A stretch of 56,727 nt of DNA from Alkalihalobacillus bogoriensis ATCC BAA-922. Its GTDB lineage: Bacteria > Bacillota > Bacilli > Bacillales > Bacillaceae_F. Under the pieces are notes generated by a model, which was not told where the DNA came from, ran no database searches, and saw only the letters and a program-made list of their open reading frames with translations. Within the stretch, counting starts at the first letter, position 1. Every line of letters starts with the position of its first letter. The stretch is taken from positions 1 to 56,727 of the forward strand of contig NZ_KK211279.1 in the NCBI RefSeq assembly GCF_000621445.1, written 5' to 3'. Below are positions 1 through 56,727 of this stretch, piece after piece. Both the position numbers and the translations under genes were made by a program.

Positions 1-1
1 A

Positions 2-226
2 AAATGGGAACAACAAAAAGAATACGTAAGACAACAGCTTTCAGAAGAGAAAACGGGTGAAATCTACGGTAGGCGTAAAACCGATGTGGAACCAGTTTTC
101 GGATTTTTGAAGGCTAATTTGCATTTCACTCGTCTGTCAGTGAGAGGCAAAGAGAAGGTGAAAAATGAATTAGGGTTTGCCTTCCTGGCGGTGAACTTGA
201 GAAAGTACATTGCCAGGAGCGGCTAA
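2..226 (+). CDS. IS1182-family-like transposase, C-terminal fragment (cut by window edge)
   Basis: The open frame enters from the left edge and ends with TAA at 224-226. The last 74 residues carry the C-terminal signature of IS1182-like DDE transposases: GRRKTDVEPVFGFLKANL, then LSVRGKEKVKNELGF and AVNLRKY. The Glu of DVEP is probably the last acidic residue of the DDE triad. The N-terminal part lies outside the window, so whether the element is intact cannot be judged. It is the only transposase-like coding sequence seen here. Confidence 0.8.
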   Translation, partial: KWEQQKEYVRQQLSEEKTGEIYGRRKTDVEPVFGFLKANLHFTRLSVRGKEKVKNELGFAFLAVNLRKYIARSG

Positions 227-256
227 TATGATAATAATCCATCTAACGCTCCAACT

Positions 257-299
257 AAAAAGGTTCCGAACATCATCTTTGGATGTTCGGAACCTTTTT
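257..299 (+). terminator. Long hairpin at the end of the IS-like element, probable bidirectional terminator
   Basis: Perfect arms at 257-274 and 282-299 (core GGTTCCGAACATC) enclose a 7-nt loop and are flanked by A and T runs, so it could stop transcription on both strands. It lies between the transposase end and the convergent gene at 346-849. It may also belong to the end of the insertion element. Confidence 0.65.
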
Positions 300-345
300 C
301 AATTATTTCTGGCTAGTTATGTCCCAGCCTCTAGATTTCTTATTG

Positions 346-849
346 TTACTGATTCACTTCTTGTAGGAGCCAATTTGGAATCGGCTGACTAAAGTCAAAT
401 TCATCTTTCGGGTCACGGCGACTTTCAGGCATCACGTCACCCTCTACCTTTACAAGAAATTGATTCACATACCGATTGCTATTATCAGATACTTCGACTT
501 GCCCTATCCAAGTTCCTGGCATCGAAAAAATAACTTCTGCCTCGTATAACCCATCTTCAACATGGTGCATTGGTTTTGTTAAATGGTGAACCATCTCAGG
601 CATATCAAAAGTTAGAGACACTTTTGCATTTGTAAGCGCCTCGTCCCATTGATCATGAAGAAAGATTTGAATCGACGTCGCTTCTCCCGTCTGATATCGC
701 GCTTGTTCTACGACTGTCATCTTCCAATTTGTTTGTAATGTTTCTTTCATGATTAATGTATAGCTTACCCATGTCGTTACTAGAATGAAAGCAATGGCTA
801 AGAAAAACGATGTTTTTGGATGTTTAAAAATTATTTTTTCTACATTCAC
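346..849 (-). CDS. Membrane-anchored FixH/YtkA-like domain protein
   Basis: 167 aa. One N-terminal membrane segment (about residues 13-34, hydrophobic run FFLAIAFILVTTWVSY) is followed by an outward-facing beta-sandwich domain with the pattern of the YtkA/FixH family: a central FDMPEMVH motif and a later PGTWIGQVEV strand. Family members are linked to cytochrome oxidase assembly or to uncharacterised envelope roles. No oxidase genes are adjacent, so the function is open. An AGGAGAAAG ribosome site precedes the ATG. It ends just after the hairpin at 257-299. Confidence 0.7.
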   Translation of the reverse strand: MNVEKIIFKHPKTSFFLAIAFILVTTWVSYTLIMKETLQTNWKMTVVEQARYQTGEATSIQIFLHDQWDEALTNAKVSLTFDMPEMVHHLTKPMHHVEDGLYEAEVIFSMPGTWIGQVEVSDNSNRYVNQFLVKVEGDVMPESRRDPKDEFDFSQPIPNWLLQEVNQ

Positions 850-952
850 ATCTTTCTCCTCCCTTTCCTCCTCACCATCCTTGCCATAGATATCAATCCA
901 TAAACATACACATCCATATTTTGACGCAAACTATTCTAAGAGGAGGGAAACC

Positions 953-1765
953 ATGCCTGAATTACCTGAAATGGAAACATACAAAAAATTACTTACTCGT
1001 TTTATCACATCATCGCCAATCACAAAAATCGAGATTAATCGTGAAAAGTCAGTGAATGTCCCGCCTACACAATTTCAGCAAATCGTATTGGGGAACTCTG
1101 TCACATCGATTGAGCGTAGAGCTAAATATTTATTGTTCCACCTCCAATCTGGACATGTTATGTTATTACACCTCATGCTTGGAGGTTGGATGTTCGTTAG
1201 TCAAAACGGTGAAAGTCCGAATCGAACAAAGCAAATCATTCTTACATTTGAGAATTCAACTTCGTTATATTTTATTGGATTGCGCTTAGGATATTTGCAT
1301 CTTATAACGATAAGGGAATGTGAAGAGATTATAAGTAAGCTAGGGCCTGAACCGTTGCATCCTGCTTTTACTCAAGCAGACTTTGAATCACAACTCGAAA
1401 AAAAACGGAGTATTGCGAAAACGCTACTCGTGAATCAACAATTTTTATCTGGCATTGGAAACTTTTATTCCGATGAAATATTATTTGATGCTAAGCTTCT
1501 CCCATCTAGAACTGTCAACACGTTAACGAAGTCCGAAAAGCTCACATTATTTCAAAGTATTAAAACCGTTTTGCAAAAAGCGGTTCAATCTGGTGGATAT
1601 ATGGATCACCCGCTTTATGAAAACGATACATTAACAGGCTCGTTTGTAAAACAAGCTACTGTGTATGACCGCGAAGGTGAACCGTGTCGCCGTTGCTCCA
1701 TACCTATTGTTCGCACAGAATTATCCTCGAAAAAATGCTTTTATTGCCCAACTTGTCAAAAATAA
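953..1765 (+). CDS. Fpg/Nei-family DNA glycosylase
   Basis: 270 aa. Base-excision repair glycosylase/AP lyase of the formamidopyrimidine type. Visible landmarks are the N-terminal PELPEMET (Pro2 as nucleophile after Met removal, then Glu3), the conserved Lys in RRAKYL near residue 58, a helix-two-turn-helix segment LLVNQQFLSGIGNFYSDEIL, and a C-terminal zinc finger CRRC-x16-CPTC. The Arg usually found in the zinc-finger hairpin (GR-S/T-x-YCP) is replaced by Lys (SKKCFYCP), and the gene is not beside polA, so this may be a paralogue rather than the housekeeping mutM. A GAGGAGGG site precedes the ATG. Confidence 0.85.
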   Translation: MPELPEMETYKKLLTRFITSSPITKIEINREKSVNVPPTQFQQIVLGNSVTSIERRAKYLLFHLQSGHVMLLHLMLGGWMFVSQNGESPNRTKQIILTFENSTSLYFIGLRLGYLHLITIRECEEIISKLGPEPLHPAFTQADFESQLEKKRSIAKTLLVNQQFLSGIGNFYSDEILFDAKLLPSRTVNTLTKSEKLTLFQSIKTVLQKAVQSGGYMDHPLYENDTLTGSFVKQATVYDREGEPCRRCSIPIVRTELSSKKCFYCPTCQK

Positions 1766-1808
1766 AAAAACGGGAGCGTTTCCGAAGATTTCATTGCTAT
1801 GCTTAAAC

Positions 1809-2026
1809 ATCCCATATCTCATTTTTGCGGTCAGAGCAGCCGTTATTTGTGTACATGATAAAGGTTTCCGTTTTTTAGCGGCCACAGGAGCGCTTATTCA
1901 CGCAAAAACAACGCTATTCCTAGCGATATATTATGATTAACTGCTCCTGTGTCCACCAACGTTCCAAAACGCTAGCCATGTTCACAGATAACGGTTTTCT
2001 TGGCCGCTTACTTACCATAAACAACT
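1809..2026. repeat. Dispersed palindromic intergenic repeat, copy 1
   Basis: Core 1827-2007 (181 bp) runs from GCGG to CCGC. The left arm (to about 1892) pairs imperfectly with the right arm (from about 1942): GTTATTTGTG-ACATG matches CATGTTCACAGATAAC, and GGCCACAGGAGC matches GCTCCTGTGTCC. A small hairpin CGCTATTCCTAGCG sits in the middle. Related copies lie at 23903-24083, 28802-28981 and 52392-52521. Conserved flanks extend to about 1809 (CCCATATCTCA) and 2026 (TTACCATAAACAAC). No coding frame is conserved; it looks like a MITE-like or structured-RNA element. Confidence 0.85.
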
Positions 2027-2056
2027 AAAAAAGCTGTCGAGTATATCTCGACAGCT
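2026..2056 (-). terminator. Terminator of yhcX
   Basis: On the minus strand, AGCTGTCGAG / CTCGACAGCT (2032-2041 with 2047-2056, perfect) is followed by a run of T. It lies directly downstream of the yhcX stop codon. Confidence 0.85.
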
Positions 2057-2069
2057 AACACCATGTATT

Positions 2070-3614
2070 TTATTTATCTAATTCATACTGAATTCGATAA
2101 ATATCATTTCTTCGGTCACGTAATTGATTGACAGTTCCTGATTTCCGGTGGCGACGCAATATTTCAAGGTCAACGTCTGCCACAACAACCGTATCAATAT
2201 TCGGGTTACATTCTCCTGCAATGCCATCCCGTGGGAAAGAAAAGTCAGACGGTGTAAAAATCCCAGACTGGGCATATTGAATATCCATATTTTCAACATC
2301 TGGCAAGTTTCCAACAGTTCCCGAAATCACCGTATACACTTGGTTTTCAATGGCACGTGCTTGTGCACAGTACCTAACACGTAAATAGCCTTGTCTTTCA
2401 TCTGTACAGAACGGCGTAAAAATAATATTGGCTCCCTTTTCCGTTGCAATCCTTGCTAACTCAGGAAACTCCACATCATAACATATTTGAATGGAAATCT
2501 TGCCACAATCCGTATCAAACACTTTCACTTCATCACCTTGGCTAATCCCCCAATATTTCCGTTCATTTGGTGTAATATGAAGTTTATACTGTTTTTCAAT
2601 TGTTCCATCTCGACGAAATAGGTAGGCAATGTTGTAAATCTTATTATTTTCCTCAACAAAATGTGATCCACCAATAATATTAATATTGTACTTAACGGCT
2701 AAGTCCGTAAACACTTGAATATATTGTTCTGTAAATTCCGTTAAGCGGCGAATAGCCCGACTCGGACTTTTTTCCGGTAAAAACGAAAGTAATTGTGTTG
2801 TGAAAATTTCAGGAAATACCGCAAAATCTGAACCATAACTCGCAGCGACATCTGTGTAATATTCACATTGAACGGCAAAATCTTCAAATGAATTGATTTT
2901 TTTCATCATATATTGAATCGAAGTAATTCGAACCGGAAAAGAAGTTTTGAATTGACGGCGAGAGGTCGCTTGGTAATCAATATTGTTCCATTCCATTAAT
3001 GTCGCATATTTCATCGAAGCTTGGTCATCTTCTAAATAATTTTTGTTAATTCGCTTTAATGTAAATCCATTCAGAATTTGAAAAGTTAGGACCGGGTCGT
3101 ATATATTATGAATGCTCACTTGTTCCACATATTCCCTTGGAGTATATTCTGTTGCATATTTATAATAATTCGGTATGCGTCCACCGATTATGATACTTTT
3201 CAAATTTAATCTTCTCGCTAAATCTTTTCTTGCTTCATATAAACGTCGACCAATCTTCATTCTTCGATAGTCCGGATGCACCATAACTTCTATCCCGTAT
3301 AAATTAAAGCCCTCAGGGTCATGATTCGTGATATAACCATCATCTGTAATGTCATCGTATGTGTGCTGGTCATCATATTCATCAAAGTTAACAATAAGAC
3401 TAGAACAAGAACCGATAATCTTTCCATCATATTCAACACAAAGCTGTCCTTCTGGAAACATCGATAAATGACTTTCTAAATGCTCCACTTTCCATGGTTC
3501 CATATTTGGAAAACATATTTTTTGCAGGTCAATAATCGCCTGGAAGTCTGTCGGTAAAATATTTCGTATCTCTATTTTCTTTTCAAATTTAGAAACGTCT
3601 ATTTTATTTGTCAT
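2070..3614 (-). CDS. yhcX: YhcX-like GNAT plus carbon-nitrogen hydrolase fusion
   Basis: 514 aa from the ATG at 3614; a longer in-frame start at 3659 is less likely because the length from 3614 matches B. subtilis YhcX. The N-terminal half (about 15-200) is a GNAT acetyltransferase fold with the acetyl-CoA loop YRRMKIGRRLYEA. The C-terminal half (about 225-510) is a nitrilase-superfamily hydrolase with the complete triad: Glu269 (FPEIF), Lys344 (YKLH) and Cys378 (QICYDVEFPE). It is cytoplasmic and the substrate is unknown. The two domains suggest acylation or deacylation of a small amine. It is a single-gene unit with its own terminator. Confidence 0.9.
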   Translation of the reverse strand: MTNKIDVSKFEKKIEIRNILPTDFQAIIDLQKICFPNMEPWKVEHLESHLSMFPEGQLCVEYDGKIIGSCSSLIVNFDEYDDQHTYDDITDDGYITNHDPEGFNLYGIEVMVHPDYRRMKIGRRLYEARKDLARRLNLKSIIIGGRIPNYYKYATEYTPREYVEQVSIHNIYDPVLTFQILNGFTLKRINKNYLEDDQASMKYATLMEWNNIDYQATSRRQFKTSFPVRITSIQYMMKKINSFEDFAVQCEYYTDVAASYGSDFAVFPEIFTTQLLSFLPEKSPSRAIRRLTEFTEQYIQVFTDLAVKYNINIIGGSHFVEENNKIYNIAYLFRRDGTIEKQYKLHITPNERKYWGISQGDEVKVFDTDCGKISIQICYDVEFPELARIATEKGANIIFTPFCTDERQGYLRVRYCAQARAIENQVYTVISGTVGNLPDVENMDIQYAQSGIFTPSDFSFPRDGIAGECNPNIDTVVVADVDLEILRRHRKSGTVNQLRDRRNDIYRIQYELDK

Positions 3615-3720
3615 CGTACCTTTTTCTCTCCTATCTTTTTTATCTCTCCCTATCATCATACTTGTTTTTTAGGACACGCAAAACGATATACTCTTATCTT
3701 TTTATTCCCTCATCTGAAAT

Positions 3721-3779
3721 AAAAAAACCTATTAGAAATGAAGAGGAGAACGAACTCTTTTTTCTAATAGGTTTTTTTT
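3721..3779 (-). terminator. Terminator of cheX
   Basis: Arms 3721-3738 and 3761-3778 pair perfectly (CCTATTAGAAA core). An inner GAG/CTC stem and A/T runs on both sides make it able to work in either direction. It begins at the cheX stop codon. Confidence 0.85.
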
Positions 3780-4246
3780 TAAGCAACTACGGATTCCACA
3801 ACAGAAATATGAATTTCAATATCCCCAATTGGACTTTGATGAGGAATCGAAATAAAGGTTTGTTTTGAACGAAATTGTGATTCTCCATCATTAACAATAG
3901 GAGGAGTAACATCAATGATACATTCTTCTTTAGATAATTCAGTCGCGGTTGTACCGGCCACCCAATTTCCAAATTCTTGAACAGCACTCCAACCCATTTC
4001 ATCTAAAGTTGTAATTTCCATGCCACCCATCATAATTCCGACTAATTTTTGAGCTGTATCTTTTGAAAATGAACAAATAATTTGTCCACTTAATTGCCCC
4101 TTTACTCCTAATAATACTGAAACTTGATTTGATGATACAGACCCAATGTTCACTGTCGGTTTTTGTTGTTGTACTTCAACACCAAAATGTGATTGCAAAA
4201 TTGTTTTTGTTGCTCTACATATGGCATTTATATGGTTTGCATTCAT
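3779..4246 (-). CDS. cheX: Chemotaxis protein CheX (CheY-P phosphatase)
   Basis: 155 aa, full length for CheX. The CheC/CheX/FliY phosphatase signature ExxN is present as Glu91-Phe-Gly-Asn94 within SAVQEFGNWVAG, followed by the central and C-terminal strands ending IEIHISVVES. CheX dephosphorylates CheY-P and so resets flagellar signalling. It stands alone, away from any che/fla cluster, with its own terminator. A second protein with a CheX/CheC-like domain lies at 13417-14313. Confidence 0.9.
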   Translation of the reverse strand: MNANHINAICRATKTILQSHFGVEVQQQKPTVNIGSVSSNQVSVLLGVKGQLSGQIICSFSKDTAQKLVGIMMGGMEITTLDEMGWSAVQEFGNWVAGTTATELSKEECIIDVTPPIVNDGESQFRSKQTFISIPHQSPIGDIEIHISVVESVVA

Positions 4247-4697
4247 AGAAAAATCACCTCTGTAAGTATTTTGTTTTTTCTAAATATTACATCTCTTTTA
4301 ACGATCTAATTCTATACTACCACAAATTCTTTATTTTTTATGTTTTTTTACGAAAAAACAACAACTAAAGAACTAGGTAATACTTGTATTATCTGTTGAT
4401 ATAAAACTTTGAATTAGAAATCTTAACCTATAATGACTAGTTCCAGTTGCGTTTTCCTTATTCACTTTTTATCTAGGTCTTTAGTATATACCTTTTTTCA
4501 AATTTCGACAATGTTCTTCTTTTGTTTATAAATATGGAATTTTTCACATAAAGACCCATATCCATAATTGAAGATTGTTCATCAAGGTTTGTAAGGTTTT
4601 GTAACAGTAAATTTTTTATAGATTTTGTAAAGATGAAGGTGATTATTTGCTGATGTAGAAACTAAAAATTAAAGAACTATATTTCTGAAAGGGAGTG
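4247..4697. other. 451-bp divergent intergenic region, cheX | glgB
   Basis: AT-rich region between two divergent genes, so it should hold promoters for both. A TATAAT at 4429-4434 lacks a correctly spaced -35 box, and no convincing sigma-E type promoter (as used by the B. subtilis glg operon) was found. No repeat, riboswitch-like fold or small gene with a good ribosome site was seen. Confidence 0.5.
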
Positions 4698-6614
4698 ATG
4701 ATAATATTATCCACAACACTCATTAGTGAATTTGATTTGTTTTTATTCCACCAAGGAAACTTGTTTGAAAGCTACAATATGCTAGGCTCACACCCTTTTT
4801 CTCTAGATGGGAAACAAGGAGTACGCTTTTCTATTTGGGCTCCGCATGCCAAAAAAATATTTGTTGTCGGAGATTTTAATAATTGGAATGGTAAGCGTTA
4901 TCCAATGCATATGATAAATGAGTCTGGGGTATGGGCTTGCTTTATTCCCGATTTACCGCATGGAAGCTTGTATAAATATGAAATTCATACCGTGTCTGGC
5001 TCTATCCTTCTAAAGTCTGACCCTTTTGCTTTTTATTCAGAACTTAGACCAAACACAGCTTCAAAAGTATACGATATTAACAGCTATGTTTGGCATGATG
5101 ACTGCTGGCAAAAGCAAAAACAAAAGCAGCAGCATTTCCAAAAGCCAGTTCTTATTTATGAAGTGCATCTAGGTTCATGGAAAATTCATGCCCACGAAAC
5201 ATTTTTAAGCTATCGCGAACTTGCACAACAGCTTGTCCCCTACGTCGTAGAAATGGGATACACTCACATTGAATTGTTACCAATTACTGAACATCCTTAT
5301 GATCGTTCTTGGGGTTATCAAGCAACAGGATATTTTTCTGTCACAAGTCGTTTTGGTACCCCAGAAGACTTCATGTTTTTTATCGATACATGCCATCAGC
5401 ACAATATCGGTGTTTTTCTCGATTGGGTCCCAAGTCATTTTTGTAAAGACGACCATGGGCTTAGAATGTTTGATGGCCAACCATTATACGAATATGATGA
5501 TCCAAGAAAAGCTGAAAAACATGAATGGGGAACCTTAACCTTTGACTTTGGGAAGCCAGAAGTTGTTAGTTTTCTTATTTCAAATGCTCTATTTTGGCTT
5601 GAGAAATATCATATTGATGGGCTTCGGGTAGATGCTGTTTCTAGTATGCTTTACTTAAATTACGGTCATTCCTCAAAAGAAAAAGTTGTTAACGAATATG
5701 GAGGCGAAGAAAATTTAGAAGCCATAGAGTTTATTAAGAAATTGAATAAAACCATTTTTGCCTCATTTCCCTCAACCTTTATGATGGCAGAAGAAGCAAC
5801 AGCATGGCCACTAGTTACCTCTCCTACTTATGTTGGTGGTCTTGGATTTAATTATAAATGGAATATGGGTTGGATGAACGACATGCTTCGTTACATGGAG
5901 TTAGACCCAATTTATCGCAAATGGAATCATCACTTAATCACGTTCTCCTTTTTTTACACCTTTTCAGAAAATTTCATCTTGCCTTTATCTCATGATGAAG
6001 TTGTTCATGGGAAAAAATCGTTACTAAATAAAATGCCCGGTGATTATTGGCAAAAGTTTGCTAACCTTCGTTTATTTTTTTCTTATCTCATTGCACACCC
6101 TGGAAAAAAACTAATTTTTATGGGGGGCGAATTCGGCCAATTTGACGAGTGGAAAGACATGACTGAATTGGATTGGCAACTGCTTGACTACCCTTCTCAT
6201 AAACAAATGCATTGTTATACAAAAGCATTACATCACTTTTATCTAGCAGAACCTTCTCTTTGGGAGCTTGATCATAATCCTAATGGTTTTGAATGGGTTG
6301 ATCCTCACAATCATGAACAAAGCATTATTGCTTTTATACGAAAGGCAAACGACCAAAACGACTTTTTGCTCTTTGTTTGTAATTTCACTCCAATTGTTCG
6401 TTATGACTACCACATAGGCGTCCCAGTCGAAGGAACGTATAGCGAAGTCTTTAATAGTGATGACGAAAAGTTTGGTGGTTCCAACCAATTACATCATACA
6501 GATTTACACAGTGAACCTACCGCATGGCACAACCAGCCATACCGAATAACGATTAAAGTTCCACCTTTATCAACCGTTGTGTTTAAGTTAAAAGCTTTAG
6601 ACATAAATAACTAA
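4698..6614 (+). CDS. glgB: 1,4-alpha-glucan branching enzyme GlgB
   Basis: 638 aa from the ATG at 4698; a GTG at 4695 in the same frame sits inside the ribosome site AAAGGGAG. GH13 enzyme that makes the alpha-1,6 branches of glycogen. It has an N-terminal CBM48 module ([19 protein letters not shown]) and a catalytic barrel with GLRVDAV (nucleophile Asp), MMAEEAT (acid/base Glu) and [10 protein letters not shown] (third Asp), all intact, then a C-terminal beta domain. First gene of glgB-C-D-A-P; glgC follows after 19 bp. Confidence 0.95.
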
Positions 6615-6633
6615 AATGAGGGGAGATAAAAAC

Positions 6634-7782
6634 ATGAAAAAAAAATGTGTAGGAATGCTACTTGCTGGTGGAGAAGGAAAACGCCTTGGATTACTCACGA
6701 AAAAAATTGCTAAACCGGCTGTTCCCTTTGGAGGAAAATACCGAATTATTGATTTCACCCTAAGCAATTGCACAAACTCAGGAATTGATACGGTTGGGGT
6801 ATTAACCCAATATGAACCGTTAGCATTAAATGCCCACCTTGGGATTGGTTCACCGTGGGATTTAGACCGTCGAGATGGCGGAGTCTCTATTTTGCCTCCA
6901 TTCATGGCAAAAAAAGGAGCGTCTTGGTATCAAGGAACTGCTGATGCAATTTACCAAAATATAAGTTTTATCGAACAATATAATCCTGACTTTGTGCTTG
7001 TCATTTCTGGTGACCACATTTATAAAATGAATTATTCTGCCATGATTGATTTTCATACGAAACATAATGCTGAGGCTACCATTTCTGTTATCCAAGTACC
7101 TTGGGAAGAAGCGAGTCGTTTTGGCATTATGAACACCGGACAACATCATCGAATTACAGAGTTTGAGGAAAAACCTGAAAACCCGAAAAATAATATGGCT
7201 TCGATGGGAATTTACATTTTTAATTGGAGCATTCTTAAATCGTACTTACTTGAAGATGCAAAAAATATTAATTCTAGCCATGACTTTGGTAAAGATATTA
7301 TTCCTGCTATGCTCAATGACAAACGTAATCTGGTTGCCTTTCCGTTTAATGGATATTGGAAAGACGTTGGAACTGTCCGTAGTTATTGGGAAGCAAATAT
7401 GGACTTGTTAAAAGACTCTCCTTCCTTGCAATTAAATGATGTTCATTGGAGAATCTTTTCTGTTAATCCAAATCAGCCACCACAGTTCATCTCACCTACT
7501 GCAAAAGTAAGTTGTTCGTTAATCAATGAAGGCTGCATTATCCACGGTACTGTAGCAAATTCCATTCTTTTTTATGGTGTTGAAATAAAAGAACAAACAA
7601 CAATAAAACATTCGGTTATTATGTCAAATGTATCCATCGGAAAAAATGTTGTTATTGAAAGAGCCATCATTAATGAAGGAACTGTCATTCCTAACAATGT
7701 CTGCATTAAACCAACCGACCCTAATGACATTATTGTGTTAGACAAAGATTCCATTATTGCAGATTATGCAATTGCTAACTAA
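6634..7782 (+). CDS. glgC: Glucose-1-phosphate adenylyltransferase GlgC
   Basis: 382 aa. Makes ADP-glucose from ATP and glucose-1-phosphate, the committed step of glycogen synthesis. The start at 6634 is preferred over an in-frame ATG at 6616 because AGGGGAG lies at the right distance and [13 protein letters not shown] aligns with known GlgC starts. The nucleotide-binding loop LAGGEGKRL with the following [15 protein letters not shown] is intact, as are GDHIYKM and the C-terminal left-handed beta-helix hexapeptides. It probably assembles with GlgD, encoded 22 bp downstream. Confidence 0.95.
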
Positions 7783-7804
7783 TAACAAAAAGGAGGAACA
7801 CGAA

Positions 7805-8911
7805 ATGGAAACAATGCTAGGTGTTATTAATTTAGATTCTGAGCATGACTTTTTAAATGAGCTAACTTATTTTCGTTGTGGTGCGGCTACTCCTTTTGGT
7901 GGAAGATATCGATTAATTGATTTTGTTCTTTCGAATATGACAAATGCAAATATCCGAGATGTCGCTGTCTTTACTAGAAAGAAATATCGTTCTTTAATGG
8001 ACCATCTCGGAACAGGCTCATCTTGGGACCTTGATAGAAAACATGGGGGCTTGTTTATCCTTCCCCCTGATTGGAACGATCCAACCGATATATCGAAAGG
8101 TGATTTTCAACATTTTCATAACAATCGAGATTTCTTTTCTCGCTCTTCCTCTCAATATGTATTAATTTCTGGAAGTCAACATATTTGTAACATCAATTAT
8201 AACGAAGCATTAGACGCTCATCTTTCATCTGGGGCAGATATCACTGTCCTTTATAAATCAATTGATATACTTGAAGACGAACATCAGCATTGCTTTAAAC
8301 TTCACATGAACCCATTAGGAAGAGTTATGGAAATTACAAAAGATCATTATAACCATAATGTCTTTTTAGGAATGTTTATCCTCAAGAAAAGCCTCCTCCT
8401 CGAACTTGTGGACCATTGTATTGCTCGAGGAATGAGTAATTTCTTTGAAGATGGAATTATTCAACACTTGTCTTCTCTCATAGTATATGGAAATCCATAT
8501 CATGGTCATCTTGCTGTCATTAATTCAATTGAAAGCTATTATAAACACTCGATGTCTTTGCTAAATCCAGACGTGTATCAAAGTTTATTTTTCCAAGACC
8601 AACTTGTTTTCACAAAAGTAAAAGATGAGCCACCAGCAAAATATTTAACGGGGTCAAAAGTAAAAAATTCACTTGTAGCCAATGGTTGTATCATTGAAGG
8701 CGAAGTGGAAAATTGTGTATTATTTCGCGGTGTTCACATAAAAAAAGGGGCTAGCATCAAAAACTCTATCATTATGCAACGTTGTGAAATTGAAGAAAAC
8801 GTAAGGTTAGACCGAGTTATTATTGATAAAGACGTTCATTTATTGCCTGAACGCACGTTAATCGGGGCCCCTAAACAACCTTACGTTGTCGCGAAACGAA
8901 AAGTGATTTAA
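7805..8911 (+). CDS. glgD: GlgD, regulatory-type subunit of ADP-glucose pyrophosphorylase
   Basis: 368 aa. A GlgC paralogue in which the N-terminal nucleotide loop GGxGxRL is replaced by a degenerate stretch (INLDSEHDFLNELTYFR), while TPFGGRYRLIDFVLSN, SGSQH and the C-terminal hexapeptide helix remain. This fits the known Bacillus arrangement in which GlgD is non-catalytic or weakly catalytic and modulates GlgC in a heterotetramer. The ATG at 7805 follows AAAGGAGGA. An upstream in-frame start at 7757 would overlap glgC and is not favoured. Confidence 0.93.
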   Translation: METMLGVINLDSEHDFLNELTYFRCGAATPFGGRYRLIDFVLSNMTNANIRDVAVFTRKKYRSLMDHLGTGSSWDLDRKHGGLFILPPDWNDPTDISKGDFQHFHNNRDFFSRSSSQYVLISGSQHICNINYNEALDAHLSSGADITVLYKSIDILEDEHQHCFKLHMNPLGRVMEITKDHYNHNVFLGMFILKKSLLLELVDHCIARGMSNFFEDGIIQHLSSLIVYGNPYHGHLAVINSIESYYKHSMSLLNPDVYQSLFFQDQLVFTKVKDEPPAKYLTGSKVKNSLVANGCIIEGEVENCVLFRGVHIKKGASIKNSIIMQRCEIEENVRLDRVIIDKDVHLLPERTLIGAPKQPYVVAKRKVI

Positions 8912-8941
8912 TCTTTTTTGGAAATAAGGAGCTGTGAAACT

Positions 8942-10360
8942 ATGAATATTGTATTTGTTGCTTCTGAATGTTCCCCTTTTTGTAAAACAGGAGGGTTAGC
9001 CGATGTTATTGGCTCCCTTCCATCTGCTTTAAGAAGACAAGGGGCCAACATTCATGTCATATTACCAAAATACAGCGTAATCGACAATGCCTTTAAACAA
9101 AAGATGCATCACTTGACGTCATTCACAGTCCATGTTAGTTGGCGCAAGCAATATTGTGGCATTGAAACGCTGACCAAAGAAGGGATTACTTATTATTTTA
9201 TCGATAATGAATATTACTTTAAACGCGAATTTTTATACGGCTACGACGACGATGCAGAACGGTTCACCTTTTTTTGCCATGCAGTATTAGAAGCTCTTCC
9301 TTTACTTGGTATCAAACCACATATTCTTCATTGTCATGACTGGCAAACAGCTCTTATTCCCGCTTATGTAAGGACGACCTATCAAGAGCATCCAGTTTAT
9401 AAACATACAAAAACAGTATTTACGATCCATAATTTAAAATACCAAGGCATATTCTCACCTACTATTTTTCAAGATATTCTCCATTTTCCACCTGAACATT
9501 ACTATAGCTTGGAATTTAATCATGCGATTAACTTTATGAAAGGAGCGATTGTCCACGCACATCTTGTTACAACAGTTAGTGAAACGTACGCAGCAGAAAT
9601 TCAAACAGAATATTACGGAGAAGGCTTACATCAACTTCTAACTGAACGTAATACTTCCTTAGTTGGCATTGTAAACGGGATTGATACAGATGAATACAAT
9701 CCAGAAACAGACCGCCACATCCACTATCACTATTTGCATTCCCAACAAGGAAAAGAAAAAAACAAAGCAGTTTTGCAAGAACAAGTCGGTTTGGCAGTCC
9801 GTAAAGATATTCCTGTTATATCGGTTGTTACTCGACTAGTCGAACAAAAAGGGCTTCCTCTTATTCAACATGTGTTTGCCGAGATGATGTCATTGGACAT
9901 CCAATTTATTGTTTTAGGAACCGGGGATACAGAATTTGAACAGTTCTTTCTTGAAGCTCAATCCCGTTACAATGACAAAGTTTCGGTTCACCTAACGTTT
10001 AATGAAACTTTCGCAAGACAAATTTATGCTGGGTCAGATTTCTTTCTAATGCCGTCTCGTTTTGAACCATGTGGAATCGGTCAACTCCTTGCTCTTCGGT
10101 ATGAAACTGTTCCAATTGTACGAGAAACAGGAGGGTTAGTTGACACCGTTATCCATTTTGACACGAACACTCGGACTGGTTATGGCTTTACATTTAGAAA
10201 CTATAACGCCCACGATATGTTATATACAATTCAACACGCCGTTTCACTCTATCATGATAAAGAACAATGGCAACAACTTCTTTCTAATATTTATGACACT
10301 AACTTTAGTTGGGATGAATCTGCAAAACGCTATCAAATGTTATATCAAAGTATCCTATAG
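8942..10360 (+). CDS. glgA: Glycogen synthase GlgA (GT5)
   Basis: 472 aa. Transfers glucose from ADP-glucose to the growing alpha-1,4 chain. The N-terminal motif KTGGLADVIGSLP binds ADP-glucose. The C-terminal GT-B domain holds the E-x7-E type motif in PSRFEPCGIGQL and then RETGGLVDTV. The start is set by AAGGAG 5' of the ATG at 8942; a TTG at 8918 lies upstream of the ribosome site. Fourth gene of the glycogen operon, with 30 bp from glgD. Confidence 0.95.
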   Translation: MNIVFVASECSPFCKTGGLADVIGSLPSALRRQGANIHVILPKYSVIDNAFKQKMHHLTSFTVHVSWRKQYCGIETLTKEGITYYFIDNEYYFKREFLYGYDDDAERFTFFCHAVLEALPLLGIKPHILHCHDWQTALIPAYVRTTYQEHPVYKHTKTVFTIHNLKYQGIFSPTIFQDILHFPPEHYYSLEFNHAINFMKGAIVHAHLVTTVSETYAAEIQTEYYGEGLHQLLTERNTSLVGIVNGIDTDEYNPETDRHIHYHYLHSQQGKEKNKAVLQEQVGLAVRKDIPVISVVTRLVEQKGLPLIQHVFAEMMSLDIQFIVLGTGDTEFEQFFLEAQSRYNDKVSVHLTFNETFARQIYAGSDFFLMPSRFEPCGIGQLLALRYETVPIVRETGGLVDTVIHFDTNTRTGYGFTFRNYNAHDMLYTIQHAVSLYHDKEQWQQLLSNIYDTNFSWDESAKRYQMLYQSIL

Positions 10361-10453
10361 TACATTGTTTTTCTCTTAATAAATGGCTCGGAAAAAACGA
10401 GGCTCTGGGGCATTCTTTCTCGAACCGTCAAATAAAAAGGAGTGGAGTTCGAC

Positions 10454-12892
10454 ATGAGCGTTTTCAAAAGCAAAAAAGCATTTAAACAAGCATTAATTGA
10501 AAAAGTTGAAATGAAACTAGGAAGAGCATTTGAAGCAGCTACACCAACCGAAGTATTCCAATCTTTAGGGGACTTATTAAAAGAGCAAATGAATAAAAAT
10601 TGGATTTCTACGAATGAAACCTACATTAAGAACAGAGAAAAACAAGTATATTATTTTTCGATGGAGTTTTTATTAGGGCGTTTAGTAGAAAGTAATTTGC
10701 TAAACATGGGGGCTCTCCACATTGTAAAAGAAGGATTAGAAGAATTAGAACTTGACCCGACCGAAGTGTTTGAACAAGAGCACGATGCCGGCTTAGGAAA
10801 TGGTGGATTAGGACGATTAGCCGCTTGTTTTCTAGATTCACTCGCCTCTCTACAGTATGCTGGTCATGGATACGGGATTCGTTATAAATACGGATTATTT
10901 GAGCAAAAGATTATTGATAGTAATCAAGTCGAACTACCAGACTATTGGTTAAAAGAAGATTATGTGTGGGAAACTCGACGTTCAGATAAAACCATTGAAG
11001 TCCGGTTTGGCGGAACAGTAGAAGTCGAAGAAACCGCTTCTTCCCTTCTGTTTCATCATAAAGATTATGAAACCGTTCTAGCTGTGCCTTATGACGTGCC
11101 CATTGTAGGATATCAAAATAAAACAGTGAATACACTCCGGTTATGGAGTGCAGAAGCGATTCCAAGTGATGAGCATTTACGTCCATCTTCCTCACACGAT
11201 TATCATCACTATTTAGAATATAAACGCGCTGTCGAATCGATTTCAGAGTTTCTATATCCTGATGATTCTCATTGGGAAGGCAAACTTCTAAGAATCAAAC
11301 AACAATACTTTTTAGTGTCAGCAGGAGTTCAAAGCATTTTATCGATGTATAAGGATAAATATGAGAGTCCACTTTCACGACTGCCTGAAAAAATCTCTAT
11401 TCAAATTAACGATACACATCCTTCTTTAGTTATCCCAGAACTTATGCGGATTTTAATGGACGAAGAAGGACTCGGTTGGGAGGAAGCTTGGACAATAACA
11501 ACAAATACAGTCGCTTATACGAACCATACAACATTAAGTGAAGCATTAGAGAAATGGCCGGTAACGATGATCCAGCAATTGCTTCCACGTATATTTATGA
11601 TTATTAATGAAATTAATGAACGATTCTGTCAATCGCTTTGGTTTGACTTTCCTGACAAACGAGACCTAATCTCTGATTTGGCAGTTATTGCGCATGACCA
11701 AGTACGTATGGCTCATTTGGCCATTGTAGGAAGTTATAGTGTAAATGGTGTCGCTAAAATTCATACAGATATTTTAAAGAAAAAAGAGATGTCACATTTT
11801 TATTCTGTTTTTCCAGCAAAGTTTAATAATAAAACAAACGGAATTACTCACCGCCGGTGGCTATGTAATGCAAACCCTTCCCTTGCTGCATTAATTACCG
11901 ACGCAATAGGAAAACGCTGGATAACACAACCAAAAGAATTAATTAGTTTATTAAAGTATGCATCAGATTCTACATTTCAAGAGAAAATAGCAAAGGTAAA
12001 GATTCAAAACAAAATGAGGCTCGCTTCATTTATAAAAGAACATACAGACATTACTGTTGATGAACATTCCATTTTCGATGTTCAAATCAAACGACTCCAT
12101 GGCTATAAGCGTCAGCTTTTAAACATTTTTCACATTATCCATCTGTATCATTCATTACGTGAAAATCCGACAATGGATATTGTTCCAAGAACATTTATCT
12201 TTGGTGCAAAAGCAGCTCCAAGTTACCATTTCGCCAAGCAAGTGATTAAACTCATTGTTACAACAGCTAATATCATTAACAACGATCCGGTCATAGCTGG
12301 AAAAATAAAGATTGTATTTTTAGAAAATTACAGTGTCACTCTTGCTGAAAAAATAATTCCTGCCTCAGATATTAGTGAACAAATTTCTACTGCAAGTAAA
12401 GAAGCTTCAGGAACAGGAAATATGAAACTCATGATGAATGGCGCTCTGACACTCGGCACACTTGATGGTGCCAATATTGAAATTAAAGATATGGTTGGAC
12501 TAGACAATATTTTCATTTTTGGATTAACTGCTGACGAAGTATTATCTCACTATCTAAATGGTGATTATTCTGCACATGACATCTATCAAAATGACGTAAG
12601 AATCCAACTCATTTTAAACCAATTACATGATGGTTTCTTCTTTAAAGATGACATTGAATTTAAAGATATTTATTACTCGATTTTATCGAATAATGATGAA
12701 TTTTTCGTGTTAAAAGATTTTGATAGCTATGTCGAAACACAACAAATGGTGGAACAATGTTATCGTAACCAACCTGAATGGTTGAAAAAAAGTATTACAA
12801 ATATCGCACACTCTGGTAAGTTTTCGAGTGACCGAACGATTTCTGAATACGCCACTAGAATATGGGGTATTAGACCTATAAAAATTAAATAA
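10454..12892 (+). CDS. glgP: Glycogen phosphorylase GlgP (GT35)
   Basis: 812 aa. Pyridoxal-phosphate enzyme that releases glucose-1-phosphate from glycogen or maltodextrin ends. The cofactor-lysine motif EASGTGNMKLMMNG is intact, as are the N-terminal YFSMEFLLGR and GNGGLGRLAACFLDS. The ATG at 10454 follows AAAAGGAG with good spacing, while a GTG at 10442 overlaps the ribosome site. It is the last gene of the operon. The 93-bp gap from glgA has a weak CTCG/CGAG hairpin but no clear terminator. Confidence 0.95.
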   Translation: MSVFKSKKAFKQALIEKVEMKLGRAFEAATPTEVFQSLGDLLKEQMNKNWISTNETYIKNREKQVYYFSMEFLLGRLVESNLLNMGALHIVKEGLEELELDPTEVFEQEHDAGLGNGGLGRLAACFLDSLASLQYAGHGYGIRYKYGLFEQKIIDSNQVELPDYWLKEDYVWETRRSDKTIEVRFGGTVEVEETASSLLFHHKDYETVLAVPYDVPIVGYQNKTVNTLRLWSAEAIPSDEHLRPSSSHDYHHYLEYKRAVESISEFLYPDDSHWEGKLLRIKQQYFLVSAGVQSILSMYKDKYESPLSRLPEKISIQINDTHPSLVIPELMRILMDEEGLGWEEAWTITTNTVAYTNHTTLSEALEKWPVTMIQQLLPRIFMIINEINERFCQSLWFDFPDKRDLISDLAVIAHDQVRMAHLAIVGSYSVNGVAKIHTDILKKKEMSHFYSVFPAKFNNKTNGITHRRWLCNANPSLAALITDAIGKRWITQPKELISLLKYASDSTFQEKIAKVKIQNKMRLASFIKEHTDITVDEHSIFDVQIKRLHGYKRQLLNIFHIIHLYHSLRENPTMDIVPRTFIFGAKAAPSYHFAKQVIKLIVTTANIINNDPVIAGKIKIVFLENYSVTLAEKIIPASDISEQISTASKEASGTGNMKLMMNGALTLGTLDGANIEIKDMVGLDNIFIFGLTADEVLSHYLNGDYSAHDIYQNDVRIQLILNQLHDGFFFKDDIEFKDIYYSILSNNDEFFVLKDFDSYVETQQMVEQCYRNQPEWLKKSITNIAHSGKFSSDRTISEYATRIWGIRPIKIK

Positions 12893-12965
12893 TTATTACT
12901 TTTCCACAAATTAAGTCATAATTTTATACCAAAAACTAACATCTAATGGTAGAATAAAGTGTAAG

Positions 12966-12998
12966 ATGACCTAAAATTCATTCTTTTAGGTCATTTTT
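12966..12998 (+). terminator. Terminator of the glgBCDAP operon
   Basis: ATGACCTAAAA at 12966-12976 pairs with TTTTAGGTCAT at 12984-12994 and is followed by a T run. It lies 70 bp after the glgP stop and before the receiver gene. Confidence 0.85.
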
Positions 12999-13031
12999 CA
13001 ACCAGTCTATGTTGCTAAGGAGGGTATACTC

Positions 13032-13424
13032 TTGGAATTAAAGGACTTAAAAGTATTAATTTGTGATGATTCTGTATTGATTCGAAAGAAGTTGAAAGAA
13101 GCGTTAACAACCTTAGGGTGTGAAACGATTTTAGAAGCTGAAGATGGACAAGTCGCTGTCCATCGTTGTAAGGAACATGCTCCAGACCTTGTATTTTTAG
13201 ATATCGTAATGCCTGAAAAAGACGGAATTACTGCATTAACAGAAATTAAAGAACTTTCACCAGGTACGAAAGTAGTTATGGCGTCATCAGCTGGAACCCA
13301 AACTCATTTAAAAAAAGCGATTCAATTAGGAGCATATGATTTTATACAAAAACCACTAAATAATGAGGCAATTAACAACGTATTACAAAAGGTATTGTCC
13401 GAAAGCGAGGAGTCTCATGTTTAG
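13032..13424 (+). CDS. Stand-alone CheY-like response regulator receiver
   Basis: 130 aa from a TTG start at 13032, set by AAGGAGGG eight bases upstream. It is a single receiver domain: acidic pair Asp12-Asp13, phospho-acceptor Asp57 in VFLDIVMPEKDG, switch Ser85/Ser86 (VVMASSAG) and Lys107 in FIQKPL. No output domain. Its last 8 bases overlap the start of the next gene, which encodes a CheX/CheC-like phosphatase domain, so the pair probably forms a receiver and its own phosphatase. It is close to CheY but its motor or non-motor target is unknown. Confidence 0.92.
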   Translation: MELKDLKVLICDDSVLIRKKLKEALTTLGCETILEAEDGQVAVHRCKEHAPDLVFLDIVMPEKDGITALTEIKELSPGTKVVMASSAGTQTHLKKAIQLGAYDFIQKPLNNEAINNVLQKVLSESEESHV

Positions 13425-14313
13425 TCAATATTTTGGCCATTATTTATTAAATAAAAATATCGTAACAGCCGAACAATTGCAGAAGGCATTAGAGCTACAA
13501 AAGTCGACACATCTAAAGCTTGGTGTATTGGCAATTAATGAAGGGTTCATGTCAGCTACACAAGTCGAAGAAACTCATCAAAAGCAGATGCAAATGGACA
13601 AGCGTTTTGGGGAAATCGCCCTACAATTGGGATATTTAACAGAGCCTCAATTATCACAGCTATTAGCGGCACAAAAAGAAAGTCACCTTGTTTTAGGACA
13701 AGTGTTAGTAGACGAAAATATTTTAACACTAGAACAATTATCTGAGACGTTATCGTCATATAAGCGGGATCATAGTTTATCTGACGAACAGTTTCAAGCG
13801 ATCACAAAAGGTGATGTTGAACTACTACTTAATCAAATGTTACATTTAGAGGCTTCATCAGATAAGCCACTTCTTTTAGACTATATTACTTTATTTGCCA
13901 AAAATATCATTCGATTTGTAGATGAGCAATTACATATGGAAACGCTTCTTACAGTGAATGAACTTTCAGGAGATCGTATTGTATATCAAAAAATTCACGG
14001 GGATATCGAACTGTTTACGGCGATTATCGCAGAAGAAACGGTTTTTCTTGATATCGCAAGTAAATACTCTCAAGAAGCTCTTTCTTCAATTGATGAATTA
14101 GCTGAAGCTTCTGTAAGTGAATTTTTAAATTTACACAATGGATTAGTTACGGTCAACTTATCAAACAAAGGGATTGAATTAGACATGGAACCTCAACAGG
14201 TAGTAGCAAACGGAAAAATTCAATCATTTCAAGATGCAAGTATCGTAAAGGTGACCATTTCTTCAGGTAGCTTTACACTCTTTATTTCTAAAAAACCACC
14301 TGTCATTTCCTAA
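13417..14313 (+). CDS. Four-repeat MshEN-like / CheX-like fusion protein
   Basis: 298 aa; the ATG at 13417 follows GCGAGGAG and overlaps the receiver gene by 8 bp. Residues 5-115 hold four tandem motifs whose Gly residues lie exactly 29 apart (Gly7, Gly36, Gly65, Gly94) with the pattern [FL]G-x2-hydrophobic-x5-hydrophobic-[TS]-x2-Q-[LV]-x6-Q. That matches the 24+5 residue motif of c-di-GMP-binding MshEN domains; motifs 2 (KLG) and 3 (RFG) are closest to it. Residues about 145-295 resemble CheX/CheC with the ExxN phosphatase signature Glu235-Asn238. Inference: phosphatase of the upstream receiver, possibly gated by c-di-GMP. Confidence 0.75.
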   Translation: MFSQYFGHYLLNKNIVTAEQLQKALELQKSTHLKLGVLAINEGFMSATQVEETHQKQMQMDKRFGEIALQLGYLTEPQLSQLLAAQKESHLVLGQVLVDENILTLEQLSETLSSYKRDHSLSDEQFQAITKGDVELLLNQMLHLEASSDKPLLLDYITLFAKNIIRFVDEQLHMETLLTVNELSGDRIVYQKIHGDIELFTAIIAEETVFLDIASKYSQEALSSIDELAEASVSEFLNLHNGLVTVNLSNKGIELDMEPQQVVANGKIQSFQDASIVKVTISSGSFTLFISKKPPVIS

Positions 14314-14336
14314 CGTAAAAAGTTATAAGGAAAACG

Positions 14337-14371
14337 AAATGCCTTTGAGAATTATCTCAAAGGCATTTTTG
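14337..14371 (+). terminator. Terminator after the receiver/CheX-like pair
   Basis: AAATGCCTTTGAGA (14337-14350) pairs with TCTCAAAGGCATTT (14355-14368), followed by T residues. Confidence 0.9.
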
Positions 14372-14422
14372 CTTATTGTAGTTGATTAATTTCTTAAATC
14401 CAAAGTGTTTGTTATTCTTTTA

Positions 14423-15166
14423 TCAGTTCGGTCCTTTTTCAAAAGATTGACGAATTTGAAATGCTAACACTGGATCATCTGTAATAATGCTGTCACAGCC
14501 TATTTGTAACGATAAAGCAATAAATTGCTCATCATTTACGGTATAAGGTCTTACCTTAATTCCACTTGCAACTAATTCACCAATTTCTTTTGGCAACATT
14601 AACGCATAGAAATAGTGAAAATCCATGTCGACGCCGATTGACCTTATATATTGCACAGGATTTACCAATCCAGAAACAACTAAAATAGCGGTTTGTAACT
14701 CAGGATATTTTTGTTTCGCTTTTAGAACGATATGATGGTCAAACGAAGATAAAATGACCCTTGATAAAATCCCTGCTGCCACAACTTGAGACATTACAGC
14801 CTCTAGTAACTGCTCCCTTTCAAATGCAGGTCCTTTTAATTCAATGTTTACAATTAAATCAGTTTGTTGAAACCACTCAATAAATTCGGATAGTGAAGGG
14901 ATTCGTTCTGCCTCAAATGATGGATCAAACCATAGTCCAGCACTTAATGTTTGTAATTCCTCATATGTATGTTCCCTTACCATTCCTTTTCCCGTTGTCG
15001 TTCGTTCTAGTGTAATATCATGAATAATAACGGGCACTCCATCTTTTGTTATTTGTACATCGAGTTCTATCCCTTCTACACCTGTCGCTTCAGCTGCTTT
15101 AAATGCTGCCATTGTATTTTCTGGATAGACACTAGAATATCCTCTATGAGCAAAAATTGTGGTCAA
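14423..15166 (-). CDS. Glycerophosphodiester phosphodiesterase
   Basis: 247 aa. Hydrolyses glycerophosphodiesters to sn-glycerol-3-phosphate and an alcohol. Key residues are visible: FAHRG (catalytic His), YPENT, GIELDVQ (metal Glu/Asp) and PVIIHD (second catalytic His). The TTG at 15166 is the likely start because AGGAGGGA lies just upstream; an ATG at 15199 would add 11 residues that do not belong to the fold. No signal peptide, so cytoplasmic, like B. subtilis YhdW. Confidence 0.9.
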   Translation of the reverse strand: MTTIFAHRGYSSVYPENTMAAFKAAEATGVEGIELDVQITKDGVPVIIHDITLERTTTGKGMVREHTYEELQTLSAGLWFDPSFEAERIPSLSEFIEWFQQTDLIVNIELKGPAFEREQLLEAVMSQVVAAGILSRVILSSFDHHIVLKAKQKYPELQTAILVVSGLVNPVQYIRSIGVDMDFHYFYALMLPKEIGELVASGIKVRPYTVNDEQFIALSLQIGCDSIITDDPVLAFQIRQSFEKGPN

Positions 15167-15240
15167 ATTCGTCCCTCCTGAATATACAGTTTCTTTCACT
15201 GTCTCTTATCGTAAAAGAATATTGACTGATTGTCAAAAAG

Positions 15241-16056
15241 TTATACCAGTTCAATTTTTTGATACATTTCATATAAATCTTGAAGTGTTTCAACTATCCA
15301 TGTTGGAGATTGTCTCAACACTTGAATTTCGTCTATATAAGATGTATTTCTACTTATTAACACCGTATCGATACCGATGGCTTGCCCAACGGAGATTAGT
15401 CCTTTCACTGAATGTCCTAATAAAACCGCACCACCATGTTGCTTTTTTATAATGTTAATTAATACTTGTTGTAACCATACAGATGGTTTTCCGATATGGT
15501 CTACCTCTTTTTTTGTTGCTGTATTTTCGTGTGTTAACACTCGACCGATGGCACCGGTGTCAAAAATATTTTGATAAAACACATCACTCATAAACTCTGG
15601 ATTAATTAAAATGAGTTTCGCTCCTCTTTGTAATAATTGAAAAGAATCTTGAAGCTGTTGTTCTTCTATATGTTTTGATAAGCATAATACAACATACACT
15701 TGTCCATATGTTCTTTCCGTAGCAGAGGTTAATCGTTGGACGTTTATTTTACCAATCTCTTCAGCTAGCGTTTGAGACCCTGCGATATATACACTAATTT
15801 TTTCTGTTGTTTCTAACAAATATTCTTGAATCGCCTGAACAGGTGTAATCAATTGATGCAAAGACACCTCTAATCCTATTTGTTTCAGATGTAATTGTAA
15901 CAGTTCTTTTGAGCGATAAGGATGATGCGTAATATAAAAGATTTGTTTGTTTTTTTTACGAAGCATTCCAATGAGTTCTATTACATTTGGCAACAATTGA
16001 TCATCTTTTAGTAATGTTCCTTCTAAAAAAAAGAAAAATGATTTGTAGTCTTTCAT
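15241..16056 (-). CDS. NagD-like HAD-superfamily protein lacking catalytic aspartates (probable pseudo-phosphatase)
   Basis: 271 aa from the ATG at 16056 (GGAGGGGAAAAG upstream). The layout follows the HAD-IIA/NagD family: motif I region, Thr of motif II (YITHH), Lys of motif III (GKPSVWLQQVL) and motif IV before IGIDTVLI. Motif I reads FLEGTLLK where active enzymes have DxDGTLY, so the nucleophilic Asp is Phe and the acid/base Asp is Glu. Motif IV reads GHSVKGLISVG in place of GDRLxTDIxxG. Two catalytic sites are therefore lost, although the reading frame and fold are kept. A binding or regulatory role is likelier than phosphatase activity. Confidence 0.75.
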   Translation of the reverse strand: MKDYKSFFFFLEGTLLKDDQLLPNVIELIGMLRKKNKQIFYITHHPYRSKELLQLHLKQIGLEVSLHQLITPVQAIQEYLLETTEKISVYIAGSQTLAEEIGKINVQRLTSATERTYGQVYVVLCLSKHIEEQQLQDSFQLLQRGAKLILINPEFMSDVFYQNIFDTGAIGRVLTHENTATKKEVDHIGKPSVWLQQVLINIIKKQHGGAVLLGHSVKGLISVGQAIGIDTVLISRNTSYIDEIQVLRQSPTWIVETLQDLYEMYQKIELV

Positions 16057-16311
16057 CTTTTCCCCTCCAGTACCAAACAATGTTTCCCAAATGTAGTACA
16101 TAAACGGGCGACTACCCTTTTCATTTTTCTACAAGTAATTCTCGATGTAGTGTTAGAAGGTGGGAACTTTGGTAATTATACTTTACCAAACGAATGTAAA
16201 GAATTAATAAACTTACCGTAAATATATGTAATAGATTTGTAAAGGACAATACAATAGGGTTATTAGAATAAGTCTGTTCCATTGCACTACTACTTATTCT
16301 ACTATACATAC

Positions 16312-16345
16312 AAAAGAGGCTGTCTTTTTACGGACAGCCTTCTTT
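16312..16345 (-). terminator. Terminator of ald
   Basis: GGCTGTC (16318-16324) pairs with GACAGCC (16333-16339), extended by A/T-rich ends, with a T run on the minus strand. The 255 bp between it and the HAD gene start show no supported gene. Confidence 0.8.
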
Positions 16346-16351
16346 CTATAC

Positions 16352-17485
16352 TTATGATTGGACAGTTAATGTTTGAACTGCTTCTTCTGTTTGAACAAAC
16401 TCATAGCCTAAATCTCTTGCGACAGCGGCATAGGTTACTTTGCCTGCACAAACATTAACACCTTTTTTCAACCCTTCATTTTCTAATACTGCTGAAACAA
16501 CACCTTTATTTGCAATTTGCAATGCATATGGAACCGTTACGTTTGTTAAAGCAATCGTAGATGTTCGTGGAACTGCTCCTGGCATATTTGCAACAGCATA
16601 ATGAACAACACCGTGTTTTACATATGTCGGTTCGTCATGAGTTGTTATGCGGTCAATTGTTTCAATACTGCCACCTTGGTCAATAGCAACATCGACAACA
16701 ACAGAGCCTTCCGTCATTGTTTTAATCATATCTTCTGTTACTAGTTGAGGTGCTTTAGCTCCAGGAATTAATACCGCACCGATGACTAAATCACTTTCAG
16801 CAACCGCTTCAGCAATATTTAATGGATTTGACATTAAAGTCGTCACTTGCTTACCGAAAATATCATCTAACTGACGGAGACGATCTGGATTCACATCAAT
16901 AATGGTTACATTCGCGCCTAAACCAATCGCTAATTTTGCTGCATTTGTACCAACAACTCCACCACCGATAATCGTTACTTTTCCTCGTTTTACCCCTGGG
17001 ACTCCCGCAAGTAAAATGCCTTTTCCACCTTTTGGTTTTTCTAAAAATTGTGCTCCGATTTGAGCTGCCATACGTCCAGCCACTTCACTCATTGGCGTTA
17101 ATAACGGTAATGTACGATTATGCTCAACCGTTTCATAAGCAATTGCCGTTACTTCGTGGTCAACTAATGCTTTTGCTAATGATGGCTCAGCCGCTAAATG
17201 TAAATACGTAAATAATATTAAACCTTTTCGAAAGAACCCATATTCAGAAGGAAGAGGTTCTTTCACTTTCATCACCATTTCGGCCCTATTCCACGTTGTT
17301 TTTGCATCTTCAATAATCGTTGCTCCTGCTTCCACATAAGCTTCGTTAAAAAATCCACTTCCAACACCTGCATCCTTTTCAACTAACACGTCGTGCCCTG
17401 CTTTTTTTAATGTGAGCACTCCTGCAGGTGTAATTGCAACACGGTTTTCATTGTTTTTTATTTCCTTCGGTACACCAATAATCAT
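16352..17485 (-). CDS. ald: Alanine dehydrogenase
   Basis: 377 aa, the family length. NAD-dependent oxidative deamination of L-alanine to pyruvate and ammonia. It starts [18 protein letters not shown] and holds the substrate Lys in [12 protein letters not shown], the His of [10 protein letters not shown], and the Rossmann loop [19 protein letters not shown] followed by the acidic VTIID that sets NAD preference. The neighbouring gene on the same strand encodes an AdeR-like PucR regulator, known as the activator of ald in B. subtilis. Alanine supports growth and spore development in Bacillus. Confidence 0.96.
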
Positions 17486-17678
17486 GTAAAAACCCCTCCT
17501 ACTATTTTTCTTTTTCTAGACTCATTCATAAGATTGTTGCTTTACAGCACCGTTGACACATCATCCAACAAACTATGCGAAAAAAGTCTTCTGTTATTAT
17601 TAGTATACGATCTGAAACAATAATCGACTTTGTGTAAAACCAAAAAAATAAGTGGCTGTATTTGTTGAAAACAACAAA

Positions 17679-18884
17679 TCAACCACTATAATGAAGAAGC
17701 TTTAATTCTAGATATAAGGATAATTTTTCATTCGGGTTTCTTAAATCTATTTTTGTAATTTCAACAATCCGCTTTATTCGGTATGTTAACGTGTTTGGAT
17801 GGATATGAAGTAGCTTGGCAGCTTCATTTACGTTACAGTCTTTCGTTAAAAAAGCTTCTAGTGAAGGAATCAATTCCGTTTGGTTTTTCTGATCATATTC
17901 TAGCAATTGCACAAGTGGCATAGGCGGTGAATTTTCGTGTTTTTTCTTTTCGATAATAACATCTAAATATTTGTATATTCCTAACGATTGATAACGATAA
18001 CACTCTTGTAATTCCGTTTGAAATATTGTTTTTAACCGAATCACTTCTACCGCTTCAACATAACTTTTTGATACGTGTTCAATGCGATGATATGTTTGCC
18101 CAACCCCCGCTTCTACTTTTATTGAAAACCGTTGTGAAATGGTAGCAATCGTTTCTTCAATAAATGCAGTGATAGTAGTATCATCACATTTTTCGCCATT
18201 TAAAAAGACAATCAGCTCTTCTTGACGTGAAAAAGAAAAAACGACATTTACTGAATGTGTCGATTGAAAATAATAGATTAATTGTTTTTCAATTTGCTTT
18301 CCTATTACCTCTTGAAACTGAAACACAACAACATTCCACTTCGTCGGAAATTTTCGATTTAACATCGTAGAAACAGATTCCACTTCTTTATCTGTTGGAA
18401 GACGCTCAGTTAATAATTGGTGAAAAAACTGTTGTAGTCCTTCTACTTTTTCTTTTTGTTTTTCACGTATTTGTAAGAGAAATGTTTTGACCGCTTCTCT
18501 TACTTCACTAATAAACGCAAACCCTTCTGGAGGGATCTCATTCTCAAATTCGATAATCCAAATATATCCTAGCACTTCTTGCTGGTGTCTAATCGAAATG
18601 GCAATTCGGTTTCCTAATCCAACGTCATCAATTGAATCAATTCGAATCGGCTCATGACTTTCGTTTAATTGCTGAATGATTCCATTTTCCCAAAGGCGAT
18701 GAATGACTTTTTGTGGAACTTGGCGCGTTACAATCGTCTCAATTCTTGCGGGGTCTGTTTTGATATCATGTTTGCTGTAAGCTAACAGTCGATGTCCGCC
18801 ATCTTCAATTGTAACAGGACATTTTAAGTAGTCGTTAATGTAATCGACCACATCTTGTAAAGATGTAAACATATTTTGATTCAT
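17679..18884 (-). CDS. adeR: PucR/CdaR-type activator, AdeR-like
   Basis: 401 aa from the ATG at 18884 (AAGGGGAT upstream); an ATG at 18923 has no well placed ribosome site. It has an N-terminal sensory region, a central GGDEF-like PucR domain, and a C-terminal helix-turn-helix with the PucR signature VNEAAKLLHIHPNTLTYRIKRI. AdeR of B. subtilis activates ald in response to alanine, and here too the gene lies next to ald, 193 bp upstream and on the same strand. The assignment rests on family plus position. Confidence 0.8.
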   Translation of the reverse strand: MNQNMFTSLQDVVDYINDYLKCPVTIEDGGHRLLAYSKHDIKTDPARIETIVTRQVPQKVIHRLWENGIIQQLNESHEPIRIDSIDDVGLGNRIAISIRHQQEVLGYIWIIEFENEIPPEGFAFISEVREAVKTFLLQIREKQKEKVEGLQQFFHQLLTERLPTDKEVESVSTMLNRKFPTKWNVVVFQFQEVIGKQIEKQLIYYFQSTHSVNVVFSFSRQEELIVFLNGEKCDDTTITAFIEETIATISQRFSIKVEAGVGQTYHRIEHVSKSYVEAVEVIRLKTIFQTELQECYRYQSLGIYKYLDVIIEKKKHENSPPMPLVQLLEYDQKNQTELIPSLEAFLTKDCNVNEAAKLLHIHPNTLTYRIKRIVEITKIDLRNPNEKLSLYLELKLLHYSG

Positions 18885-19024
18885 GCCATTATCCCCTTGT
18901 TCTTCTATTCCTCTTTCTATCATTGTACATGATATTTTCCTCTTTCACTACTAATCATTAAAGAGTTTGAAGGTTTTTTCATAATTGCGAAGAAATATAC
19001 TTTACAAAGAAATGAGGGATAATT

Positions 19025-20041
19025 ATGGAAAAAGAAATTGAGATTTTATTTACAGAAAAAATCATAAATGAAGCAGTTGATCGCTTTCAGCTAAAGAAAG
19101 ACTCATTAAAAAAACTAGGTTCATTTGAGAACTATGTGTATGAATGTGTAAAAGACGACAACTCATACATATTGCGGTTTACGCATAGTAGCCATCGCTC
19201 AAAAGCACAAATTGAGTCTGAGTTAGATTGGGTTAATTTTTTGAAGGAAAAGAATGCACCTGTTTGTGGACCATTACGCTCATCCTCTCGCTTTTTCGTT
19301 GAAGAAATTCAAGCAACAGATGGTAGTTCTTTTTTCTCCTGTTTATTTGAAAAAGCAAAAGGTGCTGCTGTTAAAGTAACCGATGAGCAGTTTAATGAAA
19401 AACTATTTCACCAATGGGGAAAATCGATTGGGCGTCTCCATAGCTTAACTGAACATTATAAGGTGCCAGACCATATTCAAAAAAGACATGAGCTTATAGT
19501 TGAATTCGATACTGAATTTGCGCCGTACCTTCCGTCTGATCACGTGATTCAAGAAAAAGCAAAAGACGTAATCGCGCAACTGAATAACATTCCAAAAACA
19601 GAAGTAACGTATGGATTAATCCATACTGACCTTCATTTAGGAAATTTCTTTTATGACGGGGAAACTATGTATTTGTTCGATTTCGATGATTGTGGCTATC
19701 ATTATTTATTAAGTGATATTGCCATTGCGATTTATTATACATGTTGGTTCAACGATAACACGGACGAGGAAAATACAAACTTGATTCATCAATTTATCCC
19801 CGCTTTTATTTCTGGATATCGAGAAGAACATTCTTTCTTAGCAGAGGACCTTCGTTTACTACCACTCTTTTTTCATTTACGCGACTTAGAGTTATTAGGC
19901 GTCCTTCACAAGAAATGGGATGTGACTGCTTTAAATGAAAAACAACAAAAGTTACTTGACGATTTGTATAACCGAGTAAAAAATCAAATCCCTATTGTAC
20001 GATTTGATATGGAGAAAATGGTTGTTCAATTACATTCTTAA
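19025..20041 (+). CDS. Aminoglycoside phosphotransferase/choline kinase-fold kinase
   Basis: 338 aa. Kinase of the APH fold, like the Bacillus YerI/SrkA-type proteins. The N-lobe has the ATP Lys region YILRFTHSS. The catalytic loop is LIHTDLHLGNFFYD and the metal-binding DFDD replaces DFG. The substrate is not evident. No resistance cassette or mobile context surrounds it, so a housekeeping metabolic or protein-stress kinase is likelier than drug resistance. The ribosome site (GAGGGATAAT) is modest and the gene is monocistronic. Confidence 0.85.
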   Translation: MEKEIEILFTEKIINEAVDRFQLKKDSLKKLGSFENYVYECVKDDNSYILRFTHSSHRSKAQIESELDWVNFLKEKNAPVCGPLRSSSRFFVEEIQATDGSSFFSCLFEKAKGAAVKVTDEQFNEKLFHQWGKSIGRLHSLTEHYKVPDHIQKRHELIVEFDTEFAPYLPSDHVIQEKAKDVIAQLNNIPKTEVTYGLIHTDLHLGNFFYDGETMYLFDFDDCGYHYLLSDIAIAIYYTCWFNDNTDEENTNLIHQFIPAFISGYREEHSFLAEDLRLLPLFFHLRDLELLGVLHKKWDVTALNEKQQKLLDDLYNRVKNQIPIVRFDMEKMVVQLHS

Positions 20042-20063
20042 ATCCCAAAGATATTACAGTCTG

Positions 20064-20096
20064 TGTGCAGAGATTTAAATCTCTGCACATATTTTT
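20064..20096 (+). terminator. Terminator of the APH-fold kinase gene
   Basis: Perfect 26-nt palindrome: TGTGCAGAGATTT at 20064-20076 and its complement at 20077-20089, then ATATTTTTT. It overlaps the last codons of the convergent K+ channel gene, so the two genes share their ends. Confidence 0.85.
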
Positions 20097-21124
20097 TCAT
20101 ATGTTTCTTCATCACAAATCACATATAACTTAGCATCATCGGGTACTTTTTCATCCAAACGCCGGATAATCCCAAAGTCTTTTCGATTTGAAATCAAATT
20201 GGCTCCACGATTTTGCAAATCTGTATACGCATCTCGATAAGTACTCCATTTAGAACTTTTTTTCAACTCCCAAACATTATCTCCATGTTCTCTACTTAAT
20301 AATTGCATGAAAATTTTTGTTGAACCTTTATGTAAAGCTGACTTCGCCATTAAATCAGAAAACGCTTCGTTAGATAATACAAACTCATCCACTTTCGCAT
20401 GTTTAAAATTAGATGTATGTTTTTCCCTAACAATTTCGACAATCGTATAAATCTCTCTACTTTTCTCTGTTGCTAATCGTTCGATTGTCGATGCAATTAA
20501 TAGTGAGCGACCATCAATCGAAACCGGGTCATCGATCGTATCAGGGGCAAACACTAATACTGCATCACACTGCAAAATATTCGCTTTATGTAACATTTCT
20601 CGCTCTGTTGCATCTCCTTGAATATACACCACTCTATCTCGTTCGAGTGGCGTCTTTTCTAACGTATCAATCAGGACAATCGTAGCATGTTCTTTCGCTA
20701 GAAAGAGTTCATTTATCGTTCGTTGTGACTTATGTGTCCAGCCAATAATGACATAATGTCCCGTTCCCTTATAACTCAACCTACCTTCCTCCTTTAAACG
20801 CCGATATAAGCTTACCGCTTCCACCATTTTTCCAATAACGATCCCTAATAATAAAATGCCAAATATATAAAGAATAAGAGCATACATTTTACCCAAAATG
20901 GTTTCTGGGACATAATCACCATACCCTGTTGTCGTTATTGTTGTCATGACATACCAAAAAGCAAGAAAAGGAGTTTGAAATGTTTCTGGTTCTATCCAAT
21001 AAACAATGAATGAACTGCTAGTAATAAACAATATTGTGACGAGGATAATCGTTAAGTTTTTTACTTTTACGACCGTCTTCATAATATCAAAAATAAATAA
21101 CATGATGAACATCCTTATCTTCAT
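20075..21124 (-). CDS. yugO: K+ channel with RCK/TrkA-N domain, YugO-like
   Basis: 349 aa. Two transmembrane helices (about residues 23-42 and 82-103) flank a pore loop with the K+ selectivity filter TTTGYGDYVP. A cytoplasmic RCK/TrkA-N domain follows (YVIIGWTHKSQRTINEL, then IVLID and VYIQGDATER). B. subtilis YugO has this architecture and is needed for electrical signalling in biofilms. The start is uncertain: in-frame ATGs at 21124, 21112 and 21103 all have weak sites, and the third is preceded by AAGGATG. Confidence 0.85.
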   Translation of the reverse strand: MKIRMFIMLFIFDIMKTVVKVKNLTIILVTILFITSSSFIVYWIEPETFQTPFLAFWYVMTTITTTGYGDYVPETILGKMYALILYIFGILLLGIVIGKMVEAVSLYRRLKEEGRLSYKGTGHYVIIGWTHKSQRTINELFLAKEHATIVLIDTLEKTPLERDRVVYIQGDATEREMLHKANILQCDAVLVFAPDTIDDPVSIDGRSLLIASTIERLATEKSREIYTIVEIVREKHTSNFKHAKVDEFVLSNEAFSDLMAKSALHKGSTKIFMQLLSREHGDNVWELKKSSKWSTYRDAYTDLQNRGANLISNRKDFGIIRRLDEKVPDDAKLYVICDEETYEKICAEI

Positions 21125-21256
21125 AATCTCTTTTACAAAGTATAGACAAGAATAGCTGACTTTAAGCTTAGGTACACATTCGCAGAAGAAGAAAAAGCAA
21201 AGGCGAGCATCCTATTGCAAAAATACACAGTTTAGCTCGCCTTCCTTATTTAATTC

Positions 21257-21475
21257 TTACAAATTTTCGTTTTGTTGCTTTATTTCCTCATTTGCAATTC
21301 CTTCATTCGCCTCTTCTAGCTCTTTATGCCCTTGGACAGAATCTCCCGCATAATATGGAGTCGTTTGAAATGGATCTTTGGAGCTAACATCAGATCGAAT
21401 CGTTATTTCCTCATCTTTTGGCGTATTCGTAAGCGTCGTTTTATTGTTACTTACATTTTTATTTTGATTTTTCAT
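21257..21475 (-). CDS. Small hydrophilic protein of unknown function
   Basis: 72 aa from the ATG at 21475; AAGGAGGTGG is a near-perfect ribosome site 8 bases upstream. The in-frame GTG at 21484 overlaps that site. It is highly charged and Asn/Gln-rich (KNQNKNVSNNK, then EEANEGIANEEIKQQNENL), with no membrane segment, Cys or recognisable domain. It looks like the disordered spore or stress proteins common in Bacillus, but that is only resemblance. The strong ribosome site argues that it is really expressed. Confidence 0.7.
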   Translation of the reverse strand: MKNQNKNVSNNKTTLTNTPKDEEITIRSDVSSKDPFQTTPYYAGDSVQGHKELEEANEGIANEEIKQQNENL

Positions 21476-21524
21476 ATCATCCACCTCCTTCTATTAGGAT
21501 GATGTGAAAGAAAAGAAATTATGA

Positions 21525-21556
21525 AAAAAGCTTATGGAATCATCCACAAGCTTTTT
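21525..21556 (-). terminator. Terminator of hmp
   Basis: AAAAAGCTTA.TGG (21525-21537) pairs with CCA.CAAGCTTTTT (21544-21556), with a T run on the minus strand, just after the hmp stop. Confidence 0.85.
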
Positions 21557-21559
21557 GTG

Positions 21560-22774
21560 TTATAACGTTGCTGCCGGACCGAAAAATTCATAGTGAATTC
21601 GGTTTAACTCCACATTACAGTCCACTAAATCTTTATATATAGCTTTCATAAAAGGAATAGGCCCACAAAAATAAATATCTCCTTTATGTTGTTGAATGAT
21701 GGACTGTAGCCATTCCCCCGTAATAAAGCCTTCTTTTTCATATAATTTTTGTTCTTTATCCTTATTTGTCGGTTTTTCATAGCCAACATAATATTGATCA
21801 TCTTCAGTAAGAAGCGACTTTATTTCATTGTCGAATGCATGGTGCTCTCCATCGATAGCCGCATGAATATATGTGACTTTCTTTAGCGGGTATTTTTTCT
21901 TTACTTCATGAAGCATACTAACAAAAGGAGTTAACCCTACGCCTCCACTAATGAAAAGAAATGAATTTGCTTTTTCTCCATTAAAAATAAAATCACCTGC
22001 TGGAGCAGAAACTTCTACTTTGTCCCCTACTTTAACTTCTCCATGTAAAAAAGAAGATACAACGCCTTTTGGTTTCGTTCCTGTTCCTTCTTCTCGTTTC
22101 ACACTAATACGATAGTATAGTGCTCCCGGTTCATTGGATAAACTGTATTGGCGTATATGAGTATATTGTTCTCCATTGATTTTACATTTTACCGATATAT
22201 ATTGTCCCGGCTGATGGGTAACAATCTCACTTCCATCTGCTGGCTTTAAATAAAATGATGTAATCACTTTACTTTCCTTTTCAATCCGATCAATAACAAA
22301 CGTACGCCATTCTTTCCAGCCCCCTGTTTTCCGCCCCACATCCTCATACATATCTTCTTCAACAGAAATGAACACATTCGCAATGACATCATACGCCTCC
22401 GCCCAGGCATTTATAATTTCATCTGTTGCTGCATCTCCTAATACATCTTTGATTGCAATTAATAAGTTCTCACCAACAATAGGATAATGCTCTCGTTTTA
22501 CTCCTAAACTTCTATGTTTATGGGCAATTTGCTTTACTACTGGTAAAATTGCTTCTAAATTTTCAATATGTTTTGCAGCAGCATAAATTGAATTGGCTAA
22601 CGCTTTCGGCTGTCGACCTTGTTTTTGATGGGCGTGATTAAAAATATTAAGTAATTCTGGATGTTTTGCAAACATAGTTTCATAGAAATGCTTTGTAATC
22701 GCTTCTCCGTGTTGCTCTAATACTGGCACCGTAGACTTTATGACCTTTATCGTTTCTGGACGTAGTGTTGTCAT
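21560..22774 (-). CDS. hmp: Flavohaemoglobin (NO dioxygenase) Hmp
   Basis: 404 aa. Detoxifies nitric oxide to nitrate with O2 and NAD(P)H. The globin domain (1-140) carries the proximal-His helix with HKHRSLGVKREHY. The reductase part has the FAD motif RQYSLSN and the NAD-binding LFISGGVGLTPFVSML, and ends in the family tail YEFFGPA. AGGGGGAG precedes the ATG. It is divergent from nsrR across 160 bp that contain NsrR-type operators, so NO-induced derepression is expected. Confidence 0.97.
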   Translation of the reverse strand: MTTLRPETIKVIKSTVPVLEQHGEAITKHFYETMFAKHPELLNIFNHAHQKQGRQPKALANSIYAAAKHIENLEAILPVVKQIAHKHRSLGVKREHYPIVGENLLIAIKDVLGDAATDEIINAWAEAYDVIANVFISVEEDMYEDVGRKTGGWKEWRTFVIDRIEKESKVITSFYLKPADGSEIVTHQPGQYISVKCKINGEQYTHIRQYSLSNEPGALYYRISVKREEGTGTKPKGVVSSFLHGEVKVGDKVEVSAPAGDFIFNGEKANSFLFISGGVGLTPFVSMLHEVKKKYPLKKVTYIHAAIDGEHHAFDNEIKSLLTEDDQYYVGYEKPTNKDKEQKLYEKEGFITGEWLQSIIQQHKGDIYFCGPIPFMKAIYKDLVDCNVELNRIHYEFFGPAATL

Positions 22775-22791
22775 AGGTCTCCCCCTAAAAG

Positions 22792-22808
22792 ATATATTTT
22801 AAATACAT
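22792..22808. promoter_or_regulatory. NsrR-type operator, strong match
   Basis: ATATATTTTAAATACAT differs by one base from the published B. subtilis NsrR consensus ATRTATYTTAAATATAT. It lies 18 bp upstream of the hmp start, close enough to cover the transcription start or core promoter. Confidence 0.7.
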
Positions 22809-22839
22809 GTTTAATTTAAACACCAATCATTGGTAAAAG

Positions 22840-22856
22840 CAATATTTCAAATACAT
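22840..22856. promoter_or_regulatory. NsrR-type operator, weaker match
   Basis: CAATATTTCAAATACAT matches 13 of 17 consensus positions. It lies 48 bp from the first site, between hmp and nsrR, and may serve either promoter. Confidence 0.45.
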
Positions 22857-22934
22857 CTTTCATATTTTCTTCACACTTTCTTTCTCCCTAAAATGTGTTA
22901 CTATTGTAGGAGATAGAATGAAGAAGGTGAACAT

Positions 22935-23366
22935 ATGCAACTTACAGCCTTTACCGACTACTCTCTCCGATTATTGCTTTATTTAGGAACCTTAAAGTCG
23001 GATCAATTAGGCAACATTAAACATATTGCGAAAGTGTACAATATATCAGAAAATCACCTTAGTAAAATCGTCCATGAATTAAGTAAATTAGGAATGATAG
23101 AAACAATTAGAGGACGAAACGGCGGGATGCGTCTAGCCCATCAACCGCGTCAAATCAATATAGGCTTTGTCGTTCGACAAACAGAGGATCTTCAAATCGT
23201 TGAATGTTTTGATTACGATTCAAACACATGTTTTATAAGTCCTGTTTGTCAATTAAAACATGTGTTAAGTGAAGCACTTGAAGCTTATTTAAAAGTATTG
23301 GATGCTTACACTCTTGAAGATTTACTTCATAATAAAGACACATTGTACACATTATTCCATAAGTAA
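22935..23366 (+). CDS. nsrR: NO-sensing Rrf2-family repressor NsrR
   Basis: 143 aa. Rrf2 winged helix (MQLTAFTDYSLRLLLYLG, recognition helix NISENHLSKIVHELSK, wing TIRGRNGG) and the three Fe-S ligands Cys91, Cys99 and Cys105 in the C-x7-C-x5-C spacing of NsrR. The [4Fe-4S] cluster reacts with NO and releases hmp and other operators. AGAAGGTGA precedes the ATG. It is divergent from hmp. Confidence 0.95.
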   Translation: MQLTAFTDYSLRLLLYLGTLKSDQLGNIKHIAKVYNISENHLSKIVHELSKLGMIETIRGRNGGMRLAHQPRQINIGFVVRQTEDLQIVECFDYDSNTCFISPVCQLKHVLSEALEAYLKVLDAYTLEDLLHNKDTLYTLFHK

Positions 23367-23394
23367 AGACGGTGTCTAAATGACACCGTCTTTA
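23364..23394. terminator. Bidirectional terminator between nsrR and the DUF3892 gene
   Basis: TAAAGACGGTGTC (23364-23376) pairs perfectly with GACACCGTCTTTA (23382-23394). It begins at the nsrR stop codon and faces the convergent gene. Confidence 0.85.
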
Positions 23395-23396
23395 AT

Positions 23397-23633
23397 TTAA
23401 AATTGAGGCAGGTTATCTAAATTATTGTCTGGGGTTCCATCTGCATTACTACGAAGATGAGGCTCCCCGTCTCTTCCTTTAAAAACGTTCGCCCCCGTAA
23501 TAACGCCATTTGTTACTTCTTGTTGGGCTTGCTTATAATCAAGAACTCTTCCTTCCGACGTTTTTAGCTCAATTATGTCACCTTCACTATTTTTTCTCAC
23601 TGCTACAAATGTTTCATTTTGTTGTGTGTCCAT
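23397..23633 (-). CDS. DUF3892-type small protein
   Basis: 78 aa from the second of two adjacent ATGs (AAAGGAGGA seven bases upstream). The sequence VAVRKNSEGDIIELKTSEGRVLDY, then the Gln-rich AQQEV, and VFKGRDGEPHLRSNADGTPDNNLDNLP, has the pattern of DUF3892 proteins, which are small cytoplasmic Bacillus proteins of unknown role, many of them spore-associated. No partner gene is evident. Confidence 0.75.
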   Translation of the reverse strand: MDTQQNETFVAVRKNSEGDIIELKTSEGRVLDYKQAQQEVTNGVITGANVFKGRDGEPHLRSNADGTPDNNLDNLPQF

Positions 23634-24190
23634 CATATATCCTCCTTTACCATATGGTTATTAGTAGTCTTTGTATATGTTTTCTTTTTATTCTGATGTA
23701 ACAGTCAGAATAAACGCGGGAGTGTCTTTTCATTTCAAGCGAAGTGCGGACCCCTGCCCTCCTTAACAGGTGTAATGCTTAAAAAATTGGCCTCCAAACA
23801 CGATCGAAATGAAAATGAAGTACTTGTTGCAAATCACCGGCTACATCTTGTAGAATATGTCATCGAAAGAATAACAACCAACACATCCCATATCTCATTT
23901 ATGCGGTCAGAGCAGCCGTTATTTGTGAACATAATACGGGTTTCCGTTTTTTAGCGGCCACAGGAGCACTTATTCACGCAAAAGCAACGCTATTCCTAGC
24001 GATTTATTATGATTTACTGCTCCTGTGACCACCAACGTTCCAAAACGCTAGCCATGTTCACAGATAACGGTTTTCATGGCCGCTTACTTACCACAAACAA
24101 CTAAAGAAAAACGCGGTGCGTCTTTTCATTTCTAGAATAAGCTTTCAAAGCTTCACTGCTATACCAAAATTATGCCTTCTTATATGTTGA
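23634..24190. other. Repeat-rich 557-bp intergenic region
   Basis: No supported gene. It contains a copy of the ACGCGG-type module at about 23711-23755, which shares TTTCAAGCGAAGTGCGGA with 52560-52580. Unrecognised, possibly decayed sequence lies at 23760-23880. Then come palindromic repeat copy 2 (23903-24083) and another ACGCGG-type module at 24105-24165 that shares TAAGCTTTCAAAGCTTCACT with 52598-52617. Confidence 0.7.
23885..24102. repeat. Dispersed palindromic intergenic repeat, copy 2
   Basis: Core 23903-24083 is 181 bp, the same length as copy 1, with the same flanks (CCCATATCTCA before, TTACCACAAACAAC after). It keeps both palindromic arms and the central CGCTATTCCTAGCG hairpin. Differences from copy 1 are scattered single bases. 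Confidence 0.85.
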
Positions 24191-24219
24191 AAAAGACTGG
24201 CTCAATGAACCAGTCTTTT
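24191..24219 (-). terminator. Terminator of the anchored amylase gene
   Basis: AAAAGACTGG (24191-24200) pairs with CCAGTCTTTT (24210-24219) directly after the stop codon of the minus-strand gene. Confidence 0.85.
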
Positions 24220-24222
24220 CTA

Positions 24223-27200
24223 TTATACGATTTGTTTTTTACGACGATAGATATAGAATCCAATACCTACAAGAAGTAAAATCGTTCCCAGTACTAACCC
24301 ATTAAACAAGTTTGTTGCTGTTTTAGGTAATGCTTTTCCCTCTTTTACTTGTTCAGGTGCAGGAGCACTAAACTCTGATTCTACTTGCTCTCTTTCAAAT
24401 ACAGTGAATAAACTAAAGTGTGTTGTTTCGGCTGTAACATATCCATCTTTATAAACACCACCGATTAATTCCCACTTTCCTGTTTCTTCATTGTAATAAT
24501 ACACTTTTACATTATCCGGATTTTTCACTTTACTAGCATCTACTTTAAACGTTAATGTGACAGGGAACTCAAAGTTAGATATCTTTTTCCCCTCTTGTTT
24601 TACAGTAAAGTCATACACTGCAGAAAGTGCACCTTTATAATCTTGATACTTTTCAATAATAAACTCAACTTCACCGTCCCCAGGTAGATTGTTCGCTGGG
24701 AATCCAATTGTCACATCATCTTTCTTTATAGAAATCGTTGCGTTTTTACTTCGTAACTCTTTAACTTGTTCAGAAGTTAACTTTACCGTTATGACTGTTA
24801 ATTTATTTGCATCTTTCAAATCGATTTCAAGTACACCGTTTGTTGGAAGCTTTTGAACAGGCTTTGTATCGATAGTAACCGTACCTGTTTTCTTATCAAC
24901 CTTCCCTTTTGTCGTTTCAGATGGAACCGGTACTACAGGTGACTTTTCTTTGTCTTTTCCTTTGTTTTTATCTTTATCTTTATCCTTATCGGAACCTTTG
25001 TCACTATCCTTATCCCCTGGCTGAGTCGGTTGTGTCGGACTTGGGTTAGGATTTGTTGGATTTGTTGGATTTGTTGGGTCTACTGGGTCAGTGCCATCAA
25101 CAGGGTCTTGAACAACTCCGTTTGCTAAGATCACTGTCCCACCAGCATCACGGCCTGGTAGTGTAACTGTAACTGTTTGATCATCTGCTACTGTATACGT
25201 ATGATTTCCATAAACATCAGTCACCGTATTTCCACTAGCAAATGGTACTGTAAACGTTACTTCTTTTGCTTCTGTTCCAACATTAATCGCAACTACAACA
25301 GATTCATCCTGATATTTTCTTTCAAATGCAGTATATCCCTCTGCATCAGAACCAGCTATCTGTTGTCGAGTACCCTTTGAGAACACTTGGGAATATGCTT
25401 TACGAGCATTTAAAAGCTTTGTGTAATGCTCATGAATGTCATTTCCTTCAACGATATTCCAATCAATAACATAACGATTTGTGTAATGTGGATAATTTGC
25501 TTCTCCTGAATATCCTAATTCTTCACCGTAATAAATAACCGGTTGACCTTTCGCTGTAATTTGAAGCGCAGCACCAAGCTTTAATTTTCCTGTATCGCCA
25601 GCAATTCTTGGTTGGTCTAAGAATCCGATTTCATCATGACTTCCTAAGAATTGACCAAGTGTCCCACCGTTAGAAATCACTTCGTTTCTTGCTCTCATCG
25701 TATTTTCAACACTATTGATTTGACCGTTAGCAAAGTTCACGGCATAGTTTTTAAAGTCAAAGTCTAGTAACGAATCCATCATTCCTGTATTTAAATAACC
25801 GTGGTCATCATTGTAATGAGCTCCCCATGACTCACCGATCATTTTAAATTCAGGCATTACTTTTGTTTGCTCGTTTTTAAATTTCATCCAAGTTGCATCT
25901 TCAACGTGTTTTACTGTGTCGACTCGGAAATAGTCAATCGTATTTCCATTTGGAGTTCTGGACTTTTCAATCCAATCAACTTGCCATTGGACAATTTGGT
26001 CGCGTACAGCTGGATCTTCGGTAATAAAATCAGGTAGTCCCGCTAATTCACCACGAACTTCATCTGAACCACCATCACGTAGCATACCAGCAAAACGGGC
26101 ACGGTCTTCATTTGTTGGGAAATGAGGAATCGTTCCATCTAATCTAGCATCTGCTTCTTTTAAACCATAACCTGTATGATTTAAAACGACATCGATCATT
26201 AATTTCATTCCACGCGCATGGGCTTCATCAATTAATTCATGGAAATCTTCCATCGTTCCAAAATGTGGATTCAATTCTTCAAAATTACTTGCCCAATATC
26301 CATGATATCCATAATAAGGTGTAATATGTGGGTCATCGGCATGACGAACATCATACACAATATTTTCAACAATTGGGTTAATCCAAATTGTATTAATTCC
26401 TAGTGCATCTAAGTAATCAAGTCTTTCTGTAATCCCTTTGAAGTCGCCGCCTTTATATGCACCAGGCATACTTGTATCATAACCTACTCCATAAGGGTCA
26501 TTATTAGACGAGTCACCATCAAAGAAGCGGTCCGTTAATAAGAAATAAATACGGGCTTCATCCCAATCAAAGTCCCCTTCACCAATCGAGTGACGTGCTT
26601 GTACAGTAACTTCCGCTTCACCATAATGCTCATTTCCATAAACATCAACAACTGTAATTGGTAATGTTTTTACACCTGCTGTTGTTTTATGGTCTACAGC
26701 AATTGTTAACTCTTGTAACTCCGTATCAATAGCTACTTTTTCGTTGCCACCAACTTCACGAAGGTCAACAAAAATCTCACGAAGCTCCACTTCTTCTTCA
26801 CTAGTAATATCTAATGTCACAACTGCATTTTGATTATAATCAACAGCAGCCGGTGTTACTTCGGCAGCAACATCAAGTTCAGAACTAAAATACGAGACAA
26901 CTGATTTGCCGTTAACTGTATTATAAGGATCAGACACTTTCGATGTTACGCCATCTACTGTCACATAAAAATAATATTCAAACTCACCTGAAGGAAAATC
27001 AGTAAACGTATACACAAAGCGCTCATTTTTCACTTCATTTGTCATTTCAAATTTTTCTTCAGTTCCATCAAAATCAAACGCTAATTCAACTTTTTCAATT
27101 TGGTCCATTTTATCTGCTAAATATAAATCTTTATCTCTAAACTGAAATGTCGCATTCCCGTTTGTAATCGTTGGCTTACTAATTGAAGGGACTGTAAAAA

Positions 27201-28470
27201 ATTCTGTTTCTCCACTTTTTACATGAACTTTCGTGATAGGATCACTTTTGCTCACATGAATTGTGCGGTCTCCACCTGGCTCTCTAGAATCCCAGCCTGC
27301 TGTTCGGACGATAAAGCCTACTCGTTCAGCTTGTGGTCCGACAAAAATTTCAGCAATCGCTTTTCCATCTTCAAAACGAGTAAAGTCAATGTTATCGTTT
27401 CGGGCACCTGTTCCCCAAACCCAAACATCCCAATTCGTATAGTCTTGGTCAGGTCTTTCATACGTAAAGCGAATATGTGGTCGAACATTGCCATTGATTT
27501 CATCAATGGCTGCTTTCGCTGCAGCTTCAGACGTATAAACAGTGCTTTTTCCTTCCACTATCCAAAACTCTGATGAAGTTTCACCATTTGGAATGGCAAG
27601 TAATCTGCCTGGTTCATCTTGAGAGGCCCAATCATTTCCTCCTACTGACTTACGAGGAAGAGCTGTGATATCATTTTCTGGGAAACTGAATGTTCCTTTA
27701 GCAAATTTATAGTTTTCTTCACCATGGACATTCGTAAATGTATAGCCAGCATCTTGTGAACCGCTATTATAGATCCATAAATTCCAACCGTCTAAATTAT
27801 TATCTAACCTGTGGTAATTAATCGTGTATTCATACATTACCCCAACTGTTTTTACTGTTTTCACAGTTTCATAGTTATCTTTTGCTGCTTTTACTTTAAC
27901 TTCTCTATTTGCTGCCACATCACTACCAATCGTTAACGTTGAACCTGTTAATTCAACACCAGTTGGTGCAGATACTAGCGACCATGTTACTCCCTCTGCT
28001 CCTGAAGTTTCACCTACTTCATTAACAAAGTCCGCTTTTAATTCATAAGATCTTCCTACTTGCATTGTCGTTGAAACTTGTCCTAATTTCAATCCTGGAA
28101 CAACTAACTTGCTGTTACCACCTTGCGATTGTGGATTAAGAGGGTCATTTATCCACCCATCGTCTCCAACGATAAACTTATATTCGTATACATCTGGAGT
28201 GAGCTCGGTTGTTTTTGTCCACACCCCATCTTGCTTTTCCATGTTTAACGCATTACTTTGCCATTCTGTAAAGCTTCCAGCAATACGTACTCTTTGCGCA
28301 TCATTATTACTGTAATTAAATGTCACTGACCCATTTGATTCAACAACTGGGCTTTTTAATTCTGGATCAGATTGAGCAGAAGCCGTTGCAGGTAAATAGC
28401 TAGTAAAAACACTAAAAACCATTAACAACGCTAATGCTAACGAATACCATTTTCGATGTTTTGTAAACAT
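24223..28470 (-). CDS. Cell-wall-anchored multidomain GH13 amylase/amylopullulanase
   Basis: 1415 aa secreted starch-degrading enzyme. Order: signal peptide (1-32), CBM48-like module (about 40-115), Ig-like stretch, two CBM41-type modules (about 212-320 and 328-425; NLDGWNLWIY and YTNWDVWVWG), an X-domain, and a GH13 barrel (about 630-1090). The barrel has DVVLNHTG, FRVDTVKHV (nucleophile), MIGESW (acid/base) and LGSHDEIGF. After it come a Pro/Thr then Lys/Asp-rich spacer, a C-terminal stalk domain, LPKTA (1381-1385), a membrane helix and RRKK. LPxTA is the form known for class D sortases. Pullulanase versus alpha-amylase specificity is unresolved. LacI-type operators lie upstream. Confidence 0.92.
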   Translation of the reverse strand: MFTKHRKWYSLALALLMVFSVFTSYLPATASAQSDPELKSPVVESNGSVTFNYSNNDAQRVRIAGSFTEWQSNALNMEKQDGVWTKTTELTPDVYEYKFIVGDDGWINDPLNPQSQGGNSKLVVPGLKLGQVSTTMQVGRSYELKADFVNEVGETSGAEGVTWSLVSAPTGVELTGSTLTIGSDVAANREVKVKAAKDNYETVKTVKTVGVMYEYTINYHRLDNNLDGWNLWIYNSGSQDAGYTFTNVHGEENYKFAKGTFSFPENDITALPRKSVGGNDWASQDEPGRLLAIPNGETSSEFWIVEGKSTVYTSEAAAKAAIDEINGNVRPHIRFTYERPDQDYTNWDVWVWGTGARNDNIDFTRFEDGKAIAEIFVGPQAERVGFIVRTAGWDSREPGGDRTIHVSKSDPITKVHVKSGETEFFTVPSISKPTITNGNATFQFRDKDLYLADKMDQIEKVELAFDFDGTEEKFEMTNEVKNERFVYTFTDFPSGEFEYYFYVTVDGVTSKVSDPYNTVNGKSVVSYFSSELDVAAEVTPAAVDYNQNAVVTLDITSEEEVELREIFVDLREVGGNEKVAIDTELQELTIAVDHKTTAGVKTLPITVVDVYGNEHYGEAEVTVQARHSIGEGDFDWDEARIYFLLTDRFFDGDSSNNDPYGVGYDTSMPGAYKGGDFKGITERLDYLDALGINTIWINPIVENIVYDVRHADDPHITPYYGYHGYWASNFEELNPHFGTMEDFHELIDEAHARGMKLMIDVVLNHTGYGLKEADARLDGTIPHFPTNEDRARFAGMLRDGGSDEVRGELAGLPDFITEDPAVRDQIVQWQVDWIEKSRTPNGNTIDYFRVDTVKHVEDATWMKFKNEQTKVMPEFKMIGESWGAHYNDDHGYLNTGMMDSLLDFDFKNYAVNFANGQINSVENTMRARNEVISNGGTLGQFLGSHDEIGFLDQPRIAGDTGKLKLGAALQITAKGQPVIYYGEELGYSGEANYPHYTNRYVIDWNIVEGNDIHEHYTKLLNARKAYSQVFSKGTRQQIAGSDAEGYTAFERKYQDESVVVAINVGTEAKEVTFTVPFASGNTVTDVYGNHTYTVADDQTVTVTLPGRDAGGTVILANGVVQDPVDGTDPVDPTNPTNPTNPNPSPTQPTQPGDKDSDKGSDKDKDKDKNKGKDKEKSPVVPVPSETTKGKVDKKTGTVTIDTKPVQKLPTNGVLEIDLKDANKLTVITVKLTSEQVKELRSKNATISIKKDDVTIGFPANNLPGDGEVEFIIEKYQDYKGALSAVYDFTVKQEGKKISNFEFPVTLTFKVDASKVKNPDNVKVYYYNEETGKWELIGGVYKDGYVTAETTHFSLFTVFEREQVESEFSAPAPEQVKEGKALPKTATNLFNGLVLGTILLLVGIGFYIYRRKKQIV

Positions 28471-28513
28471 TTTGAAACCCCTTTCAGTTATAAGAATAAA
28501 AAAACAAAACTAG

Positions 28514-28527
28514 TGCAAACGATTGCA
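28514..28527. promoter_or_regulatory. LacI/MalR-type operator upstream of the anchored amylase
   Basis: TGCAAACGATTGCA is an almost perfect CG-centred palindrome of the LacI family type (TGCAANCGNTTGCA), 44 bp upstream of the start codon. The regulator at 29099-30130 is the obvious candidate; CcpA fits less well. Confidence 0.65.
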
Positions 28528-28580
28528 TTATTGTGATAAAAAATAAGCAATGTGCATAATGTAGTTTGCACAACGATTTA

Positions 28581-28594
28581 TGCAATCGCTTTCG
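28581..28594. promoter_or_regulatory. Second CG-centred operator-like site
   Basis: TGCAATCGCTTTCG has a good left half and a degraded right half relative to the site at 28514. It is spaced 67 bp from it, centre to centre. Confidence 0.45.
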
Positions 28595-29055
28595 CTAATT
28601 CAAATTTATCATAAAACCGCTTTCGTAGCAATGAAAATTGTTAAGAATTCTTTAAGTTATTTTTTTACAAAAGTATTAAAAGACGGTACCTGTCAATGAT
28701 AAACAGTTCATGAACAAAAAGAACAAATTCAAGGTTTGGACATGTGAAAAAATAGTTTGTACACAAAATTAGGTTCTATCGATCCCACATCTCTCACTTT
28801 TGCGGTCAGAGCAGCCGCTATTTGTGAACATGATACGGGTTTCCGTTTTTTAGCGGCCACAGGAGCGCTTATTAACACAAAAGCAACTCATTCATAACAA
28901 TATATTATGATTAACTGCTCCTGTGTCCGCCAACGTTCCAAAACGCTAGCAATGTTCACAGATAACGGTTTTCATGGCCGCTTACTTACATCTAAGAATA
29001 TAGTAGAGCAATGTTATACACAGGTAGACTATATTGTAGTTTCCTAAAAAAATAA
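28595..29055. other. Intergenic region upstream of the anchored amylase, with repeats
   Basis: No gene is supported. It contains a module at 28719-28765 that recurs at 52284-52326, then palindromic repeat copy 3. The rest is AT-rich without clear signals. Confidence 0.6.
28785..28995. repeat. Dispersed palindromic intergenic repeat, copy 3
   Basis: Core 28802-28981, 180 bp. The central segment is more diverged than in copies 1 and 2: the CGCTATTCCTAGCG hairpin is lost (CTCATTCATAACAA). Both outer arms are well kept, which suggests selection on, or recent spread of, the arms. The right flank diverges after CCGCTTACTTAC. Confidence 0.8.
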
Positions 29056-29079
29056 AAAGCTGCCGATACTTCGACAGCC
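29056..29079 (-). terminator. Terminator of the LacI-type regulator gene
   Basis: GCTGCCGA (29059-29066) pairs with TCGACAGC (29071-29078) with one mismatch, and is followed on the minus strand by T-rich sequence. Confidence 0.7.
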
Positions 29080-29098
29080 TAACTTAATAAATTAAATA

Positions 29099-30130
29099 TT
29101 AACTTTTTGTATACTTTTTACATGTTTGTCGTTTTACTAATTTATGAGGAATAATTAGTTTTTTCGCTTCTTGTTCAGGATGTTTAATTTTATCAATTAG
29201 CAAATCGGTCGCTCGGTAGCCTAAATCATAAATATGAATATCAACAGTTGTCATTGGTGGCGATGACAATTCAGATATCATGACATTATTGAAGCTAACG
29301 AGAGATAAATCGTCTGGCACATTCACTCCCATATCATTTAACATCCGTAATACACCGAAACTCATAATATCATCAACGACAACGATGGCTGTAGGTCTTT
29401 GTTCGAGTGACATTAACTCAATAATGGCATCTTGTCCACCCTCTTCAACTTCATCATGGTGAACTACATACTCTGTTGTTAAAGGGATATTGGCATTTTT
29501 TAATGCCTGTTTATAGCCTTCCATATGGTCTAATGTTACAACATAGTCTAAATTTCCCCCAACAAAAGCTATCTTTTCATGACCTAGCAAAATTAAATAT
29601 TCCGTCACCATTTTGGCCGCCTTGAAATTATCATTATTTACAAAGGTAACCGCTGACTCATTATTATGATATGGACGACCTATTAATGTAAAAGGAAAGT
29701 TTTGTTCTATTAAAAATGGCATCACTTTGTCATCTACTCTAGAATACAAAAGCATTATTCCATCAACACGGCGACTATGAACCATCTCCATTACTTCATC
29801 AAGGATTTCATCCTCAGTCTGACCTGTTGATAAATATAACCCATAGTTTTCCTGGTGTGCTTTTGCTGTGATTCCACGGATAACTTCTGGGAAAAACGGA
29901 TTTTGAAAGGCGATTTTTGCAGAGTTTGGCATCACAATCCCTAATGTACTCGTCGACTTATTAGCCAAACTTCGTGCATTAAAATTCGGATGATATCCAA
30001 GCTCCTGCATCGCCTCTCGCACGCGCTCTTTTGTCTTTTCACTGATTCTGGAACTATTTGCAATGACTCGTGATACCGTTGACGGAGCAACATTGGCTCG
30101 TTTTGCAACATCTTTTATTGTGATCGCCAT
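29099..30130 (-). CDS. malR: LacI-family maltodextrin regulator (MalR/MdxR-like)
   Basis: 343 aa. N-terminal helix-turn-helix with hinge (TIKDVAKRANVAPSTVSRVIANSS), then a periplasmic-binding-protein-like effector domain. It lies between the secreted amylase and malEFG, as B. subtilis MdxR lies in the maltodextrin cluster. CG-centred palindromes at 28514, 34092, 34144, 36026 and 36127 are the expected operator type. Probable effector is maltose or a maltodextrin; repressor action is inferred. GGAGAGAT precedes the ATG. Confidence 0.88.
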   Translation of the reverse strand: MAITIKDVAKRANVAPSTVSRVIANSSRISEKTKERVREAMQELGYHPNFNARSLANKSTSTLGIVMPNSAKIAFQNPFFPEVIRGITAKAHQENYGLYLSTGQTEDEILDEVMEMVHSRRVDGIMLLYSRVDDKVMPFLIEQNFPFTLIGRPYHNNESAVTFVNNDNFKAAKMVTEYLILLGHEKIAFVGGNLDYVVTLDHMEGYKQALKNANIPLTTEYVVHHDEVEEGGQDAIIELMSLEQRPTAIVVVDDIMSFGVLRMLNDMGVNVPDDLSLVSFNNVMISELSSPPMTTVDIHIYDLGYRATDLLIDKIKHPEQEAKKLIIPHKLVKRQTCKKYTKS

Positions 30131-30485
30131 CGGTATCTCTCCTTCTCAAACATTCTTCTTATATTTTAGCGTTTCTTCTAATTATAAACAATTGTTACTT
30201 TTTTACCTAGTAGTAAAAAGAAAGCCGTTTGTACGACTTTCTTTTTCTTATATTTATCAAAAACACTCACTGTCTCGGGTAAAAATGTGAATGAAAGTTT
30301 CTGTAGTTGATTCCGTTCAAGTTGAACATACTATATTGATTTATAAGAAACAAGGCATTTATTTTTTTATTGCCTTCACCATACTCACTTTATGGCATAT
30401 CGAATCCCATACTCCTATCGCGTTGGTCGTTTCTTATAAAAGAAATCCTTCATTCCATACTAATTTATTTCTCTCACTTATTTTG
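30131..30485. other. 355-bp intergenic region, malG end | malR start
   Basis: Holds a hairpin at 30216-30247 (AAAGAAAG-CCG / CG-ACTTTCTTT) flanked by A and T runs, a likely terminator for the malEFG transcript, which comes from the right. The malR promoter must be just left of it. Nothing else recognised. Confidence 0.55.
30216..30247 (-). terminator. Terminator of malEFG
   Basis: Near-perfect stem with T-rich 3' side on both strands. It is 239 bp after malG, so a less obvious earlier stop is possible. Confidence 0.6.
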
Positions 30486-31325
30486 TTACCCTTTCGTCGC
30501 TCCAGAAGAAAGACCTGTAATAAGGTAACGTTGTAAAAATAAGAATACTGCTGCAATTGGGATAGCAACTAAAATAGATCCTGCTGCGAAACGACTAAAG
30601 TCAGAAGCGTAGCTATCATTAACTAAGTTGTATAATCCTAAAGCTAATGTGAAATTTTCAGGTGTTCGTAGTAAAATCCTTGGCAAAATGAAATCCATGA
30701 ATGGTCCCATAAAATTAAATAACGCAACAACCGCAATGATCGGTTTGGCAAGTGGAAGCATTATCGTAAAGAAAATTCGGAAATGGCCTGCTCCGTCTAA
30801 TTTTGCAGATTCATCTAACTCGCGTGGAATCGTATCAAAATATCCTTTTACTAAGAAGGCATTTAACGGAATCGCCGTACCAATGTAAATTAACGTTAAG
30901 CCTAACAAACTATTTAATAATCCAAAAACACTTAACATAATATATAGGGCAACCATCCCCATGATGGCAGGGAACATTTGCAAAAGTAAAAACATATACA
31001 TACCATTTTTTCTCCCCACAAATCGGTAGCGAGAAAAAGCATATGCTACAAGAGCAATCAAGAATGTTGCGATGATTGAATTCGCAGTCGCGACTTTAAC
31101 CGTATTCCAATACCATGTTAGGTATCGACTGTTTTCACCAAACAACCACTCATAGTGGACTAAAGAAGCATTGTTTGGAATTAACGAAGCTGTAACTAAG
31201 CTTGGAGAAGGGTTAAATGACGCACCTAATGTCCAGGCAATTGGATATAAAATCACAACGAACATAATCGCAATAATGATATATATCCCCGTGAGTTGCA
31301 TAATTGATATTGTTTTTCTGCTCAT
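30486..31325 (-). CDS. malG: Maltodextrin ABC transporter permease MalG/MdxG
   Basis: 279 aa, six predicted membrane segments. The cytoplasmic EAA loop that docks the ATPase reads ESAKLDGAGHFRIFFTIMLP. Its ATG overlaps the malF stop by one base (TAATG), so translation is coupled. No ATPase (MsmX/MalK) is encoded in the window. In B. subtilis the shared ATPase MsmX is encoded elsewhere, so the same is likely here. Confidence 0.93.
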   Translation of the reverse strand: MSRKTISIMQLTGIYIIIAIMFVVILYPIAWTLGASFNPSPSLVTASLIPNNASLVHYEWLFGENSRYLTWYWNTVKVATANSIIATFLIALVAYAFSRYRFVGRKNGMYMFLLLQMFPAIMGMVALYIMLSVFGLLNSLLGLTLIYIGTAIPLNAFLVKGYFDTIPRELDESAKLDGAGHFRIFFTIMLPLAKPIIAVVALFNFMGPFMDFILPRILLRTPENFTLALGLYNLVNDSYASDFSRFAAGSILVAIPIAAVFLFLQRYLITGLSSGATKG

Positions 31326-32626
31326 TAGATTTGTCCCTCCTCTTTAAACGAACGTGATCTTCTGAATTGGAAGAATGCAAATGTTGCAACGAATAATCCC
31401 ATAATTACCGATACGACAGCAGCCATTCCGAATTGCTGGTTTTCAAACGTTAAACTATAAACCCATGAAATCAAGATATCTGTACCACCGGCGTTTTGAC
31501 CTCGAACAGCTGGACCACCTTCATTAAACAAGTAAATAATATTAAAGTTATTAAAGTTAAATGAATACTGCATGATTAAAAGTGGTGCTGTTGCAAATAA
31601 GACGTGCGGCAACGTAATTTGGCGGAACTTCTGCCAAGCGTTAGCGCCATCAATATCAGCTGCTTCGTACCAATCTTTTGAAACGCTTTGCAATACACCT
31701 GTGAACAAAGCAAATACATAAGGGAATCCGAGCCAAACTTGAATCATAATAATAGCCGTTCTCGTCCAGTTCGGGTCCGACATCCAAGGGATATTCAATC
31801 CAAAAATCGGTTGAATGACATCTCGGTTAATCGCACCAAAACTTTCGTGGAACAACGCTGAAAAAATCAAAATCGACACAAATCCTGGAACTGCCCAAGG
31901 AAGTATAAATACAGTACGAATTAATTTTTTGAAACGAACTCGATGATCATTAACGATTATCGCTAAAAATAACGCTAAAACAATTTGAATCGTTGTAGCA
32001 ACAAATGTCCAAATTAACGTCCAAGATAATACGGATATAAACGTTTCACGCCAAATTGGAACTGTTGCCAATTGAAGAAAGTTTTCAAACCCAACCCAAT
32101 CTAATAAATTACGCGGAGGTGCATTATACCTACTATAGTTTGTAAACCCAACAAACACTAAAAATAATAACGGGAGTACAACTGTAAGAAGTAGCATAAA
32201 GAAACCTGGTAACACTAAAAAATATGGAAAAGCTTTATCATATGAATTATGGAAAGATTCTCGAATAGACGGGATAACCCAACCTTTTGCTAATCGCTCA
32301 GCATCGATATGCGCATCTTTAATATTCCAGCCATATATAAATAGATAAAATATCGTTAAGAAAATCGCTAAAATACCATTAATAATTAAAAAGCGAGAAT
32401 CATGTATTGCTGGATCTGTTCCTAATGTTACAATCCCCCAAAATCCTTGAGCAATAAAGCCATTTAATGAAATTAAAAAAGATGCAGCAAACAAAAAGAA
32501 GATTGCACCTTTTATAAATCTACGGTTAAAAAATTGACCTAGCCCAGGGAACAGGACTGATAATAGGGTAGCTATTAGAACGCTTTTTCTTTTGACTTTT
32601 TTATCATCAGCACTTGTAGTTGACAC
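31325..32626 (-). CDS. malF: Maltodextrin ABC transporter permease MalF/MdxF
   Basis: 433 aa from the GTG at 32626, chosen because GAGGAGGGAG lies just upstream; an ATG at 32689 would fall within the malE-malF hairpin. The N-terminal DUF4870-like membrane hairpin (LLSVLFPGLGQFFNRRFIKG) is typical of Bacillus MdxF. The transporter domain follows with an EAA loop EAADIDGANAWQKFRQITLP. It forms the channel with MalG. Confidence 0.92.
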   Translation of the reverse strand: MSTTSADDKKVKRKSVLIATLLSVLFPGLGQFFNRRFIKGAIFFLFAASFLISLNGFIAQGFWGIVTLGTDPAIHDSRFLIINGILAIFLTIFYLFIYGWNIKDAHIDAERLAKGWVIPSIRESFHNSYDKAFPYFLVLPGFFMLLLTVVLPLLFLVFVGFTNYSRYNAPPRNLLDWVGFENFLQLATVPIWRETFISVLSWTLIWTFVATTIQIVLALFLAIIVNDHRVRFKKLIRTVFILPWAVPGFVSILIFSALFHESFGAINRDVIQPIFGLNIPWMSDPNWTRTAIIMIQVWLGFPYVFALFTGVLQSVSKDWYEAADIDGANAWQKFRQITLPHVLFATAPLLIMQYSFNFNNFNIIYLFNEGGPAVRGQNAGGTDILISWVYSLTFENQQFGMAAVVSVIMGLFVATFAFFQFRRSRSFKEEGQI

Positions 32627-32659
32627 GTAAGCTCCCTCCTCTTTATTACATAAATAAAA

Positions 32660-32690
32660 AATGTGGAAGGAAGAGACTCCCTTCCACATT
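32660..32690 (-). promoter_or_regulatory. malE-malF intergenic hairpin (attenuator or mRNA stabiliser)
   Basis: AATGTGGAAGG (32660-32670) pairs perfectly with CCTTCCACATT (32680-32690) seven bases after the malE stop. On the minus strand T-rich sequence follows. It is placed to let most transcripts end after malE, giving excess binding protein over permease. Confidence 0.7.
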
Positions 32691-32696
32691 TCTCAA

Positions 32697-33989
32697 TTAT
32701 TGCTGTAACGCAATTTCTTCGTGAATTTGATCTACTGCCTCGTCTAAGATTTCTTGAACATCTTCACCTTGTAAAATTAATTGAAGTGAATCGTTCATAG
32801 GTCCCCAAACTTGAGACATTTCTGGGATATTTGGCATTGGCTCAGCAAATGCTAACTGCTCAACAAAACCTGCAATATGCTCATCATTTGCTACTAGGTC
32901 TGATTCTGCTACAGATTGGTTAGCAGGAATTTCACCAGCAACTTCAAACCAGATTTGTTGGCTTGCTTCATTTGTTAAATAGATAATGAAATCAGTTGCC
33001 CAATAAGTGTTGTCAGAGAATGAAGAAACAAACCATCCGTGGTTACCTGAGAATGTATCAGGAACTTCACCATTATCAAACTTCGGTAATGGAGCAACTC
33101 CTAAGTTCTCTCCAAGAGCATCACGGAAACCGTTTAGTGCCCATGGTCCGTTAAGAATTGTTGCAGCCCTACCATCTTCAAAAATCGCTGCAGCATTATC
33201 TAAGTTCATATCTGCAGGCATTAAACCATCAGTAACCCATGATTGAATTAGTTGTCCACCTTCAACAGCACCAGCATTGTTTAAACCAATGTCTGAAGCA
33301 TCAAGTGCACCAGCTTCCCCACCGAAAATATATCCACCAGGACCAGTTAAGAATGGTTTCATGAAGTAAAGGTCGCCAGGGTTTGCAAGGAATCCATATT
33401 GATCTCCTTGAGTGAAGTCTTTCGCAAACTCCATTAACTCAGTCATTGTTTCAGGAACTTCTTCTAAATGTTCTTTATTATAGTATAAAGCGTATGTTTC
33501 AACTTTGATAGGTACTCCATATTGCTCCCCATCAATCTGGAATGACTCATAAGCATTTTGGAAGTAAGTATTAGCTACTTCTTCAGGAATATTTAGTTCT
33601 GCTGCTAACCCTTGTAAAGTAATTCCACCAGTTCTGTCATGAGGATTCATAAATACATCTGGACCTTGACCAGCTGGACCGTCTAATGAAAGGTTATCAA
33701 CTTGGTCATCAAAGTTCATTGGAACGACTTCAATATTAATTCCTGTTTCTTCAGTATAATTCTCAATGATTTGATTTGTAGCTGCTAATTGTCCTTCATT
33801 GTCATTAACCCAAATTGTTAATGATTCAGGCTTTTCAGGTGCATCCCCTTCAGCTACTTGCTCTTGGTCATCACCAGGCTCTGTTGGTGCAGGTGTTTCT
33901 TCTCCAGCATCATCTCCACCACAAGCAACTAAAACCATGGAGATGAGTAACATTACCAACAATGTTAAAAATGAAGATTTCTTAAACAT
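32697..33989 (-). CDS. malE: Maltodextrin-binding lipoprotein MalE/MdxE
   Basis: 430 aa. Lipoprotein signal peptide with lipobox LVAC (Cys about 23), then an Asp/Glu/Pro-rich linker and a family 1 solute-binding fold (LTIWVNDNEGQ, NPHDRTGG, YYNKEHL, NGPWALNGF). The mature protein is strongly acidic, as in salt- or alkali-tolerant Bacillaceae. GGGGGAAAAG precedes the ATG. Two operator-like palindromes lie 103 and 155 bp upstream, and the chemoreceptor gene sits just upstream on the same strand. Confidence 0.95.
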   Translation of the reverse strand: MFKKSSFLTLLVMLLISMVLVACGGDDAGEETPAPTEPGDDQEQVAEGDAPEKPESLTIWVNDNEGQLAATNQIIENYTEETGINIEVVPMNFDDQVDNLSLDGPAGQGPDVFMNPHDRTGGITLQGLAAELNIPEEVANTYFQNAYESFQIDGEQYGVPIKVETYALYYNKEHLEEVPETMTELMEFAKDFTQGDQYGFLANPGDLYFMKPFLTGPGGYIFGGEAGALDASDIGLNNAGAVEGGQLIQSWVTDGLMPADMNLDNAAAIFEDGRAATILNGPWALNGFRDALGENLGVAPLPKFDNGEVPDTFSGNHGWFVSSFSDNTYWATDFIIYLTNEASQQIWFEVAGEIPANQSVAESDLVANDEHIAGFVEQLAFAEPMPNIPEMSQVWGPMNDSLQLILQGEDVQEILDEAVDQIHEEIALQQ

Positions 33990-34091
33990 GTTCTTTTCCC
34001 CCTAATTTTTTGTGTTAAATAATGCATATCACTAAGTATCATACCCAAGTGTTTTTTTACAATACTATGCCCTCTACCTATCTAACTCTTA

Positions 34092-34105
34092 GGCAACCGC
34101 TTGCA
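34092..34105. promoter_or_regulatory. LacI/MalR-type operator in front of malE, site 1
   Basis: GGCAACCGCTTGCA matches TGCAANCGNTTGCA at all fixed positions but the first. Centre at 34098-34099. Confidence 0.6.
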
Positions 34106-34143
34106 CAGTCATGTAAAAAAATTGCGATTTGATAGATGTTCTA

Positions 34144-34157
34144 TGAAATCGCTTGCA
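34144..34157. promoter_or_regulatory. LacI/MalR- or CcpA-type operator in front of malE, site 2
   Basis: TGAAATCGCTTGCA is CG-centred, 52 bp from site 1 (about five helical turns). It also fits the CcpA cre consensus with one mismatch, so carbon catabolite control is an alternative. Confidence 0.55.
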
Positions 34158-34217
34158 CTATTTATTTACATTATAGCGCCTATATTTATAAATAACAATG
34201 CTTTTTTTAATTTTTTT

Positions 34218-35999
34218 TTAATTAATTGTGAACTTTTTTGTACTCTCTTTCACTTTATTTGCAACAGCTTCCAAACGGTTCATATTCCCAACTAAATCAC
34301 CAGAAACTGTGATTTGTTCTGTTGTACAAGCTGTTATTTCTTCTGACCTTTCAACTAGAACGGAAGCTGATTCTACTAAATCTTCTGTAGAAGCTGCCAC
34401 TTCTTGCAAACCCGTGGAAATCGCTTGAATCGCTTCGGTTATTTCTTTGTTCTCAACTGATAAGTTTGAACCTTTTTTACTGATTTCATTAAATATTTCT
34501 CGCACTTCATCAGATGTAGAGACAACCGATTGCACGATTTGCTCGAAAGTTGCAAACTGTTCCATAAATTGAACTGTATTCCCTTGCGTTCGTAAAATAA
34601 TAGTTTTAATTTGCTCTGAAAATGAATTTGTTTGATTTGATAAATTCCGGATTTCATTTGCGACTACAGAAAATCCTTTCCCTGCTTCGCCGGCCCTTGC
34701 TGCTTCAATCGAAGCGTTTAAAGCAAGCAAATTCGTTTGACCTGTTATCCCTTCAATATCGGTCATAAATTTAGAAACCTCATCCATACTTGAAACGACT
34801 TCTTTCATATTTTGAGATAGTGCTTTCGTTTCTTCGGAAGCAGCTTTTATCGTTTTACTCATTTCAATCATTTGAGATGATCCATCTTTTGCTCCTTCGT
34901 TCATTTCAACCATTTTCTTATTAATGGACATAGCCGCATATTCAATTTCTTGTGAGCTAACTGATGATTGCTCAGTAACAGCTGATATTGATGTTGCATG
35001 GTCTAATTGCTTTTGCGCATCTTGACGGAATAATCCAGCCAACTCTTCAATTTTTCCAGTTGCTTCTTGATTTAGTTTTGCTCGATTTGTTACATCATTG
35101 GAAACAACAAGCATTTCCTCACTCGCTTTTATATTAGAGTGCAATGAATCTGTTAATTGGTCAGCCATTATTTTTAAACCTTCATTAATATCCCAAATTT
35201 CATCACGTCTTGTCATGTTAGCATCAAATGTAAAATCACCATTTCGATAGGCTTCAATTCTTTTAAGGATTAGCGAAATTCCTGCGTTTAAATTTCTTGC
35301 AAATAAAACTAGGATAAGAAGAGATACAAACCCAATACTAATCACCGTTACAAATAGCGTTTGTTGATTTCTTTTGAGTGCTTCATTCACAACTGCCACA
35401 TTTTCATCAAATGCATTATCGAAGTACGGCTGAATCCTTGAATGGGCCCCTTCTGTTGTTTGGAGGGCTTTTGTTATTCTTTGTGAAGCATCGACTCTAA
35501 CTCGATTCGCTCTTTCTCCCACAAAAGGTTCCGCCAATAAGTTTTCATATATGTATACAAATTGGTCAAACCCGGATTGAAGATGCTGATAATAACTAGC
35601 GATATCATCACTTTGCGTCATAAATTCTTCAATATCTTTAAGCTCGGTATCTACTTTTTCTATTTCTTCTTTTAAAACTCTAACTCTTGTATCAGTATAA
35701 CCATCAGTCAATAAATCATATTGAATTAATCCAATTTGATTTATACTGTTATTTATATTCGTATACTGATCTTTTGTTGTAGTTAGTTGATTTAAATTTT
35801 GAACTTCTTTTTGGACCGTATTATTACTTGCCAGCAGAAACACACCAGAAAGAGAACTAATCAATACAATCCCGATGACAACAATTAATAGTTTGAACAC
35901 CAAAGGAAAGCGTTTACTTTTAAGCGAATCTATCGAAATTTTCCTCCCCCAAAACCTTTTCGTTTGCTGTTCCATTTTCTTTTTTACCGTTTTCCACAT
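34218..35999 (-). CDS. Methyl-accepting chemotaxis protein linked to the maltodextrin operon
   Basis: 593 aa. Cytoplasmic lead, TM1 (about 31-57), a helical extracytoplasmic sensor domain of about 155 residues (four-helix-bundle type), TM2 (about 214-234), HAMP, and a long coiled-coil signalling domain with the conserved tip ([20 protein letters not shown], then [11 protein letters not shown]). A GAGGGGG site lies before the ATG. It has a good sigma-A promoter with a LacI-type operator downstream of it. Its position directly before malEFG suggests it senses maltodextrins, perhaps through MalE; that is inference. Confidence 0.92.
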
Positions 36000-36025
36000 G
36001 TTGTTTCCCCCTCAAAAAATGAATA

Positions 36026-36039
36026 CGAAATCGTTTGCG
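36026..36039. promoter_or_regulatory. LacI-type operator in the chemoreceptor leader
   Basis: CGAAATCGTTTGCG, CG-centred, lies between the predicted promoter (36064-36093) and the start codon of the minus-strand MCP gene. It could act as a roadblock about 20-30 bp after the transcription start. Confidence 0.55.
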
Positions 36040-36063
36040 CAAATGAAGTAGTTCTTTTTACTT

Positions 36064-36093
36064 ATTATAAACACAAGACTCTTATCCTATCAA
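36064..36093 (-). promoter_or_regulatory. Sigma-A-type promoter of the chemoreceptor gene
   Basis: On the minus strand TTGATA (36088-36093), an 18-bp spacer, and TATAAT (36064-36069). No sigma-D motif was seen, so expression looks tied to carbohydrate control rather than to the motility regulon. Confidence 0.55.
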
Positions 36094-36126
36094 CATATTT
36101 TAACAGAGATTACGGTTTTTATTTTA

Positions 36127-36165
36127 TGCAAACGCTTGACAACAAGTATGTAGTTCTCCTATCGT
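36127..36165 (+). promoter_or_regulatory. Operator and promoter of the neopullulanase/malL unit
   Basis: TGCAAACGCTTGAC (36127-36140) is a LacI-type palindrome. Its right end overlaps a perfect -35 box TTGACA (36136-36141), with a weak -10 TATCGT (36160-36165) after 18 bp. Binding there would block RNA polymerase. Confidence 0.6.
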
Positions 36166-36177
36166 ATCTGTAAGTAG

Positions 36178-37962
<1,785 letters not shown>

Positions 37963-37985
37963 GAAAATGGTAGGAGTGAATGAAA

Positions 37986-39659
37986 ATGGAAAAACGTTAT
38001 TGGTGGAAAGAAAGTGTTGTATATCAAATCTATCCACGAAGTTTTATGGATAGTAATGGAGATGGGATTGGAGATTTAAACGGAATCATATCTAAATTAG
38101 ATTATTTACAAGAGTTAGGAATAGACGTTGTCTGGTTATCTCCCGTTTATGAATCACCAAATGATGATAATGGATACGACATTAGTAATTACCAAGCCAT
38201 TATGGATGAATTCGGAACAATGGAAGATTGGGAGCGTTTGCTTGAGGAAATGCATAACCGTGGGATTAAATTAATTATGGACCTTGTCGTCAATCATAGT
38301 TCAGATGAACATGCTTGGTTTGTAGAGTCTAGAAAATCAAAAGAGAATAAGTATCGCGACTATTATATTTGGCGAGATGGAAAAGACGGGAAAGAACCGA
38401 ACAATTGGTCATCTTTTTTCAGTGGTTCAGCATGGCAATTCGATGAAGCAACTGAACAGTATTTTCTCCACTTGTTTTCAAAAAAACAACCCGATTTAAA
38501 CTGGGAAAACCCTCAACTTCGAAAAGAAGTTTATGACATGATGACATGGTGGCTTGAGAAAGGAATTGACGGCTTCCGCATGGATGTCATTAACATGATT
38601 TCAAAAGAAAAAGGGTTACCTGATGCTCCTTCTGTCCCTGGTGAACAGTATAGCTCTGGCCATGAGTTTTTTATGAACGGTCCACGAATTCATGAATTTT
38701 TGCAAGAAATGAACAAAGAAGTATTATCAAAATACGATATTCTCACAGTCGGAGAAACACCTGGTGTCTCACCAGAAGATGCTGTTCTATATACAGCAGA
38801 AGACCGAAATGAAGTGAATACGCTCTTTCAATTTGAACATATGGATTTAGATTCTGGTAATGGAAAGTGGGATGTAAAACCATTACAATTAGCAGACTTA
38901 AAATGGAGTTTATCACGTTGGCAAAAAGGGTTAGAAAATCAAGGTTGGAACAGCTTATATTGGAATAACCATGACCAACCACGAATTGTATCAAGGTTTG
39001 GAAATGACAAAGAGTACCGGAACAAATCGGCTAAAATGCTAGGAACTCTACTTCATATGATGAAAGGTACTCCTTATATTTATCAAGGTGAAGAAATCGG
39101 GATGACTAATGTTAAATTTTCTGACATCTCCGCTTATAAAGATATTGAAACCATTAATATGTACAATGAAAAACTGGAAGCTGGTGTAGACAAAGACGTT
39201 ATCATGAATAGTATTTATATAAAAGGACGCGACAATGCTAGAACACCAATGCAATGGGATGATAGTGAACATAGTGGATTTACAACAGGAACACCGTGGA
39301 TAAACATTAACCCAAATTATACTGAGATTAATGTCAAACAAGCTCTCGAAGATAAAGATTCTGTTTTTTATTATTATAAAAAACTTATTCACACGCGAAA
39401 ATCAAATGACATCATCATTTATGGTTCTTATGATATATGGCAAGAGGACCATTCGCAAGTGTTCGCATATACTCGGTCTTTCAAAGAACAAACATTGTTT
39501 GTAGCTTGTAATTTTTATGGTGATACAACAACAATTACCATCCCCGACATTTTTGCAAATGAACAACGACAAATTCTTATTACAAATGATGATGAAGAAC
39601 AGCTTAATGGCACCAAATTAACATTAAAGCCATATGAGGCAAAAGTATATTTAGTATAA
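37986..39659 (+). CDS. malL: Oligo-1,6-glucosidase/alpha-glucosidase MalL
   Basis: 557 aa from the ATG at 37986 (AGGAG with a 9-bp spacer; an ATG at 37980 is too close to the site). Cytoplasmic GH13 enzyme: ESVVYQIYPRSFMDSNGDG, DLVVNHSS, GFRMDVINMIS (nucleophile), TVGETPG (acid/base) and NNHDQPR. The GFRMDVI signature with Val next to the nucleophile is typical of oligo-1,6-glucosidases. Releases glucose from short maltodextrins and isomalto-oligosaccharides. It lies 23 bp after the neopullulanase. Confidence 0.94.
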   Translation: MEKRYWWKESVVYQIYPRSFMDSNGDGIGDLNGIISKLDYLQELGIDVVWLSPVYESPNDDNGYDISNYQAIMDEFGTMEDWERLLEEMHNRGIKLIMDLVVNHSSDEHAWFVESRKSKENKYRDYYIWRDGKDGKEPNNWSSFFSGSAWQFDEATEQYFLHLFSKKQPDLNWENPQLRKEVYDMMTWWLEKGIDGFRMDVINMISKEKGLPDAPSVPGEQYSSGHEFFMNGPRIHEFLQEMNKEVLSKYDILTVGETPGVSPEDAVLYTAEDRNEVNTLFQFEHMDLDSGNGKWDVKPLQLADLKWSLSRWQKGLENQGWNSLYWNNHDQPRIVSRFGNDKEYRNKSAKMLGTLLHMMKGTPYIYQGEEIGMTNVKFSDISAYKDIETINMYNEKLEAGVDKDVIMNSIYIKGRDNARTPMQWDDSEHSGFTTGTPWININPNYTEINVKQALEDKDSVFYYYKKLIHTRKSNDIIIYGSYDIWQEDHSQVFAYTRSFKEQTLFVACNFYGDTTTITIPDIFANEQRQILITNDDEEQLNGTKLTLKPYEAKVYLV

Positions 39660-39682
39660 CTTCAATTTATCTACTAAAAAAG

Positions 39683-39716
39683 CGAGTAAGTCATAACATT
39701 TTGACTTACTCGTTCT
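39683..39716. terminator. Terminator after malL
   Basis: CGAGTAAGTCA (39683-39693) pairs with TGACTTACTCG (39702-39712). It overlaps the 3' end of the convergent acetyltransferase gene and can serve both. Confidence 0.75.
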
Positions 39717-40521
39717 CTTTGTCTTTCGATTCTTTTTTATAAAACGTATAGACAGGATAAGATACCTCTTTTTTAAACCCTAGTTTCATTGCTAAACGGT
39801 GAGAAGCTTCATTATGATTTGTCGTTTCCCATAAAGGTTCTAATCCCCGTTCTAACTCATATTCAATCACAAGTGTTGCTGCAATAGAGGCATATCCTTT
39901 ACCTCTGTCTTCTTCTTGAAATGTATCAACGTCAATAAAAAAGTAATTCTCGTATTCAAAGCCGTTATTTTTACAAATCGTAACCGTATTTTTTCCTTTT
40001 TTTATTCTCGCTCCAATTTTCGTTTTTTGTAAATAATGCGAGTAAGCGGAAACGGCATATTTCTTTGGTAGCAAAGGAAAACGTTCAATGTGAATAGATA
40101 GGTTGTCTTTTGCTGCTAACTTAGATTTCATTTGATAAAATTCCTGTTTATCCAATGTATATGTTGACTCATAATGCTTTTTTGCATGATAACGGCGATG
40201 TGGTACGAGAAACTCCTTTTCCCATTCTTTTTTATTACTGGCATACACTTCAAAACGATCAATATCTTCACCAACGAAAGCTAATATCCTTTCCATATTA
40301 AAAAGAAGTCTTCCTTCTAACTCCATAGGAATCGTCCCTTCAATATACACCCAACGATTAATAGCAATGACGACCACCGTTGTTGGTCTATGAACATTGT
40401 CAACAAACACACGACCTGGGTATTCTCCATTCAATACTGTCATCGCTGGTATATAGTATATCTTTCCTTCAAAAAACGAAGTGACTTGAAAAAAGCGCTC
40501 ACGATGTAATTCTACTAACAT
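39706..40521 (-). CDS. GNAT-family N-acetyltransferase
   Basis: 271 aa. The C-terminal third holds the acetyl-CoA motif RGKGYASIAATLVIEYEL and the motif B helix NEASHRLAMKLGFKKEVSYPVY. This is the arrangement of the GNAT_acetyltran type, which carries an extra N-terminal domain of about 130 residues. Substrate unknown. It is monocistronic with a weak ribosome site (AAGGAGAGC). Confidence 0.82.
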   Translation of the reverse strand: MLVELHRERFFQVTSFFEGKIYYIPAMTVLNGEYPGRVFVDNVHRPTTVVVIAINRWVYIEGTIPMELEGRLLFNMERILAFVGEDIDRFEVYASNKKEWEKEFLVPHRRYHAKKHYESTYTLDKQEFYQMKSKLAAKDNLSIHIERFPLLPKKYAVSAYSHYLQKTKIGARIKKGKNTVTICKNNGFEYENYFFIDVDTFQEEDRGKGYASIAATLVIEYELERGLEPLWETTNHNEASHRLAMKLGFKKEVSYPVYTFYKKESKDKENE

Positions 40522-40563
40522 AAGGTGCTCTCCTTACGTATATTTAGTATTAAACCTACTAAG

Positions 40564-41457
40564 CTATTGGGGATTCCCTGTTTCTTTGGTTGAATTTTTA
40601 TATAGTCCAAACAATATAAACAAATAAGGTGCTCCTAACAACCCCCATAGTCCTATGATGACATAACGAATAAAATCCCACATTAGAAGGGGCGGAAAAA
40701 GTACCTTTAGTCCTCCTTGCAATACAAAAATACCAATAATCCCTATAGCGTAAACAACTATTTTCCTCCAAAGAACTGGAGAAATTTCCATATTAACGAA
40801 TGACTTTTCAAGTAAATAGCCGATGCCTGCTCCTAATAAAAATGCACTGTATTTAATCCCTTCATCGTGCGGGAACACAAACATTAGAACTAACGGAACG
40901 AGCGTGACAATCCCCCACTTCATCGTTGATGTTGTAGCTGACATCCATTGTTGTAGTTGAAAAGATAACAAAATGATCCCTAAACCGATGAGTACCCCAC
41001 TTATAACATCGATTGGCCAATGGAGACCAGAATATAAACGCGAACATGAAACAAGAAAGATGAGAATACAAGCAAATATCGTGAAATTTCTCTGTTTCAC
41101 CATATACGCTAGATACCCCCACAAAGTCGTCGAACCTTGAGCATGTCCACTTGGAAATGAATCATGAGGATAATGACTTCCTACTTGAGCAGATTCTACA
41201 AATATAGACGAAATCCCTTCTGAACCGATCGGTCTTGTTACCGCAATATTTACTTTCAGAAAGGCATTGCTGTACATAGATAGTAAGAAAATATAAAAAA
41301 GACGAAACCCCATCTGTTTAGAAACACACCAATAAATCAAAGGTAAAATTAAAAAATAAAATTCTTCATTTCCAAAAAAGGTGAGTATACTTGCGATAAA
41401 ATCTAAAAATGGATGTTGCCATTTTGTAAACCAGATTAATATATCAATTTGATTCAT
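40564..41457 (-). CDS. PAP2-family membrane phosphatase
   Basis: 297 aa, about seven to eight membrane helices. The three PAP2 motifs are complete: KVNIAVTRP, PSGHAQ and SRLYSGLHWPIDV. Such enzymes remove phosphate from undecaprenyl-pyrophosphate or phosphatidyl lipids on the outer face of the membrane. After the catalytic core there are four more hydrophobic segments (about 180-290), longer than a minimal BcrC. AGGAGG precedes the ATG. Confidence 0.9.
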   Translation of the reverse strand: MNQIDILIWFTKWQHPFLDFIASILTFFGNEEFYFLILPLIYWCVSKQMGFRLFYIFLLSMYSNAFLKVNIAVTRPIGSEGISSIFVESAQVGSHYPHDSFPSGHAQGSTTLWGYLAYMVKQRNFTIFACILIFLVSCSRLYSGLHWPIDVISGVLIGLGIILLSFQLQQWMSATTSTMKWGIVTLVPLVLMFVFPHDEGIKYSAFLLGAGIGYLLEKSFVNMEISPVLWRKIVVYAIGIIGIFVLQGGLKVLFPPLLMWDFIRYVIIGLWGLLGAPYLFILFGLYKNSTKETGNPQ

Positions 41458-41726
41458 AATTCCTCCTATTGCTCCACACGCATGTTAACTTTAGACTATA
41501 TCTATGTATCGTTTCGTATTATTTTTACTATTAAGAGTTGTTGATTGATTATTGAAATAGTATCATAAAACGTATATTCAAAATAGTAGATTTCAAAAAA
41601 CTTAATAAACTCTTGAAAACTTACAAATTCAACTAAATTTACTAGACCATAGTCATAGCTTACACTATAGTATAAAATAGTATATAACATCTTCGAAATA
41701 ACATGTTAGGAGGGAATCTGTCTTAT

Positions 41727-43319
41727 ATGAAGAACGAGCCTTGGTATATTACATATTCGAAACATACTTGTGAACATACGTATCGTCTGAACCGAGAACA
41801 TATTCCTTCATTATCCTCTGTTTACTCTGAAGACGAGCTTAAACAATTACGGCAACAATTTGAGGAAGTAATTATAGTTACGAAGCACTTTATAAAAAAA
41901 CAAATCAGTTATATGGATGGAATACCTACTTTGATTTTAATATCGAATGAAGACGGTACAATCATTGACCTTTATGGTGATGAGCAAATGAAAGAAGCCC
42001 TCGGCATCGTTGTAGGGACTAGCTGCTCAGAAGAACGTTTAGGTACAACTTCGATTAGTCTTTGCCTAAAACACAAACATTCGATTCAAATTAAAGGGGA
42101 AGAGCATTTTTACCCACATTTCTATGAATATAGCTCCACTACTTCCGCTTTTCATATTATGAGTCAAAACGAGTCTTATTTAGATGGAACGATAACAATG
42201 ATAACGAAAAAAGAGCATAGTAACACCCTTCATCTTGGCCTGTTATCTTCTTCTGTTGATTCAATTGAACGAGAGCTTGCCTTATATACACAGCATAAAA
42301 AGCTACTAGAATTTAATCAAAATATGATTAATTCAAATCGTAACGGAATTATTATTACAGATGAAAACGGAATAATCTCATCTATTAATGATAGTGCCAC
42401 CAATATATTTAATTTAACCAACAATGACTTAAATGGACAACCAATTTCAGCAATCCAGTTAATTGGTGACTATTTTCAAACAGTTCTGCAAGAAGTAAAG
42501 AAATTGGAGAACATCGAAATCACCTTTTCAGCAAACAAGCAAACGTCTTATTTCATAGCGGATATTGCCCCGATTTTTGATTTAAATAACAAATTAATTG
42601 GTGCCTTAGGGCAATTTCATGATTTTACCGAGCGGCATCATTTAGAACAACAAGTCATCGTAAATGAAAAATTTTCTGCTATCGGTAAATTAAGTGCTGG
42701 CTTAGCACATGAGATTCGAAACCCTCTTACACCAATTATGGGTTTTATCGACATCTTAAAGAAACAACATCATGATGTTCAAACAAGCTGGTATTACGAT
42801 ATTATTCATGATGAATTACATCGGATTAAACATTTAGTCGATACTTTTGTCATTACTGCAAAATCGGAAGCACCATCAAAACGGCAAATTAACATCGTTG
42901 AATTAATACACCAAACCGTAAACTTAATGGAAAGTGAAGGGAATTTAAAAAATGTTCAATTTGATTTAACTGCAATCCCAAATGAGGACATTTTACTTTA
43001 TGTAGACCCTAGTCAATTGAAACAAGTTTTTATTAATTTATTTCAAAATGCGATGGATGTTATGACTAACGGAGGGCTCATTTCGCTTAGTACAGCCATG
43101 ACAAACAAAGAAATAAATATAAATATTGAAGATAATGGGACCGGTATGTCAAATGAAGAACTTCAGCAATTGTTCACACCTTTTTTCACAACAAAAGAAG
43201 AGGGAATTGGCTTAGGGCTTTCCGTTTGTTATCGGATTATTAAAAATCACAAAGGAACTATTACAGTCCAATCTACGAAAGGCATCGGTACGACGTTTAC
43301 AATCACATTACCACTATAA
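41727..43319 (+). CDS. Orphan sensor histidine kinase with AcoR-like GAF and PAS domains
   Basis: 530 aa from the ATG at 41727 (AGGAGGG upstream); an ATG at 41703 would precede the ribosome site. No membrane segments, so a soluble kinase. The N-terminal part (about 50-190) resembles the GAF domain of AcoR/DhaR-type activators (GTSCSEERLGTTSISLCL, then IKGEEHFYPHF). A PAS domain follows (NGIIITDENGIISSINDSA). The HisKA box is GLAHEIRNPLTPIMGF with the phospho-His near 330, and the ATPase part has FQNAMDV, EDNGTGMS and GIGLGLSVCY. No response regulator is adjacent. It resembles sporulation-type kinases in lacking a partner. Confidence 0.9.
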   Translation: MKNEPWYITYSKHTCEHTYRLNREHIPSLSSVYSEDELKQLRQQFEEVIIVTKHFIKKQISYMDGIPTLILISNEDGTIIDLYGDEQMKEALGIVVGTSCSEERLGTTSISLCLKHKHSIQIKGEEHFYPHFYEYSSTTSAFHIMSQNESYLDGTITMITKKEHSNTLHLGLLSSSVDSIERELALYTQHKKLLEFNQNMINSNRNGIIITDENGIISSINDSATNIFNLTNNDLNGQPISAIQLIGDYFQTVLQEVKKLENIEITFSANKQTSYFIADIAPIFDLNNKLIGALGQFHDFTERHHLEQQVIVNEKFSAIGKLSAGLAHEIRNPLTPIMGFIDILKKQHHDVQTSWYYDIIHDELHRIKHLVDTFVITAKSEAPSKRQINIVELIHQTVNLMESEGNLKNVQFDLTAIPNEDILLYVDPSQLKQVFINLFQNAMDVMTNGGLISLSTAMTNKEININIEDNGTGMSNEELQQLFTPFFTTKEEGIGLGLSVCYRIIKNHKGTITVQSTKGIGTTFTITLPL

Positions 43320-43344
43320 AATAGTAAAGAACTTTTCAAGAATG

Positions 43345-43387
43345 ACCACTTAAAAAGTAATGAATACGCTTTTTTAGTGGTTTTTTG
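43345..43387 (+). terminator. Terminator of the histidine kinase gene
   Basis: ACCACTTAAAAAG (43345-43357) pairs with CTTTTTTAGTGGT (43369-43381) with one mismatch, then a T run. Confidence 0.8.
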
Positions 43388-43400
43388 TTTTTCAATTTAT

Positions 43401-43532
43401 ACGGACATACGTTCCGTTATTATAACAAATTGACGAGATTTTCTTATTGGTTCGGACATGTGTTCCGTTATTTGCCGATTGGAGTAAGAAATGAGACTAA
43501 AAAATAGGGAATAGCGGAACTGATGTCCGAAC
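43401..43532. repeat. Triplicated GGACATnnGTTCCG repeat
   Basis: Copy 1 is ACGGACATACGTTCCGTTATT, copy 2 TCGGACATGTGTTCCGTTATT, and copy 3 is inverted (AATAGCGGAACTGATGTCCGA). The conserved core with variable central two bases suggests a small mobile or regulatory repeat. Confidence 0.75.
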
Positions 43533-43650
43533 GTAAAGGTGCCTGCCTCTTTCTAATGAAGTAGAGTCTCCTAAATGACAAAAATTGAGTGACTGACCAA
43601 ATAAACGCTATGCTTCATTTGATGCCACAAAAATTGCTAGACAAATACGA

Positions 43651-43680
43651 TTGGCATTGATACAATACGAACTGTATTAA
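43651..43680 (+). promoter_or_regulatory. Promoter of the GntR-ABC operon
   Basis: TTGGCA (43651-43656), an 18-bp spacer and TATTAA (43675-43680). The -10 box lies inside the palindromic operator at 43668-43698. Confidence 0.5.
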
Positions 43681-43698
43681 TAAGCTTAATACAGTTCG
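43668..43698. promoter_or_regulatory. YtrA-type operator (autoregulation of the GntR-ABC operon)
   Basis: CGAACTGTATTA (43668-43679) and TAATACAGTTCG (43687-43698) form a perfect 12-bp inverted repeat with a 7-bp spacer. The site ends 18 bp before the GntR start codon. It resembles the B. subtilis YtrA operator (GTATTAATTAATTAATAC-like). Confidence 0.7.
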
Positions 43699-43716
43699 AA
43701 CTAAAGGGGGAGGGGC

Positions 43717-44103
43717 ATGTTTGAGCTTGATAACCGAAGTCGAAGCCCTATATACGAACAAATTATTGAAAAAATTAAAAACTTAATTATGAACCAAGTA
43801 TTACGCCCAGACGAAAAATTACCTTCTGTTCGAATGCTTTCCAATCAAATTACAGTGAACCCCAATACGATACAAAAAGCTTATCGCGAACTAGAACGCC
43901 AAGGGTATTTATATTCCGTTATTGGTAAAGGCTATTTTGTCGTTTCTCTCGATATTATGCCTAATGAAGATAAACGAAACGAAGTCGAAGCTGAACTGTT
44001 GAAGCTTTTAACAGAAGCAGTTTTTCTAGGCTTAACAAAAGAAGAACTTCTACAACTTTATGCCAAAGCAAAACAGGTAACTGAAGGAGGCGAATCCTTA
44101 TGA
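43717..44103 (+). CDS. GntR-family regulator, YtrA subfamily
   Basis: 128 aa. GntR winged helix (SPIYEQIIEKIKNLIMNQ, LPSVRMLSNQITVNPNTIQKAYREL) with the very short C-terminal helical tail of the YtrA subfamily, which controls ABC exporters and usually responds to cell-envelope stress. Excellent ribosome site (GGGGGAGGGG). The operator overlies its own promoter. Its stop overlaps the ATPase start (ATGA), so the genes are translationally coupled. Confidence 0.92.
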   Translation: MFELDNRSRSPIYEQIIEKIKNLIMNQVLRPDEKLPSVRMLSNQITVNPNTIQKAYRELERQGYLYSVIGKGYFVVSLDIMPNEDKRNEVEAELLKLLTEAVFLGLTKEELLQLYAKAKQVTEGGESL

Positions 44104-45002
44104 TTGAAATCAACCAGTTATCCAAAACGTTTGATTATGAAAAAGCTGTAAACGATTTGGATTTACATGTAGCAAAAGGTTCTATATATGGGTTATTAGG
44201 TTCTAATGGAGCCGGGAAAACAACATTACTAAAAATGATTGCTGGAATATATAAGCCCGACCACGGAACGATATTTATTAACGGTGAACGAAACTTTGAA
44301 AATATGAAAGTAAAACAAAAGACCATTTTCATTCCAGATGTTCCTTACTTTTTACCACAGTCGACGGTTCATCAGATGGCTCACTATTATCGTCATTTTT
44401 ACCCCCATTGGAATGAATCAAGATACATTCGCTTACAAGAAGTGTTTGGAATTGATCCTAAACGAAAAATCCAACGATTATCTAAAGGAATGAAGCGACA
44501 AGTTGCTTTTTGGCTTGCATTATCTACCATGCCTGACCTTATCATTTTAGATGAGCCGATTGATGGATTAGATTCTGTCATGCGACAAAAAATTAAAAAT
44601 CTCCTCTTTCAAGATGTAGCAGAACGTGAAATGACCATCCTCATCTCCTCTCACAATTTACGAGAGATTGAAGATATTTGTGACCATGTCGGGATTATGC
44701 ATCAAGGAAAACTTCTCATTGAAAAAGACGTCGATGATTTAAAAGCAGATACACATAAAATTCAAATTGTTTTACAAACGAAAGAGCAAGAAGAACTCAT
44801 TGAAAACAAGCTGAATGTGCTTCACAAAGAAAAACGGGGAAGTGTAATTTTATACGTTGTAAAAGGTCATGAAGATGAAATTACCTCGTATATCGAACAA
44901 TTTGGTCCAACGGTTTTTGATTTATTACCACTTACACTTGAGGAAATCTTCATTTATGAAATGGGAGGTGTTGGTTATGAGTTCAAAAACATCCTTCTTT
45001 AA
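44100..45002 (+). CDS. ABC transporter ATP-binding protein (YtrB-like)
   Basis: 300 aa. Walker A GSNGAGKTT (34-42), signature LSKGMKRQ (127-134) in place of LSGGQ, Walker B LIILDEPIDGLD (147-158), and the switch His in SSHNLREIEDI. It matches ATPases of YtrBCDEF/YhcG-type export systems, with a C-terminal extension of about 90 residues. It works with the membrane protein encoded next, whose start lies 26 bp inside this gene. Confidence 0.93.
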   Translation: MIEINQLSKTFDYEKAVNDLDLHVAKGSIYGLLGSNGAGKTTLLKMIAGIYKPDHGTIFINGERNFENMKVKQKTIFIPDVPYFLPQSTVHQMAHYYRHFYPHWNESRYIRLQEVFGIDPKRKIQRLSKGMKRQVAFWLALSTMPDLIILDEPIDGLDSVMRQKIKNLLFQDVAEREMTILISSHNLREIEDICDHVGIMHQGKLLIEKDVDDLKADTHKIQIVLQTKEQEELIENKLNVLHKEKRGSVILYVVKGHEDEITSYIEQFGPTVFDLLPLTLEEIFIYEMGGVGYEFKNILL

Positions 45003-46932
45003 TAAAGGAATATTGTTACAAGATTTAAAACAACATGGCTGGATCGGGATTGTTTTTCTCATTGGCTTGCTTTACTCTAATCCGCTTCAGCTATTGATGG
45101 CTGTATCCAATCAATATTACCCGTATACGTATGTAACGAACTTATTTTTAGAAGCTTCAGAATGGCAATCACTCTTTTTATTTATAATGCCTGCTTTAGC
45201 TGCGATTTTTTTATTTCGATACATACATGTTAAAGATTCAGCTGATATGATTCATAGTTTACCTATTACAAGATTTACGTTATTAGCGAATCATCTATTA
45301 TCAGGGGTTATTTTATTACTCTTACCAATTTGGATAACAGGTGTTATTGCTTGGTTTGTGACACAATCCCATCAACTTTATCATTTCGTGACAATAGGTG
45401 ACCTTTTTCAATGGCTTCTCTTGTATTCCTTACTTGCTTTATTTCTATTTGCTTTTACAACGACAGTTGGGATGTTTACAGGGTTATCTGTTGCCCAAGG
45501 AATTTTAACTTACATTCTTTTATTTTTACCAATTGGACTTTTTCAACTCGTTGTCTATCAGTTAGAACTTTTATTATATGGATTTTCCAATCTTCACATT
45601 TCTTCGTGGATTGAAAAATTATCTCCATTAACTCGTCTATATGCTTATATTTATATGCCTTATACCTTGATAGAAATCATTACCTATGTTTTTGTCACAA
45701 TAGCCTTATTTGTTTTATCTAATATTCTTTATAAATACCGTCATATTGAAAAAGCGTCTGAACCGATTACTTTTTCCATATTAAAGCCCATTTTTAAGTA
45801 TGGGGTTACTTTCTGTTCGATGCTTGTCATCGGCAGTCATTTTGCAAGTATGCAAAGCAATCAAGTAGGATGGGTTATTTTTGGATATGGTACAGGATCG
45901 ATAATTGGGTACCTCATTGCCTCAATGGTATTGAAAAAAAGCTGGCGAGTGTTTGACCGAGGTATTATTAAAGGGTTTGGTATATATACGAGTATTATTT
46001 TAGCATTACTTCTTGTAGTGAAATTTGACTTAATTGGTTTTGAAGATCGAGTACCTTCTCTGGATTCAATCGAAAGCGTCTATTTTAATCAAAATTCTTA
46101 TTTAGTAAGCGTGAACTTTGAAGGAAACTCTACACGAGAAGTGCCATTTATTAATGATAAAGAGCTTATTCAGTTGGTAAGAAAGCTTCATCAAGACATC
46201 GTTGAAACAAAACCTGAAGAAATTACGGAATCCCATTGGCGAAACACTCCCATTACTTTTACTTATCAATTAATAAACGGGCAAAAGGTGTCAAGACGAT
46301 ATCAAATTCCTGTGCAGCACATTGACACACACTTAAAAGAAATTCTTGAATCTGATGTGTATAAGCAACATTATTTTTCACTTGCAGAACTTCAAACATC
46401 ACAATTAAGTAAAATTCGGATCTATTCTTACCATCCCATTTCAAAGCAAGGAAAAGTATTTACATCTGAAGAAGAAATCTCTGAATTTCTTTCGGTTATA
46501 AAGCAGGATATAAATGCTCTTACGTATGAAGACATGATGTCATGGAATAGCTGGGGGTATATTTCTATTGAAATGGATAATAACGACTATATTGACCTTG
46601 AATGGAATAAAGCTTTCCAATATATTGATTTATGGTTAGCAGAAAAAGGAGTTTTAGAGGACATTCGTATTGTACCTTCTGATATTGAATTAATGGAGAT
46701 TATTACACCAACAGAAATAACAGAAGAAACATATTACACCCACCAATTGTTATCGGGTGAATATGATTATAAAATTCTTTTATCAAGTCAAAACATGCAA
46801 GAAATTGAAGAAGCGTTAACTTCCTATGAAGATACAGAACATGGGCTATATCACGTCCGTTTTTTCACAAAAAACGGTGCAGAATTTTATGGGACTTTCC
46901 CTAAAGATAAGCTCCCTTCATTTCTACAGTAA
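44977..46932 (+). CDS. ABC-2-type permease with large C-terminal soluble domain
   Basis: 651 aa from the ATG at 44977 (GGGAGGTG upstream), overlapping the ATPase gene by 26 bp. About ten hydrophobic segments fall within the first 380 residues (for example GIVFLIGLLYSNPL, LFIMPALAAIFLF). Then comes a soluble region of about 270 residues with no recognised motif, possibly the DUF6449 domain found on such Bacillus permeases. Together with the ATPase it would form an exporter or envelope-stress pump under GntR control. The substrate is unknown; a peptide antibiotic or lipid-II-targeting stress is suggested only by the YtrA analogy. Confidence 0.8.
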   Translation: MSSKTSFFNKGILLQDLKQHGWIGIVFLIGLLYSNPLQLLMAVSNQYYPYTYVTNLFLEASEWQSLFLFIMPALAAIFLFRYIHVKDSADMIHSLPITRFTLLANHLLSGVILLLLPIWITGVIAWFVTQSHQLYHFVTIGDLFQWLLLYSLLALFLFAFTTTVGMFTGLSVAQGILTYILLFLPIGLFQLVVYQLELLLYGFSNLHISSWIEKLSPLTRLYAYIYMPYTLIEIITYVFVTIALFVLSNILYKYRHIEKASEPITFSILKPIFKYGVTFCSMLVIGSHFASMQSNQVGWVIFGYGTGSIIGYLIASMVLKKSWRVFDRGIIKGFGIYTSIILALLLVVKFDLIGFEDRVPSLDSIESVYFNQNSYLVSVNFEGNSTREVPFINDKELIQLVRKLHQDIVETKPEEITESHWRNTPITFTYQLINGQKVSRRYQIPVQHIDTHLKEILESDVYKQHYFSLAELQTSQLSKIRIYSYHPISKQGKVFTSEEEISEFLSVIKQDINALTYEDMMSWNSWGYISIEMDNNDYIDLEWNKAFQYIDLWLAEKGVLEDIRIVPSDIELMEIITPTEITEETYYTHQLLSGEYDYKILLSSQNMQEIEEALTSYEDTEHGLYHVRFFTKNGAEFYGTFPKDKLPSFLQ

Positions 46933-46938
46933 TATACA

Positions 46939-46979
46939 AACCAGCCATGTCAGAATGTCTCTCTACATGGCTGGTTACT
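46939..46979. terminator. Bidirectional terminator, exporter operon | M42 peptidase
   Basis: AACCAGCCATGT (46939-46950) pairs perfectly with ACATGGCTGGTT (46965-46976) between convergent genes. Confidence 0.8.
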
Positions 46980-46983
46980 GTTT

Positions 46984-48048
46984 TTAGATAAATGAAAATG
47001 AACTATTCTCGTCTAACACACGAATGAACGTTTCAAGCAATTGTAATGTGGAGTCCAAATCATTTTTATCTATCACTTCTACTGGTGAGTGGGCATAACG
47101 TGATGGAATCGAGAGAACGCCTGTTGCAATTCCTTTATTTGCTAAACTTACAGCTCCACCATCTGTCCCGATACCAGGAAACACTTCTTGTTGATATGGA
47201 ACCTTATGTAGTTTTGCTAAATTTACGAGCTTTTCTTTAACTGTTGGATGAGCGATTAAACTAAAGTCAATCACTTTAATCCCTGTCCCATTTCCTAAAG
47301 CTAATGTTTGATCCATTGTTTCTTCAGGCGTATCACTCACTGCTGTCGTGTCAATGGCAATCGCCACATCCGCCTCTATTCCATTTGTCGCCACTTGCGC
47401 TCCTCGTAATCCTACTTCTTCTTGAACAGTAAAAATAGCAATCAGCTCACCGCAGAACTCACCATCTTGTAAGTTTTCTAACAAGCTCAAAATGATGGCA
47501 CATCCTGCTCGGTCATCAAACCCTTTTCCTACAAAACGTCCTGTTGAAGAGTTTCCTAGATAATCAATGGATGGCGCCCATGTAATTGGGTTACCTATTT
47601 CGACTCCTAACTCAAGCGCATGTTCTTTCGTTTTAGCGCCGATATCAATATATAATTGGCGGTGATTTCGAACTTTACTCGCATCATCAAATTTAGCATA
47701 ATGTGCTGACATTGTACCGATTACGCCTGTAAGTAACTCAGATGACGTACGAATTTGAACTTTTTGAGCCAATAGTATTCTATCGTCATGCCCTCCTAAT
47801 TTCTCAAAACGGAGAAGACCATTATCTTCGATTTTTTTTACGATAAAGCCGATTTCATCCATATGTGCCGTAACCATTATTGTAGGACCAGGCTTATGCC
47901 CTTTTTTCTTGGCGATAACATTGCCTAAACTATCGACTTGAAGCTGGTCAACTTTATCTTTCACTTTATCTTTAATCCACTTTGACACAGGCTGCTCATA
48001 ACCGCATGGCCCATGTAAAGAAGTTAAATCTTTTAATAAATCATACAT
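46984..48048 (-). CDS. M42-family metallo-aminopeptidase
   Basis: 354 aa cytoplasmic enzyme. Visible metal and catalytic residues: AHMDEIGF (His and catalytic Asp), GKGFDDRAGCA (bridging Asp), TVQEEVGLRGA (catalytic Glu and metal Glu), AIDTTA (Asp) and YAHSPVEV (last His). Relatives (YsdC, FrvX, glutamyl/deblocking aminopeptidases) form large tetrahedral complexes that trim peptides. GGAAGAAAAG precedes the ATG. Monocistronic. Confidence 0.92.
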   Translation of the reverse strand: MYDLLKDLTSLHGPCGYEQPVSKWIKDKVKDKVDQLQVDSLGNVIAKKKGHKPGPTIMVTAHMDEIGFIVKKIEDNGLLRFEKLGGHDDRILLAQKVQIRTSSELLTGVIGTMSAHYAKFDDASKVRNHRQLYIDIGAKTKEHALELGVEIGNPITWAPSIDYLGNSSTGRFVGKGFDDRAGCAIILSLLENLQDGEFCGELIAIFTVQEEVGLRGAQVATNGIEADVAIAIDTTAVSDTPEETMDQTLALGNGTGIKVIDFSLIAHPTVKEKLVNLAKLHKVPYQQEVFPGIGTDGGAVSLANKGIATGVLSIPSRYAHSPVEVIDKNDLDSTLQLLETFIRVLDENSSFSFI

Positions 48049-48194
48049 GTCTTTTCTTCCTCTCTCACTAAAAGTTACTATTTATTATATCGAAAGAGAA
48101 CTCATCCTCCAAATTTACTGATTATTAAACGCTTTTCCTACTAGTTTTGGTATACTATACAAGAGATTCACTATTAACAAAGGTGGTAAAAGCG

Positions 48195-49772
48195 ATGCCA
48201 ACGGAAAAAAAAGTAAACATTGTTCTATTAGAAACGAGTGATATTCATGGGAATGTGCTTCCGATTAACTATGGGACAAATGAAAAAGCGGAGCTAGGGT
48301 TAGCCAAAGTAGCTACCGTCATCCAAACTGAACGTAAGAAAAATGAACATGTTATTGTTATTGATAATGGCGACTTAATTCAAGGAACCCCTCTTACATA
48401 TCATTATGTGAAATTTTTAAATGAGCTGGAAAACCCCATGGTAAAATTATTAAATCATCTTCAATATGATGGATTTATCATTGGTAATCATGAATTTAAT
48501 TACGGATTATCTCCCCTTGAAAAAGCCTTTGAAACATCGACATTTCCATGGCTAAGTGCAAATATTATTAATGAGAACAACAATAAACCAACATTCGGCA
48601 ATCCATATTTCATTAAAGATATCGGGTCGATTAAAGTGGCTGTGTTAGGGATAACCACTCACTATATCCCGAATTGGGAAGACCCCCAACATATTCAAGG
48701 GCTCAAATTTGCAGATGCATTTGAAACGACGAAACAGTGGGTGAACTATATTCATGAGCATGAAAAACCAGATGTGATGGTTGTTTCTTATCACGGTGGA
48801 TTCGAACGGGATTTAGAAACAGGCGAACCTACAGAAAATTTAACAGGAGAAAATCAAGGGTATGCTATTTGTAAACAAATTGATGGTATTGATGTATTAC
48901 TTACTGGTCATCAACATCGAAGGATCGCAAAAACGATTAACGATGTTACCGTAATCCAGCCGAGTGTAAATGGCGAAGTCGTCGGGAAAGTCACGATCGA
49001 ATTAATTCAAGAACAAGACGCATGGAAAATTCAAAATAAAAAAGCGGATCTTCTTCCCGTTGAACATGTCTCACCAAATGAAGAAGTACTTGACATTATT
49101 CATGAGTATGAATCGAAAACACAAACATGGCTCGATCAAGCCATTGGAACGATTCAAGGAGATATGACGATAACAGATGTATTTGAAGCACGATTACAAG
49201 ACCATCCATTCGTTGAGTTTATAAATAAAGTTCAAATGGACGCTGCTGGTGTCGACATTTCCAATACAGCTCTTTTTAATAACAATGCAACCGGATTTCA
49301 GTCTCATGTTACGATGCGTGATATTGTTTCAAACTACATTTATCCGAATACATTAAAAGTACTCCGACTCACAGGTCAAGATATTAAAGATGCCCTTGAG
49401 CGTTCTGCCTCTTATTTTCAATTAAATCATAATGGGGAAATAGAAGTTAACCCTGCTTTTACAACGCCAAAACCACAACATTATAATTATGATATGTGGG
49501 AAGGAATTGAATACGTGTTAGATATTTCAAGACCTATAGGAGAGCGAGTAACTTTATTACAATACAACAATAATGAGTTGGATTTAACAGAGTCCTTTGA
49601 TGTTGTCATGAATAACTACCGTGCAAGTGGTGGCGGCGACTATACAATGTTTCAAAATAAACCTGTCATAAAGGATATACCGATTGATATGTCTGAATTA
49701 CTCGCAAGTTATTTTCTCTCACATAAAACGATACGTGCTTGTTCCAACGGAAACTGGAAAGTCATTTGGTAG
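48195..49772 (+). CDS. Cytoplasmic 5'-nucleotidase/metallophosphatase (UshA/YunD-like)
   Basis: 525 aa from the ATG at 48195 (AAAGGTGG upstream); the ATG-like starts further up lack a ribosome site. The calcineurin-like metallophosphatase domain has SDIHGN, DNGDLIQG, GNHEFNYG, SYHGG and GHQHR. A C-terminal 5'-nucleotidase substrate domain follows (VMNNYRASGGGDYTMF). No signal peptide, unlike the secreted UshA/YfkN class, so an internal nucleotide or nucleotide-sugar substrate is likely. It neighbours adenosine deaminase, which fits nucleotide salvage. Confidence 0.9.
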   Translation: MPTEKKVNIVLLETSDIHGNVLPINYGTNEKAELGLAKVATVIQTERKKNEHVIVIDNGDLIQGTPLTYHYVKFLNELENPMVKLLNHLQYDGFIIGNHEFNYGLSPLEKAFETSTFPWLSANIINENNNKPTFGNPYFIKDIGSIKVAVLGITTHYIPNWEDPQHIQGLKFADAFETTKQWVNYIHEHEKPDVMVVSYHGGFERDLETGEPTENLTGENQGYAICKQIDGIDVLLTGHQHRRIAKTINDVTVIQPSVNGEVVGKVTIELIQEQDAWKIQNKKADLLPVEHVSPNEEVLDIIHEYESKTQTWLDQAIGTIQGDMTITDVFEARLQDHPFVEFINKVQMDAAGVDISNTALFNNNATGFQSHVTMRDIVSNYIYPNTLKVLRLTGQDIKDALERSASYFQLNHNGEIEVNPAFTTPKPQHYNYDMWEGIEYVLDISRPIGERVTLLQYNNNELDLTESFDVVMNNYRASGGGDYTMFQNKPVIKDIPIDMSELLASYFLSHKTIRACSNGNWKVIW

Positions 49773-49777
49773 AAGGT

Positions 49778-49828
49778 AAAAAGTGAAGTATAAAAGGAAT
49801 GATTCCTTTTCATACTTCACTTTTTTAT
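49778..49828. terminator. Bidirectional terminator, nucleotidase | add
   Basis: A long stem (AAAAGTGAAGTAT-AAAAGGAAT with ATTCCTTTT-CATACTTCACTTTT) lies between the two convergent genes, with T runs on both strands. Confidence 0.9.
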
Positions 49829-50850
49829 GTCTGTTCATTTTTTAGTTTAGACTCAAATCTTTCTCGTAGCTTTTGTTTTTCTACTTCAGGTAAAAATGCG
49901 GCCTCTATCCCATTTCGTAATAAGGAAAGCACATCGTCCAAACTTAACTGAAAGTATTCAATTAATGTCAAAAACTCTTTTGTCAATGTTGTATTTGAAA
50001 CTGTTAAATTATCAGTATTAATTGTAAGTGTAAATCCCATATCATAATACTCCTTAAAAGGATAGCTTTCCCAACTATCACATGCTTTCGTTTGAATATT
50101 ACTAATCGGGCACATCTCTAGTGGAATCTTTTTATCAATAAGTAAGTCCACAATGTCCTTATCCTCCCTTGCACGAACACCGTGTCCAATTCGAACAGCA
50201 CCTAGTTGTGTAATCGCATCATAAATGCTATCAGGGCCTGCCGCTTCTCCAGCATGTATCGTAACTGGAATCTCTTTCTCGTTCGCTACGGCAAATACTT
50301 CTTGATGAAGATGTGTTGGAAAATTCCCTTCATCTCCAGCTAAATCTACAGCCACTAACCCTTTATGTAAAAAAGAAGAAGCTGCATGAATCACGGCAAT
50401 ATTCTCAGCGACACTATGATGTCGCAAACATGAAGCAATCACCCTCGCTTTCACACCAAATGTTGATTCTCCACGTTGTAAACCTTTGATGACCGCAGAA
50501 ATGACTTGTTCTAAGCGTAAGCCCTCTCTCGTATGAAGTATTGGTCCAAACCGAACCTCAATATAAATACAATTGTCTAAAGAAGCTTGTTCCACCACTT
50601 CAAACGCTATTCGTTCTAACGCTTCTTCTGTTTGCATCATCGGTAGGACTAAATCAAACGTTTTTAAATAGTCTTTTAACTGCCCTGTTTTTGTGACTTG
50701 CATATAAGGCAGTAATTCTGTTTCAGTTTCTGCCGGTAAGATGACTCCCTTTTGTTTCGCCAATTCGATTAGTGTATTTGGTTTAACACTTCCATCTAAA
50801 TGTAGATGAAGATCAACTTTAGGCAAACTTTTTATGACACTAGCATTCAT
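49825..50850 (-). CDS. add: Adenosine deaminase
   Basis: 341 aa from the ATG at 50850 (AAGAAGGG upstream); an ATG at 50925 lies too far out. Converts adenosine to inosine. Zinc and catalytic residues: DLHLHLDGS, TIHAGE (catalytic Glu), RIGHGVRA and NTDN in place of the commoner NTDD/P, with the zinc Asp retained. On the same strand, 75 bp upstream, lies an M20 amidohydrolase, so the two may be co-transcribed as a nitrogen-salvage pair. Confidence 0.94.
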   Translation of the reverse strand: MNASVIKSLPKVDLHLHLDGSVKPNTLIELAKQKGVILPAETETELLPYMQVTKTGQLKDYLKTFDLVLPMMQTEEALERIAFEVVEQASLDNCIYIEVRFGPILHTREGLRLEQVISAVIKGLQRGESTFGVKARVIASCLRHHSVAENIAVIHAASSFLHKGLVAVDLAGDEGNFPTHLHQEVFAVANEKEIPVTIHAGEAAGPDSIYDAITQLGAVRIGHGVRAREDKDIVDLLIDKKIPLEMCPISNIQTKACDSWESYPFKEYYDMGFTLTINTDNLTVSNTTLTKEFLTLIEYFQLSLDDVLSLLRNGIEAAFLPEVEKQKLRERFESKLKNEQT

Positions 50851-50925
50851 GTTATAACCCTTCTTTCTACTTGAACATAAAACGACAATTGTATAAAGAA
50901 TATCATGTACGAGCTTTTTATGCAT

Positions 50926-52179
50926 CTAAAATCTATTTTTTACATACGCTAATGTTGTCTCTAACAATAAGGCTACCCCTTTTGTAATATCTGTAATCTC
51001 AGCCCATTCATGTTCATTATGACTCCCTCCATCATAACACCGAACAAAGAGTAACCCGACATCTGTTATTTCACTCATGACCATAGCATCATGCGCTGCC
51101 CCGCTTATCATCAAAGGCGGTGATAGCTTCAATTTCGCTCCCGCCTTTTCCATCGTATCGATCACATGCTCAGCACAATCAATCGGGTCTTCATGCAAAT
51201 GCTCTTTTATTTCAGTAGTTAAGCCCCTTTTATTACAAACTTTCATAACCATCTCTTTGATTTCCTCAATCTTTTCGGTGCGGGAATCAGAATCAATATC
51301 ACGTATATCTACCGTAAATTCAACAGACTCTGGTATAACATTGGCGACCCCAGGTTTTGCTTTTATGGATCCAACAGTTCCGACTATTGGGGTATCCTCT
51401 CCAAAACAAATGGTCTCGATATTCAAAATCATTTCTGCCGCCCCAGCCATTGGGTCTCTTCGAAGGGACATGGGCACAGTTCCGGCATGCCCAGAATCAC
51501 CATGAACTTCGACTGTTAACCATACTGGTCCTGCCAAGCCTACTACAATTCCAACAGGCTTATTTTGTGATTCTAAATAGGGACCTTGTTCAATATGCAT
51601 TTCTAAAAACACTTTCAACTCACCTTTTTTGCGAATATCATGATGAATGAAATTAGGCTGTAAACCAAATGCTTCTAATGCTGAATATCGATTTGTACCA
51701 TGCGTATCTTTAGTATATAACTCTTCTTTCTTCACCTTCCCAACCATCCCTCGACTTCCAAATAAAGCCCCCTTAAACCTTGCCCCCTCCTCATCTGAAA
51801 ACACAATAACCTCCAAAGGGTGACTTATTTCAATTCCCTCATCATGAATGACTTGGGCTACTTCGATTCCACCAATCACACCAATTGTTCCATCAAAAAA
51901 ACCTCCATTTGGAATCGTATCAAGGTGAGAACCGATTGCAACTGCTGGTCTGTCATTGTAAATCGATTCCTTTCGTCCAATCACGTTTCCATAGTTATCA
52001 ATTCTTACGTGTAACCCAGCTTGCTTCATCCATTTAATAATTAATAATTGAGCTAGTCGATCTTCTTTCGTTAATGCTTTTCTTGTCACCCCACCATTTT
52101 TATGTTTCCCAATATTGGATAGCTCCATAATTCGTTCAGAAATACGTTGGCTATTAATCTGGCTTTTTTGTTTTAACAT
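50926..52179 (-). CDS. M20-family amidohydrolase (allantoate/N-carbamoyl-L-amino acid/ureidoglycolate type)
   Basis: 417 aa. Metal-site motifs of the AllC/HyuC/AmaB group: GSHLDTIPNGGFFDG, SDEEGARF, MHIEQGP, SGHAGTVPM, SGAAHDA and SHNEHEW. Such enzymes hydrolyse the carbamoyl group of allantoate, ureido compounds or N-carbamoyl amino acids. Sitting with adenosine deaminase favours purine-derived substrates, but no other ureide gene is in the window. The ribosome site (GGAAGGGTGC) is adequate. Confidence 0.87.
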   Translation of the reverse strand: MLKQKSQINSQRISERIMELSNIGKHKNGGVTRKALTKEDRLAQLLIIKWMKQAGLHVRIDNYGNVIGRKESIYNDRPAVAIGSHLDTIPNGGFFDGTIGVIGGIEVAQVIHDEGIEISHPLEVIVFSDEEGARFKGALFGSRGMVGKVKKEELYTKDTHGTNRYSALEAFGLQPNFIHHDIRKKGELKVFLEMHIEQGPYLESQNKPVGIVVGLAGPVWLTVEVHGDSGHAGTVPMSLRRDPMAGAAEMILNIETICFGEDTPIVGTVGSIKAKPGVANVIPESVEFTVDIRDIDSDSRTEKIEEIKEMVMKVCNKRGLTTEIKEHLHEDPIDCAEHVIDTMEKAGAKLKLSPPLMISGAAHDAMVMSEITDVGLLFVRCYDGGSHNEHEWAEITDITKGVALLLETTLAYVKNRF

Positions 52180-52283
52180 AATAGCACCCTTCCTACTTCT
52201 TCATTCTCTTTCCTCAAATTTTATCGGAATTTTACTTACTTATTAGAAAGTTAGAAAGATAATCTCTCATACAAAAGTGAGAA

Positions 52284-52326
52284 AGAACAAATTCAAGGTT
52301 TGGACACGCGAATAAATAGTATGTAC
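52284..52326. repeat. Left companion module (second copy at 28719-28765)
   Basis: AAGAACAAATTCAAGGTTTGG is identical in both places and is followed by similar ACACGCGAATAAATAGTATG / ACATGTGAAAAAATAGTTTG. In both places it lies 40-70 bp left of a palindromic repeat copy. Confidence 0.7.
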
Positions 52327-52391
52327 AAACAATAATGGTTTTCGAATAATGTATATACACGCTTTGATACTTACGAGGCAACTCTATTTTT

Positions 52392-52540
52392 GCGGCTACA
52401 GGAGTGCTTATTCACGCAAAAGCCACTCTATTCCAAGCGATATATTATGATTAACTGCTCCTATGTCCACGAACTTTTCAAAACGGTAGCCATGTTCACA
52501 GATAAAGGTTTTCATGACCGCTTACTTAAGATAAACAACA
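52392..52540. repeat. Dispersed palindromic intergenic repeat, copy 4 (internal deletion)
   Basis: Core 52392-52521, 130 bp. Compared with copy 1 exactly 51 bp are missing, between the first GCGG (1827-1830) and the second GCGG (1878-1881), leaving TGCGGCTACAGG. The left palindrome arm is mostly lost while the right arm stays readable, with extra point changes. The right flank GATAAACAAC is retained. Confidence 0.8.
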
Positions 52541-52652
52541 AAAATGCGGGAGCGTCATTTCGTTTCAAGCGAAGTGCGGAGCCTTCGCTATTCTAGAATA
52601 AGCTTTCAAAGCTTCACTGCTAATCCAAATTTTTTATACTTCCTTATCTTTT

Positions 52653-52688
52653 AAAAAAAGACGTCACAAAAGTTTCCTTTTGGACGCC
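52653..52688 (-). terminator. Terminator of the symporter gene
   Basis: On the minus strand GGCGTCCAAAAG - GAAA - CTTTTGTGACGTC is followed by seven T. It is 16 bp after the stop codon. Confidence 0.85.
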
Positions 52689-52703
52689 TCATACATTCAT
52701 ATG

Positions 52704-54173
52704 TTATTTGCTTATTTGGGTAATGACTTCGTCAAACTCTTGCTGAATTTCTTCTGATGGTTTTGTCCCTAATATACTAAACAACGAGACAGCGAGCGTA
52801 GAAAGAATGAATCCTGGAACAATTTCATACATTTCAAACAAACCACCGTCAATATTTGCCCAAATGATGACGGTCAACCCGCCTGTTATCATCCCTGCCA
52901 ATGCTCCGTTTCTTGTCATCCCTCTCCAAAATAACGATAAAATAATCACTGGACCAAATGCTGCACCAAATCCTGCCCATGCATACCCGACCAAGTCTAA
53001 TACCGTATTTTCTGGGTTATACGCCATGATGACAGCAATAAGCGCAATAACAAGGACTCCAATTCTTCCAACTTTCACTAGTTCATTTTCACTCGCTGAC
53101 TTTCTAAAAATTGATTTATAAAAATCTTCCGCTAACGCACTTGAAGATACGAGTAACTGAGAATCTATCGTACTCATAATAGCCGATAATATCGCCGCTA
53201 GCAAAAATCCAGCTACCCAAGGGTCAAACAATATTTGTGTAAATGCGATAAAGACTGTTTCTTCAGCCCCTTCTGCTAAAGGAGCACTAGCAAAAAATGC
53301 AATTCCGGCAAAACCTACAAATAAAGCCCCTAATAAGGTAAGTACCATCCATGTCATCCCAATAAAACGTGCTTTCGGGATTTCATGGACTGATTTAACA
53401 GCCATAAACCTTGTCAGAATATGAGGTTGACCAAAATATCCTAACCCCCAAGCAACTAAAGAAATAACCCCAATTAACGTAACCCCTGAATATACATCAA
53501 GAAAATTAGGATTAATGTTTCCGACAGCATTTATTGTCTCACTAAAGCCACCTAGGTGGGAGATAGCAACGATCGGAACAATAATTAAAGCTAAAAACAT
53601 TAAAATACCTTGGAAAAAATCAGTCCAACTAACAGCTAAAAATCCGCCTAAAAATGTATACGAGATAATAACAATGGCGCCTATCCATAACGCATTCGTA
53701 TAAGAAAGTCCAAATGATGCTTCAAATAATAACGCACCGCCAACTAAACCTGCAGAAGTATAAAAAGCAAAAAATACTAAAATAACAATAGCTGAAATCA
53801 CTCTTAACATTTTCGAACGGTCTTTAAACCGATTTTCTAAATAACTTGGAATCGTAATAGAATTCCCTGCCACTTCTGTGTATGTTCGCAATCGTTTTGC
53901 AACAAATTGCCAGTTAATATAAGCACCGACGGCTAAACCAACTGAAATCCAAACCGCCTCCATCCCAGCGACATAAGCATAACCAGGTAATCCAAGTAAT
54001 AACCAACTACTCATATCTGATGCACCAGCACTTAATGCCGCAACACTACCGTTTAATTTCCTTCCCCCGAGAATATAATCTGATAAGTTATTAGTTAAAT
54101 TATAAAAGACTAAACCAATGACTAGCATCCCAACAAGATAGACGATAAATGTAATTAACGTAGTTTGTTCCAA
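52704..54173 (-). CDS. putP: Sodium/proline symporter (PutP/OpuE type)
   Basis: 489 aa from a TTG start at 54173 (AAGGGGGA six bases upstream). Sodium:solute symporter family with about 13 membrane helices. ILGGRKLNGSVAALSAGASDMSSWLLLG is the Na+/proline-site segment of PutP, and SAIMSTIDSQLLVSSSALAED is the conserved TM8 Na+ motif. Takes up proline as nutrient or osmoprotectant. The ribosome site lies within the end of a 34-codon ORF just upstream, so the two are probably translationally coupled. Confidence 0.9.
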   Translation of the reverse strand: MEQTTLITFIVYLVGMLVIGLVFYNLTNNLSDYILGGRKLNGSVAALSAGASDMSSWLLLGLPGYAYVAGMEAVWISVGLAVGAYINWQFVAKRLRTYTEVAGNSITIPSYLENRFKDRSKMLRVISAIVILVFFAFYTSAGLVGGALLFEASFGLSYTNALWIGAIVIISYTFLGGFLAVSWTDFFQGILMFLALIIVPIVAISHLGGFSETINAVGNINPNFLDVYSGVTLIGVISLVAWGLGYFGQPHILTRFMAVKSVHEIPKARFIGMTWMVLTLLGALFVGFAGIAFFASAPLAEGAEETVFIAFTQILFDPWVAGFLLAAILSAIMSTIDSQLLVSSSALAEDFYKSIFRKSASENELVKVGRIGVLVIALIAVIMAYNPENTVLDLVGYAWAGFGAAFGPVIILSLFWRGMTRNGALAGMITGGLTVIIWANIDGGLFEMYEIVPGFILSTLAVSLFSILGTKPSEEIQQEFDEVITQISK

Positions 54174-54175
54174 AA

Positions 54176-54280
54176 CTATTCCCCCTTATGTCGAATCATT
54201 GAAATAAAACTAAACAAAACAATGAGTGTCATTGGAACAAAAAGCCAAAACAACGTTGCTCCTGTTAACGTATAATCCAT
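54176..54280 (-). CDS. 34-aa single-pass membrane peptide, putative symporter accessory protein
   Basis: ATG at 54280, TAG at 54178-54176, only two bases before the putP TTG. GGGGGGA lies eight bases upstream of the ATG. The peptide begins MDYTLTGATLFWLFVPM, continues with a hydrophobic stretch LIVLFSFIS and ends IRHKGE: one membrane helix with a positive-inside tail. Small ORFs just ahead of sodium:solute symporter genes are known in other bacteria as symporter small accessory proteins. The placement, ribosome site and composition fit, but no homology search was possible. Confidence 0.7.
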   Translation of the reverse strand: MDYTLTGATLFWLFVPMTLIVLFSFISMIRHKGE

Positions 54281-54423
54281 GTTTTGTCCCCCTTTTTTCT
54301 TTTTTTCTACTAGCCTTAATCTATTAGTTATGTTCTTTCTAAGAAGAATATGTCACTGGAAATATTCTCCTTGGCAAGATAGCTATTATATCATATGAAA
54401 ACCTTTCCAACGTTATTTTAAAC

Positions 54424-54469
54424 TTACTACTATAAGAAAAACGCGGAGCGTCTTTTCTTATAGTAGTAA
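54424..54469. repeat. ACGCGGAGCGT hairpin module within a 17-bp perfect inverted repeat
   Basis: TTACTACTATAAGAAAA (54424-54440) pairs with its complement at 54453-54469. The loop ACGCGGAGCGTC itself folds (ACGC/GCGT). The inner AGAAAAACGCGG-GCGTCTTTT also occurs at 24107-24126, and variants occur at 23711 and 52545. Confidence 0.75.
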
Positions 54470-54496
54470 AATTTTTAGACTTTCTTATCTTTCAAA

Positions 54497-54540
54497 GAAA
54501 AAGTGAGACTCTAAGTGCCTAAACACGAGGAGACTCACCT
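54497..54540 (-). terminator. Probable terminator of nos-msrA
   Basis: An imperfect stem GTGAG.CTC (54503-54511) / GAG.CTCAC (54529-54538) is followed on the minus strand by TTTTTCTTT. It lies about 50 bp after the msrA stop. Confidence 0.5.
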
Positions 54541-54591
54541 TTCTGTCGAAGTTGATTTACATAATATTTCATTCGGATTCTATTTTCATTG

Positions 54592-55209
54592 TTACCATTT
54601 TAACTTGTGTATTATTTCAATGATGTTCGTTTTTTCTTTTTGTCCGATTGGCCACCGCTCAATTTCATTTTTAATCGAAGCCAGTGTTCCGAATCCTTTA
54701 ACAAATCCATTTAAACGGGCGACAACAGTCGCATCTCGAAAGTACTCTTCTGTTGGATACAATGCTGCTAATTGTTCTGTTGCTTTTTTATATTTTTTTA
54801 AATGATATTTTTGATGTTTCGTTTCAGCAAAAGTAAAAAAAGTGAGCGGCGCAATTTCTGTTTCTATAAGCATGTTCTTTTTTGCTTCCCACTCTTTTTT
54901 CTTTTCTAGCATTGTCTGTTTTTGTTGTTCATTCTCATACAGCAATAAAGAAATATACTGTCTTCCTTTATATCCCTCACGATTCGGATTATGATTGGCC
55001 CAAAACGGGTCAAGAAGAGAGGCTAACGAAATCTCTTCCTCATTAAAATGTACTTGAACCGTTTCTGTATGGTCTCCCATCATGCGATACGTAGGATTTA
55101 ATGATGTCCCGCCTGCATACCCTACAGCTGTTTTTTGTATGCCTTGAAAATGCCCGAACCGAGCATCAACACCCCAAAATCATCCCATGCCAAATGTGAA
55201 CCGTTCCAT
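54592..55209 (-). CDS. msrA: Peptide methionine sulfoxide reductase MsrA with in-frame TGA at the catalytic cysteine (candidate selenoprotein)
   Basis: 205 codons from the ATG at 55209 (GAGAGGTGA upstream) if TGA at 55182-55180 is read through. Residues 1-9 are MERFTFGMG, codon 10 is TGA, then FWGVDARFG, exactly where MsrA has GCFWG. Downstream motifs are intact: VGYAGGTS, GDHTETVQVHF and GRQYISLLLY. The rest of the protein has no Cys, so a Sec form would work without a resolving cysteine. A SECIS-like hairpin starts 12 nt after the TGA. If TGA stops, only a nonapeptide or a 163-aa fragment from 55083 without active site is made. Likely co-transcribed with nos (20 bp). Confidence 0.8.
55144..55169 (-). 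promoter_or_regulatory. Candidate bacterial SECIS element in msrA
   Basis: On the mRNA, GAUGCUC (55167-55161) pairs with GGGCAUU (55155-55149) around the loop GGUUC. UUG/CAA can extend the base of the stem with a small bulge. The loop begins 19 nt after the UGA and starts with GG, within the limits described for bacterial SECIS elements (apical loop about 16-37 nt downstream, G among its first two bases) and reminiscent of the E. coli GGUC loop. Confidence 0.5.
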
Positions 55210-55229
55210 TACGTTCACCTCTCTCCCTA

Positions 55230-56333
55230 CTATGATTTATGATATTTATTTTCTTGATAAAAAAAGTTTGGTGTGACAAGATCGTTTTTATATTCCTGAT
55301 GAAAAATATGTGTTGTTGCCGGTGACACTGGCGGAATTAACCATGTCCAATCCCCCGTGACATTTCTTCCTTTTGCCGTTTCTGCTTCCTGAAATCGTTT
55401 AAACTGATCCGCTGCCGTATGGTGGTCAACAATGCTAACACCAGCTTTTTTAAATGAATATAGGACAGCTACATTTAATTCAACTAATGCTTTATCTTTC
55501 CATAGCGTTGAATTTTTCGTTGTTTCTACACCAATAATTTTTGCAACTTCAGCTAATTTATTATAACGATCTTCATCGGCCAAATTTCTGGCTCCAATTT
55601 CAGTTCCCATATACCATCCATTAAAAGGGGCAGCTGTATACATAATACCGCCTATCTCTAGTTTCATATCTGAAATCATGGGCACCGCGTACCACTTCAA
55701 GTTTAACTTTCGAAACTCTTCGTATTCTGGATGCTCTATCCCTACTTCCAATACGAGGGCTTTTGGAACATCAAACCATACCGGTGGCTTGTCCTCTAGT
55801 TGAATAACGAGCGGTAAAATATCAAAAGGTGTCTGTCCCCCTCTCCAACCTAGCTCATGACAAACTGTCGTGAATTCAATCGAAGCAGGATCTCCTATAA
55901 TGCCTGCACTTGTTTCATATCCAGCATATCGAATTAACTGATGATTCCATATTCGAACCTTTTCCTTTCCATTTTGCTTAGGCGCAAAAATTGTAATCGT
56001 TGGAATGAGCCTGCCTCCATTTGACGCATATTCAATATGTTCACATAATGCCTTATACACTTCTTCAGTAGTATTTGCATCTCTTGCATCAATGACATGC
56101 AAGGAATTCCAAAATAAACGACCAATACATTTATTACTATTTCTCCACGCCAGCTTTGCTCCATAATGTAATTCTTCTAATGTATGGGTATAAAATCCCT
56201 TCTTATTTATTTCCCATTTTATTTCATCAAGTCGAGCAGGAATTTTTTTTTCTAGCTGAAGCTCTTCATAACATAATTCTATAAATTGACTAGCTTCACT
56301 TAGTAACTGATTGTTTAAAACCAATGAGTTCAC
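55230..56333 (-). CDS. nos: Nitric oxide synthase, oxygenase domain only
   Basis: 367 aa, normal for bacterial NOS, which lacks the reductase domain. It oxidises L-arginine to citrulline and NO using cellular reductases. The haem-thiolate ligand is Cys69 in [13 protein letters not shown], and the substrate Glu is Glu245 in [11 protein letters not shown]. The pterin-site region [17 protein letters not shown] is intact. In Bacillus NO made by NOS protects against oxidative stress and antibiotics. The next gene, msrA, starts 20 bp after the stop. Confidence 0.96.
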
Positions 56334-56438
56334 CTCAATACTATTTCTAGCCTCGCTAAAAGAAAAATAACCCTTTTTTTTAGCGATTTTTCATGAATCT
56401 AATTTTACTCTTTTCCTATTCGGAAGCAAAGAATGAGC

Positions 56439-56696
56439 TTAAAAACAGAAAAACTGAGTGAGGAAGCCCACCTCACTCAGTCCTTTTTTGTTTCCTGCAA
56501 ATCTGAAAGCCTGTACTGTACTGTACTCTACTTCATGTACCCCTTTATAATACCCAGGATCCATTTCTCCTCCACAAGTTTCACAGGAAAACATTGGTTG
56601 TGTCATCGGATCGCCACCATCCATTAAATCAAAATCTCTTACCACATCAAAAGGTATCTTTTCCTTTTCATGACACACTAAACAAACATAGCTGAT
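56439..56696 (-). CDS. Small zinc-ribbon protein, start codon abnormal
   Basis: Two Cys pairs, CLVC near the N-terminus and CETC in the middle (PMFSCETCGGEMDPGYYKGVHEVEY), suggest a zinc ribbon. The frame is open from a TAG at 56708. Between that stop and the first Cys the only initiation-like codon is ATC at 56696, with AGAAGG five bases upstream; the GTG at 56678 would drop the first Cys. The 3' end runs through the terminator hairpin (56453-56481), which suggests a frame slip at a TACAG x3 tract (56512-56528). It may be a decayed or rare-start gene. Function unknown. Confidence 0.5.
   Translation of the reverse strand: MSYVCLVCHEKEKIPFDVVRDFDLMDGGDPMTQPMFSCETCGGEMDPGYYKGVHEVEYSTVQAFRFAGNKKGLSEVGFLTQFFCF
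56453..56490. terminator. Terminator hairpin at the right end
   Basis: ACTGAGTGAGG (56453-56463) pairs perfectly with CCTCACTCAGT (56471-56481), with T runs on both strands. It would end the zinc-ribbon transcript. Confidence 0.8.
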
Positions 56697-56727
56697 AGAA
56701 GCCTTCTATTGGACACTTCTCTCCAGG

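Follow-up and report, generated by a model that had tools for sequence, protein, structure and literature searches.

A probable selenocysteine-containing methionine sulfoxide reductase A in Alkalihalobacillus bogoriensis and its recurrence in Bacillaceae-type bacteria

A gene for methionine sulfoxide reductase A (msrA) in Alkalihalobacillus bogoriensis ATCC BAA-922 carries a TGA triplet where the codon for the catalytic residue is expected. Does this triplet encode selenocysteine (Sec), or does it mark a gene that has been lost? The gene lies in the window, by which we mean the whole stretch of 56,727 nucleotides of contig NZ_KK211279.1 that was analyzed, and its coding frame, read through the TGA, occupies positions 54592..55209 of the minus strand. 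From an ATG at 55209, nine codons (MERFTFGMG) lead to the TGA at 55182-55180 (55180..55182, minus strand), after which 195 open codons continue to a TAA at 54594-54592. A ribosome-binding sequence, GGGAGAGAGGTG, was recognized by eye ahead of the ATG at 55216..55227 (minus strand). The TGA, codon 10, takes the place of the catalytic cysteine in the motif GCFWG, and the translated product begins MERFTFGMGUFWG. The resulting protein has 205 residues with one Sec and no cysteine, divided into a catalytic domain (approximately residues 1-140) and a C-terminal helical domain (approximately 141-205). The catalytic domain matches PF01625 at E 3e-37, passing the cut-off, and the frame scores 114.3 bits against TIGR00401 (cut-off 108.1). 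The initial annotation had described this start, its good ribosome site and the TGA at the catalytic position, as well as an intact frame of 195 codons beyond it, and reading the frame and the two family models confirmed these points. It had weighed Sec and mutation as about equally likely; the genome and homolog tests presented here favor Sec.

The same codon was compared in 397 genomes drawn evenly from a larger group within the order, a sample in which distant MsrA members may be missing. Short ordinary MsrAs (L023 and L024) were excluded before counting. This left 58 long-MsrA loci among the matches listed, and codon 10 could be read in 57 of them, L078 being left out. The catalytic codon among these 57 listed genes is TGA in 48, TGT in five and TGC in four, so the alignment of homologs shows that relatives largely retain the triplet. 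All three genomes of the genus that were compared have TGA, the other two (G006 and G005) at 88% and 50% identity to the window gene. Beyond the genus it occurs at the same codon in 45 further genomes, at identities down to about 37%. In another genus of the same family, represented by four genomes, two had only an ordinary short cysteine MsrA at E 1e-20, and the remaining two had nothing at that threshold, with weaker matches of which the best among those listed was about E 2e-18. The remark that a Sec-containing MsrA is not typical of Bacillaceae needs softening, given that at least 48 of the 397 genomes sampled within the order carry one.

An error of sequencing or assembly at the A of the TGA would be one explanation of the triplet. 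Its presence in the other two genomes of the genus makes such an error very unlikely and, with the 45 further genomes, a mistake repeated in 47 other assemblies has practically no probability; we rejected it on this ground. A nonsense mutation is another candidate, leaving msrA as a young pseudogene whose product ends after nine residues. Decay does seem to have affected four relatives from other genera: an additional in-frame TAA interrupts L029, and L074, L076 and L078 are split between frames. Such decay in genomes that have selA suggests that the putative Sec-MsrA is being lost there. The window gene itself differs from this picture, since comparison with its relative in G006 gives a dN/dS of 0.23 over the 195 codons after the TGA, indicating purifying selection. 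Retention of this TGA at codon 10 by 48 of 57 genes, even at about 37% identity, and the conserved stem-loop described below also speak against a pseudogene, which we therefore rejected as highly improbable.

Translation might instead begin downstream, at an ATG at 55083 that opens a frame of 163 residues; the product would then lack the active site and serve a different function. That open reading frame exists, but the first 42 residues that it would discard hold 13 of the 30 invariant columns in an alignment of 20 rows, and the cysteine relatives read straight through them. Given these upstream columns and uninterrupted relatives, a downstream start was rejected, and we assign it very little probability.

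Decoding of UGA as Sec requires its own genes, and the initial annotation had left the presence of selA, selB, selC and selD to be determined. All four are present in the same genome (G000; 5.0 Mb in 51 contigs, completeness 100), which has the complete bacterial Sec-decoding trait. On contig C1, selA (3967-5328, 574 bits) and selB (10963-12825, 368 bits) both score over their cut-offs, and the gene for tRNA-Sec, selC, lies at 15287-15379 and scores 60.5 bits (gathering score 47); ARAGORN also calls it tRNA-SeC with anticodon tca. The selD gene is located between selA and selB on the opposite strand (L008:5782-6834 on C1) and has an in-frame TGA of its own at L008:5833-5835, in the context MNNEQPIRLTAMSTKAG-U-GCKIG. 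Reading through this TGA gives 410 bits against TIGR00476 (cut-off 125), and for this reason the selenophosphate synthetase SelD of this genome is probably a selenoprotein as well. A three-gene ABC transporter of phosphonate type is also found between selA and selB (L008:7522-9948 on C1), with PhnC and PhnE over their cut-offs. Its binding protein reaches 158 bits against TIGR04553, a model for a putative selenate transporter, which is below the cut-off of 250; this match makes a role in selenium uptake conceivable.

Other selenoproteins were sought in the same genome. Formate dehydrogenase is the most widespread bacterial selenoprotein (PMC5029168). Five matches to this family and three glutaredoxin-like matches, the latter from a search by family for a selenoprotein glutaredoxin, were found in the genome, and none has an internal stop. 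A search with R1, our model of the MsrA SECIS element, returned msrA as its only convincing match (E 2.7e-12), the next four having E values of 0.62 to 9.2. Around these four weak matches no TGA was found within a long open frame on either strand: the frame closes within 41 codons after each of the eight TGAs nearby, and the longest run preceding one is 61 codons (L172), followed by only 8. The R1 model therefore reveals no further selenoprotein in this genome, and selD was found through its own gene.

Across the relatives the Sec-decoding genes follow the codon. While selA occurs in 181 of the 397 genomes, it is present in all 48 genomes with the TGA form and in none of the nine with a cysteine form (Fisher p 1.1e-10, a value that is not corrected for relatedness). 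tRNA-Sec was found in exactly the same 48 of the 57 genomes searched and in none of the nine cysteine genomes; the filters used were stricter, so that weak matches may be lost, and the controls behaved as expected, Escherichia coli being positive and Bacillus subtilis negative. G075 and G137 have two tRNA-Sec genes each. These patterns bear on whether UGA might specify an ordinary amino acid, through codon reassignment or plain read-through without SelB. A scarcity of TGA stops could point in this direction, as TGA ends only two of the 34 open stretches of at least 200 codons in the window; however, it does end those two. The strict match with selA and tRNA-Sec, together with a hairpin that is absent from the cysteine genes, implicates the Sec machinery instead, so reassignment was rejected and appears extremely doubtful to us.

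Bacterial SECIS elements are conserved stem-loops that closely follow the UGA and have a G in the loop at their tip. A hairpin of eight pairs follows the msrA TGA at 55149..55167 on the minus strand, with its GGTTC tip at 55160-55156. Counted from the T of the TGA, columns 16-23 pair with columns 27-34; the stem starts 12 nt past the UGA and 19 nt separate the UGA from the tip, both distances being inside the range of bacterial SECIS elements. The tip begins with GG or AG in 47 of the 48 TGA genes. In the single sequence the hairpin is only mildly better than chance; it becomes conspicuous only when the 48 TGA genes are aligned. Folding the window sequence alone gave z scores of -1.39 over 66 nt (21 of 200 shuffles as good) and -2.01 over 44 nt (11 of 200).

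The alignment statistics were computed for the 46 distinct rows among the 48 TGA genes. Paired cells make up 93.5% of the stem compared to 87.9% in shuffles, two-sided changes occupy 23 cells compared to 7.4, and the covariation score is 0.350 compared to 0.247; for each of these three measures none of 500 shuffles was as high. The number of pairs with a two-sided change and the number of further pair types were not above the shuffles in the TGA genes (173 and 206 of 500 as high, respectively). Sliding the partner strand by one to three columns lowers pairing to 27.7-47.8%, and the slide of +3, although it gives three pairs and 15 cells with two-sided change, has only 33.4% of its cells paired. 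RNAalifold recovers the inner six pairs unaided. The same columns of the nine cysteine genes are paired in 47.2% of cells, no more than in their own shuffles.

The hairpin overlies coding sequence, and the peptide beneath it differs between the two groups: it is mostly DARFGH, DARFGY or DAQFGx in TGA genes and DARFGA, DANFGQ or others in cysteine genes. Loss of the stem in the cysteine genes goes in part along with these protein changes. L034 is the one cysteine gene that has the peptide DARFGH, as do 13 TGA genes, yet its stem is broken through synonymous codons. The TGA genes keep the stem closed despite differences in codons and even in amino acids, as in ATGCCC/GGGCAT of L036 and ATGGCC/GGTCAT of L059. 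The hairpin with a GGUUC tip that had been proposed to fit SECIS rules persists in the TGA genes, where changes are compensated, and is not retained in the cysteine genes; by these comparisons it has the features of a SECIS stem-loop and is a putative SelB-binding element. Taken at the sequence level, the TGA of msrA is almost certainly a selenocysteine codon and not a mutation. A conserved catalytic UGA, a covarying stem-loop and a full set of Sec genes in the genome lead us to conclude, with very high confidence, that this msrA encodes a functional selenoprotein methionine-S-sulfoxide reductase A of the type with a single Sec.

The closest solved structures found by phmmer are those of the MsrA of Clostridium (Alkaliphilus) oremlandii, or CoMsrA (PDB 4lwj, 4lwk, 4lwl, 4lwm and 4u66), with 4lwj matching residues 5-204 at E 8.4e-44, whereas ordinary MsrAs match the window protein only to approximately residue 140. 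An AlphaFold model built on an alignment of 26 sequences has a pLDDT of 92.7 and places five helices at residues 141-202, a region with values of 90-96 by block; a weaker block comprises residues 71-80 (mean pLDDT 66). A Foldseek search with this model returned the C. oremlandii structures first (4lwl: TM 0.89, E 3.6e-23, 202 columns, 37% identity); ordinary MsrAs ranked far below them. PF20939, the helical domain of selenoprotein MsrA, scores 20.5 bits, under its cut-off of 23.7. The C-terminal helical domain is recognizable from phmmer coverage, the helices of the model and the Foldseek alignment, with PF20939 alone under its cut-off. Judged from these matches and the model, the predicted protein is a full-length relative of the crystallized C. 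oremlandii selenoprotein, including the C-terminal helical domain.

CoMsrA has 209 residues with one Sec and no cysteine (PMC4333827). The window protein, with 205, likewise has its single Sec at G(U)FWG, and both have the extra helical domain and share a fold (predicted TM 0.87-0.89, 37-38% identity in Foldseek alignments). Removal of the helical domain almost abolishes the activity of CoMsrA, and its Sec form is 20-fold more active than its Cys form (PMC4333827). Dimer formation via the catalytic residue has also been described (PMC4479559). With ordinary MsrA and MsrAB proteins of E. coli and others the window protein shares the PF01625 catalytic domain; those proteins have a catalytic cysteine and many of them a resolving cysteine (PMC4479559). 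The long cysteine MsrAs of Domibacillus, Paenibacillus, Planococcus and haloarchaea belong to the same family as the window protein. Most of the Bacilli rows match as far as approximately residue 205, and those of haloarchaea as far as approximately 172-189. They have TGC or TGT where the window gene has TGA, and the hairpin is not kept in the nine counted.

By analogy with established biology, SelB would bind the stem-loop and deliver Sec-tRNA-Sec to the UGA, and the ribosome would continue for 195 codons. In the finished enzyme, Sec10 would attack the sulfoxide of methionine-S-sulfoxide and be converted to a selenenic acid. The window MsrA has no cysteine, hence no resolving cysteine, and no second Sec; an internal bond could not form, so an outside thiol would be needed to reset the enzyme, as glutaredoxin does for CoMsrA. 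The CoMsrA enzyme is reset by glutaredoxin and not thioredoxin (PMC4333827), in the authors' model together with glutathione (PMC4479559). The hosts differ: that of CoMsrA is a strict anaerobe, while the genome studied here is of Bacillaceae type and contains the bacillithiol-synthesis gene bshC and two bacilliredoxin-family proteins in addition to the three glutaredoxin-like matches. From this gene content, the likeliest reductant is perhaps a bacillithiol/bacilliredoxin system or a glutaredoxin-like protein. The cysteine content of the relatives varies. When the 48 TGA frames, including three broken ones, were followed to their next stop, 18 proved to be without cysteine, 23 had one, six had two and one had three. 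Cys50, adjoining the conserved Glu49, is present in 21 of the 48, and it might be a resolving residue in the species that have it.

The upstream neighbor of msrA is a gene for the oxygenase of bacterial nitric oxide synthase (55230..56333, minus strand; PF02898 E 3.6e-173), which ends 20 nt ahead of msrA, and the two genes possibly share one transcript. Frames of at least 70 codons were surveyed in the flanks of the 57 loci, approximately 1.5 kb to either side. The same gene order occurs in G006, with a gap of 29 nt, and is absent from the other 55 loci; no neighbor is common to more than 11 of the 57. One speculative and rather unlikely proposal is that selenium-based methionine repair in Bacillaceae-type bacteria runs on bacillithiol and bacilliredoxin, not on glutathione and glutaredoxin, and that the genus studied here transcribes the enzyme's gene together with that of nitric oxide synthase, so that the enzyme answers nitrosative or oxidative stress of the cell's own making. 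Elsewhere a gene for MsrAB is found close by: in G005 it lies 16 nt upstream of msrA, and in G313 it lies 27 nt downstream. In G134 an MsrAB-like frame directly follows Sec-MsrA (L030, 2109-3074, plus strand). Both of its halves score over the family cut-offs (TIGR00401 and TIGR00357), and its MsrA half has arginine (CGA) in place of the catalytic cysteine (AGGRSWY). The MsrA function of this protein may have passed to the Sec enzyme in G134.

A wider scan of contigs used two peptide patterns, one of which contained the catalytic cysteine so that Sec genes entered only via the other; its best 80 loci, among which records of the genome studied here may be missing, are described here and do not amount to a census. 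Among them, TGA forms also occur in clostridia, Chloroflexota, Acidobacteriota, Planctomycetota, Verrucomicrobiota, Synergistota, Spirochaetota and others, mostly in metagenome bins, and cysteine forms in Paenibacillus, in Planococcus and its kin, and in haloarchaea. Cysteine forms related to this MsrA family in haloarchaea and one Thermoplasmata bin (L101, L107, L110, L111, L115, L127, L132, L134, L137 and L138) suggest transfer between domains. MsrA rows of five genomes are identical to records of Domibacillus, Salibacterium, Salsuginibacillus (two species) and Gottfriedia; the three of these genera whose family was looked up are Bacillaceae.

A tree of the quick kind was built from 109 rows, with L029, L074, L076 and L079 (short or broken) and all of L140-L159 left out and five duplicates merged. 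It is unrooted, and 49 of its 106 inner branches are drawn open. The Sec/Cys label requires at least six changes on this tree, of which the starred branches force two, and none of 500 shuffles was as low. The window gene and its G006 relative stand beside a cysteine group of another family (SH-aLRT 96), and in Bacilli cysteine groups are nested among Sec rows. This nesting would suit an exchange of Sec for Cys with loss of the machinery. As judged from codons, gene content and tree, the candidate Sec-MsrA is recurrent among Bacillaceae-type bacteria, and exchanges between Sec and Cys have happened several times, in step with the presence or absence of the Sec machinery.

Sec-containing MsrA is known "in certain bacteria" (PMC13188914), and the family is listed in PMC9312934. 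A count from 2006 gave three selenoproteins of three families for Bacillales (PMC1794560), and the words MsrA and sulfoxide are absent from the main text of a 2016 survey covering over 5200 organisms (PMC5029168). MsrA genes of two Bacillus strains were listed in 2024 as related to selenoproteins, on the basis of annotation, and the accessible part of that paper names no in-frame TGA (PMC11076775). The accessible portions of these sources and of PMC11944866 make no mention of Sec-MsrA in Bacilli. In the literature searched, largely the main texts of open papers, no in-frame TGA was described for an MsrA gene of Bacilli. The kind of enzyme is already known; its breadth in Bacillaceae-type bacteria is apparently unreported. 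Annotation that takes TGA only as a stop would give a nine-residue product or move the start downstream, and a recurrent repair enzyme of these bacteria is easily missed for this reason. Repeated exchanges between Sec and Cys that track the Sec machinery provide a natural series for asking how a single enzyme benefits from Sec. Lacking a resolving cysteine and coming from a host with bacillithiol-pathway genes, the protein also offers a concrete test case for the thiol system that resets selenoenzymes in Bacilli.
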